Program-made: the position numbers and the translations under genes
NCBI RefSeq assembly: GCF_032854445.1
Contig: NC_088302.1
Span: 29,102,979-29,166,978 of the forward strand
Length of the DNA stretch: 64,000 bases
Reading direction: 5' to 3'
Source of the DNA: Liolophura sinensis
Taxonomy: Eukaryota; Mollusca; Polyplacophora; Chitonida; Chitonidae
Notes under the pieces: generated by a model
What the model was told of the DNA's origin: nothing
The model's input: the letters and a program-made list of their open reading frames with translations, nothing else
Database searches by the model: none
In this document: in pieces, positions 1-64,000 of the stretch
Layout of the letters: each line of letters starts with the position of its first letter
How positions within the stretch are numbered: position 1 is the first letter of the stretch

Positions 1-3000
1 TGATGTGCAGTTACGGCTGGCTGAGGCTGAGAAGAAGGTCAAACCCCTGGAGAAAGAAAACAATGTGAGTAGAAAGGTGGCTGTGATAGATGTAACAATG
101 GATGTGATAGATGTAACAATGGATGGGATAGATGTAACAGTGGATGGGATAGATGTAACAGTGGATGGGATAGATGTAACAATGGATGGGATAGATGTAA
201 CAGTGGATGGGATAGATGTAATAATGGATGGGATAGATGTAACAGTGGATGGGATAGATGTAACAATGGATGGGATGGATGTAACACTGGATGGGATAGA
301 TGTAACAATGGATGGGATGGATGTAACACTGGATGGGATGGATGTAACACTGGATGGGATAAATGTAACAATGGATGGGATAAATGTAACACTGGATGGG
401 ATAAATGTAACACTGGATGGGATAGATATAATAATGGATGGTCGGTAGATATAAAACTAGGTTGGTGGTGGATGTAGCATTGGGCGGGCACTAGCTGTAA
501 CATTGCGTAGTTGCTAGATGTAACTCAGGGTGGACAGAAGATGTATCAAAGGGTGGGTGGTAGATGTAATGATGAGTGGGTGGTAAATGTTGAACAGTAA
601 CACTGGGTGGGGGGGGGTGTGGGGGGGTAGAATTTCGTTGCATTCTAATTGTTTGAAACCAAATTCTCATGAATGTAGAGGTTTCCAGGCGTTGAAAAAT
701 ATTCTGGGACATGTGGGTCAATCACCTTTCAGAGGATATGTGTTTACATTATTTTAGTGTGTTTTGGCTGAAGTTGATATTATTTCAGTGTGCCAAACAG
801 CTTAACAGTTAAAGTTCTGACAGCTGATGTCTCTATCTTGAGTCCTGCCACAGCTATTACTGTTTTGCCCTGCTTGATTTTCTCCATATAGATAAACGGA
901 ACATATCATAGTTTTGATTGTTACTTTCAATCCATCCATTATTGCTTTAGTTTATACTTAACATAATTACTACCTAGTTATTTGTTTGTGGTACCACAAA
1001 GTAGTCATTATTCTCTGTTGCTTGTCCTGCAGTCTCTACGTGCGGATGTGGCTCGCCTTGAGCGTCAGTTAGCGGACACAAAGAAGCAACTAGAGGCTGA
1101 GACGCTGACGCGCGTGGATGTGGAGAACCGACTACAGAGTATGAAGGAGGAACTGGCATTCAAGTCTCAGATTCATGAACAGGTCAGTCCCCTGTGGTCC
1201 AGCCATCGCAGATGAGCTCGCATTATTACACTGTTTGACGTCAGTTCTGTTAATTACACGAAGGCATATATGGATGTAATTCTGGGATGCTCATAATTTA
1301 ATACAATGAAAAATAACCCTGACTGACGGCGTCACAAGGAAGACAAAATAGGATACTGTTATTTCAGTGAAATTCAAATATTATCCTGAACTTTGACCCT
1401 TGACTCGGTTGTACTAATTCTGAGAGTGTTGATCTTAAAAAGCGTCTTAGAATATCCAGCCAGAAAAAAGCAACTAAGAACCATGTACTGACCCTTTATT
1501 TGCTCTTAAAATTAAATTTTGGGGTTGAGTGTTAGATAGTTTGAAAATGATTTTGGAAGCTACATCAGTACATCACTAGCAACAATTGAAAAAGTTTGTC
1601 ATCAGTAATATATTATTTTTAGTGTTTTGAGGTTTCAGGTTTAAAGGCATTTTTCAGAAAATTTGCATATGTTGTAAAATTTGATTGTTGGAGAATATGG
1701 TTTCAGTTTTGTTCGGAATCAATAAGGGGAACTGTCCATCTGTTTTGAATGGTTTAGTTTGCGGGTTTAACTGTGACATTTTTTACCACAGGAACTGAAT
1801 GAGACCCGAACAAGAATCAGCACCACCGTGGAGGAAGTGGATGGCCGAATACAGCAGGACTACGATGCCAGATTGGCCGATGCCCTGCGCGAAATGAGGG
1901 CACATCATGAGGAGCAAATCGCGCTGCTCAGAGAGGAATACATGACCATGTATGAAGCTAAGGTCAGTGAAAGCACACTAGTTGTGTGCCAAAGCTCTGG
2001 TTAATCTTGTGTTTTGGTTCTGGCAGGTTAGACGTGGATGCATCACCCATGGAGTACAGATCTTGGTTTTCAATGGTTAGGAGCGTCTCTAGTTCAGTAT
2101 GAATTAGTAAATCATAATTTACAAGGTGGGAATTTATGCACCTATGATTCATTGTTTGAAAACAGGACAGATTTCGTTTGATGTGATTTGCACCTTTCAA
2201 CTTAACAGTTTTGATTTTATTGAACTGCATAAGGTTGTACGTCATTTTCACACCAGGTGAATGCTGCTTAAAGACGGTGTATTTGTTTAAGTGGCATTTA
2301 GATTCACTTGATAGGATTCGAACGCACAGTGAAGGTGTCCTGAGGAAATAAATTCAGAAGGATGATTTCCTTTAGAAAATTGTTGTCTCCATTGTAAAAC
2401 TCACTGTGAATCTTCATATTCACCTGTGTATAAAACAGGTTTTTAAGCAAATCTGACTAAAGTTGAATTTTTCCTCACCAGTTTATTTATTTTCTGACCA
2501 TTTTAAGATTATGGATTTGGAAGGACAGGCCAGGCGTAACAGTGACTCAGCAAGTTATGCCCGCGAAGAGTTGCGCACCACAAAGAGACGTTTGGATGAG
2601 CTTCTGTCAGAAGTCACAAAACTCCGAGCCCAGGTAAGTGTTTAGTGTTCACATGAGCGGATGGCATATGAAATTATTATCAGTATAACATCAGATATTA
2701 CATTTATGACCAATCAAATTAACTGATGTTTTGTTTTCTCAAACATTTTGCAGCTGTCTTACAAACTTTTTTTTCTACTGTTTTGTGTGTATTTTTTTTA
2801 ATTCATTTTCTGACATCTTTGACTATCTTCTGTTCAAACTGGAGTTCAGTTTTTTCTTCTCTGTAGAAATAGTTTTCTTAAAACCTTGTTTTTTCGTATT
2901 TAATAGACCACATTATGTCTGGTGTATTATAAACCTGGCATTTAAATCATTCAATCATTCTTTGCCCCCTTTGACATCTTCATGTTGTATTATCCTGGCA

Positions 3001-6000
3001 GAATGCCGAGTACGAGAGTCGTATTCAGGACCTAGAGAGTCAGCTTCTGCGAGAACAAGAGGAGCACGCTATGGCGATCAGGGTACGAGAGGACGAACTG
3101 ATGAGGCTGCGAAGGCTTCTGGATGACCAGTCACAAGAGTACGCCGAACTGCTGGACATTAAGATCAAACTGGACATGGAGATTGCTGCCTACAGGAAGT
3201 TGCTGGAAGGCGAGGAGGCCAGGTATGTTGACCGCACATGGAAGTATTACATCTGCACACGTTGTGGCCATTCAGTTGCTATGGAAACATGAGGTATGGG
3301 TTCAAACCCAGCCTTGGGCAAGAAATTTGTAGACGTACAAATATGGCATGTATATCTGTATGTCACAAGGCAAAAACTTGGTCAGTAATGTGCAAAAGGC
3401 CTGTGCCGTAAACCGGGCACTCTAGTTTCCTTCACAATTAAAACGGATTGCAATTGTATAAATCAAATATTCATGAGTACATGACACAACTCTCAAAAAT
3501 AGATATAAGCAATATCTGTAGACAATATGTGACTTTTGAACATAGGTGTCTCTATCATATTCATACTCAGCAGTTGTGTATTATAGTAATACTTAATAAA
3601 AGGTTGTGTCAATAAAATGTTTATACGTAAAACGAGCGTTCACAGATTCTATGACTCAGGTACTATTTGTGGTTTTCCAGATTAAATCTGTCTTCGTCTG
3701 CGGAGTCTACACCCCACAGAACTCCGTCCCGCTCCGTGGTACGAGGAGTGAAGAGAAAGAGGCCTGTCGTTGAGGAAGAAATCAGTCAGTCCACTTCTAA
3801 CAGAGGCTTTGCAGCAACGTCCAGTGCGAAGGGTGCTGTCGAGGTCAACGAAACGGATGTAGAGGGGCAGTATATCAAACTCTACAACAACTCTGACAAG
3901 GTATAGCATAAAGTTGGTTTTCACATCGTACTGAAAAAGTATTTCCTGAGCAATATTACATACACATGACTTAAAAGCAGCATGCAGTGGTACACTTGTG
4001 CAACCTCATACATACAGAGATACCTTCCTTTACAGTTGGATGTAAAATGTATTTGATTGGCAAGTGAGGACAGTTCATGTATTTATTGCTTTGGGCGTTA
4101 TCTAAGAGATGTTGTTTACTTGTGTGTAATCCCTGTGTTATTAGCAGCATGCAGTGGTACACTTGTGCAACCTCATACATACAGAGATACCTTCCTTTAC
4201 AGTTGGATGTAAAATGTATTTGATTGGCAAGTGAGGACAGTTCATGTATTTATTGTTTTGGGCGTTATCTAAGAGATGTTGTTTACCTGTGTGTAATCCC
4301 TGTGTTATTAGCAGCATGCAGTGGTACACTTGTGCAACCTCATACATACAGAGATACCTTCCTTTATAGTTGGATGTAAAATGTATTTGGTTGGCAAGTG
4401 AGGACAGTTCATGTATTTATTGTTTTGGGTGTTATCTAAGAGATGTTGTTTACCTGTGTGTATTCCCTGTGCTATTAGCAGCATGCAGTGGTACACTTGT
4501 GCAACCTCATACATACAGAGATACATTTCTTTATACATGTAGTTGGATGTAAAATGTATTTGATTGGCAGGTGAGGACAGTTCATGTATTTATTGTTTTG
4601 GGCGTTATCTAAGAGATGTTGTTTACTTGTGTGTAATCCCTGTGTTATTAGCAGCATGCAGTGATACACTTGTGCAACCTCATACATACAGAGATACCTT
4701 CCTTTATAGTTGAATGTAAAATGTATTTGATTGGCAAATGAGGACAGTTCATGTATGTATTGTTTTGGGCGTTATCTAAGAGATGTTGTTTACCTGTGTG
4801 TAGGACATCTCGCTGGGAGGGTGGCAGATTCGCCACGTGGCCGGTGAGCAGGAGACCACATACAAATTCCACCGCAGCAGTGGCATCAAGGCCGGTACCT
4901 ACGTCACTGTGAGTAACTTTGAAGCTATGCATCTCGAGGGTAATCCCTGTGTTAAACTCCTACAGCAAGATGAGTAACACTCCACTTAAAGGATACATGA
5001 AAATGCACGAAAGTAGTTTTTGTTTTTTAAAGTCAAATGAAGATATTTATGCCAAAGGGAAAAAAATTAATTGTTAGGCGAATTTTATATTTTTTTTAAA
5101 ACCCCTCTATTTATATTTTCTGTGAGCGGTTGAAAATTTTCAGAAATGATCTCATTGATGAACACACTCTAAACTGTAAGAAAACTGTAGTTTAAAGTCC
5201 AAGACAGAGAACCTCTTTTGTACTTTGATGTGATCAGACATCTAAAGTGTATATTAGGAAATATGATCAAACACTTCATGTGCCCTGTAAGTGGCGATGC
5301 ATGTTACCTAAGCCTTATGGGTCTTTTGCCTCCTTTTGATCAATGGTAATGTATCTAATGAGTCATTCCCATGCAACTCTGGCCAATTATTCTTTCCATG
5401 CCATTTGTATTAAAGATGTTTCTGGTTACGACTAGAATTTATTGTACGCCTTTGGCGCATGATAAATATGTCACTGTATTCAAAACTACTCGGCCGGGCC
5501 CCGTTAGATCAGCTGGTAGAGCATCCACTTCGGGGATGGGAGATCCAGGGTCAATCATGGGTCGAGTCACACCTAAGACTGAAAAAGAGGAAGTTGTAGC
5601 TTCCTCGTTTGGCATTCAGCGTTAAGGGGAAGTGAATGACTGGTTGGCCTGTATCAGTATAATGGGGCAGATGAGGCGGCTTACTTGCCTTTAATAAGTC
5701 GTCTCAGTAAAGCAGCACTAGATAAAAGAGCGGTGGAAATCCGTCCTGCAGCAACGTGCACTAAGGACTCCTTCATCATCATATGACTGAAAAATTGTTA
5801 AGTACGAGGTTAAATCCCAAGCACTCACTCACTCAAAACTACTGTTGGTCAGTTCCAAACAGAGCAGTATTCTTTACAAGATATAGAAAAATGGCAATGA
5901 GTGAGTGAGTGAGTGCTTGGGGTTTAACTTCGTACTCAACAATTTTTCAGTCTTATGACGACGAAGGAATCCTTAGGGTGCATGTACGTGTAATGTGCCT

Positions 6001-8403
6001 CCTTGTAGCAGGACGGATTTCCACCGCTCTTTTATCTAGTGCTGCTTCACTGAGACGACTTACCGAAGGCAAGTAAGCTGCCCTGCCCAAGCCATTATAC
6101 TGATACGGGTCAACCAGTCATTGCACTATTCCCGTCATGTTGAACGCCAAGCAAGGAAGTTACAACTTCCTCTTTTAAAGTCTTAGGTGTGACTTGGTAA
6201 AGGATTGATCCTGGATCTACCAGTCCCAAAGCGAACGCTCTACCAACTGTGCTATCTGGGCCGGGAAATGTCAGTGAAACCAATGCAATAATTCATTTGC
6301 ACTTAACCTTCATTTAATGTATTAAGGTTTGAGTGTGTTGTTTTCATTTTGCAGTATAAGCTAAGCTTTTTGAGCATGCATCCAGAAACACTTGAATGCT
6401 GTGTAGATTTGTAGAAATGGTTGATTATCAGAGCGGCTTTTCTTGAAGGTGTGGAGTTCTAACAGTGGTCAGACACACAGCCCTCCTAGTGACCTGGTCA
6501 TGAAGGGTCAGAAGTGGTTCATCGCTGATGACATGAAAACAATACTCCTCAACAATGATGGAGATGTAAGTCAACATGTCACACATTGGTCTTCTCAGTT
6601 CTCAAATTTTAGCTTAAAACAGAATGCTGATCTGTGCTAGTCTGTTCAAGATGTTACAATCATTCTTCTAGTCATACAATTTAACACTGGCTTTGCCAGC
6701 TACATGACTGCCTGTGCTTCATTTAATGTCACTGGGCTAATAAAATATTTAGTAAGTTATAGTGTACGACACTAATGTTAGAGATAAGTTTTACAACCAT
6801 TTAGGCCTTAAACATTGGTTTATGTCCATGATGGCAATGTGTTTGTTTTTTGAAAGTGTAACAGTTGATCAGGATTCTCCACTTCTGAAAGTGAAAAATA
6901 AATTATGCAGTGTTAAGGTACAAGTGTTTGTATATTGATAAATGATGGGATATTTGCAGGAGATGGCCTCGCGCGAGCTGAGCAAGAGCATGTTGTCGTC
7001 AGTGAGCTCCTACAGGACATCTTACGGGGGGAGAGAACTCGATGGGGTAGGTCATCCAACCTTTGTCTACTTCATCTGCTTATCTGGGAAATGCAATTTA
7101 AATAACATAGCTGTCTACGTTAGCAGTCTCTTTGGTACATGTTGACCTACCTACATGGCTTAGTGGTTAGTATGCTAGTGCAGTACAATGAACAAGGATC
7201 CTGAGTGAAGCCCCGCTCCTCCTGTCTTCCTCTTGGTCATTTTGAGGGAAGGTCTTCCAGCAACTTGTGGATTTGGTCTTGGGTTTCCAGAGTTCGGTTT
7301 GCTCAAACCATAATGCTGGTTGCTGCAAAATAATCTTCAGTCGTTGCAGTACAGATTGAAGCTCCCATCAGATAAATGAAACATAATGTCAAAACACCTG
7401 ATATGGTGCATTGTCCCTTCACAACACTCAGCCTCTACCTTACACTGTGTGCTTAGCTTACAGAGCACCGAGATTGTATAGTCTTGATACAGCTTGACTC
7501 AGCTTGTGGTGTACATGGCTGAGCTTGACTAAGGTTGTGGTGTACATGGCTGAGATGCCAGCCTGTCCTCACTGCAGTCATTCTGCAATGATTTGACATA
7601 ATGATGCAGTGAGGCAGCACTATGGTCAATCAAGCCATTACCAGGCTGCGCTCATGCAAACACATTGGAGTGATGTGACTCAAGAAATGATGTGTAATGC
7701 CAAGAAACATTGTAAAATGATAGATTGGGTCTTCCCTGGCTCAGAGGATTGGTGTTGGGCTGTCAACATATGATATCCCACATTAGAGTAGAGCTCTTGC
7801 TGGTAGGTAAATCAAATAAGTACATTTATTACACTCACGTAAACTTATCGTTGCCCCATTAGATTATATTACATGACGTGGGGTTCAGCATTTCTGGATT
7901 TTGCACACTGCGACATCATTAACAAAACAAATGTGACTTGCTACATCACATTTATTTTTGGTCGTGTCTTAGGTTGTCTCCCCTTTGTGTTGTATTATGT
8001 CACATCTGCCATCTGCTTTGAGAGTCGCTGTGTTGACAGTCCCTAACCAGTTCACGTATGGAAACGCAAATAAAGTCTTTAGTGATGGGTTATCCAGTAC
8101 AATAAAACAGTTATTACATGTTTCAGAGTGGAACATCATGATTTGCAGCAACAGCTGTGCGTTCGTTGTACATCACCTCTCTCTGGCCAACAAATCACGA
8201 TGTTCCACTCTAAAACATGCAATAATTGTATAATATTTGTTGGTAATTTCTATGCATTTTTTTCTTTATTCCTGCATTTTAACATATATTCACTAATGTT
8301 TGATGTAAAGATACATGCGTTTTTGGTGTACTAAACACTGCACATTATTTTGTCTCCCTGCCAGAATCAGCAGTTAGAGCGGGAATCCTGTTCCATCATG
8401 TAG
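1..8403 (+). CDS. LMN (lamin): Nuclear lamin (B-type-like), 5' part outside the window
   Basis: Intermediate-filament protein of the nuclear lamina. Exons: 1-64 (partial), 1033-1182, 1792-1962, 2508-2633, 3002-3222, 3681-3900, 4804-4908, 6449-6565, 6960-7046 and 8365-8403, all GT-AG and joining in one frame (about 432 residues). The first exons encode heptad-repeat coil 1B and coil 2 ([12 protein letters not shown]; then [16 protein letters not shown] and [11 protein letters not shown], the classic rod end). Exon 3681-3900 holds the nuclear localisation signal (VKRKRP) and the start of the lamin tail domain, which continues through GGWQI and THSPPSDLV. The last exon ends in CSIM, a CaaX box for farnesylation, then TAG. 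The tail between Ig fold and CaaX is short, with no lamin-A-like extension, so it resembles B-type lamins. About 150 N-terminal residues (head, coil 1A) must lie upstream. Family identity is very secure; exon borders are by eye. Confidence 0.95.
82..441. repeat. 21-bp minisatellite in lamin intron
   Basis: About 17 copies of a 21-bp unit (GATAGATGTAACARTGGATGG and close variants). It starts about 17 bp after the donor GTGAGT at 65-70. The unit is a multiple of three without stops, so the exon frame stays open through the array (heptapeptide GIDVTVD) to about position 448. It is in an intron, and read-through would only matter if the intron were retained. Degenerate copies continue to about 600. 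Confidence 0.9.
3977..4803. repeat. 167-bp tandem repeat x5 in lamin intron, ending at the splice acceptor
   Basis: Five copies begin at 3977, 4144, 4311, 4478 and 4651 (GCAGCATGCAGTG...). Copies are nearly identical; period is 167 bp, with the fourth about 6 bp longer. The last copy runs directly into the acceptor GTGTGTAG of the exon at 4804. In the other copies the same place reads GTGTGTAATCCCTGTGTTA, which has no acceptor AG. The 15-mer GTAATCCCTGTGTTA reappears just after the exon (4940-4954). Confidence 0.9.
5492..5835 (+). mobile_element. tRNA-derived SINE, family A (full length)
   Basis: The 5' end is tRNA-like, with an A-box-like TAGATCAGCTGGTAGAGC and a B-box-like GGGTCGAGTCAC. 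The body is shared with three other copies in the window, and the 3' end has TGAAAAATTGTTAAGTACGAGG followed by ACTCACTCACTCA. It sits in a lamin intron and forms an inverted pair with the copy at 5899-6265. Confidence 0.85.
5899..6265 (-). mobile_element. tRNA-derived SINE, family A (full length, inverted)
   Basis: Reverse-strand copy of the same SINE family, beginning at GAGTGAGTGAGTGAG and ending with the tRNA-like head (reverse of CCCGGCCCAGATAGCACAG). The tail faces the tail of the neighbouring copy 63 bp away, so the lamin intron holds a long inverted repeat. Confidence 0.85.
7151..7335 (+). mobile_element. Diverged SINE, family B
   Basis: A strongly diverged copy of the second SINE family: tRNA-like head (ATGGCTTAGTGGTTAG), then GGAAGGTCTTCCAGCAAC and CATAATGCTGG, all recognisable from better copies elsewhere in the window. 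The 3' end has decayed. Intron of lamin. Confidence 0.55.
8106..8227. repeat. Inverted repeat (hairpin) in last lamin intron
   Basis: About 36-bp arms, left arm around 8109-8145 and right arm around 8190-8226, carrying CAGAGTGGAACATCATGATTTG and its imperfect reverse complement, separated by about 45 bp. Possibly a small foldback/MITE remnant; no target duplication was identified. Confidence 0.7.
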
Positions 8404-10825
8404 ACTGACGTCTTCACCTCATTCACCAAACATTTTGTCCAGACAAGGGGAGCTACTCACGAGCAAGAAGGATTTTAACACCACGGTAGACATATCATCA
8501 AAGACTGGACAAAAGGCCATACATCAGAAGTTTTAATCAAACTTTCCCAGCTGAAGATGCTCCTCTTAAAGACAGCATCAAGCTGTGGCAATTCGCATTT
8601 CATTGTGTTTTAAAGATGTAGTCATAAGATTTAAAAGCAGCATTTTCTGGAACAAATTGTCCCCCACAGAAATACCCAGCTGTTATATCTTGCCTTGCAA
8701 GGATCATGTTTTAGTTATTTTTTTTTGTTCCCATTTTCACCACTTCTTGCCTCAAAAGATATTTCGGCTTGCCAGTTTATATTGTTAAAAATATATGAAA
8801 TGCGGTAAAATGTCTGCAAGGTAGAGACTTGCAAAACAATTAGCAATATACTAAGGCAACATCAGTTTAGATTTGTGTTTTACAGGCGAACCAACACTTA
8901 ACAGTTCACCTTTTTATTTTGTCCAGTTTTGAACTTTTTATGAATTTACAGCTTTTCAAGACTTTTTGATCCTGGTATAGTCCACAACATTGATAAAAAG
9001 ATTTATTCTGCCCCCTACAACAACAATTTAAACTGATGTGGCCTCAGAATTATATAAAATATATGAAAGTTCAGGATGTATAGAACAAGTACTATGTCTA
9101 CAGTAAGAAAAAGTTTCAAAACTCCAAAAATACCCCTTCAACATGAAAGAATTTGGCATTCCAAAGATCCTTGAAAAACAGGGTCAAATTTAAGAAAGGT
9201 TGATTTTAAGAAAGGACCATCAAAAAAGAAAAGAGAGTTTTTCTTGAGGAGAGCATTGATACATGTCATTGATAAATTGTGTGAAAAATTCTCTTAAAAA
9301 TCTGTACCATAGGAATGTCTTCACTACCGATTTCTTGTTTTCTTAAGGACTGATGGCAAATGTCGATATCTTTTGGTTTGATATTTACTTTTAATGTTTA
9401 TATTAACAAAGACAGAAAAACATAATTGAGGTGAGCTTACTCCGTTAGTAACTTAGCATAACATATTTTAGCATCTCATACGTGTAGCAGCGGCCCTGAT
9501 GTGGTGTAGCGTATCCTAGTCGTAGCGAGCACGTAGCGGTATTAAGTGTTCATGGATATATATTGATATTGTTATTGCCCTGGAAGAACTCTTGCTTTGT
9601 GCTGTATATGTACAAATATATATATTTCCATCCTTTTTCTGTGTTTAAGGTTGTCATGGTAACTGCCTTGTTGTCTGTCACATTGCACACTTGCGTGCAC
9701 TGCATATTTTTATATGTCTTTATATCTATACACTATACTTTAATAATGTGATCGGCACTTACAAATAAACCTTACATGTGTTTGGCTGAAATCATTTACT
9801 GGTAAGGTCAGTGCGCCGTTAAGTTAATAACGACCTTTTGTTTCACAGTGCCCAGTGAATTAAGTCAACGAATGTGGCTTCGGAAATGGTTTAAAGCATT
9901 ATCATTACAATTGGATCTGATTTAACGCTTGTGAACAACATACTCTCCGTTTGTTTTTTTTTTTTTACTGTGTACGTGATATTTTGACAGTTATCTTACA
10001 GCAAAAATGTTCTCAGATTTTGAGTCAAGTTTTCGACTTCTCTTCTGCTGTATACAGACTGATAATACTTTTGATATACTGGTAATTTGCATTATTATGC
10101 CAAGTGTATCCTGCAGGATACCACTGCTAGCTTGTAATATATATACTTATGCTTCGTAATAATTGTTTATAGGGTTTACTTTGAACACATGCTCTAATAC
10201 CTTGGTCTATTACCTCCTTGTTGTCATTGTTTTTTTAAGCTTAATCCAATTTAAGTTGGGTATGTCCATCTGGTTGCTGAATTTTACTATGGTAATATTT
10301 TTGTACACCTTGTTACTTTTACATGTTTGTTACCCGTGACGTTTTCGCAGTGTTAGTGAATTTGTATATGGGTGTCTTGCTTGAGTTGTCTCCCTCCTTC
10401 GCATTATATTGCGTCTTGAAGCCAAACCATTTGTTTTTTTTTTCTTTTGTTTCTAGCACTTTTGTAATCATACTACATCTATGAGTTGTTGTACGGCAAA
10501 TGTTTAGAATCTGTGCATGTTTTGGATTGTAAAGTAAGCTCCAAGCATTACAGTTATAAATAGAGATATCAAAACCCTGAAAAACAAAAGAATTTTACTT
10601 TTGTTGTCATCAATTCATACATAGGTCATGGTCTCCGCTAATATCCGTTTGGAGGCGTGTGAAACTTGACTCCAGAACAAAGATTGGGCATGGCCGCTAT
10701 AGACTGGTGGCGGGCTCACTGTGATGTCTATGTCTACTGCATGTTATAATATGTGTTCTCTTTTAGTTTACAAAGCCAATAATATACGGCATAGATCATT
10801 CATAATAAAACTCTTTAAATGTTAC
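8404..10825 (+). other. Probable lamin 3' UTR
   Basis: The sequence after the lamin TAG has no credible ORF, is AT-rich, and has two AATAAA signals in the sense direction, at 9764-9769 and 10804-10809. The second is followed within 30 bp by a T-rich stretch. The true end is not determinable from DNA alone. No SINE was seen in this stretch. Confidence 0.5.
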
Positions 10826-10843
10826 TTATGCCTTGTTTTTATT
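10804..10843. other. Facing poly(A) signals of lamin and MALT1
   Basis: AATAAA on the plus strand at 10804-10809 and AATAAA on the minus strand (TTTATT at 10838-10843) face each other 28 bp apart. They are candidate polyadenylation signals of the two convergent genes, so their transcripts may overlap at the 3' ends. Other TTTATT matches between 11.2 and 13.2 kb could serve MALT1 instead. Confidence 0.4.
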
Positions 10844-11384
10844 TCTTTCAAAGATTGTTTTCTTTATGTATAAAATTATACACGTGTGTACAGATCTTCA
10901 AAAAATAGCACAAATGTAGACCAGTCGTAATATTGTATAGGTATACAACGTAACCACACATTTCTTGGGTTGAAAACAGAATGAAAATGTTAACGTGAGC
11001 ATATACATTACATTAGACACCACTGCTGAAATGCTTTCTATCACAATGAATTCGTATAACATACATTTCACATCATTTCAGTTCAGACTTGAGCAGTACA
11101 TTACAAATTTAAAATATACGCAAAAACTGCCCTTTGGTGTAAAAAACAGGAATTGGGAACATGATTATCTGTAACAATTTTTGTGTAATGAAATTTTTGC
11201 ATGAAATTATGATGTAATAAGTGGCAGAAACAGGATAAAACATTTCCTCAATTTATTTCTTACATATGCGAAATACCTTTACCCGACTAGGTAAATCGAA
11301 TGCTGTCTCCAACACAATGAGCGCCTCAATAACTACGTGTACTGTCATTCTTGGCAGAGTTACCATTACTGTAATTCAACCTTT

Positions 11385-11565
11385 TCCCATGTTTGCAAGG
11401 TGTTTATTCAAGGATATTCTGAGAACATAGTCCTATGTAGCCTGATAAAATAATTGTTTTTTTTTTTTTTTTTGTGAAGTCCCAACCCAGTCAATACAGT
11501 TTTGTCCCTGAAAGCAAATGAAAAAGGTGCTATTTCATATGTGAAAAGGTTGAGGAATTGGGGTC
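11385..11565 (+). repeat. Dispersed repeat copy 1
   Basis: CATGTTTGCAAGGTGTTTATTC, the following GATATTCTGA, and later ATGTGAAAAGG TTGAGGAATT recur in the same order at 13131-13342 with many differences. This is an unclassified, diverged interspersed repeat or old duplication. Confidence 0.55.
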
Positions 11566-11610
11566 CGTATTATACCCAAGAAAACCATTGGATGCAATGC
11601 TCTTCCCAGG

Positions 11611-11615
<5 letters not shown>

Positions 11616-11655
<40 letters not shown>

Positions 11656-11683
11656 TATCACCTGCTTATATATATATATATAT
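11616..11683. repeat. (TA)n microsatellite
   Basis: An interrupted TA dinucleotide run of about 40 bp, followed by a shorter TA run (TATATATATATATATG), in the spacer between lamin and MALT1. Confidence 0.9.
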
Positions 11684-12700
11684 GTCTACTTGTATCACCT
11701 GCATACCATGTACTGCTGTTATCACACTATCCACATGGAATTTTAAGTCCTTAAGTGACTCACCTTTCTAAGTCATTAAATGTTTTCCCAGGAAAACCTA
11801 AAGTTGTCTCTGCAGAGTTTCAAATAGAATTCCAACAATCACATTTATGTATATGTATGTAAAAAGTTGCTCTTGCAAGGGTGACTCAACTGTTGGTCTA
11901 TTTGCCTGGAAGTTAGCTCCCTTGATAAGAAACCATGAAGTCATGATTCAAACTCAAGATTTTACGAGGTTCTACTTTTTCTCCAAAAATTTGTAAGTGG
12001 TTATTGGAATGTAGTCCAGTAGAAACAAGAATTATGTCATACTGGTTTAATTCCGGGCCAAACAATCAGCAGACTGCATCAGTAGGATCAAGCAGTAGCA
12101 GTTATATCACCCTACCCAAAGCACAAGATGTACGACCCCTGCTGATAAGTAGTGTGCATCACGGTCACCCTACCCTACATGTACCAGGATGAACCACCCT
12201 ACCAATCACATACTTTTTTTATACATCTATGTGCAGGGCCAAGCTACACTAGAACACAAATGCTGGCATCCTGCCAGACATATACTTGTATTATACAGAT
12301 AGGGCAAGCTGAGCGACAGGATATCGGGAATTGTCCCCTCAAAAGAAGTGATATTCAACGAGTTAAATATCACAGGTTGAGAGCTAACAATTCCTGATTT
12401 CCAATCCCCAGCATGCACTATATGTTTTATTTATACTGAAAAAAAAAAATCAATCAGTGTACTTGATCAGTTAACACTTTAGATTGCTGAATTTGACAAT
12501 GGAGCTAGCCAATAGAATATGTGATATCAGCATAAGATCACTGGTTATTGCCTTAATGGGGGATATTATTTTGTGAGGGTGACTTTGTACATCATGTGCA
12601 CTGAACAATGGAAACTACAAATCACTCTATGAGGTATATAAATAATAAAATGTTATACAGATCACCAAGGCCTTATAGTGCCACATGTACCTGTACCAAA

Positions 12701-13030
12701 CAGACATCAACAAGATAGTGTCAAGTAAAGGTATAGACACCCAAGCAATAACGTTACATGTACCACAGACATATAGTACAGACATCAACAAGATAGTGTC
12801 AAGTAAAGGTATAGACACCCAAGCAATAACGTTACATGTACCACAGACATATGGTACAGACATCAACAAGATAGTGTCAAGTAAAGATATAGTACCACAC
12901 ACATGGTAGTGATACTGTGGCAATAGTATGACTGTAACAAACCTAGTACGGACACCCAAGTAATAACGTTACATGTACCACATATGGAACAAACATCAAG
13001 AAAATTGTGTCAAATGTACCACACACGCAG
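12701..13030. repeat. 78-bp tandem repeat
   Basis: Copies start at 12701, 12779 and 12857 (CAGACATCAACAAGATAGTG...), exact period 78 bp, with a fourth degenerate copy to about 13030. It lies in the presumed 3' UTR or downstream flank of MALT1. ORFs that overlap it follow the repeat and do not look like genes. Confidence 0.85.
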
Positions 13031-13130
13031 ATGGTATAGACAGAGGCAATAGTATGACTGTCACATGTAGTACAGAGACATGGAACAGATAATTTACTTT
13101 TAATATGCTTATTGTAACCAACCATTTCGC

Positions 13131-13342
13131 ATGTTTGCAAGGTGTTTATTCGTGAAGACAATATATTCATGATATTCTGAAGACAATATTCTGTGTTGAC
13201 TCATAAAATCATAATTTTTGTTAAGCCCTGAAATTAACCAATCCGACCAATGCAGTTTGTCTCCAAAATCAAATTAATAATGTGCATAAACTACACTGAA
13301 AAGTGACCTTTCACATGTGAAAAGGCTGAGGAATTAGGCTAC
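13131..13342 (+). repeat. Dispersed repeat copy 2
   Basis: Diverged second copy of the repeat at 11385-11565 (GCATGTTTGCAAGGTGTTTA at its start, CACATGTGAAAAGGCTGAGG near its end), same orientation. Confidence 0.55.
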
Positions 13343-13426
13343 TTAATACAACCTTCAAAGGTGACTCTACAGAAACATCTTGAAAGCACTGTAATTTTTC
13401 TTGTGCATGTAGCAATGATCCCCAAG

Positions 13427-16400
13427 TCACCACATGTCACCACTGATGTTGACATATTTGATATCCTTTGATCCGCATGATGATGGTGGCTGACTGGGCA
13501 CTGATGACATACAGCTAGGGAAGGACGTGTTTCTAGGGCCCCCCACAGGGGACTTCCCCAGGTGTGATGGCGGGGAATTCACATAGTTCGGAGACATGTT
13601 TGCGTAGGTTGGGGGTTCATCGACCTGGTAGTGCTCCGTGGGCACACGTCTTGAAACAGTCTGATTTCTCTCCCCCTTCCAAAGGGCCAGCGTGGAGATC
13701 AGTGGGAAGCCCACACGGATAGGCTCATGTTCGTATGAGCAGTTCACGCGACGTTCATCACAGTACTGTAAACCTATTGTCAGCGTCAGAGGTTCCTGAA
13801 AGAACCAAGGGAATGAATTTTTTTATTTATTTGATCGGTGTCTTACGCCATACTCAAAAACATTTCACTTATAAGGCCTGCATTATGGGCGGGAGTAAAC
13901 CCAAGGCAGGTTGCTCGCAGACCTTCTCATTTAAATGAGTTTTTTTTACAGCACGTGCACTTCACAAGTGCTTTATGCATCAGTCAAGGTTGTTACTGCA
14001 AGGTGTATCAGGCCATATAGAATATAATTCCATTCTCACAGCAATACTCGGGGATTTATAACTGTTCAAACAATTCATTTTTTCTTCCACCTGATCTAAT
14101 TTACATGTACAAACACAAGTAACATTATTAGTTAAAAGTTGAAGGCATTAACCAATACCTTGAGTTTCTGGAGGTCTTGTAGGACTATTTTTGTTCGGAC
14201 TGGCGAATCACTCAGCTTCCCAACATCCATCACTGACAATGTCTGAAAACAACATTGCAGAATCATAATTATTTCACAAAATCACAAGTGATAGGTTTAC
14301 AATCCAAATAACACAAATACTACCACTAAAAAATAATTATTAGATACACAATCTACAAGTAAACAGCATAAATACTATTTCTCTTCATGCACTGGTTCAT
14401 ACATTTTACAAAGAACTACACCATAAACTATCTGATATACATGTACTTCCTACCACAATGTTGTTGCCAAGTTTACAACTGTACCCTGCATACCACCAGA
14501 TTTAGTTCGTGTTAAGTTTCTTCACTATAGCCAACCACTGCAATATAAACGTGGGATACTACATAATCCCATACGATATACAATATATACAATATATAGA
14601 AACCCTACGTTGAAAACAGAACACAGACAGCTTCCAAGGCGAGAATGTTAAATCCCGCATACTTTTGTGCAGCCACATGTGATTGGTCAATACGAACCAT
14701 CTCTTCGTAAAAGATGACACCATTAGTATTGCATACTGATTAGCATCATAGGGGATGAATGTAACCTATAGATCCACTGTTATTTACGACGGCCACCATT
14801 TGATTCATCTGACTTCGCAAAGTTCCAGAAGACCAGCCCTTCCTTGGTCATATATATCTTCAGCTCTTACCACTTGTTGTTTGACCTCTGACATTCCACA
14901 CCACCCTGTCAGAAAGTCCCCATCTGGACGTCAGTACCCCATGGTTACTACACTACATGTTATGAGCCGTCTTCTTAGAAAATACTCTTACAGAAGCAAA
15001 TAATAGCCTTTTTTTAATAAAATGATACTTTTGACCTCAACATTCTCCTAATAAGGAATTCTGATCAAATTTCACAACATGCACTTAAGGGTCCCTCAAA
15101 GGCAGATGACTCAATCAGAATCAAGCAAGATGGGTCACTCGAAAAAGCTAACCTTCCAGTGAAATATCATACATGAAATAACCTGAAATAACCAGGACAG
15201 GTAGAAATACTATTCAGTCGACGATGCATTTAATTATTTGACCGTTGTTTACTGCCATGCAAACTCAGCAATTTTTCACTTATGCAAAAATGGTCAGTGT
15301 GGTTATGGGTGGAGGAAACCGGTACATGGGGTAAAACCAATGACAATTGGCAAGTTACCAATGAACTTTTCCATATGTGACGTGCAGATATGCATACATT
15401 ATTGGTACAAGTGAATGTCTTCATTGAACATGAGACTGCATAACCTCTTACCGTCGCCAAGGTCTGACGAACGGAGTGAGCAATACAAGTCAGGCGGAAC
15501 AATATGTGGTGGCTTACCAGGGGTAGGTTGACAATCCATGCATGACAGTCCTTAGTTGTGCCTGGGTTAGTCACGGTGAGGACGATAGACAGAACATTAG
15601 AGAAATCTGCATAGTACTCCAGATCTACTGTCACCCCCAGATGTTTGATGTGAACACGGCAGTTGTCTGGCTTTACTGTCAGGAAAGATAAGCATCTTAT
15701 ACAAAAGCTGATCTCTCTCCACAAAAGAACATCTGACACCATAAATAAACGCTGGTAAAATATAAAAGTAACCACTCTGTCAAATGTGGTATTTTACACT
15801 TTGACACATCGGTGATATTTTACACACTGACACATCGGTTGTATTTAACTCTGACACATCAGCGATATTTTACATCAGTGGTATCTTACACTTTGATGCA
15901 TCCGTGATATTTTACACTTTGTAATTCACATATCAGGGGTATTTTTCACTCTGACACCTCAGTGATGTTTTAAACTCTGACACATAAGTGATACCATTTT
16001 GTTACATTTTTTAAACTTTTAACAAAATAATTACAAGGCTAAATGGCACACATATGTAATAGCGACATCTTTTATGAGATATAATACGTGTATCAAAAGT
16101 TTCGAGGACAGAATCTGTTTTCAATGTTGTCAGAGTACACAGAAATAAACCTTGATTTAAACCAGTCACCTAATTTACGGGAAATGTGGGCTTTCCCAGC
16201 AATTTTTCCCATTTAAGATGTATTAACATGACTGGAAAGTCCTGAAAAATGGGAAAATCATAAAAAAGGTCAAAATTGGAGAGCATAGAAGGGTCGAGTT
16301 TTTTGTGGAATACTTTAGTGTCAGATGTAAAACATAAAAACGAACTGGTGTTCGTCATTCTCTTCATTTGTTGAACAGCTCAATACGGCTGATTTACTCA

Positions 16401-19400
16401 CCATGGGCATTGCACCACAATTCTGTTCGTTCGTTGAAAACCTCAATACGGCTGTTGTACTCACCATGGGCATTGCGCCACAACTCTGTTCCTTTGTTGA
16501 ACAGCTCAATACAGCTGATTTACTCACCATGGGCATTGCACCACAACTCTGTCCGTTTGTTGAACACCTCAATACGGCTGATGTACTCACCATGGGCACT
16601 GCACCACAACTCTGTTCCTTTGTTGAACACCTCAATACAGCTGATGTACTCACCATGGGCATTGCGCCACAACTCTGTTCCTTTGTTGAACAGTTCAATA
16701 CGGCTGATGTACTCACCATGGGCATTGCGCCACAACTCTGTTCGTTTTTTGAACACCTGAGTATGGCCAGTATACAGGATCTTGTCAGCCAGGGATCTTT
16801 CGGGCTCCCCAAGGTTTGTGCTCACTTCAGCGATCTGGTACTTGTTGACCTTAGGGTCACTGCTTATGTCTGGTCAGAAGTACAAACACAAGTGACAGCC
16901 TCAAATAATTCTGGTACATCTTAAGTCTTGTGAATATTGAAGGATACAGACAAGTACAGATCTGAGCAGACTTCAGTATCTGTCTGAAGTGTAACTGTTG
17001 CACATCTCAACTGACAAGCCTTAACCATAGAGGTAATATGCTTGAATTCAGCTACTGGTGAAGCAAACCAAGACTAATAAAGTAATACAAGTCATAACGC
17101 CAAGCAAAAGTAGCGTAATGGTTGAAGGATTTCACTACATGGGTCACACATGGATTTGAACTCAGGTCTCTGCAACCAAAGTCCAACGCTCTACCAACTG
17201 AGCTAAAGGGAAATTCCCACTATATGCTGCTAGTATTAGCACTGGAAAGCTGCTCTCGTTACAGTAGTAATATGACCATAAAGTCAACCAAGGCTAGTAA
17301 TGTGTGTCATAAAGCCAACCAAAACTAGTAACATGGGTCATAAAACTGGCCAAGATTGGTAATGAAGATCATTAAGCCAGCCAAAATTAGTAATATAGGT
17401 CATAAAGCAAACCAAGATGTGTAAAGTGGGTCATAAAGCCAACCAAGACAAGTAAAGTGTGTCAAAAAGCCAACCAAGACAAGTAAAGTGGGTCATACAG
17501 CCAACCAAGACTTGTAATGTCAGTCATAAAGCCAACAAAGACAAGTAAAGTGGGTCATAAAGCCAACCAAGACTTGTAATGTCAGTTATAAAGCCAACCA
17601 GGACAAATAAAGTGGGTCATAAGGCCAACCAAGACTTGTAATGTCAGTTATAAAGCCAACCATGACAAATAAAGTGGGTTTTAAGGCCAACCAAGACATG
17701 TAATGTCAGTTATAAAGCCAACCAAGACAAGTATTGTTGGTCAGTCATAAAGCCAATCAAGACAAGTATTGTTGGTCAGTTATAAAGCCAATCAAGACAA
17801 GTATTGTTGGTCAGTTATAAAGCCAACCAAGACAAGTATTGTTGGTCAGTTATAAAGCCAACCAAGACAAGTATTGTTGGTCAGTTATAAAGCCAACCAA
17901 GACAAGTATTGTTGGTCAGTCATAAAGCCAATCAAGATTAATCTACATCTATTCTCTAATGCACTCAGAAAATACATCTTAAACTTAATTTTACATTATA
18001 CATTTAAAATAAACGAAAATTGTAGCAGTTTTTACCTATGAGCAAATTACTCTTCTAAGAACAAAAGAAATCATTACCTCTTCTCACTTCAGCAAAGACA
18101 CTCTCCACGGGTTTTCTCCTACACAGGTGCTTTCGCAGGTGTTTGACTAGAACTCCATTGGGCTCTGGTAATACAGAAAAAACTTTCCCCAATACATTGA
18201 AATACAGAACCTAATTTAATCCATCTTCCATCTGGAACTTTTATATACATGTCTATGTAGATTTTAGTTAATTGGTTCTTGGTGGTTGCTAATGTTTTAC
18301 AGCAATGAGTTATCTTCATTTACAGATGGTTGATCAAAATTACATATTAGAGTGGTTGGTTTGTTTGCTTTGGGTTTAACATTCTGGGTGTTGATCCACA
18401 ACATTTGAGATCACAACATAACCACCCCGTTCTTTTCGTGAATTAATAAGTTATGATTCCTGAATTACTCATTATCTAGAACTATATTTATTTATTTATT
18501 TATTTATTTATTTGATTGGTCTTTTACGCCGTACTCAAGAATATTTCAATTATACGACGGCGGTCAGCATTATGTTGGGTGGAAACCAGACAGAGCCCGG
18601 GGGAAACCCACGGCCATCCGCAGGTTGCTGACAGACCTTCCCACTTACGGCAGGAGAGGAAGCCAGCATGAGCATCTAGAACTATAGATGTATGGGGGTC
18701 ACAAAAGTAAAACAAAAGTGTGTGACAAAAAGCATCTAAATTACAGGTCATTAATAAAATTCCACATGTCTTGATTCTTTTCCTCGCCAATATGTTTGGT
18801 CTTAAGTGTATGGCACAGTGATTTGAGAGATAATAGCTAGTCAGACATAAATGCATCATACGCATCATATATAATTCTAGACGTGTAAAATCTTCCAATA
18901 AAGATGGAATCAATTTTTATAAATAGAAACATTATTAATAATATCATTGATAAAATTTTATGGAACAACGTTTAAAACACACTTAATATAAATAAATAAA
19001 TATTAAGTACTGTTTTGCAGTTAATAAAAACTAATTAGCCGAACATGTATTAATGAAATGAAACCTTTTTTCTTGTTTTTAAAAAAAAATCTAAGGAATG
19101 GTTTGCCCTCCTCAAATAAATTAATACTATAATTTTCCATATTACAAGAGTTTAATTTTTTGATTGATATTAACTTCATAGTCAGTATTTTTTACTTACA
19201 CTAATACATTCAGTTTAATGAGAAAAGGAAACTGGAGAATCACCAACCAATCTTCACTAAAAGTTACAAATGGCCACATACGTGTCACATTAGCACCAGA
19301 AGCAGTACTATACAATGTACACTGATGCTTTTTTAAATATAGCCACATGTCCAAGTAAGTAGAATATTTTTTAATGTACATGTTTATATCCAAACAAATT

Positions 19401-22400
19401 ACAACTTGTGAAAAGATGGACTGCGCTGAACGTACCATACCGAGCTCCTTAGCCTGCAGCTTACCTTCATTTACCCGAGCTTTGACCTCATCCTGGGTTT
19501 GCTTCCTGTATAAATGGCCCAGTGGCATGTGTTCAGATCTTTTCTCAAACTCATAAGCCCGCATGCCCAAAGTTCTGAAATCATCCAACAGGTACAGTAT
19601 TAAGGAAAGCAGATAGTTACACTTCATGACAAAATTTTGAGCCAAGAATTCTAAAAGCAATAAACCACGCCCTCAGAGGTGAAGTTGACAGGAAGTATAT
19701 GGCATAACATGGAAGTCTTGATTTTATTTATTTATTTGATTAGCGTTTTACGCTGTACTCAAGAATATTTCATTTAGACAACAGTGGACCTCATTATGAT
19801 GGGAGGAAACCAGGTAGAGCCCGACACAGGTTGCTGACAGATCTTCCCATGTACGACCGGACAGGAAGCTGTAAATGTTGAGTTAGGAAACTAAAGACAC
19901 TGCAACATCAATGAATCCATAACAACCTGACATCATTGCCATATACTTTAAGCTCATCACTTCAGGCCTGCTACCACTGAAGATCCATGCTACACTAAAG
20001 TGGTGATGTCACAAACCAGAAAGGTCCATCTCTCATAAGTTAAACATGAAACCATCATATTTATCACCTCTGCTAAAATCGAGTGTTTATTTGTGTGTCT
20101 GTCAGCTACATTACAAAAAAAAAAAATGCATCGAGTTGGCTCAAACTTTGTGCACAGGTTTTAAAGCCGATACATGAAATTCTGGTGGCGTACGAGATGG
20201 GAATCAGGATGCTGGATGAAATTGGCGAGAACTGCAGAGTATTGTCTTAGGTCTGTAGTGCTTGAGGGAAATCTACATGTAGTTTCACGCCATACTCAAG
20301 AAGTTTTAATTTCCAACCCTTCCTACTTGTGATCTACTCACTTGTGTGCTATATTGGAGGACAACAAGTAGTCTTAAACTAAGGCAAGCACCAAAAGTTT
20401 GTATGAAGCAATCAAAAGACCGAGGTCTAACTTACGTAGCATATAAGTAGATGACATTCCCAGATGGTCGAGGGACGTAATGTTCTAGCGATGTGTCGGG
20501 TGGATTATCAGATCTGTAACAAATGATTACACATATAAGCAATATTTACACACAGACAGAGGAACAAATACACTGTAGTTCAATCTCAAATAACAGCCTT
20601 CACAACAGTAAAGATACATCATTCTATGTTGTTTGGGGAAACAGCATTTTATTGAAATTAAATGTTCCTTTCCCAGCTCGTCATGACGATGTCATTATTT
20701 ATTGTATTGATTGGTGTTTTATGATGGCCATGACGTCACAAAGACAAGTCTTGATATAGCAAAGGTTCAAGGTCCTGCTTCACACTAGAGGAAGTGCTAT
20801 TCTGCATCATTTGTAGAATTCAACAAATCTCACCATCTACACAGTTAATGAAATACCCATACATGTAGCATTGGTCCTATTATCATTTGATTACTCGATC
20901 TGACAGGAAGAATAAAAGTGGCATAAAAACTGCATATGGAAAAACACATCTGTGTCACATGTCACTATGAACAAAAACATATCTGTGTCACAGGCCGCTA
21001 TGAACAAAAACACATCTTTGTCACAAGCCACTATGAACAAAAACACATCGGTGTCACATGCCACTATGAACAAAAACACATCGGCGTTACAAGCCACTAT
21101 GAACAAAAACACATCTGTGTCACAAGCCACTATGAACAAAAACACATCTGTGTCACATGCCAATATGAACAAAAACACATCATTGTCACATGTCACTATG
21201 AACAAAAACACATGTGTGTCACATGTCACTATAAACAAAAACACATGTGCGTCACATGTCACTATAAACAAAAACACATGTGTGTCAAATGTCACTATAA
21301 ACAAAAACAAATCTGTGTCACATGCCACCATGAACAAAAACACATAATATTTATTTACATGTATTTATTTATTTATTTATTTGATTGGTGTTTTTTTTGC
21401 CTCAGGAATATTATACTTATATGACGGTGGCCAGCATTATGGTGAAAGCATATCTCCACTGGAGCATTTCTCAGATTTTGGTGAAACCCATGCCCATATG
21501 CGCGATCCTGGTAGATCTTCCCATGTACAACTGAAGAGGAAACCAACACAAGTCGAGCTGAACTCACAGCAATTGCATTGGTGCGACACTTCGGAGTAAC
21601 TGTGCTGCGCTAGCACACTAATCACTAAGCCATGGAGCCACCCCATGGGACACAAAAAGAAACCAATTAAGCCCATGTATTCTAACTCAATTTGTAATTC
21701 AGATTCAGATGCACAATTATAGAGTCAAACCTAAAAGTTATCCAGCAAATGACAGTAGGCAGAGCTTACATGAATAATACTTGGTAGCTTACTTGATACG
21801 GCAGCAGTCCAGGATCATGGTGCAGAGGGCGGGGTTTGCATCCTGCATCTGCTGTACAACTTTCTGGGCGCACAGACAGTTACTAGAGCTGTAGCCTGTG
21901 GGGGCATCCTGCGGCACCAGGTAACACTGACCTTTCTCCTCTATACCATGACCGCAGAAGTAGAACAGACCATACACCCCACTGTTCCCAGGGCCATCAG
22001 ACCTCAGTAAACTGCAGAACTTTTCCACCGCTGCTTCCATCTCCCCCAGGGTCAGGTTTAAAAGGGTGACGACCTTAAAATCCATGGAGCGCAGCAGTTC
22101 AGCTAACACCTGCACATCAACTTTGGGTGCCTTCAGCAAATCAGTGCCAGAGTAATCGTAGTTTCCTATTAGCAAAGCTATTTTGTCTGTCGCTGAAAAT
22201 AAATCACAACATAAATATTTACTTATTTATATGATTGGTGTTTTACGCCGTACTCAAGAATATTTCACTTATACGACCGGGGCCAGCATTATGGTGGGAA
22301 GAAACCAGGCAGAGTCTGGGGGAAACCCACGACCATCCACAACATAAACACATCATGTTACCATCCACATACCAGTCAATGAAAATAACACAGACTTTTT

Positions 22401-25400
22401 AATACTAATTCTGCTTCATTATGAGATTTCTTGTGGTCTTAGGAATGTGTTTTGAAGTTTACCTGAAAAGTAGGATGATGTTCTACTCGAAAAACGTAAA
22501 TGTTACAACCAAAAGTAACATTTCAAAACCTTTCTTTGCTTTTAGAAATGAAATGTTCACATCCTACAGAGCTGAATTCCATGCAATATATTAATATTAT
22601 TCATAAATCACTTTTCAAAAGAAGAAAATTATACAAATTAGATTTTATAAGCATATTTAATAGAGAGTAACTTGATGTCGCACCGTACAGAGCTGAATTC
22701 CATGCAATACATTAATATTATTCATAAATCACTTTTCAAACGAAGAAAATTATACAAATTAGATTTTATAAGTATATTTAATAGAGAGTAAATTGATGTC
22801 ACACCGTACAGAGCTGAATTCCATGCAATATATTAATATTATTCATAAATCACTTTTCAAAAGAAGAAAATTATACAAATTAGATTTTATAAGCATATTT
22901 AATAGAGAGTAAATTGATGTCACACCGTACAGAGCTGAATTCCATGCAATATATTAATATTATTCATAAATCACTTTTCAAAAGAAGAAAATTATACAAA
23001 TTAGATTTTATAAGTATATTTAATAGAGAGTAAATTGATGTCACACCGTACAGAGCTGAATTCCATGCAATATATTAATATTATTCATAAATCACTTTTC
23101 AAAAGAAGAAAATTATACAAATTAGATTTTATAAGCATATTTAATAGAGAGTAACTTGATGTCGCACCGTACAGAGCTGAATTCCATGCAATATATTAAT
23201 ATTATTCATAAATCACTTTTCAAAAGAAGAAAGTTATACAAATTAGATTTTATAAGTATATTTAATAGAGAGTAAATTGATGTCACACCGTACAGAGCTG
23301 AGTTCCATGCAATATATTAATATTATTCATAAATCACTTTTCAAAAGAAGAAAATTATACAAATTAGATTTTATAAGTATATTTAATAGAGAGTAAATAA
23401 AATCCATACCTGTATGGACAGTTCCAACATTAGAGGGCAATGTGGGCACATCATAGTCAAGCCTGAGGAATGCCCCAGCAGAGATAAGCTCCAGAGATCT
23501 GTTCCAAACTCGACATTGAAAACTGCCTTCTTGATCATATGACTTTATGTCACGAATAATGAGTTCATGTCTGGTCTCACCTGATTTTCGGCAAAAATAC
23601 AAAAAAATATAGCAAAAATATTTAACTAAATTTTTACGAAAACATTTGTTTAATAAGTGTTACATCCCTTACTTACACATGTTGGCACATTTTGCTTGAT
23701 TCTGACTGATCCATCCACTGTATAGGGCCACTTCATTTTTTCATGAAGTTTAAGTAATTTCTTAGAAAAAATATTAAAATCATTTTAAGGTATTTAAGTG
23801 CTTCTGAAATTGCATTTTTACATACCAAACTTATTTCACATAGGCAAAATACAGTGTACCAAAAATTCACAGTAATTCTGGACATATGGATGACAGCCTA
23901 CGATTTGTTTAAAGAGCATGCAACTTTTTTATGTACAACAACATCACAAAATCAAGTAAACATCAAAACATCCAAACATCTTTAAGATGTCACATGCTCT
24001 CCTTTAGATATAATCTCGTAAAGCCTTCACATGATTCTTTCAATAGATCATGTCTTAAATTAAAAAATCCAAACTTTTTTAAGCTTGCTTTGGAAGGGTT
24101 TCAAGATCCAAGAGTATAATATTACTCCACTATTGCAGAGCCCATGGAAGCGAAATCTATAGACAAGGAAAGCAAAACAGCACATTTTTTCCCCCCAGTC
24201 ACATGCTTTTACCGATTTTTCATTGGTTAAAATTGAATGGGGGGATGTTCAATTTGCATACAAAGATAAACAGCGTAAATAAGACATTTATTATTCTAGT
24301 TTCTTTCACGTGTTTACTTAACTTGTTGTGAAATGCTCTGGATTCGAACTTCCATCAGACAGCATGTCTGGCCCATAGCCGGTTGCTTACAATACTACAC
24401 CACTCGAGTTGATGTGCTAGAACATGGTTCTTTTTGGCCTTTAAGACAGATGAATATGGTGAGGGTTGAATGCACATGTGTGTGTCACATGCCTTAGTCA
24501 CGTGAACTACATCTGAAAAGGGTCCCCTCCATATATGGCCAACTTCATTCAGCAAAGCATAAATGAACTTACATAAGCAAAGATGTAGGAAGTTACAGGT
24601 AAATATAACCCTAGTCTTCACAAAAGCCATCTGTTTTAAGGGATTATTCCTTTTTTCACACACTTTCACTCCACTTAAATGTGCATTGTTTTCACTATGT
24701 GGAAAATTATAAACAGTATCTTCAGTTTACCTGGCATAGGTCGGCCATCTTTGTACCACTGATAGTTGATTGGAAGTTCACCAACAGCCCTACACAAGAA
24801 TAATGCGTTCCCACCCTTCTCTAGGGCACAAGACTTGGGGTGAGCAATGATATCAAGTGTACAGGTTTCCATTACTGTCGCTGAAAACACCAATAAAGAT
24901 ACAGTTATTCACGCTGTTGGACAAAGCATACAAATGGTCCATGCAGACAAATACACCAGATTTGTTTAAGTTTGGGCCATGAGGTCAAAGCACAGAAACT
25001 GAGAAAAGAAATATTCAATGATGTGGATCCATGAACTTAGATATTTTATTCACTTCATTTACAGCAGTGGCTAAAAGCAGCAACTAACATGGGGAAATAC
25101 TGAAATTACTAAAGATGTCTGGCTGGATAATTTACAATGCATGATGGTGTAAGAGAAAATCTTGTTCTTGCCCTCTGAATACTTGTAAGACCCCATCACA
25201 AGACTAATCCACAAAGCAATAATCAGCTTTCTGAATGAACTGCATTCTACACACAGTTATACTTATGACAATATGTATGCATGCTTGAGTTTTTATGTCA
25301 TACATATGTACTTAAAAGTATTTCAGTCACATGACTCACAAGGAGTTGCTAGATGTGTCCATATTTACTTTGTATTAAGTTAACCCCTTAGCTGCCTTAA

Positions 25401-28400
25401 ACATGTTTTGGAGACAATATCTTTTAAAGAAAGAACTTGGGAGAAACTACAACACTAATGAATAAAAACATGAACCGTTTGCTGGAATAAAGTTATTGTA
25501 AGTGAGTGTGATAAAGAATGCTGCTCTTTCACCAGTACAGCAAGAGTTTCTTCCCCTTACTTTATGGATGAAATTAAAGACATAAAAGAAAGAAAGAAAC
25601 AATGTAGAAAAGAATAAGTTATAATTTATTAGCATTTTTCCTTCACCTACCTTTTGTGGCAGGTTGCAGGACAATTCTGACAGAAATGACTTTGCTTTTC
25701 ATTTTTCCATACTGGTTTTTCACCTGGCATTCATAGCTACCGCTGTCCACAACTGAGGCATAATCCACCTAGAACATCAAAATATGCACAGAACAATACA
25801 ACCAGGCTTGGTATTTATACACAAAATACCTAGAACCTTCATAGCTGAAACTCTCAAGTGAAACATTTCTTCAAATACAATGTTTACATGAATAATCAAC
25901 ACATCATAATAAAGGTTAAAATCTGTTTTCAGTGACAACAAATGAATAATTTATCCACTGTAATACTGTATATCCTGATAGTACAAACTTATTTGTGGAA
26001 ATCACACTTCATATACTGAAACCAAAGTTCCAAAACAACTAGAAATTTACACCTATCCTTATAACTTCATCTACAAGTGAGGCGTACAAAAAACTAGTCT
26101 AACAGGCTGGTTTCCATTTGAGGCTGTCATTACCTTGTACTGGGAGGAAGAACCCATCTCACTGGGCTCAGGGGACCCATTTTTAAACCAGCAATACTCT
26201 AAAGGTTGTGTTCCGATGGCTGACACATAGAGCATTATGGGGGTTCCCATTGACACAGTGACATCTGCAGACTGCTCTAGTATGTGAGGGGGTTGACCTG
26301 CAGGGATTATCTCCCTTGGAATGGGTGCAGAAGTTGGCAGAGAGTCCGGCCAGCAACCTGAGAGGATGGATATGCAAATGAGTTCATATTACTCATGGTT
26401 ATCAATGTATTCCAATGCAGGGTATTTAAATGTGTTGCCTTGTATTTCTCTAATAATGTTAGTAAACAGTTTCTTTCACCAGAGGCAGTAATGTCTGTGG
26501 TAAACATTCATTTTTTGTCAATATTTTTAAATCATATATGTGAGTGAATCATTATTTCTTTCATTTTATGTGTATATTTGTCAATGTTTTCACAAGTTTA
26601 AATCACTTCATAGTTTCCATAACACGTATATGAATTAAAAACATGTAATGTAATGTAAACAGCACGTATACATAAATACGAGAAGACCTAATACAAAACC
26701 CTGACTATTAACAACTATATGTTGGTTCTACATGTGCATAAACCAGGGGAGAATTTAGACTGTCATGATTTAAGCTGAACTCTAAAGCAAAGAAGATAGA
26801 AGTCATAAATAAAAGATCTTTTTGGGTCTTTTTGAAAAAATCATCCTTTTTGAAAGATCATCACCCCACCAATATGGTGTTACTACCCCACCAGTGTGGT
26901 GTTACTTATTACCCACCAATAAGGTGTTACTGTCCCACCAGTGTGGTGTTACTTATTACCCACCAATAAGGTGTTACTGCCCCACCAATGAGGTGTTACT
27001 TACTGCCCCACAAGTGTGGTGTTACTTATTACCCACCAATAAGGTGTTACTGCCCCACCAATGTGGTGTTACTTACTGCCCCACCAATGTGGTGTTACTT
27101 ATTACCCACCAATAAGGTGTTACTGCCCCACCAATGTGGTATTACTTACTGCCCCACCAATGTTGTGTTACTTATTACCCACCAATAAGGTGTTACTTAC
27201 TACCCCACCAATGTGGTGTTACTTACTACCCCACCAATGTGGTGTTACTTACTACCCCACCAATGTGGTGTAACTTACTGCCCCACCAATGTGGTATTAC
27301 TTATTACCCACCAATAAGGTGTTACTGCCCCACCAATGTGGTGTTACTTACTGCCCCACCAATGTGGTGTTACTTATTACCCACCAATATGGTGTTACTG
27401 CCCCACCAATGTGGTGTAACTTACTGCCCCACCAGTGTGGTGTTACTTATTACCCACCAATAAGGTGTTACTTACTACCCTACCAATGTGGTGTTACTTA
27501 CTACCCCACCAATGTGGTGTTACTTACTACCCCACCAATGTGGTGTAACTTACTGCCCCACCAAATGTGGTGTTACTTATTACCCACCAATAAGGTGTTA
27601 CTTACTACCCACCAATGTGGTGTTACTTACTACCCCACCAAATGTGGTGTTATTTACTACCCCACCAATGTGGTGTTACTTACTGCCCCACCAATGTGGT
27701 GTTACTTACTGCCCCACCAATGTGGTGTTACTTACTGCCCCACCAGTGTGGTGTTACTTATTACCCACCAATAAGGTGTTACTGCCCCACCAATGTGGTG
27801 TAACTTACTGCCCCACCAATGTGGTGTTATTTACTGCCCCACCAATGTGGTGTAACTTACTGCCCCACCAATGTGGTGTAACTTACTGCCCCACCAATGT
27901 GGTGTAACTTACTACCCCACCAATGTGGTGTTACTTACTGCCCCACCATTGTGGTGTAACTTACTGCCCCACCAATGAGGTGTAACTTACTGCCCAACCA
28001 ATGTGGTGTTACTTACTGCCCCACCAATGTGGTGTTACTTACTGTCCCACCAATGTGGTGTTACTTACTGCCCCACCAATATGGTGTTACTTACTGCCCC
28101 ACCAATGAGGTGTTACTTACTGCCCCACCAATGAGGTGTTACTTACTGCCCCACCAATGTGGTGTTACTTACTGCCCCACCAATGTGGTGTAACTTACTG
28201 CCAAACCAATGTGGTGTAACTTACTGCCAAACCAATGTGGTGTTACTTACTGCCCCACCAATGCGGTGTAACTTACTGCCCCACCAATGTGGTGTTATTT
28301 ACTGCCCCACCAATGAGGTGTTACTTACTGCCCCACCAATGTGGTGTTACTTACTGTCCCACCAATGAGGTGTAACTTACTGCCCAACCAATAAGGTGTT

Positions 28401-31400
28401 ACTTAGTGCCCCACCAATGAGGTGTAACTTATTACCTTCCTGTGGTCTCTGTGAGGTATAATTTGGATTAGGTGCCACATTTACAGAGGAAAACGTGAAC
28501 ACCGCCAAATCCAGGTCTGAGGAGTTGTGTATACGGCAGCTGTATGTTCCCGTGTCTGACTGACTGCAAACACAAACATATCATGTCTATCAATTCTTCT
28601 GAATGCTTTATAGTTACTGTGCCACAATATTAAACTGACATCATTTCCAAAATTTTTCTATTTATTTATTTTTATGCCATATTCCAGAATATTTCACTCA
28701 AACATAAGAGACTCTTTTTAAGCCAATAACAACCATTTCCATGAACACTTTTCAGGACAATCTGAATCCTCTTTTCTACTAAGTGTATGACATTGTAGAA
28801 TAACCCAATTTCTCCGCTAGATACCTACTCAGTCTATCAAATCTGGACAGGCAAACTGCACAGATATCCTATAAGAATCAAAAGTCTTGCAAATCTGACC
28901 AATTATGGGCAGTCTTAGAAATAGGTATACATGTACATCAGATTTTTTTATCTCATTAGAACCAAGCTCTTGTCCAATTTAATTCAGTTTGACAAGGCTT
29001 CGGTTGAAGTCTGTACTAAAACAAACAAAAAAATGAATCCACAGCTGAGTAAATACCAAACTGAACCTACGTCATGTGATTTAATGTAAAATAAATTAAA
29101 AAGAAGCCTTGTAAACTTTAATGATTCTGCACAAGAGAGCAAATCATTTGTAGCTATAATTAAGCATCTCCATATATTGGAATGAGCAATTTTTTTTTTT
29201 TATGTATCTTTTAACATGGGCCTCAAGAGCCATTCAGTACAGGGCCTACATGCAAGATGACATGAAATCCAATTCTGGGATGTCACAGCTACAAAACTGC
29301 GAAATTGTGTTGGATGTATTCCACAAACACAGCGGTTGGATATGGAATTCATCCAATTTCCACCAGTTTCATGCTTGTGTGGATTTACTAGTGATGACAC
29401 ATGGGAACTCATAGATGAGATGTCTATGAGTATCGACAGACACATTTGGCAGACAACAACATAGTGTACTGAGGACAGCACAGGCAGAGGTGTTCAAGGT
29501 AAGACTATGGAACGAGATAGGGTTGTGATTGTATATGTAATCATAGCCCTACAAGGCTAGTGTAAACATACCTGGCAGAAGGAATCATGAAGGTACATGT
29601 AATGAGTTACCTGTAAGCACAGCACTATCAAAACCATGACTTCACAGAGAGATCACACGACAAGCAGCAGCTAGATGACAGCTTACCTGATATCAGGTAT
29701 CATCAAAGTACTGTCTGTCGCTCCCTGAATTTCATCGTCGCCCTTAAACCACTGGAAACGAGGATACGGAAATGCCGTGGCTGACACAGCCAGCGTCAAT
29801 GTGTCACCCTCCATCAACTTCACTTTCTCCCTCGGCGCGGAAATAACCTTGATCTTCTCTGAAAATGATGGGAGTCAAAACATTACCATAATTTAATACA
29901 GAACCAGTTTCCAATGTCTCACATAAATTCAGCCAAACCAACTCAAAAACTAAATTGAAATAGGTATTGGTAATTGTGCAAGTTAAACATGCAAACAGGT
30001 CATGGAAAACTGTCTGAGCCTAGGTATATGTCACTGTACCTGGCCTTGAACAGGATGCTACAAAATTTATCACACTCACCGGACTGAATATTGCACCAAG
30101 GGGAATCAGTGCAGCAAACTGTATGACATTCAGCCTGGTGAACCCAGTTGACAAATCCTGTACCACCCAGCACAGGGCCATGTAACATATTTATCACTAT
30201 TATCAATAAACTTTATCAAATGTTGACTGTAAACTTTCACAAATTCGATAGTCGTTATTCATTGTGGCGACAAAGGAATCCTTGGGCTGTATGTAATGTG
30301 CCTCCCTGTTGCAGGACGGATTTCCACCGCTCTTTTATTTAGTGTTGCTTCACTGAGACGATTTACCAAAGGCAAGTAACCGCCTCACCCAAGCCATTAT
30401 ACACAACTTTTTCCTTTAAAGACTTAGGTGTGACTCAACCCAGAATTGATCCTGGATCTACCGCTCCCGAAACAAACATTTCCCAAGGAAGCACTGTCTT
30501 GTCATTTTCCAAGCAAGCATTGCCGTGTGATTTTCCAAGCAAGCATTGCCGTGTGACTTTCCAAGCAAGTATTGCCATCATAATTTTTAAGCAGGCAGTG
30601 CCATATGATTTTCAAAGCAAGCATTAACTTCCCATGTGACTTTCCCAGCAACTCCATGTGACTTTTCAAACACGTATTGCCATGTGATTTGCCAAGTAAG
30701 CAAAGCTTCCCCTTAATATACTCAAAGAACTTTTTTGAAAGTTTTATAAAGCATCTACCTGTTTGGTTTGTATTTAATACCGCTATAAAGCATTACACCT
30801 GTCATGGTTAGACAGTATGTCACTGTAGCACACAACTCTGTCACTAATGAAAACACATTTATAGCGTTGCCTCACTGAAATGCCCTGAAGGAGACACCTA
30901 ATCAGCTACGCCACCAGTACAGTCAAACTGACATCAGACTGGACATACTTCGCCCTACTCTTCTGCTGATTGATGAGCACTGGTTTTGGAAAGTATCAAT
31001 ACCTGGCACTGTTTTTCTTAAGTCTAAGGTACATGTATGACCTGCTTTGGGTTTGAACCCCAGATAGGCTGACAGATTATAGAAAATGACACCGACTTTC
31101 ACCCAAATACATGTATGACTAAGTTAGACATTTTGCCTGATTCTGTTGATTGTAAGGAGCCTTCATGGCCAGAATGTGATGACGGATGAAATATTCTCGA
31201 GTATGACATACAATACCAATCAAACCCAAGTATTGATCTTACAAAGGTGTTCTGAGGTTTGATTGGAGAGTGTGTATTGGGCGAGATCCAAATGAAAAAG
31301 TTAGTTTCAGCACTAATAGTGAAAATTTATGATGCTGATCTGCCTGAGATTACCGTAGGGTTTTAAGTCCAGGAGAAGATATTCCCAGCCCAGGGCATCC

Positions 31401-33088
31401 AGGTATTTAATCAGGTCACGCACACGGAAGTCACGACTCGCCAGATGATCCATCAACATCTGCGTTGGACTTCCATTGAGCCTGTTCGCAGCCATTCCAA
31501 ACTGCTCCACTTCCTGCTGACTGAAAGGCAGAGAATAATAACCAAGTTCTTTTATTCCTCCTTCAAATGATTTAGAATAATAATAACAGTTACAAATAAT
31601 AACATTGTTTACTGAGGTTGTGCAGTCAAATAAAATTTACAAGAAATTTACTGGCAAAGAGCTAAATGTATTCAATAAACACAATTGAAATTGTCCTCTA
31701 AATTAAACAATGAAACATATTCAAAATAATTATTATAATTATAATTCTGTTTTTGATGTAAATGATAAACTACATGCATATTAAACATGCATACCAGTAA
31801 ATATATATGTAATTAATTTTTTTAATGTCTAACAATAGTTAGACATGACTTGTAGGACTCAATGCAAAAAAAAATGACCCAAAAAAATCAAAAGTGCTGA
31901 ACACTGATCTGAACATCTGTTTGGCATTGAAAGCTTGAGGAAAAAAACATACAAGTTTCGATTATTTATTTGATTAGTGTTTCACAACGTTCTCAAGAAT
32001 ATTTCACTTATATGACAGCAGCCAGCAATATGGTTGGGGGAAATCCACGACCATCTGCACTTTGCTGGCAGACCTTCCCACATACGGCCAGAGAGGAAGA
32101 CAGCATGAGCTGGACTTCTACTCACAGCAACCCCATTGGTGACAAGTTCCTGGGTCATTGCGCCTCGCTGGCCGGCCAACCACCTCGTCCATTCAGGTTT
32201 TGTGATACTGAACCACTTACTGGGCACTCTCACGGCACATTACAGATCTACATGTGATTAATCATGCCAGAAGCTCTTTACAGAGGCCAGCCTTAAAAAC
32301 TGCCTCTTTGACATAACCAGACCATATCAGTATACCATACTGGGATTTTAAAAATAAAATTTTTCAATCTTTGAATAAAATTGAGCATTGATTAATTTAG
32401 CATTTACCATCAAAATGATTTCACTGAGAAAAGCTTAAAAATCCAAGTACATTAGAGTAAAATTGGTTTTACCTGGGCAGCCCCTGACATTTGTGAAGGT
32501 TGATTCACCTGTAATTGAGCCATTTTTTTCTCACTGTCCTACACAAGTATAACCACCCATGGGGCACGTTGCAGGCCCTGGTTATTTCTTAAGCTAATAA
32601 AAGTGTACGCTAAGATTTATGTTTGTTTTAATTCAGTGAATTAGAACACAAGTATATTTTTAAAGACAGTCTGATAATGTTTCTACACATTATTCTGATA
32701 TGTAGTAATTATAATAGTTTAAATGGCTTTCACATTGAACTGACTTTTCTTTTTGAATTTTAAATCGATTTTATAACTGCATGTTTATTTTAGTATAACT
32801 TTGAATAGTATAAGGCTTTCTTCTAGCATACCTTTTCCTTGTTCAAACACAAAAATATTGCCCACATGTCATTTTAATCCACATTCATTTTTTCACTCTT
32901 GCTTACCTAAATGAGAACTTCTCTACCATAGCTGCCACAAACGCCCGCCAGTTACGGTCCTGAGGAGCTGTGTCAAGGGCTTTGCGAACCTTCTGAGCTA
33001 TGTCAGGGCCCAGCTTCTTTATGTTGTCTTTCCCTCTTGGCAGGAAGCGAGTTGCCCTACTCCTTAACCCAGCTTCCCGTCCTGACAT
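13427..33088 (-). CDS. MALT1: MALT1 paracaspase, complete, 16 coding exons
   Basis: Arg-specific cysteine protease and scaffold of CARD-BCL10-MALT1 NF-kB signalling. Exons 5' to 3': 33088-32907, 31520-31354, 29858-29687, 28563-28436, 26357-26134, 25768-25651, 24880-24731, 23580-23410, 22192-21793, 20513-20436, 19574-19465, 18164-18078, 16869-16717, 15675-15518, 14242-14159, 13795-13427; 2751 bp, all phases agree. Residues 1-116: death domain. About 117-216, 217-330 and 331-437: three Ig-like domains (QWFKGD/YSC, CWFKNG/YEC, QWYKDG/FQC). About 438-713: caspase-like domain with catalytic His519 (CGHG) and Cys568 (LDCCR), spaced 49 residues as in human. Acids matching human S1-pocket D365, D462 and E500 are present (APKVDV, ILDCC, AYEFE), so arginine specificity is expected. 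About 714-794: C-terminal Ig-like domain; then a tail with YANM, YVNS, YVNI. Human MALT1 is 824 residues with two N-terminal Ig domains; the extra Ig explains most of the 916. Confidence 0.95.
13822..13935 (-). mobile_element. SINE family B fragment
   Basis: The 3' portion only: ATTTATTTGATCGGTGTCTTACGCC with CATACTCAAAAACATTTCAC, then the GGTTGCTCGCAGACCTTC segment. It lies immediately upstream (in transcription) of the last MALT1 exon, within the intron. Confidence 0.75.
15227..15400 (-). mobile_element. Strongly diverged SINE family B copy
   Basis: The order TTTAATTATTTGACCG, TTTTTCACTTATGC, GGTGGAGGAAACCGG fits the 3' half of family B with many changes. MALT1 intron. Confidence 0.4.
15778..15995. 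repeat. Degenerate short tandem repeat
   Basis: Irregular copies of a roughly 30-bp unit built on CTCTGACACATCRGTGATATTTTACA just upstream of MALT1 exon 14 (transcription order). Copies vary in length and sequence. Confidence 0.7.
16372..16749 (-). repeat. 63-bp tandem repeat x6 carrying exon end and splice donor
   Basis: Six copies start at 16372, 16435, 16498, 16561, 16624 and 16687, exact period 63 bp. The copy next to the exon contains the last 33 bp of MALT1 exon 13 and its donor. Every copy keeps the junction CCCATG|GTGAGT (minus strand). The unit is 21 codons, and the exon frame stays open through four donors until TAA in the copy at 16498. Skipping 0 to 3 donors would therefore add 0, 21, 42 or 63 residues in frame. 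Confidence 0.9.
17118..17214 (-). pseudogene. tRNA pseudogene or SINE head
   Basis: On the minus strand: TTTAGCTCAGTTGGTAGAGC (D-arm/A-box) and GAGTTCAAATCC (T-arm/B-box) at roughly normal spacing. The anticodon stem does not pair well and no clear acceptor stem is visible, so it is not called as a functional tRNA. MALT1 intron. Confidence 0.5.
17265..17935. repeat. 30- to 37-bp tandem repeat in MALT1 intron
   Basis: Around 20 copies of a unit built on CATAAAGCCAACCAAGACAAGTA. The first part has units of about 31 bp (GTAAAGTGGGT or GTAATGTCAGT spacer). The last part, from about 17720, has more homogeneous units of about 37 bp (GTATTGTTGGTCAGT spacer), suggesting recent expansion at that end. 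Confidence 0.85.
18486..18675 (-). mobile_element. SINE family B, 5'-truncated
   Basis: A (TTTA)n tail at 18486-18512, then TTGATTGGTCTTTTACGCCG, ACTCAAGAATATTTC and the central GAGCCCGGGGGAAACCCACG segment. It ends at GAAGCCAGCATGAGC, so the tRNA-like head is missing. MALT1 intron. Confidence 0.85.
19721..19873 (-). mobile_element. SINE family B, truncated and internally deleted
   Basis: ATTTATTTATTTGATTAGCG, then TTTTACGCTGTACTCAAG and GGAGGAAACCAGGTAGAGCC. The segment between GAGCCCG and CAGGTTGCTG is missing. MALT1 intron. Confidence 0.8.
20936..21345. repeat. 33-bp minisatellite in MALT1 intron
   Basis: About 12 copies of a 33-bp unit (AACAAAAACACATCTGTGTC plus a 13-bp remainder). It is a multiple of three, so long ORFs appear on both strands (11-residue repeats). 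There are no splice sites, codon bias or homologue to suggest coding. It lies next to a family B SINE whose tail begins at 21348. Confidence 0.9.
21348..21645 (-). mobile_element. SINE family B, full length
   Basis: Tail (TTTA)n, GATTGGTGTTTT, ACTTATATGACGGTGGCCAG, the body, then the tRNA-derived head on the minus strand (GTGGCTCCATGGCTTAGTGA; GTGAGTTCAGCTCGAC as B-box-like). MALT1 intron. Confidence 0.8.
22214..22340 (-). mobile_element. SINE family B, 5'-truncated
   Basis: ATGATTGGTGTTTTACGCCG, ACTCAAGAATATTTCACTTA and GGGGGAAACCCACGACCATC, closely matching the family consensus. It sits about 20 bp upstream, in transcription direction, of the exon coding the start of the caspase-like domain. 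Confidence 0.85.
22557..23396. repeat. 120-bp tandem repeat x7 starting at a MALT1 donor
   Basis: Seven nearly identical copies (CCGTACAGAGCTGAATTCCA ...), period 120-121 bp, near 22562, 22682, 22802, 22923, 23043, 23163 and 23284. In transcription direction the array begins about 14 bp after the donor GTATGG (23409-23404) of the exon ending at 23410. Two sub-variants alternate (AAGCATATTT/AAGTATATTT; ATGTCGCACC/ATGTCACACC), which suggests higher-order amplification. Confidence 0.95.
23686..23857 (+). repeat. Dispersed repeat, second family, copy 1
   Basis: CATTTTGCTTGATTCTGACT, TAGGGCCACT and GTGCTTCTGAAATTGCATTT recur in the same order at 54538-54690. Not classified. Confidence 0.5.
24335..24420 (-). 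pseudogene. tRNA-like remnant
   Basis: On the minus strand GTGGTGTAGTATTGTAAGCA and, 40 bp later, GAAGTTCGAATCCAGAG resemble A- and B-box regions of a tRNA or SINE head. Stems are poor; no intact tRNA fold is seen. Confidence 0.35.
26868..28435 (-). repeat. About 60-copy minisatellite of 5' splice-site-like units in MALT1 intron
   Basis: Units of 23-27 bp. On the transcribed strand most read CAGTAAGTAACACCACATTG+GTGGGG; a second type reads GGGTAATAAGTAACACC. The exon ending at 28436 has the donor GAAG|GTAATAAGTTACACC, so the genuine donor is the edge of the array. The result is a dense row of GTAAGT or GTAATA hexamers reaching 1.5 kb into the intron. Overlapping ORFs on the plus strand are repeats, not genes. 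Confidence 0.95.
30258..30471 (-). mobile_element. SINE family A, truncated at both ends
   Basis: It matches the family A body (GGACGGATTTCCACCGCTCT, TGCTTCACTGAGACGA, CTTAGGTGTGACTC, GATCCTGGATCTACC) but lacks the A-box head and the ACTC tail, and has a deletion after CCATTATAC. MALT1 intron. Confidence 0.8.
30478..30715. repeat. 25-bp degenerate minisatellite
   Basis: Eight or so copies built on TTCCAAGCAAGCATTGCCGTGTGAT, the first four well conserved. Follows directly after the SINE remnant, in a MALT1 intron. Confidence 0.85.
31961..32190 (-). mobile_element. SINE family B, near full length
   Basis: ATTATTTATTTGATTAGTGT, CTCAAGAATATTTCACTTAT, GGCAGACCTTCCCACATACG, AGCATGAGCTGGACTTCTAC and a degraded head. 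It is in the intron between the two death-domain exons of MALT1. Confidence 0.8.
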
Positions 33089-35090
33089 CTTCTCTGAAAT
33101 CTTCCCACATACAATATAAAGTGAGTATTCTAATCCAATATCCTGCGTTCTGATTGGTCAACTGAACAAAAGTTCCGTCCACAAAATCAACATTATCAAC
33201 CTCAACTTTGCATTCAAGGCAGCATCACAACCAAATGACACCCTGTTTGAGTGTCAAGACATGTACCTTTCTATTGTAATTGTATATCAAATCCTGCCAA
33301 GAACATACAGGGAAAGGACTGTGATGTTACATAAAAAAGGGGACAACATTGCAACACTGCATATTGTTGAACTGACATAACAAAAATTTCCTAAAAATTC
33401 CCTCAAAATATGCATATTTTATGTCATCAAGCAGGAATGATACTACAACATGATGAGATTGCATGCAATGGGAATAGCCTTGTTTTGTATTGCTGAATTT
33501 CTGACGTTAAAGATGGTTTTACTGTCACAAATACCCATGCTACCAGCGCCATGTAAAAATTAACACTGGCATCACCAATTCAGCCAACAACAGGGTTATT
33601 CTCTCAATCACCCGCCCTCATATCAACCCTACAAACCCTGTCATAGTGCTATAATCCTGTATTTTTCAGCCCATAATACATGGGCTAAATACCTTTTTAA
33701 GGATTTACTTCCCTTGAAGGCAGGATTCTGTCCTTCATTTGAGTATTAAAGCATATAGGACTATGGAATATACTGCTCTATACTTTGTCAGTTTCTCAAT
33801 GCATAGAAGCAAATTACAAAGATTCAAAAGCACTTAACCTGATGCAAAATCTCACAAGCTGATTAGTCACAGTTGATCACTATGACTGGTTTAAATTCCA
33901 TCACACCAGTACTTCTAAATGCTAACGGCACTGGATAGTTGAACTGATATCAATTGTAAAGGGAGATACTCCACAAAAAGGGAAGTACATGTAATCTATG
34001 TATTTTGAAAACACACAGTATATTCCCTGTGAACATAAATAAAGATGAAGATCAGAAATAAAGTTTTACTGAGTTTAGAAATAAAACATTTCTAGGTTAG
34101 CTTTACACTCATCTGTACGTTTGTCCTGCGAGACTCATGCCACCAAAAGGTTGTCAGAAATATCCACAATGTGAACAGAATCTATCCAAAATTTCATCAC
34201 ATAGATTAGTAACTTCTGGTGGCCAAGGTGGTTAACGAGCCTGCGTGGCACAATAACCCAGGAGCCCCTCACCAACGTGATCGCTGTGGGTAGAAGTCCA
34301 GTTCATGCTGTCTTCCTCTCTGGCGAGAAGGTCTGCCAGCAACCTGCAGATAGTTGTGGGTTTTTCCACGGCTTTGCCTGGTTTCCTCCCACCATAATGC
34401 TGCTCGCCATTCTATAAGTGAAATACTTTTGTGTACTGCATAAAACATAAATCAAATAGATTAGTGACCTATCTGTACCTATAAGTTCAAGTCAAGATCC
34501 AAGTCTTCCGACAAATGTAAAACTGAAATCACATAAAAACTATGACCCAAATCGGAAAATAGTCAATCTAGAGTTCAGCAATTCTGCCGCAACTAGAATA
34601 GACAGAAGACATTGGTGTTGTGTCCACAAAAATCATTAATCTGCTTGCTCACGTTCTGACCTTCTGATCTAGTCCTTCTATCTGCCTACACATATAGAGT
34701 ACACTTGCAATATACGATTACGTAGTATTACGTTTCAATGTGTTGGATCGATTCAAGGCCCTGTGCCAAAATCAACAGCTGATAAACTCTACATTCAGCT
34801 GCGTGTTTACATGTGCGGCGCTTCCACTTTGCTTTAATTAACCTGACATGTCCAGTGGGCTAAGGGCCTTGTCCAGGAACAAACTGATGATGTTGACACG
34901 TAATACACCGATTGTATATGGCATGGTGACAGTACGAGCTAATGACACTGGTAAGAAAGTAATGGGGAGACAGCAACAAATTGGAACGTAGATACTTACA
35001 TTCCTTTGCCTTTCAGACAATCTTGTATATAAATTAAGCGTAAATAACGACTGACACTACGAAACTTTTAAAAGACCGTGACATATCCTC
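33089..35090 (-). other. MALT1 5' UTR intron and probable non-coding first exon
   Basis: The first coding exon begins after an acceptor at 33094-33095 (TTTCAG|AGAAGATG, minus strand), so the start codon lies 5 bp into it and a non-coding exon must lie upstream. The best candidate ends at 35000 with donor GGAAT|GTAAGT. Its 5' end near 35090 is a guess from the promoter motifs beyond it. Confidence 0.4.
34214..34459 (+). mobile_element. SINE family B, full length, forward
   Basis: tRNA-like head (GGTGGCCAAGGTGGTTAACG), GGTAGAAGTCCAGTTCATGC, GGTTTCCTCCCACCATAATG, then a decayed 3' end AAAACATAAATCAAATA. Opposite orientation to MALT1, in its 5' UTR intron. Confidence 0.8.
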
Positions 35091-35149
35091 CATTTTTCTC
35101 CCATCCCTTCCTGATTGAAGAAGTGTTCCAAGCTATTTTTAGATCTTCA

Positions 35150-35180
35150 TGACGTCACGTTATTCTGTATTTTGATTGGG
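35150..35180 (-). promoter_or_regulatory. Probable MALT1 core promoter motifs (CRE and CCAAT box)
   Basis: A perfect CREB/ATF palindrome TGACGTCA at 35150-35157 and, just upstream on the minus strand, GCCCAATC (inverted CCAAT box, 35174-35180) lie 60-90 bp before the presumed first exon. The motifs are seen; their function is inferred. Confidence 0.4.
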
Positions 35181-35386
35181 CTATCGTCCTATCCTTCAAG
35201 AGGGTCCATGTAGGGGTAATTTGCACGCACCTGTCGACATTTAAAATTACTTTAAATTTCGTCAACAGAATGAAATACATACACTATTCTCATTTTCAGA
35301 CCGATGTCTTTACAATCATCTTTCAGTCACAGTTCGTAACTGAGATTTATCACTTATGACAGACCCTGGTAATGCTACTACGAGTA

Positions 35387-35397
35387 GGGGAATCCCC
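35387..35397. promoter_or_regulatory. Palindromic NF-kB-type site upstream of MALT1
   Basis: GGGGAATCCCC fits the kB consensus GGGRNNYYCC exactly and is a perfect palindrome apart from its centre. It lies about 300 bp upstream of the presumed MALT1 first exon. Confidence 0.35.
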
Positions 35398-36234
35398 GAC
35401 CTACTGCAGCGCGCAGTCCTATCACCGCATGGTGCAGGTGTACGCATTTACTGTAGTCTTGCCTTTCTGTGATACAATCGTGATACAGACTTCAAGTCGG
35501 ACATTTCATAGACTTTAGCCTTTAAAAATCTTCCTATTTTCTACATGCATTATACTGTAAATTTATAGGACCTTCAAATTTTCTCCAATTTTAGTGTTTA
35601 CTAATTTATCAGTTTGTAAGAAAACAGGCAAGTAGGAAGTCATATATTGCCAGTATGAAATCAAACACAGCCAGCAGGAAACCATGCACTTGCAGCTAGC
35701 CTAGTTGGAAGTCAGAGCGAGTAGGAAACCACTCACAGTGCAAACTGAATAATAAGTCACGAAGCAGTAAACCAAGTACAGCCAGTAGGACACCAGACAC
35801 CACGAGCAGGAAATCCGACACGAAAGCATGCCTTACAACTACAGCCAGGAGGAAACCACCAAACCTAACAGACAGTGAATTTGACAAATTTAAACAAGCG
35901 CTTATATAAATTAAGCCATAGTCAAGAATACACATTTCTGATATATTTTTTTCACAATTTGTGGTTAGTGTCATGAAACCAGAATGCCCAGAGGAAACTC
36001 ATAGGAAAATCAAATGCCCTTAGGAAATTGGAGTAGCCTACCCAAGTAGATACCTATGAACCTAACAGCCGTACCCACATGAAGTTGTATTAAGTGCCCA
36101 CTGGAAACTGGTGTACACATCATGACGTGCCCATAGGTAAACTAAAGTGCCCAAAGGAAAACTGAAATGCCCCAAAGGAAAATTGGAGTACGAGTAGGAA
36201 ACAACTGGTAAATGTGATTGCCCATAAAAAAAAG

Positions 36235-36400
36235 AGGACTGCACAGAGGAGACAGGAGAGTGCAGGGGAGACTAGAGTGCGAAGTGGAGACAGGAGTGCA
36301 CACAGGTGGCTGGAGTGTGCAGAGAAGACTGGAGTGTGCAGAGGAGACAGCAGTGTGCAGAGGAGATAGCAGTGCACAGTGGTGAGTGGAGTACACAGGA
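36235..36400. repeat. About 18-bp GAGGAGACAG-type tandem repeat
   Basis: Degenerate copies of AGTGTGCAGAGGAGACAGC and variants. Overlapping ORFs in several frames on the minus strand reflect the repeat. Confidence 0.75.
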
Positions 36401-36431
36401 GGTTCTCTGAAATGAGAAATTAGTTACCATC

Positions 36432-36505
36432 TGGTTTGGTGTCTCAGTTGGTAGAGCAGTGGTGCTAGACACCCTGTTTTGAGTTGGAGCCAGTATTTTC
36501 ACTTG
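36432..36505 (+). pseudogene. tRNA-like remnant
   Basis: GGTGTCTCAGTTGGTAGAGC (A-box) followed 31 bp later by GAGTTGGAGCC in the B-box place. The acceptor stem is absent. Probably a SINE head fragment. Confidence 0.35.
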
Positions 36506-36682
36506 TCCTAATTCAATATTTAAGCTTAAAATCACTTTGTGAAATGGGTACCACATACTCAATGTGTTCACATATTAATAAAGTAACCTTTAAAGCTAAC
36601 AACAGTAACATTATGTGAATGTTGTCCCCTGCAACCAAAGAATTACACATAATAGCACAATGCATTCAAAATTTACCTTTCT

Positions 36683-38985
36683 TTTATTTTTTTAATTTTT
36701 GTTAGCAATCATATACATTTATTGTACAAGCAAATATCATCAGAGACTCATTAGCAACTGATTACCACTTCTAGTACATAAAGCTATATACATCTCTGCT
36801 GCTCACCAACTGCTATATAGAACACACATTATGAATATCCCATGATTCAATGTGGAAAAATAGCCTCAGCTTTGTCACCAATCAGACTGTAACTATAACC
36901 AGCCTTCAATAATGAATTAACAAAACTGAAAAAATACACTGGCTTCTGCATGTCGAGAATAAATACAACTAATCCAAAGAGAGTTATTTCAATAACCAGA
37001 GCAAATATGACGATATGCAATATACTGAGCAGTCATGCCAACACAGCACATTGTTTGCTTATCGTAACAATACAGAGGTCGGTAAAGATGACGATGTCTG
37101 CGTTAATTAAATATGTCGATCAACATGCCCACATTCTCTCTAGCCATTTGGACATTTTCCAATTTATAGGTATTCCACTCCTCCTAACCTGAATATGAAA
37201 AAGTACATGTATCTATATTCTGAGCAGTTTAACATTTAAACAGAACATTATCTGTGGACATAGAAAAAGTACTTTCTATATACAGGAACCTTAATCACCA
37301 ATATTTTGTTACTGCAGCCTAAAAGTATGACATTCAGTTCTCATCTCAGCCACTGTTATAGACAAGTTATAGATGAGCTTTGTAAAGTTTACATATTATT
37401 GAAATCCAAATCTTTTTCCAAAAAGCACAATCAGACAAGATCAAGTTTACCTTGAACTTACACTATCTTCGAAAATGGCAAAGGGATCAATTGTTTCATT
37501 AACTGGTGTTCACACCAAACAGCATTCTTTTACATACACAAGTGCAATCAATCACCTAGCATTGGATTAATCTTCTAATACTTTTCCAGGCTAAATAGAA
37601 ATCTGAGAGAGAAGTGAAACACTAATTTGTTTAAGGCCCATCTAGGTTCTTCAGCCGCTTTAACCATTTTTCATATCTTGTCATCTTCTAGCAAAGAATA
37701 TGCTGACAGATCAAAGTGTGTCTGACAACCACATCATTCTGCTGGAGTTGACAAAACCTTCTCAGTCATGTCAGTGCATAGATCCACTTCTACAGAAGCC
37801 CAGCGAAGTGGGTGTGAAAGTTACAGCAATGGCATGCTACAAAGATCCTTTAAAAGGCCTGTATAACGTTGCCGTGTTTAAAATCCTTAATACCAAATGA
37901 CTGCACATGCATTTGAGAAATACAAAATGCAGAATAGTCCATTACGTGGGCTATCAACAGCTCACATGGACAGGCTGTTTGCTACACCCTGTCCATGTAG
38001 CATGGCCTTATGGCCCCACATGGTACTGGTTTTCAGGACGATTATTGCAACAAACTTTGAGTAAAACTCCTGTGTGATAAATACCACACAGGATAATGCA
38101 GAGTGGAGTTTAAATACTACATTATATATAATAATGATTGAAAAATGTGAGAGACGGTCCATGAGTCTCCTTCAGCTAAGCTTATAAATTATGGTATTTA
38201 AACTTCACCATGCGACGTTCCATGGATTCTTGATATTGATAGCCCTGTCTGAATAATATGGAATTATGTGTGTATCATCTCATTTTAACAAGAGAATAAC
38301 ATTATTATAAATAATAATAATAAACATCATGCATGTATATCTGTATTAAAGGTTGGGTTCAGGTACCATAAAGCCATAATGTGGTATTATTTCTCGTGAT
38401 GAACTAAATCAACAGTTCACTGACACTGGGAACATTCATACCCTGCAGTATCCTGTTCAAATTTCCAATCTTTCAAACCAGACACCATTCCAGCCATCTT
38501 ATACAAAATGTCCCAAAACTTGAAGATCATATTTCAAGTCTAGGCATACCCTCATATATTTATTTTAACCACGTGAAGTGAGGACGAGGCGTACAACACA
38601 AGTAGAGACAATCGGCTTTACCACCCCTTTCACCCCAAGTATTCTCTTTTAATATGAGAGGCAGGAATCAAATCAACCTACTCAGGAGCATGCAGTACAG
38701 ATTCTTATCATAAATGTCCTTGGCAGGAGCTGGAAATCATGTAGCGTAGATCATAGAATTCCCTATGCCACAATTCCCTAACCTCATACAGTGTGGCCAT
38801 ATTAAAACCACAGGATGACGTGCTTTGTGAGGGCACAGTCGTCTTAAAAGCTGTCTCTCCTACAGTAAACTCCAGAGTACAATGTTTAGTCTGAGTCACA
38901 TAAACTCTTCTCCCACAGCTGGGATAACTGTGTCTCTGTTCAGCCATGAATGACCACAGGAAGGTGGTCATTCAGTTGCCGTATG
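36683..38985 (-). other. Probable COPS2 3' UTR
   Basis: Follows the COPS2 stop codon; no credible ORF. An AATAAA on the minus strand at 36688-36683 is the best far candidate for its end. A hairpin with a perfect 11-bp stem (ACATGGACAGG/CCTGTCCATGT) occurs at about 37964-38000. Confidence 0.4.
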
Positions 38986-47995
<9,010 letters not shown>

Positions 47996-48352
47996 GTTGA
48001 CGGTTTTAGCACTGAGCACGCGCACTGTCTGGAATGACGTCACTTCTCCTACACGAACGCGACGACACTCCTTGTGCGCATGTTGGAATAATGGCAGTTA
48101 GAAACTCGGGTGTTATCAAACGCTTTTTGTTCGAGTAAAATAACAGTTTCTGCGAAAGAAATCATATTGTGGTTGCTTTTTATGATATATTGATTTATAG
48201 TAGCAGTTTTATTTTGTAACTATATCGGTAGATAACCTCATGCCGACCTTTGTGTAGGCAAAACAAGGATTCTTGCGTATTTGATAGAGGCAGCGATGCA
48301 ACTTACATTGAACTCTGTTTAAACCAGTGACTGGGCGCAGTTTAACTTCAAG
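47996..48352. promoter_or_regulatory. Bidirectional promoter of COPS2 and DDA1
   Basis: The 357 bp between the two start codons must hold both promoters. Visible motifs are a perfect CRE palindrome TGACGTCA (48035-48042), NRF1-like GCACGCGCAC (48016-48025) and TGCGCATG (48075-48082), and, over the DDA1 start, CAAGATGGCG (48350-48359), which matches a YY1 site. No TATA box is obvious. This combination is typical of housekeeping divergent promoters in animals; activity is inferred. Confidence 0.6.
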
Positions 48353-51288
48353 ATGGCGAGTATTTTAATGTTTATGGACACATTTAGCCTTTTAAATGTC
48401 TGCTGTATCTGCCATACTTGTCATGAACCATCTTTTCCCCAATGGCGATGTTTTAAAGGATGCTTGCAATTGTTTCTGCCCTCACACTCACTCATGTTTG
48501 TAATCCGTGTACATTATCTTTTCAGGCCGACTTTCTGAAAGGGTTGCCCTCTTACAACGAGACAAACTTTACAAGGTTTCACCAAGATTCGAGCTGTAAA
48601 ACAACGGTAAAGTATACGATATCAAGTTTTCGTTCTAACAGTCAACGTGTTTTATGGAGTATTCCTATCTCGGATGTATTCTCTTATAGGATATACGTTA
48701 TTACTTGTCCGTCTCACAGCTTGACGTTGAAATGTTTGCCACCAGGGCAGAAAAATCCCAGTATCCTTCACACAGTAAGATTCATAGTTAAGGGCTCACA
48801 GTTGCACTCAGGAGAGACAGTCGTTTGTTATTAATTTATCACACACATATACATTTGTAAAGGGGGGCCTCTGTAGCCCAACGCTAATCTGGACGTTCCT
48901 ACGCCCAGCATCGGTCATACAGACTTCCACCCGGACAACTTCACTTAAAAAAAAAAAACGGCTCGAACCCAACCTTATTTTTGCTATCCATCGATTCCCT
49001 GAAAGGCGGGAAGTGTGATATGTCAAAGCCAGCATTGATAAGCTATTTTTCAGCAGTTATCCAGCTGTGTAAACAACTGAAGTCAACGTCTGCCATGGTG
49101 GGATTTTTTGTTTTTTTCATTGGGCAGGGTAATGGGCTGCAAAAATTTTAGCCCACCCAACATTCTATTTACAGGACATGCAATTCTGTGGTACCTTGAA
49201 ATGAGGTAAGGTTTGACCCATTTTGTTTAGTGAAATTCTCTCCATGGAAGTCTATATGACCAAAGCTGGGCGTTACAGTAGGAACGTCCAGCTTAGCTTT
49301 GGGCTAGGACTGTGTGGTTGAAGTGGTTGCCTTGCCAGCACAGGGCAATGACCCAGGGCTAGGAACCTTTCACCCACGACCAATGCAGTCATCTCTCTGG
49401 CTATACATGGGAAGGTCTAGCATCAACCTGCTCTGCCCAGTTTTCTCCCAACATAATACTGACCCCAGATTACAGATGAAATATTCTTGAGTATGTTGTG
49501 AAACACCAATCAAATAAGTAAGTAAATTTGTGAAGGCTTCTGTCTATAACTTCTAAAACTAGTTGTTGAGTAATGTACCCGAAACTCTCTTTCGAAGCAA
49601 CGCAGTTTTGAGAGTTATGGAGGGAAAAGCCTTGAATGTGTCAGATTCATGGTAAGAAATGTTTTTTTGCTTTTCAGCATCCTATGCAAGTTTGTGTTTA
49701 ACGGAGTAAGAGCATGATGTATTTCAATGTTATTTGCTGTAGGTACGGAGACCTGGTGTGTATATATCAACTAAGGATCATCCCTGTGAACAAGGTAAAC
49801 AGTTTTGGCTATGATAAAGATATAGGAAATTCAGGTGCAGATGTTGCAAGTAACATTTGTACAGCATGCCACAAAACTCCCAAGAAGAGCTTATTCATTT
49901 TATTAAATAGTATATATTCTGTTCCAGTAATTTCCTGCAGAATGTCCATTGTTTAATGATTTTTAGATGGCTCAGTTGTCTGGTGTGTAAAGATGTAGCT
50001 TCTGTCCCACACCACAGTTGTATTGGGAAAGACACATGTGACACAACTGCCCAGCTCTGCAGCTAGTCTTAAGTTAACAACTCTGGTCGAATACTTCAAC
50101 TCAGGTGAAAATGACTGATCTCCACTGTGAGTTAAAAATAACTAATGACTGCAACTGAAACTAGTCAAAATATTCCAGGTAGAAAACTTGATGCTGACGT
50201 ACCATGTTGCCCTTCAAGTTAGTCTGTCAGGTGAACAAGTTAGATTGGGAACAGGCTTATCAGTTATTATATATCAGTGTGTCGATTGGTTGATTACCAG
50301 TATATCAGTCATCACTTAAGCCTACTTGTATTTGTCAGACATTTCCACTTAATCCATAGTCTCATCCTTTGAACGTTACAATAACAGGGCTTGAAGGGGT
50401 GAAACTTCGTCTTACTGTTTATACGAACAACAACAACATCAAAATGTCGAACTGTGTGGATCTTCAACGTTTTCATTTGTTTGTTTTTTTTTTTTTTGGA
50501 ATTGCCTCCAAAGTTACTTTGTACCTTCTCACCAGAGTTATCTCACTGGAGGGCAGATATGTGTGCTACTTGAATAATTCAGAACACTCTCTCCAGAGAG
50601 CTTTCTCACTGGTGGGTAAGTGTGTGCTACTTGAATGTCTCGGCTTGTTCTCACCCGAGAGCTTTCTCACTGCCTGGCAATTGTACGTGTATTTTCATGA
50701 CTAATTATGTTGATGTACATTTGTTCCTCCACAGTTATTACAACAGAGAAGACCAATATTCTACTGAGGTATCTACATCAACAGTGGGATAAAAGGGTAG
50801 GTTTTACTCTTGGAAAATAACATTTATTTATTTATGATACTGACCGTATAAAATACCCTTACTGTTATTTATTTAATTGGTGTTTTGTTTTGCGCTTTAC
50901 TTATACGACAGCAGCTAGCATTACATGCATGGTGGGATAAAACTGGGCAGAGCCCAGGGGAAGCCACGCCCATCTGCAGGTTGCTGGCTGACATTCCCAC
51001 ATACACTGGCTGATTTAGCCTCTGGTTACAAAGCTTCAAGTGTAATGACAGTCTCTCTGTGGAAGATATATTTGATTTGTGACAATGTGAACATAAAATA
51101 ACTGATAAAGTATTGAAGCAACAATTTATTTTAGATATGTATTTATGCCATTGACAAGTCTTGTTTTCTGTTATCTTTTGTAGAATGCAAATAAGAGGGA
51201 CTCAAATAAGGCAAATTTAGATACAGTTGAAGGAAACAACAGCCAAAAAGTACCTAGATTAAGTCAACAAGGGAGCAGCAATTCATGA
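48353..51288 (+). CDS. DDA1: DET1- and DDB1-associated protein 1, complete, 5 exons
   Basis: Small accessory subunit of CRL4 ubiquitin ligases that binds DDB1 (with DET1 or DCAF15 in mammals). Exons: 48353-48355 (ATG only), 48526-48606, 49743-49794, 50735-50796, 51184-51288; 303 bp, 100 residues (human 102). Recognised by [27 protein letters not shown] and [17 protein letters not shown]; the C-terminal tail is poorly conserved. All introns are GT-AG except the first, which would be GC-AG: ATG|GCGAGT...TTTTCAG|GCC, giving the family start M-A-D-F-L. No ATG followed by GT was seen between 48000 and 48525. An alternative start inside intron 1 (ATG at 48460, reading through the acceptor in frame) is possible but would add an unfamiliar N-terminus. 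Confidence 0.93.
48858..49322. repeat. Foldback element in DDA1 intron 2
   Basis: The left arm (about 48858-48985: GCTAATCTGGACGTTCCTAC, CGGTCATACAGACTTCCA) and right arm (about 49200-49322) are imperfect reverse complements with about 215 bp between. The best core is about 80 bp per arm. No transposase; possibly a MITE. It directly abuts the SINE starting near 49308. Confidence 0.75.
49308..49530 (+). mobile_element. SINE family B, full length, forward
   Basis: Head GTGGTTGAAGTGGTTGCC, GGGCAATGACCCAGGGCTAG, body, then ATGAAATATTCTTGAGTATG, AAACACCAATCAAATAAGTA. DDA1 intron 2. Confidence 0.8.
50863..51015 (-). mobile_element. SINE family B, 5'-truncated
   Basis: TTATTTATTTAATTGGTGTT, TTACTTATACGACAGCAGCT, GGGCAGAGCCCAGGGG, CATCTGCAGGTTGCTGGC. 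Last DDA1 intron. Confidence 0.8.
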
Positions 51289-54200
51289 AAAGTTCTGTGT
51301 GGGCAAAGGAATATTCGTCTCCATGTGTGTGAAGACAAAACTACAAGAGACCATGGCCAGTTGTTGTGAGCTTGGGACTGGGAACTTGATCCCTGTGAGC
51401 TGTGCCAACACATCTCTGTGCAGAGACACACTGTTAAAACAGCTTGTAGTGCTCAACAATAACAACAGAACAGTGACCCAGTGGTCCAGTTTTAAACGTG
51501 AAACAAGGTGGACATTTTGTTCAGTGGCTAGTTCAGTGGTTCTTGTATGTGAATGCTTTACTGCCCTATGTGAACAGCTAGAAAATCCATTTGATCTGAC
51601 ATGAGCTCTGATGGTAATCTGTGTACCTAAAGCTAAACATTGGCTGCATTTCGAATTGGTGAAGTTCAAGGGTTCACAGCATGGTTGATTTATTCAGTCT
51701 GTACTATACAATTGTCTCAAAGGCTGCAAATGCTGTAGTTTTGTTGTAAAAGTGTTTTTTGAATAGACGACCTCTCCTGATATATGAAAGTATGGAATTT
51801 TGTAGGTCAGACTATTTTCTCTGTCAGTAAGCAGATCTGCATCAGTTATATCCTGCGGTGTGTAGGGGACTATGAACCGCAGTTTTGACTTCTCCAAGTG
51901 TTGCTGTTAAGTGAAAGAGAATGAACCTTTGATGTTTCTTTTAATTGTGAAAATGAAAGTACAAAAACTTGGATTTACATCACTGGCATCTGACCTTGTC
52001 AGTGTGATCCATATTAAAGCAGGCCACAGAACTGAAGCATTTAAAAAACTCAATATTTATATATAGTTTCCAGTTCCATTAATGTTCACTTATTTTGTTT
52101 CCATTCAAAGCTTTTATCTAACTCAAGACACTCGTAAGAGATGTTCTTCTTTCAATTTGTTAAAATCAAAGTAGTGTTAACCAAGTCCCCATTTCTCTGT
52201 AGGTTGAAAGTTGCATTTTAGATCCTGAGTTCAAACTTATGACATACACATGTTATAGTAAAATACACGAACTGATATTAGGTCAGCTGTATTATATGCT
52301 GGCTATTAAAAATTACGACTTAAGTTTTTGGAAAGGATTTCTAAGTTAGGCTAAGTTTATTGTAACTACCAACAACATATAGTATATATAGTCATGACAG
52401 TTAAAATTGTCCTATCCTGCAATCGCTTCTTTGAACTGATCAAGGAATTTGTGCCAAATATTAAAACTGGTAAGCCAGTTTGACTTGGGCATAAATCTTG
52501 TTTGCATAGGTAGTCGACGTTAACATAATAGAAATATTGTTTCCCTACAAAAACAGTAATAACCGTAGGCCTCATTGGAGATGTGACATTTATCTAGCGT
52601 GAGATTAAACTGAATGAATTTGGATTATGAACCCCTTAGAAGACAGGCAAACCATATATCATTTATACATTGGGCATTTTCAGGACGTGTCTTGCAATGT
52701 GGAGGCTTGCATTTGAGAGCTTACTGTATATCTGCGTAAATAAAAAATCATTAGATTAGGGGAAGTGGGGGGTGGGGGTGGGGGTTGTAAATGTTCTGTG
52801 TGGTGTACAGCTTTGAATACTATGCAGCATTTAAATATAAGAAGTAGCCATATTTTTGTGAGTACAAATGCTTCCCCCATAACAAAAACCTTGTCTAGCA
52901 TTTTATTTTATGTTTGATTTGAAATTGCTAATTTTTCACTCCTATGTTACATGTAAAATGATTTTTACACAAAAACTTTACACAACCATCAAGTCAGAAC
53001 GTACTTTTCCTTGTGAATCCTATAGATATGATAGATTTTTTAAGCAAAAGACAGCAAACGTGGAATATTAAATAATGTTGAATAATCTTCCAAAAATGTG
53101 CTTTCAAAACTTTTTGCCACTCTCTCCTTTGATACAGCTTTTAATTGATTGAATAGTACCATAAACAAAAGGATAGATCTTTGTGTGCTGATTTACTTTT
53201 GAGAGCATTTGCCCAAATAGCTGTGCTCTTTCCTGTAAAAGAAAGCTTTAGCTGGATTATAAATCTTCTGTATGAATATATCTGAAATACATGTATAACT
53301 GTTACATATGTAAATACTCTTAATGATAAATAGCTCAACATATTTTGTGTATATATTAAAATGTCAATATTTGTTTTGACCGTTGCATACGCTGTATGTA
53401 TTTTTCTGTTCTGACATTTCGTGACTGTCTTGTCCTTGATTCTGTGTCATTTTTTGTTTTGTTTTTTGTCATTCCACTACATGTATATGTCTTGTAAATC
53501 TTCTTTTGTTTTTTTTTTTTGTGGTTTTCTTTTTGCCCTAAAATCTTTTTGAAGTTATGGGCTTTTTCGACACGTCAACAGATTCCTGCGGATTTTAACC
53601 AAAACATCTTGGTAGAGAAAGAGGGTATATTCCTTGTGATTTTGGACCACGATAGCTATAGAACAGTTATGACTAACTCTAAAATAACAGTTGTATTTAA
53701 CTAGTTACCGCTAGGTAGCCATATACTTCCAGCATCGAAGTCATTAATGCATTCATAGTGAAAAGCCCTAACAGATTTCACCAACTGTGATGTAGCAGGT
53801 TGCAGATGCAAAACTTAACGTTCTCTCTCGGATCAAATAATGCAGTGGTGAAATCTTTGATCAGAAGGCAGAAATTGGACAACAGAATTTCTTTGCCATA
53901 TGTACTACTTAGAGATTTTAGTGTTGTATATTTCAAAGATTTTAGTGTTGGCTAGATAGCTTATGGACTCTTTCTATTTTTTTCTTTCTGTTTTATTTTA
54001 TATTAAAATTTTATGCAAATGTGTGTTTGGAGGAAAACAAGTATTGAATGTAATTACATGTGTTCTGTTCTTTGGTCTATCACTTGTGGTAAAGCTTTCA
54101 TTAATTAGTTGGCAAAGTCGTGCTTCTTCCTATTTTCATATAAAAATTGAGTTAATAAAATTACAGATAATTAACAGATGAATGTGCTTGAGATCAAATT

Positions 54201-56377
54201 AAGGAATTGACCATATAGACATGGGGATTTCATCAGCCTCAGTCTCGAAATACACTGCCATTACTTTTTTGTTGTTTTTTTTTTTTTTTTACAATTTTTG
54301 CAACTGAGGTATGTCAAGCCTTAACCATGCTGTGGTTACTTAAGCGGCTAGAAACCAGCATACATCAAGTCGAAACATTCCAGCAAAAGGCCAACATACG
54401 AAAGGCTCAATCAAACATTGATCTACTATTGATCTAATCAGCTCTTCTGAGAATAACAATACATGTACTTGTCAGCTAAGAGATCTTACTGGTTAAGTAC
54501 TGGTAATGCACCTAATTAAAGTTTAACAGTTTTTCAAGTGACACATTTTGCTTCATCCAGACTGATTCATCCACCTGATAGGGCCACTAAAGAGGGGTTT
54601 TTTGGCATTGAGAGTATAATTTTAAAGCCCTTATATGCTTCTGAAAGTCCATTTTTATTTCAAACTCTAGCTGGAATACAGCATTCCTTCTCTTCCTGCC
54701 TTAGACCAATTAAGCGGTGTGTTAGAAACAGGTCTTGGTGGTTCAACAGTTGTTCATGAAGAGTGTTCATACAAAGTGCTGGGCCACTTTCACAAAACTT
54801 TGTGAATCAGTTTTTACTTTTCTCCTAAATGATGTTGCCTTATGTCACTATAACCCAGACGTCAGTTGTGAAAAAAAAGTTACAAAAAATGTGACTTACG
54901 AAGTTGTGTGAAAGTGTCCCCTGTCCAGTGTTCTGTACCTGCAAATCTGGGGGGTTAAACTCAAAACTGTCATAACAAGGGTAGTGGACTCACAGTTACT
55001 GGTGTGGGTGTAGAACCTGAAGACTGAATGATTGTAATGATTGTAGTTTTTATTGTGACTCAAGATTTTGTAGCTATCTAGAAGTTACAAATTTATAACT
55101 AAATAGCCATGTCATGGAGCTACATGTAAGCAATAGTTTGGTAGTACATATATATATATAAACTGTATTGCAGATTTTATTTGCTAGCAATTTATGCCCA
55201 GACAATGTTGACTGTACTGAGATCAGTTCTCCCAGATTTGCCTCCAAATTATAATTATGTACACCTGAAAGCTAAGCTTTGAACTAGTGTGTGAAATTTC
55301 TGTTGTATTTAATTCACTCATCTATATGTACCAACACTAGAATGTATTCTGACTCCTTTCAGTTGCATTGATGCTTGATGTACTTCAACAGTTAATGTAG
55401 GTAAATTAGCCTATTTAAAAACATCCACCGTACAGCTGTCAGTTTCTCTGTTTATGCTGGGGTCTTCCCATGCAGTGGTCATGCTGTTTGGCAGTTACTG
55501 TTAGATTGTGTACATTTTGTTTTACCTGTTTGTAGATGTGTTTTTATGATGTACAAGTGTCAGACAACTTCATTTGTTTGGCTACAAGTTTGTACAGGTA
55601 AACAGCAAAGTCTTATTAAAGGGTAATGTGTAAGGTACACAATTACCAATGATACATTTCAACTGTGGACTCCTGATTAATATTTATTTTGATTGGAGTT
55701 TCATGCGGTTCTGAATATTTCACAGAACCTAATTCCTCAACTTTTTAGCATATGAGAGAGCAAATTTCAGCGCAATTTTTATTTTTAGCACACTGTTTGG
55801 ATTTTTATTACGTTTCCAGGCTTCGCTTGGAAGACTATTGTTCCCACTCAGATTATTTTTCTTCTTCTCTGATAACTGTTTTTTTTTTTCATTTTGCAAG
55901 AAAACTGGGTGTCACACCTGATAACTTTCTGCACACCATGACCAAATTGCTTGGAGCTGGAGTATATTACTTTACCCACCTGTGACCCATTTTTTTTTTC
56001 GCCATATTAGAGCAGTATGGAACTCTAAAAAAACTTCTTCAGAACTGCTGATCCAATTGCATTTAAAATTGATATGCATTACTGGGGTATCAGGATTGAA
56101 AATTCTAAAATCAGTCAAGAAATGTGAATTGGTCATTTTAGTAAAGTGATAACCTGTGGTTGAATTTTGAAGAAACAAGTTAGCAATTAGATGTAGTTTG
56201 GCCTGCTGAAGACAACCATGCTTTTAGTTTTTTCCTATGATGTATAGATTTTCTTTAAATTGCAATAAATGCTCATTTTAGTGTCATTTTTCAAATGTGA
56301 CGTGACATCGTAATACCTATGAAGTTGAAAATTGGTCAGTAAATAGATCAACTACAGATCTTCGTTTATGACTTTTG
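51289..56377 (+). other. DDA1 3' UTR and downstream sequence, no gene recognised
   Basis: AT-rich sequence without convincing exons or long ORFs. AATAAA signals in the DDA1 sense occur at 52739-52744 and near 54154 and 56264; which one is used cannot be told. It contains a polypurine G tract near 52760-52790, a dispersed repeat (54538-54690) and a short family B SINE tail near 55680-55735. Confidence 0.45.
54538..54690 (+). repeat. Dispersed repeat, second family, copy 2
   Basis: CACATTTTGCTTCATCCAGA, TAGGGCCACT and ATGCTTCTGAAAGTCCATTT, in the same order as at 23686-23857. The ORF across it is not considered coding. Confidence 0.5.
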
Positions 56378-56532
56378 ATTTATTTATTTATTTATTTGAT
56401 TGGTGTTTTACACGGTACCGAAGAATATTTCACTTATACGACGGCGGCCAGCATTATGGTGGGAGGAAACCGGACAGAGCCCGGGGGGAAACCCACGGCC
56501 ATCTGCAGGTTGCTGGCAGACCTTCCCACGTT
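56378..56532 (-). mobile_element. SINE family B, young-looking, 5'-truncated
   Basis: Tail (TTTA)n, TTGATTGGTGTTTTACACGG, GAATATTTCACTTATACGAC, GGCGGCCAGCATTATGGTGG, CAGAGCCCGGGGGGAAACCC, ending abruptly at CTTCCCACGTTGG. It is very close to the apparent consensus, so a recent insertion. Confidence 0.9.
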
Positions 56533-57309
56533 GGATTTTTGAGCTACAACTGATAGTTTTGCCATTAAAATGCGTTTAAAAACTTTTTATTTTTATTCAT
56601 GGTCGGCTCCTAAGATTGCAATATGTCCAAAGCCGCTTTAGGTAGAAAAAACAGGCTTGGCAATTTTAACTGCGAACATAGGAAGCAGCTTTTGACGTGC
56701 TATCTGGCCAGTCACGTGATTTTGCAGCCATTTTGAATTTTATTAATAAGGGTAATCTATCTTTTTCCATAAATTGGCTATTGATCTTTAGGGGACATTT
56801 TCACTTGCAAGTTTTAGGTGGATCACCTTACATGTATGGTACAAAAACGTTTTGTTTGGTATGCAAGTTGTGCTGTAACTGACCACTGAATTTAGAAGTA
56901 GGTCAAGTCTAAACGCTGCTCAAAATGATTAAATAAACACAATGTCTAGTACTCCTTGACGTTAGGATTACGGATCTGTAAGAATTATTTTTGTATTTGA
57001 TATAGTTTTAAGGTTATGATAAAAAAAAGCATCAAAAGTATGAAGTATGACATAAACCCCCCTGCGTACATACATACCAAAACGGACAAACCCTTCCAGT
57101 CAAATAACACGGGAGCTTCGTGGTAAACTGCATGAAACCCATTCTCTGAACAGTGCTGGTTTCAGGGCGTGTATTCTAATTTTGTCTGGTGACAGGCGCA
57201 ATAGATCAAAGGAATAACCTCTCTATACATGTGGTCCAGCTCCGCTGTTTGAGCGCAATGTTTTTTTTTCTTTTCATTGTCTTTCACCATAGCCCGCCAT
57301 AAGCCCATA

Positions 57310-57445
57310 GCAGTCACCAGTTCAAATCCAGTTCATTCCTTCCGATTATTGTTTTCTTTTTTTTTGTTCAAGTACCATGAAATTATTAGGCATTAGACTA
57401 CCACTCCTAGCAGCCTGGGGTTCAAATCCAGTCTACTCCTTACCA
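57310..57445 (+). repeat. Duplicated tRNA-B-box-like segment
   Basis: AGTTCAAATCCAGTTCATTCC (57318 on) and GGTTCAAATCCAGTCTACTCC (57419 on) share about 20 bp, each followed by a T-run. Probably two tandem SINE or tRNA remnants. Confidence 0.35.
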
Positions 57446-57635
57446 TTCTTACTTTTTTTTGAATTTTGATAATGTTTTCATGTATTCTTGTGTACGTGGC
57501 AACGCTGATTCCCATTCTGCTTTTGGATTTTGCTTATCTTTGTAAGTTTTTGAGATATGGTCAAAAAACTTCTCTCAACTACGTAATTTCAATGGTCTGT
57601 AACTCAAGAACTACGGTAGCTAAAAATGTGAAACT

Positions 57636-58207
57636 TTACCAAATTGTAGCCCAAGACATGCATTTTCTGATGGGATTTGACCTACGATCTATAGTTTTAT
57701 CGCTAGAAATATTTAAATGACACCACCCTACTTCAGAAATAGAAATGTAAACCTGTGCATTTAACAAAGACTTTAGAGGCGACTGTGTATTACTATACAT
57801 GTGCTGCAGGTAACTTGTCACATAGGTTGGCCGCCTGTCACTCAGACCGAGAAATGAACAACTCTCCGTCCACTCCAAAGCTATCAACGGACAGTTTTGA
57901 ATGTTCGCACGCAAACCATCCGTGTTAGCAGTAATTTTGAACAATCCTGACGGCATTCCCCCATACCACCGTGCTATCACCAATAAAAGCCCAAAGCCAT
58001 GGCCAAATATACCAACAATTTCTATCCACACATATACCTTTAGTCATGACAAGCCCCAAAAAATGTAACTCTTATTAGGCCAAATTCAACCGTTAAAGAA
58101 GCATCGTGGTTTCCAGATTCTTTTCAGGTCTAGATATTACATACCCGTAAAGAAGAGACGGACTTTAGGATGCCGCACAGAAAAGTAACTACGAAACCAT
58201 ACGCCAT
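57636..58207 (-). CDS. Possible small membrane protein, partial, unrecognised
   Basis: Hypothetical. On the minus strand an ATG in good context (ACAGCCATGG, 58207) opens a 63-bp exon (58207-58145: MAYGFVVTFLCGILKSVSS..) ending in donor CGG|GTATGT. After an acceptor at 58038-58043 (CTAAAG), the same frame is open from 58037 to 57636. It contains a likely membrane segment (IVGIFGHGFGLLLVIARW), then SGLF and two cysteines (NC, ESC). The order W, GLF, C, C is loosely like the W-GLW-C-C signature of PMP22/claudin proteins, but that is weak. The frame probably leaves the exon before 57636 (possible donor near 57793), and no later exon was found. It could be chance. Confidence 0.25.
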
Positions 58208-58780
58208 GGCTGTGGACTGGGGATCTTTTTCAAACAAAACAAGATAAAACACCGCTTATTCCTTCGAATTATTTAGACCAAGATGTCATATCTTTATAGT
58301 CTAATAACATATCCTGTTAGATGCATGCACTCTGTCCTCGCCCGCTCTCAAAACTGAACTGAGCGCAGGCAAACCAGATGGGACACTAGAGTGGGGGTGA
58401 TTGCACACCATGTGTCGAGCAATCTGACACGTACATACTTACCCAGGTGCGGTGATCGCCAAGGCCTAATACGGGCAAGACGCGGTAGTGATCTTCAGCA
58501 CTGAACGCATTGTATGTGATATCTGGTAGTGTGGGGGTGCAAACATATTTGATTATTTTTCATTTTTGTCCTGCTTTTTCTTCATGTTGTCTGTTTTTGT
58601 CAATACTGTTACAGTTTGTACATGCAAGTTGAATTTGTTGAATCGTCCGTTGTCCATGTACGTTGGCAGTTAAATCGAGCTATTTGTCGTTATGTTTGTT
58701 GGTATCTGTTGGTAAACAGACGCTTGCCAAAGCTTAATTTTTCCGATGATGGCAAATTAGTTTAGCGCATACTGTTTTTA

Positions 58781-59128
58781 CCGGGTCCGGATAGCACAGC
58801 TGGTAGAGAGCGACCGGGAGCGGTAGATCCAGGATCTGGGTCGAGTCACACCTTAGACCTTAAAAGAGTAAGTTGTAACTCCGACGCTTGGCGTTCAACA
58901 TGAAGGGGATAGTGCAACGATTGACTGACCTGAATCAGTATAATGGCTCGGGCGGGGCTGCTTACTTGCCTTCGGAAAGTCGTCTCAGTGAAGCAGCACT
59001 AGATTAAAGCGGTAGAAATCCGTCCTGCAACAAAGAGGCACATTGCATACGCCCCAAGGATTCCTTCGCCGTCAAATGACTGAAAAATTCTTGAGTACGA
59101 CGTTAAACCTCAAGCACTCACGCACTCA
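58781..59128 (+). mobile_element. tRNA-derived SINE, family A (full length)
   Basis: Head GGTCCGGATAGCACAGCTGG, B-box GGGTCGAGTCAC, body, then GACTGAAAAATTCTTGAGTA, CGACGTTAAACC and the ACTC-rich tail. This is the least degraded 3' end of the family in the window. Intergenic. Confidence 0.9.
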
Positions 59129-60805
59129 TAGTGTTTTCTTATTTGACATTCATTTGGGCCTTGATGCTTGGCACCGGTATCGCTGTAAAGAACGTAACAA
59201 CTTCAATTTCAATTTGACTTTGGAGACAAAACTACTTTGGTTGGAATGGCCAGTTGCAGGGCTTCATAAAAAGTAAAATGTTATCAGTCAACACAGAAAA
59301 ATGCCTTGAGAAGGTGGGAGAAAACCGGACAGGGCGCTGGAGAAAACCCATGTACGACTCTCTGATTAATTCATAAGATCTGGTTTTATTTAAAATTATA
59401 TTAAGATCGAAATTAACTCAGTTCAGACTACAGGACCATTTGGATCAGACTGGCATCAACATTGAGAGGTGAGAGGTTCGGGTCAACCTTGCAAATAGCC
59501 TGTAGAAGTTTTCTTATCTTTGAACAATGAGGTCGCATGTTCAAATCTTGCCCCAGCTTTTTGTATGAAAACTTGTGAGGTATCTAACAAAGTTGGGGGG
59601 GGGTCCTCCACCCCTAAACTAGACTTCCATTCAGGTGAAAAATTCTTGAGCACACATATCTTTAAAATTAAGACCAAGTGTTCTTTGCCAATGACTTGAA
59701 CAACACTGACTATTATAATCCCAATTTTGATCAAGTAGCATATGCCTGTCACTGTGAATTTGGAATACAACCCTGATCGCTTGCATGCATGGTGAAAGTA
59801 CAACTAGGACTGTGCAAGTTTGGAGTTGTTTGGCCTGATCATACCTTTCTCACTCTGATGAAAGCTTTCTGACATCTTGAGTTGTCAAGTGAAACAAAGC
59901 GCATGTCTCTTTTCTGTGGAACATTGGAAGCTTTCGATATAAAGCTTTCCACAGGCCATAAGTGACTTGTCTCCCTTTTGCATTGTTTCCAGTTAGTAAA
60001 TTCCCTGACTAAAGTAATGTGGAAAAAGATCTGCGGAAGTATATAGTCTAAGCAAGGGCTGACACAGCATAAAGACGCTCTGCTGACAATACCAAAACCA
60101 CAAAAAAAAAAACAAAGCGGGATGGAAAAGATAAGTCTGTTTCTTCAAGTGAGGTGGAAAACTTCTAGAATTCACTTTTTATGTAGTTAATTTGTCAACT
60201 TTAACTTCAAAAATATATATCACCGAACTTTTGCATGGTACCATGCCATTCACCACGACGTATCAAAAAATCAACCTTGCATGACCACCATTTCTTATCT
60301 GTCATGGCTGGAAGTGAAATCATAGGATTCTGTTACCTTGGTAACCTATAGCTCTACATCATGCCTCTACACTTTCGCTAACTGAACGGGGTAGATCCAT
60401 ACAACGTCCTGTTTGATTTTCTTGGAGTAGCGGCAGAATTCTACCAACATGCTCCTCTGGCAGAGCAGGCAAACATAAATATGCTTTCATTTCGTTTTTT
60501 TTAAATTTTTGGGAAGAGAATTAAACGCGTTAAAAGTTTGAATTCTAAGGTAAGCTTTATGGACCATACTATCACAGTTTAGAAACTCTGACGTCACAGG
60601 AAGTTTTTCCGTCTGTAATTATGACACTGAATGTTGTAATAACTCATTTTACAAATAATTTTGATTTGTCTGTACGGTGAAACTTAATTCATGTTTTAGC
60701 TTTCTTTGACTTTAAGGTTTTCAGTGACATATCTAGAATCTGGTCATTGCATACTATTTCTTTTTGCCTTTATTAACGGTTTGTACTATGTTTTATGCTT
60801 TTTTA
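59129..60805. other. Intergenic, nothing recognised
   Basis: A short family B SINE scrap occurs near 59305-59360 (GGGAGAAAACCGGACAGG). Otherwise only short ORFs without splice support. Confidence 0.4.
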
Positions 60806-62266
60806 TAAACTACCAGGCAAAAGAAAGGTTTCACCGTATTTTTTGTCATAAAAAAAAATAAAAGCGCGGTTCCAGATTTGATTCTAAGCAGGACATGGTT
60901 TATGACTGCATCGTTTCCTCTACCAGAACGCACCGTCACGAACGCAGCAATTGGAATTGTGAAATTGCGACCACATGCAAAACGTCCTTTTGAGGCATGG
61001 CTCGTGATGCACGTGCGGTAATGTTGCATAAATACTCTTGCTCGAAAGAGCAGACATTCAGTGACCGAAAAAACACCAACAGTATGCCAAGACTTACGCA
61101 AGCGCAACGAGACCAGGCCATCGGTATGTCCACCATGGGAGTCTCGCAACGTCACATTGCAAGAACGTTCAACTGCAGCCAAACCACCATCAGGAGGTTG
61201 TTGATACGCTATCAGCAGACAGGCCAGACCCAAGACAGACCAAGATCGGGAAGACCAAGGGTAACAACTGCGGCTGAAGATCGCTACATCCGGCAGATCC
61301 ACCTCCGAAACCGATTCGTCACGGCGACGTCAACAGCGGCGACGGCACTAGGCCATGTCATCAGCCCCAGAACAACACTGCGTCGTCTTCGTTCAGCTGG
61401 TTTACGACCTTACCGCCCCTTCCGTAGGATGGCCTTGACCCTTTTACACCGTCAACGCAGATTGCGATGGGCACGTATTGTACGTCAAGAGGCGAGCGTC
61501 TCGCGCCAAACTGCGTAAGAGAGGTTTATCCGTTTGGAGGCGGAGGCGTCATGGCTTGGAGAGGGATTTGTGACCAAATGAAGACGTAGCTGGTTATTGT
61601 GCGAGGTAATCTGACTGGCCAGCGATACCTTGATGAGGTACTGAGACCTGTCGTCGTTCCTTTCCTCCAATGACAGCCAAAAGGATCGATCTTGCAACAC
61701 GACAACGCAAGACCTCACACTGCCCGCATTTTTACAGACTACCTCGAGACCGCAAACGTCATCGTGTTGCCCTGGCCAGCCAACTCACCAGACATGAACC
61801 CATTGAGCATCTCTGGGATCACCTTGACCGCCGTTTGAGACAGTTGGTGCCTCCTCCAACTAACCAACAGGAACTTGAGCAAGCTCTGTTAAACCTATGG
61901 AACGTTATCCCTGCTGACGTCATCCAGCGACTGACGACGTCAATGTGGAGGCGTGTGCTTGCTTGCATTGATGCCCAGGGTGGCCACACTCGCTACTGAT
62001 GACTGTAGTCCTTCATTTCTGTGGATACTGTGACTTTACATGCACTTGCCAGTTAACTTTACATTTGTGTAATTTTTTCTTCTGACCCCTTGTCTCTTTC
62101 ATTGTGTTTTGTGGCCAATTGAATGCCAATATTTTAAAGCCTTTTTGAGAGAATATTTCACAATGATTCCTGTTTATAAACCAATCTTCTTAATTCTTAT
62201 ATTTGACTTTGTTTTGTTTTATGGGCTCAAGAAGTGGGTGAAACCTTTCTTTTGCCTGGTAGTTTA
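60806..62266 (+). mobile_element. Tc1/mariner-like DNA transposon with TA target duplication
   Basis: The element is 60808-62264 (about 1457 bp). Perfect 28-bp terminal inverted repeats (AACTACCAGGCAAAAGAAAG GTTTCACC) lie at 60808-60835 and 62237-62264, flanked by TA on both sides (60806-60807 and 62265-62266). Between them lies a broken transposase gene (60997-61999). Intact termini with a damaged gene suggest a non-autonomous copy that inserted fairly recently. Confidence 0.93.
60997..61999 (+). pseudogene. Tc1-type transposase, inactivated
   Basis: DDE transposase of the Tc1 group, which cuts and pastes its own element. The N-terminal half (start at 61084, or 60997) carries the helix-turn-helix DNA-binding part (RDQAIGMSTMGVSQRHIART, RPRSGRPRVTT) and runs into a stop at 61516-61518. 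The stretch that should hold the first catalytic Asp is missing. A GGGGVMAWRGI-like segment and LTGQRYLDEVLRPVVVPFLQ follow after a frame change and contain stops. Then HDNARPHTA (second Asp) and LPWPANSPDMNP (third acid region). A single-base loss near 61800 shifts the frame before IEHLWDHLDRRLRQL, which continues to TGA/61999. No functional enzyme can be made. Confidence 0.9.
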
Positions 62267-64000
62267 TTTGGTGAAGCGATCCTGTAGCAGCCACTGTGTG
62301 AACACAATATCTCCCACGATCAAACTGCTCCACTTTGAACACATCCTGGATAAAGTTCGCACACGCTGAACAAAGTTCACGCACCCTGGACAAAGTTCGA
62401 ACACCATGTACAAAGTTCGGACACCCTGTACAAAGTTCGGACACCCTGGCCACCGTCGCGTGCATACCTTAATATGCACATCAAGCAAGGTTGTAGAATG
62501 TTCGGTATAGAAGGATATGAAGACTGCAATTGAAACTGAAATAATTCAAATAAGTTATAAAATAAGTCTAAACATGGGTTTCCCCGTGACTGTTTTTCCA
62601 GAATTCTGATTTATGCTAGCAAACTTTAATACCCCAAGCAGTTATATTGCTTCCATAACTATGTATGACCTATGAGATTGTACATGTCAATGGCAGAGAA
62701 ATTTCAGGTGAGTACAGTATCTATGTATCTGCTTACAACTTATGCCATCACTATATTATATGTAGTCCAGGAGCTAGCAGAGGTTTATCGGTCAGGCCTC
62801 GTACGAAAGCTTTGACACACTGATAATACAGAACAATGTGTGAAAACTCCAAAATGGGGATTCTTAAGTGCGCCCCCTTTGGGTGCTGTTGAAAGTACCC
62901 CAAAATTAATTCCATCAATCACGATCGAGTGCGAGGAAGAAACTCACTGTATACATTCCTCTTGACATCCTGATCTTTAAAAGCCAATTCTTAAGTTCCT
63001 AGGCCATACTAGAATCCACGCAAGAACGTCTTAATTACCCCTAATTATGAATTTTATCGATCATATAGCGTACGAGGACATTTTTTTTTTTACCAAAAGA
63101 TACCTTGAGATATGCTAATTATAAAATGGTAATTCTTATGTGATCTATTTAGTGAGATCTGCTTTGATTTTAGAGGTCTTTACCTTTAAAATAATAGAGC
63201 CTCTGCCCCTTCGGGGGCTCTGCTCCATTAACATTAAGAAAAGGGGCGTTACTCAGATATTCCCCTGTACATAATACATGTACACAGGTTAACCTTCATG
63301 TACAGACTTTCTTTGGGATAGTTCCTGTCGTCATCTTGATTAGTGAATAAGGAATACACAAGCAACACATAGAAATCTATTGTTAAAAGAGTATTTTTTT
63401 ATTCCATTTTAATGTAAACAAGGCATGCTGGAGATACCCCCAATAAACAACAAATGGGATCACATGAGTGAAAATATTTCGTAAGTACCCGCACCACAAC
63501 CGTAAACAGGTATAATGAACACATTAAGACAAGGGTCGCGCCAGACATAGACAGCACAAGAAAACCAGGTATTGGATGAGACAAGACGAGCAACAAGAGA
63601 ACAATGCTAACTGGAGAGTGGACAGACAGCAACCTTATCCTGGAGAAACCATTATGAGATGGGACAAAAGGCACTGGGTTGGAATGCTGTCACTCCCTGA
63701 TCAGATGAACATGCTTTGTGTTGTTGTTGGCAAATGACACCTACTGCTGCAGCACTCCGTCCTCAGTCTGCATCATGTTTCGAGGAACAGCTACTTCCAA
63801 TTGAAAACCAGCAAACCAAAGCTCGGGAATTTATTTATTTATTTTTTTTTTGTTATGATGATTTGCAACCATTGCTGACAGCGTGACATACATTTGTTTT
63901 CCCACTGCTGGGAAACACCAAATGGCCTACCTTTCTTGATATCGATAGTCAATCTTGCTATCCACACACATTCCATACCTTTCTTGACACCTATGAATGC
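62267..64000. other. Intergenic to window end, no gene recognised
   Basis: Contains the 22-bp array at 62345-62455. A hydrophobic minus-strand ORF at 63399-63674 has no homologue I recognise, no splice support and low-complexity composition, so it is not called. Confidence 0.4.
62345..62455. repeat. About 22-bp tandem repeat x5
   Basis: Copies of ACAAAGTTCGGACACCCTGT with variants, five units, just outside the right end of the Tc1 element. Confidence 0.85.

What the first reader, a model, noticed from the sequence alone, without database searches (positions are those of the whole stretch)
16372..16869. Six tandem copies of an exon end plus its splice donor in MALT1, four usable in frame
The last 33 bp of MALT1 exon 13 and the following donor are part of a 63-bp unit repeated six times, and every unit keeps CCCATG|GTGAGT. 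Because 63 is a multiple of three and the frame is open through four donors, donor choice could lengthen the protein by 0, 21, 42 or 63 residues (ELWRNAH ... EYISRIE) between the caspase-like domain and the C-terminal Ig domain. In human MALT1 that junction transmits ubiquitin-dependent and allosteric activation. The fourth donor is the last usable one, since its own unit then reads TAA. If spliced, this is a built-in protein length polymorphism of a signalling protease.
Basis: partly seen in the sequence, partly recalled or inferred. Interest (0 to 1): 0.78.

Follow-up and report, generated by a model that had tools for sequence, protein, structure and literature searches.

The report
Repeated splice donor in chiton MALT1
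A chiton immune-protease gene carries six copies of an exon's end and its splice signal; the first signal probably does the work and the rest sit in the intron as decoys, and the same kind of repeat turned up at a few per cent of the exon edges sampled in this genome.

Summary
The array is real: six 63-bp units (16756-16379, minus strand), each keeping CCCATG|GTGAGT, at the end of exon 13 of a MALT1-like gene. Donors 1-4 are in frame; donors 5-6 follow a stop. Assembly figures point to the chiton Liolophura japonica.

The protein-length reading is not supported. Donor 1 aligns to human MALT1 with no insertion. Units differ mostly by amino-acid changes, and units 4 and 6 carry TAA. Of 14 such arrays, 4 have a unit divisible by three, as chance gives.

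The structure fits the "mirage" minisatellites of amphioxus, tandem copies of exon/intron boundaries reported not to disturb splicing. In the same gene, arrays after exons 4 and 8 also appear to copy their exon ends.

It recurs: of 100 sampled kinase and kinesin exons, 6 donors and 3 acceptors are spanned by such arrays. Most likely only the outermost site is used (exon definition; inferred, no RNA seen). A known kind, here in a mollusc and common: many exons with several near-identical splice sites, testable with existing RNA-seq.

The parts
16717..16869 (-). Exon 13 of the MALT1-like gene (153 bp), end of the caspase-like domain up to TELWRNAH; last base is donor 1
   Evidence: spliced frame joins exons 9-16; alignment to human MALT1
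16694..16756 (-). Unit 1 of the 63-bp array: last 40 bp of exon 13 plus 23 bp of intron; donor 1 after 16717
16631..16693 (-). Unit 2; donor 2 after 16654, in frame (+21 aa)
16568..16630 (-). Unit 3; donor 3 after 16591, in frame (+42 aa)
16505..16567 (-). Unit 4; donor 4 after 16528, in frame (+63 aa); TAA at 16522-16520 just after it
16442..16504 (-). Unit 5; donor 5 after 16465, would follow a stop
16379..16441 (-). Unit 6; donor 6 after 16402, would follow a stop; TAA at 16396-16394
15518..15675 (-). Exon 14, start of the C-terminal Ig domain; acceptor for exon 13
13428..22192 (-). Exons 9-16 of the gene as joined here: 22192-21793, 20513-20436, 19574-19465, 18164-18078, 16869-16717, 15675-15518, 14242-14159, 13795-about 13428
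   Evidence: Peptidase_C14 E 1.9e-25 and MALT1_Ig E 6.4e-11
26864..28435 (-). 26-bp unit, about 62 copies (TRF 26864-28431), starting at the donor of exon 4 (first intron base about 28435, read by eye); 39 GTAAGT and 11 GGTAATAAGT in 28460-26850
22557..23410 (-). 121-bp array, 7 copies (TRF 22557-23398), after the donor of exon 8 (last exonic base 23410, read by eye); unit resembles exon 8 end plus donor

Best explanation
The array is a boundary-spanning minisatellite (a 'mirage'). A tandem duplication of 40 bp of exon 13 plus 23 bp of intron, later expanded to six copies, put a ladder of identical donors at the start of the intron. Shown: the anatomy, that donor 1 gives the human-like protein, that copies vary without sign of codon constraint, and that the same anatomy occurs at several per cent of sampled exon edges, at donors and acceptors. 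Inferred: that the spliceosome uses the outermost site (the 5'-most donor, the 3'-most acceptor), because exon definition favours the shortest exon, so the repeats are removed with the intron and behave as near-neutral decoys.
For: Array and gene model. Collinearity with human MALT1 at donor 1. In units 1-4, 7 of 9 variable columns change an amino acid or make a stop; units 4 and 6 carry TAA (read). Two more arrays in the same gene start at or near donors and align to their own exon ends: score 24 for exon 4 (no random control run) and 23 for exon 8 (best of 287 random 74-mers 21). Exons not chosen for repeats: donors spanned in L099, L107 (kinase), L123, L137, L152, L178 (kinesin), 6 of 100; acceptors in L086, L088 and L127, 3 of 100. 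TRF unit length is a multiple of three in 4 of 14 donor arrays (P of 4 or more by chance 0.74); donor 1 to the next intact donor copy in 5 of 13, L123 having none in its piece. In six arrays not found by the donor pattern (MALT1, L099, L107, L123, L137, L178) 22 of 24 decoys keep GT; the donor 9-mer varies 4.2% against 6.8% elsewhere, Fisher P 0.18. Precedent.
Against: No RNA was examined, so use of donor 1 only is inferred. All six donors in MALT1 are identical, and in L107 (4 of 4 decoys), L008 (4 of 4) and L009 (6 of 9) decoys score higher than the first donor, so strength alone does not explain a choice of the first; L008 and L009 were found by a pattern that asks for strong donors. Donors 2-4 in MALT1 happen to be in frame, so their use need not be harmful. 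Decoy donors are slightly less varied than the rest of the unit, though not significantly.
Confidence: 0.8

Rival explanations
1. Donor choice is used: the gene makes proteins longer by 21, 42 or 63 residues between the caspase-like and Ig domains.
For: Donors 1-4 are identical and in frame; the insertion point is the region of human W580. In human genes, repeats at exon-intron boundaries can change splicing (PMC2812944, abstract and passages).
Against: Frame-keeping spacing is at chance level across arrays; stops in units 4 and 6 and mostly amino-acid-changing differences; the insert would add further copies of the segment carrying the allosteric tryptophan.
Confidence: 0.1
2. The inner donors are used at a low, noisy level and the products are mostly harmless or degraded, with no regulated role.
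For: Equal donor score at all six sites; donors 5 and 6 would give premature stops.
Against: Amphioxus RT-PCR results are described as suggesting no interference with regular splicing. Not tested here.
Confidence: 0.07
3. Assembly artefact: collapsed or expanded copies.
For: The genome is heterozygous, about 1.2%, and short arrays can be misassembled.
Against: Units differ from one another (87-97% identity); the published assembly is from HiFi reads averaging 8.3 kb; similar arrays recur at many unrelated genes.
Confidence: 0.02

Closest known systems
Mirage minisatellites of amphioxus (Adh3, globins BflGb6 and BflGb9, troponin C, PGBD5)
   Same: Tandem copies of an exon/intron boundary with splice signals repeated in units; unit lengths in print 10-160 bp; both donor and acceptor sides affected (PMC3087553 and PMC3902484, passages only).
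   Different: Here most likely a mollusc, and seen at several per cent of sampled boundaries rather than at single named genes. Normal splicing and haplotype length variation are reported for amphioxus but were not testable here.
Internal tandem repeats at exon-intron boundaries of recently duplicated human genes
   Same: Minisatellite units at boundaries that can alter gene structure (PMC2812944, abstract and passages).
   Different: Those are variable repeats between primate paralogues with transcript support for altered splicing; for the MALT1 array no second gene copy was looked for and no transcript was seen.
Intron gain by tandem duplication of AG/GT proto-splice sites (Rogers model)
   Same: A duplication containing a splice site is the starting event; PMC3087553 links mirages to it (passages).
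   Different: No new intron is seen here; the old intron gained copies of its own donor.

Membership tests
Mirage minisatellite | Repeat unit spans an exon-intron boundary and includes coding sequence | tested here: met
   40 bp of exon 13 plus 23 bp of intron per unit
Mirage minisatellite | Splice signals repeated in the units | tested here: met
   CCCATG|GTGAGT in 6 of 6 units
Mirage minisatellite | Unit length within the reported 10-160 bp | tested here: met
   63 bp; reported lengths
Mirage minisatellite | Normal mRNA splicing despite the repeats | not testable with these tools
   no transcript data available
Mirage minisatellite | Length instability between haplotypes or tissues | not testable with these tools
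   no second haplotype seen; the array occurs once in G000
MALT1 (paracaspase with C-terminal Ig domain) | Caspase-like domain followed by MALT1 Ig domain, collinear with human MALT1 | tested here: met
   Peptidase_C14 and MALT1_Ig above cut-off; phmmer to 6f7i E 2.3e-51 in two stretches
MALT1 (paracaspase with C-terminal Ig domain) | N-terminal death domain and two Ig domains | not tested
   upstream exons read by eye only
Coding tandem repeat that varies protein length | Unit a multiple of three | tested here: met
   63 bp; but only 4 of 14 such arrays here, as by chance
Coding tandem repeat that varies protein length | Open frame through all copies | tested here: not met
   TAA in units 4 and 6
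Coding tandem repeat that varies protein length | Copies kept by codon-level selection | tested here: not met
   7 of 9 variable columns in units 1-4 change the residue or make a stop (read)

The most novel reading that the evidence does not exclude
In this chiton genome tandem arrays form preferentially at splice sites, so that thousands of exons are flanked by ladders of their own splice site. Something tied to the boundary (for example transcription with the nascent RNA paired back to DNA, or duplication between AG/GT sequences) would start the duplications, and exon definition would hide them from selection.
Probability: 0.35. Interest if true: 0.82.

Novelty: new member of a known kind. 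Interest (0 to 1): 0.62.

Why it matters
How splicing picks one site among equal neighbours is usually studied with engineered constructs (general knowledge). A genome in which several per cent of sampled exon edges carry ladders of near-identical donors or acceptors is a large natural experiment, and RNA-seq from five tissues of this species has been made. It also suggests that mirages are not confined to cephalochordates, and gives raw material for testing intron gain by tandem duplication. For MALT1 itself the likely consequence is small.

Tried and rejected
Protein-length polymorphism as the main reading: rejected on spacing statistics, stops and lack of codon constraint. Enrichment of the donor motif among all tandem arrays: not shown. 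AGGTAAGT three times at 12-42 bp spacing gives 203+347 overlapping matches against 230+159 for the reversed letters; both listings are capped and reach only contig C1, where I counted by eye 15 distinct arrays each. Of the 15 donor-motif arrays fetched, 7 copy, as read by eye, an exon end plus donor (L005, L008, L009, L011, L013, L014 and, weakest, L012), 2 filled the fetched piece (L001, L010), and L002, L003, L004, L006, L007, L015 show none or are unclear. Ten upstream frames, one from each of ten of these loci, were sent to Pfam and 2 had a hit (L005 Branch, L009 Glyco_hydro_31); L011, L013 and L006 had no hit among solved structures at E 0.01. Protein names that I wrote for other exons in notes were recollection and are not claimed. 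Among the reversed-letter arrays (L066-L082) one starts 11 bp after a likely donor (L080) and none clearly copies an exon end; one (L067/L068) had no flank and others had only one side. This control is not symmetrical, because the first pattern itself selects a donor.

A family search for MALT1_Ig in the genome found nothing, and its controls rang nowhere, so it says nothing; phmmer of exon 13 with its read-through and of the exon 14 frame found no MALT1.

In the exon sample L175 (30 bp, 2.4 copies at a donor) was dropped as too weak, and arrays with units under 20 bp were not counted. The script's donor for L147 was wrong (its array starts about 55 bp after the donor read by eye); L123 was settled by eye. 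Other splice positions are script predictions. The tallies of 24, 15, 14 and 9 arrays were made by hand and then entered.

Full report
What is there. On the minus strand the window holds a MALT1-like gene. Exons 9-16 join in one open frame; the joined protein matches human MALT1 (6f7i, E 2.3e-51) and the Pfam models Peptidase_C14 (1.9e-25) and MALT1_Ig (6.4e-11). Exon 13 ends at 16717 with CCCATG|GTGAGT. From 16756 to 16379 this exon end and the first intron bases are repeated six times with a 63-bp unit (40 bp exon, 23 bp intron), donor intact in 6 of 6.

Species. G000 has 609,464,459 bases in 632 contigs; of the 20 contigs whose lengths I asked for, 13 are long, the longest 96,433,062 and one 37,343,639. 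PMC11068029 (passages) gives for Liolophura japonica, a chiton, 632 scaffolds, longest 96,433,062, N50 37,343,639 and 13 pseudomolecules. Two figures differ slightly: its total is 609,495,693, and it lists a scaffold of 30,102,928 where G000 has 30,099,635. I read this as the same assembly, trimmed.

Does donor choice make longer proteins? Donors 2-4 would add 21, 42 and 63 residues; donors 5 and 6 would end at the TAA of unit 4. In the alignment to human MALT1 the tryptophan and AH of TELWRNAH meet the human tryptophan and AH with no insertion, so donor 1 gives the conserved length. By recalled numbering the human residue is W580, whose orientation is discussed with the allosteric site in PMC11252132 (passages). 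Of nine variable columns in units 1-4, seven change a residue or make a stop (read). A 63-bp unit has about a 37% chance of lacking a stop in one frame (61/64 to the power 21), so the open run is not remarkable.

The same gene has two more such arrays. The 26-bp array of about 62 copies begins at the donor of exon 4, and a unit aligns to the exon end plus donor (score 24, no random control); the 121-bp array begins 12 bp after the donor of exon 8 by TRF, and its unit aligns to that exon end plus donor (score 23; the best of 287 random 74-mers from the gene scored 21). By my gene model, read by eye upstream of exon 9, this makes 3 of 15 donors; the exon parts of these two are diverged and less sure than exon 13.

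It is common in the genome. I took 40 of 138 kinase-domain matches by match length before seeing their DNA, with 450 bp on each side, and 60 of 132 kinesin-domain matches in table order, skipping longer ones or those with more than one stop, with 350 bp on each side. Arrays span the donor in L099, L107, L123, L137, L152 and L178 (6 of 100; 95% interval 2.2-12.6%) and the acceptor in L086, L088 and L127 (3 of 100; 0.6-8.5%). Of 24 arrays that I counted in the flanks, 15 have an edge within 60 bp of the boundary, against an expected share of 24/82 (P 0.0007). If the 15 arrays that do not span a boundary mark the background (about 78 kb of flank), about 2.3 spanning arrays are expected in 200 boundaries and 9 are seen (P 0.0006; with an expectation of 3.2, P 0.006). 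The tallies are by hand, the positions partly script predictions and the sample small, so the excess is suggestive; the occurrence itself is clear. With 28,010 protein-coding genes, a rate of this order would mean thousands of arrays, which is an extrapolation.

A second, selected sample shows the anatomy well. Of 15 arrays found by a donor-motif pattern on contig C1, 7 repeat an exon end plus donor as read by eye; two of those exons have Pfam support (L005, L009). The reversed-letter pattern gave 15 arrays, one starting 11 bp after a likely donor and none clearly copying an exon end. The two patterns do not differ much in total matches, 550 against 389, so arrays as a whole are not shown to be enriched in the donor motif.

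How it probably works. Over 14 donor arrays (MALT1; L099, L107, L123, L137, L152, L178; and seven from C1) the TRF unit is a multiple of three in four (63, 63, 39, 36), as chance gives. From donor 1 to the next intact donor copy the step is a multiple of three in 5 of 13 (MALT1, L005, L009, L014, L152; L123 has none in its piece), about the 4.3 expected; in the other 8 it would shift the frame. In six arrays not found by the donor pattern 22 of 24 decoys keep GT, and the donor 9-mer is not significantly more constant than the rest (4.2% against 6.8%, P 0.18). In L107, L008 and L009 most decoys score higher than the first donor (4 of 4, 4 of 4, 6 of 9). The simplest account is that the spliceosome pairs sites across the shortest exon, so the 5'-most donor and the 3'-most acceptor win and the copies leave with the intron. 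This is inference; no RNA was seen.

What is known. Tandem copies of exon/intron boundaries are called mirages in amphioxus, described at Adh3, globin, troponin C and PGBD5 genes, with both boundaries affected, length differences between haplotypes, and no apparent interference with regular splicing (PMC3087553, PMC3902484; passages only). The original Adh3 paper was not held. Boundary repeats are also known in duplicated human genes (PMC2812944, abstract and passages), and intron minisatellites in earthworm metallothionein genes (PMC12783039, passages). Searches showed me no report of such arrays in a mollusc; these cover only the held library, the listings are partly capped, and one listed paper with all terms (PMC5405514, on telomerase) was not opened. 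The MALT1 array is thus a new member of a known kind; its commonness in a chiton is the part that appears new.

Verdict. Observation confirmed; protein-length interpretation unlikely; ordinary for MALT1, interesting for the genome, because existing RNA-seq could show how one splice site is chosen among near-identical copies at many exons.

Noticed in passing
window 20940-21345: 33-bp unit, 12 copies, in intron 9; on the gene strand most units have a T-rich run before TAG, resembling an acceptor. No exon start next to it was seen.
   Followed up: no
window 17277-17937: 31-bp unit, about 20 copies, in intron 12, about 140 bp after the exon 12 donor; relation to that boundary not tested.
   Followed up: no
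L086, L088, L127: Acceptor-side arrays: units repeat the end of the intron with AG plus the first bases of a kinase or kinesin exon.
   Followed up: partly
L107, L008, L009: Most decoy donors match the consensus better than the first donor; L008 and L009 were found by a donor pattern.
   Followed up: partly
window, about 18490-18700, 19720-19890, 21360-21540, 22215-22345: Related interspersed copies on the gene strand, several ending in AAATAAAT runs; they look like a SINE family. Family name not tested.
   Followed up: no
G000 C8:30110489-30225929 and C5:13465676-13476590: Five kinase-domain matches each within a short stretch, with open frames of similar length in most; probably local gene clusters.
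   Followed up: no
L006 (G000 C1:3804600-3806400): Array appears to start at a GC-type donor (CAG|GCGAGT) after an open exon-like frame; protein identity not confirmed.
   Followed up: partly
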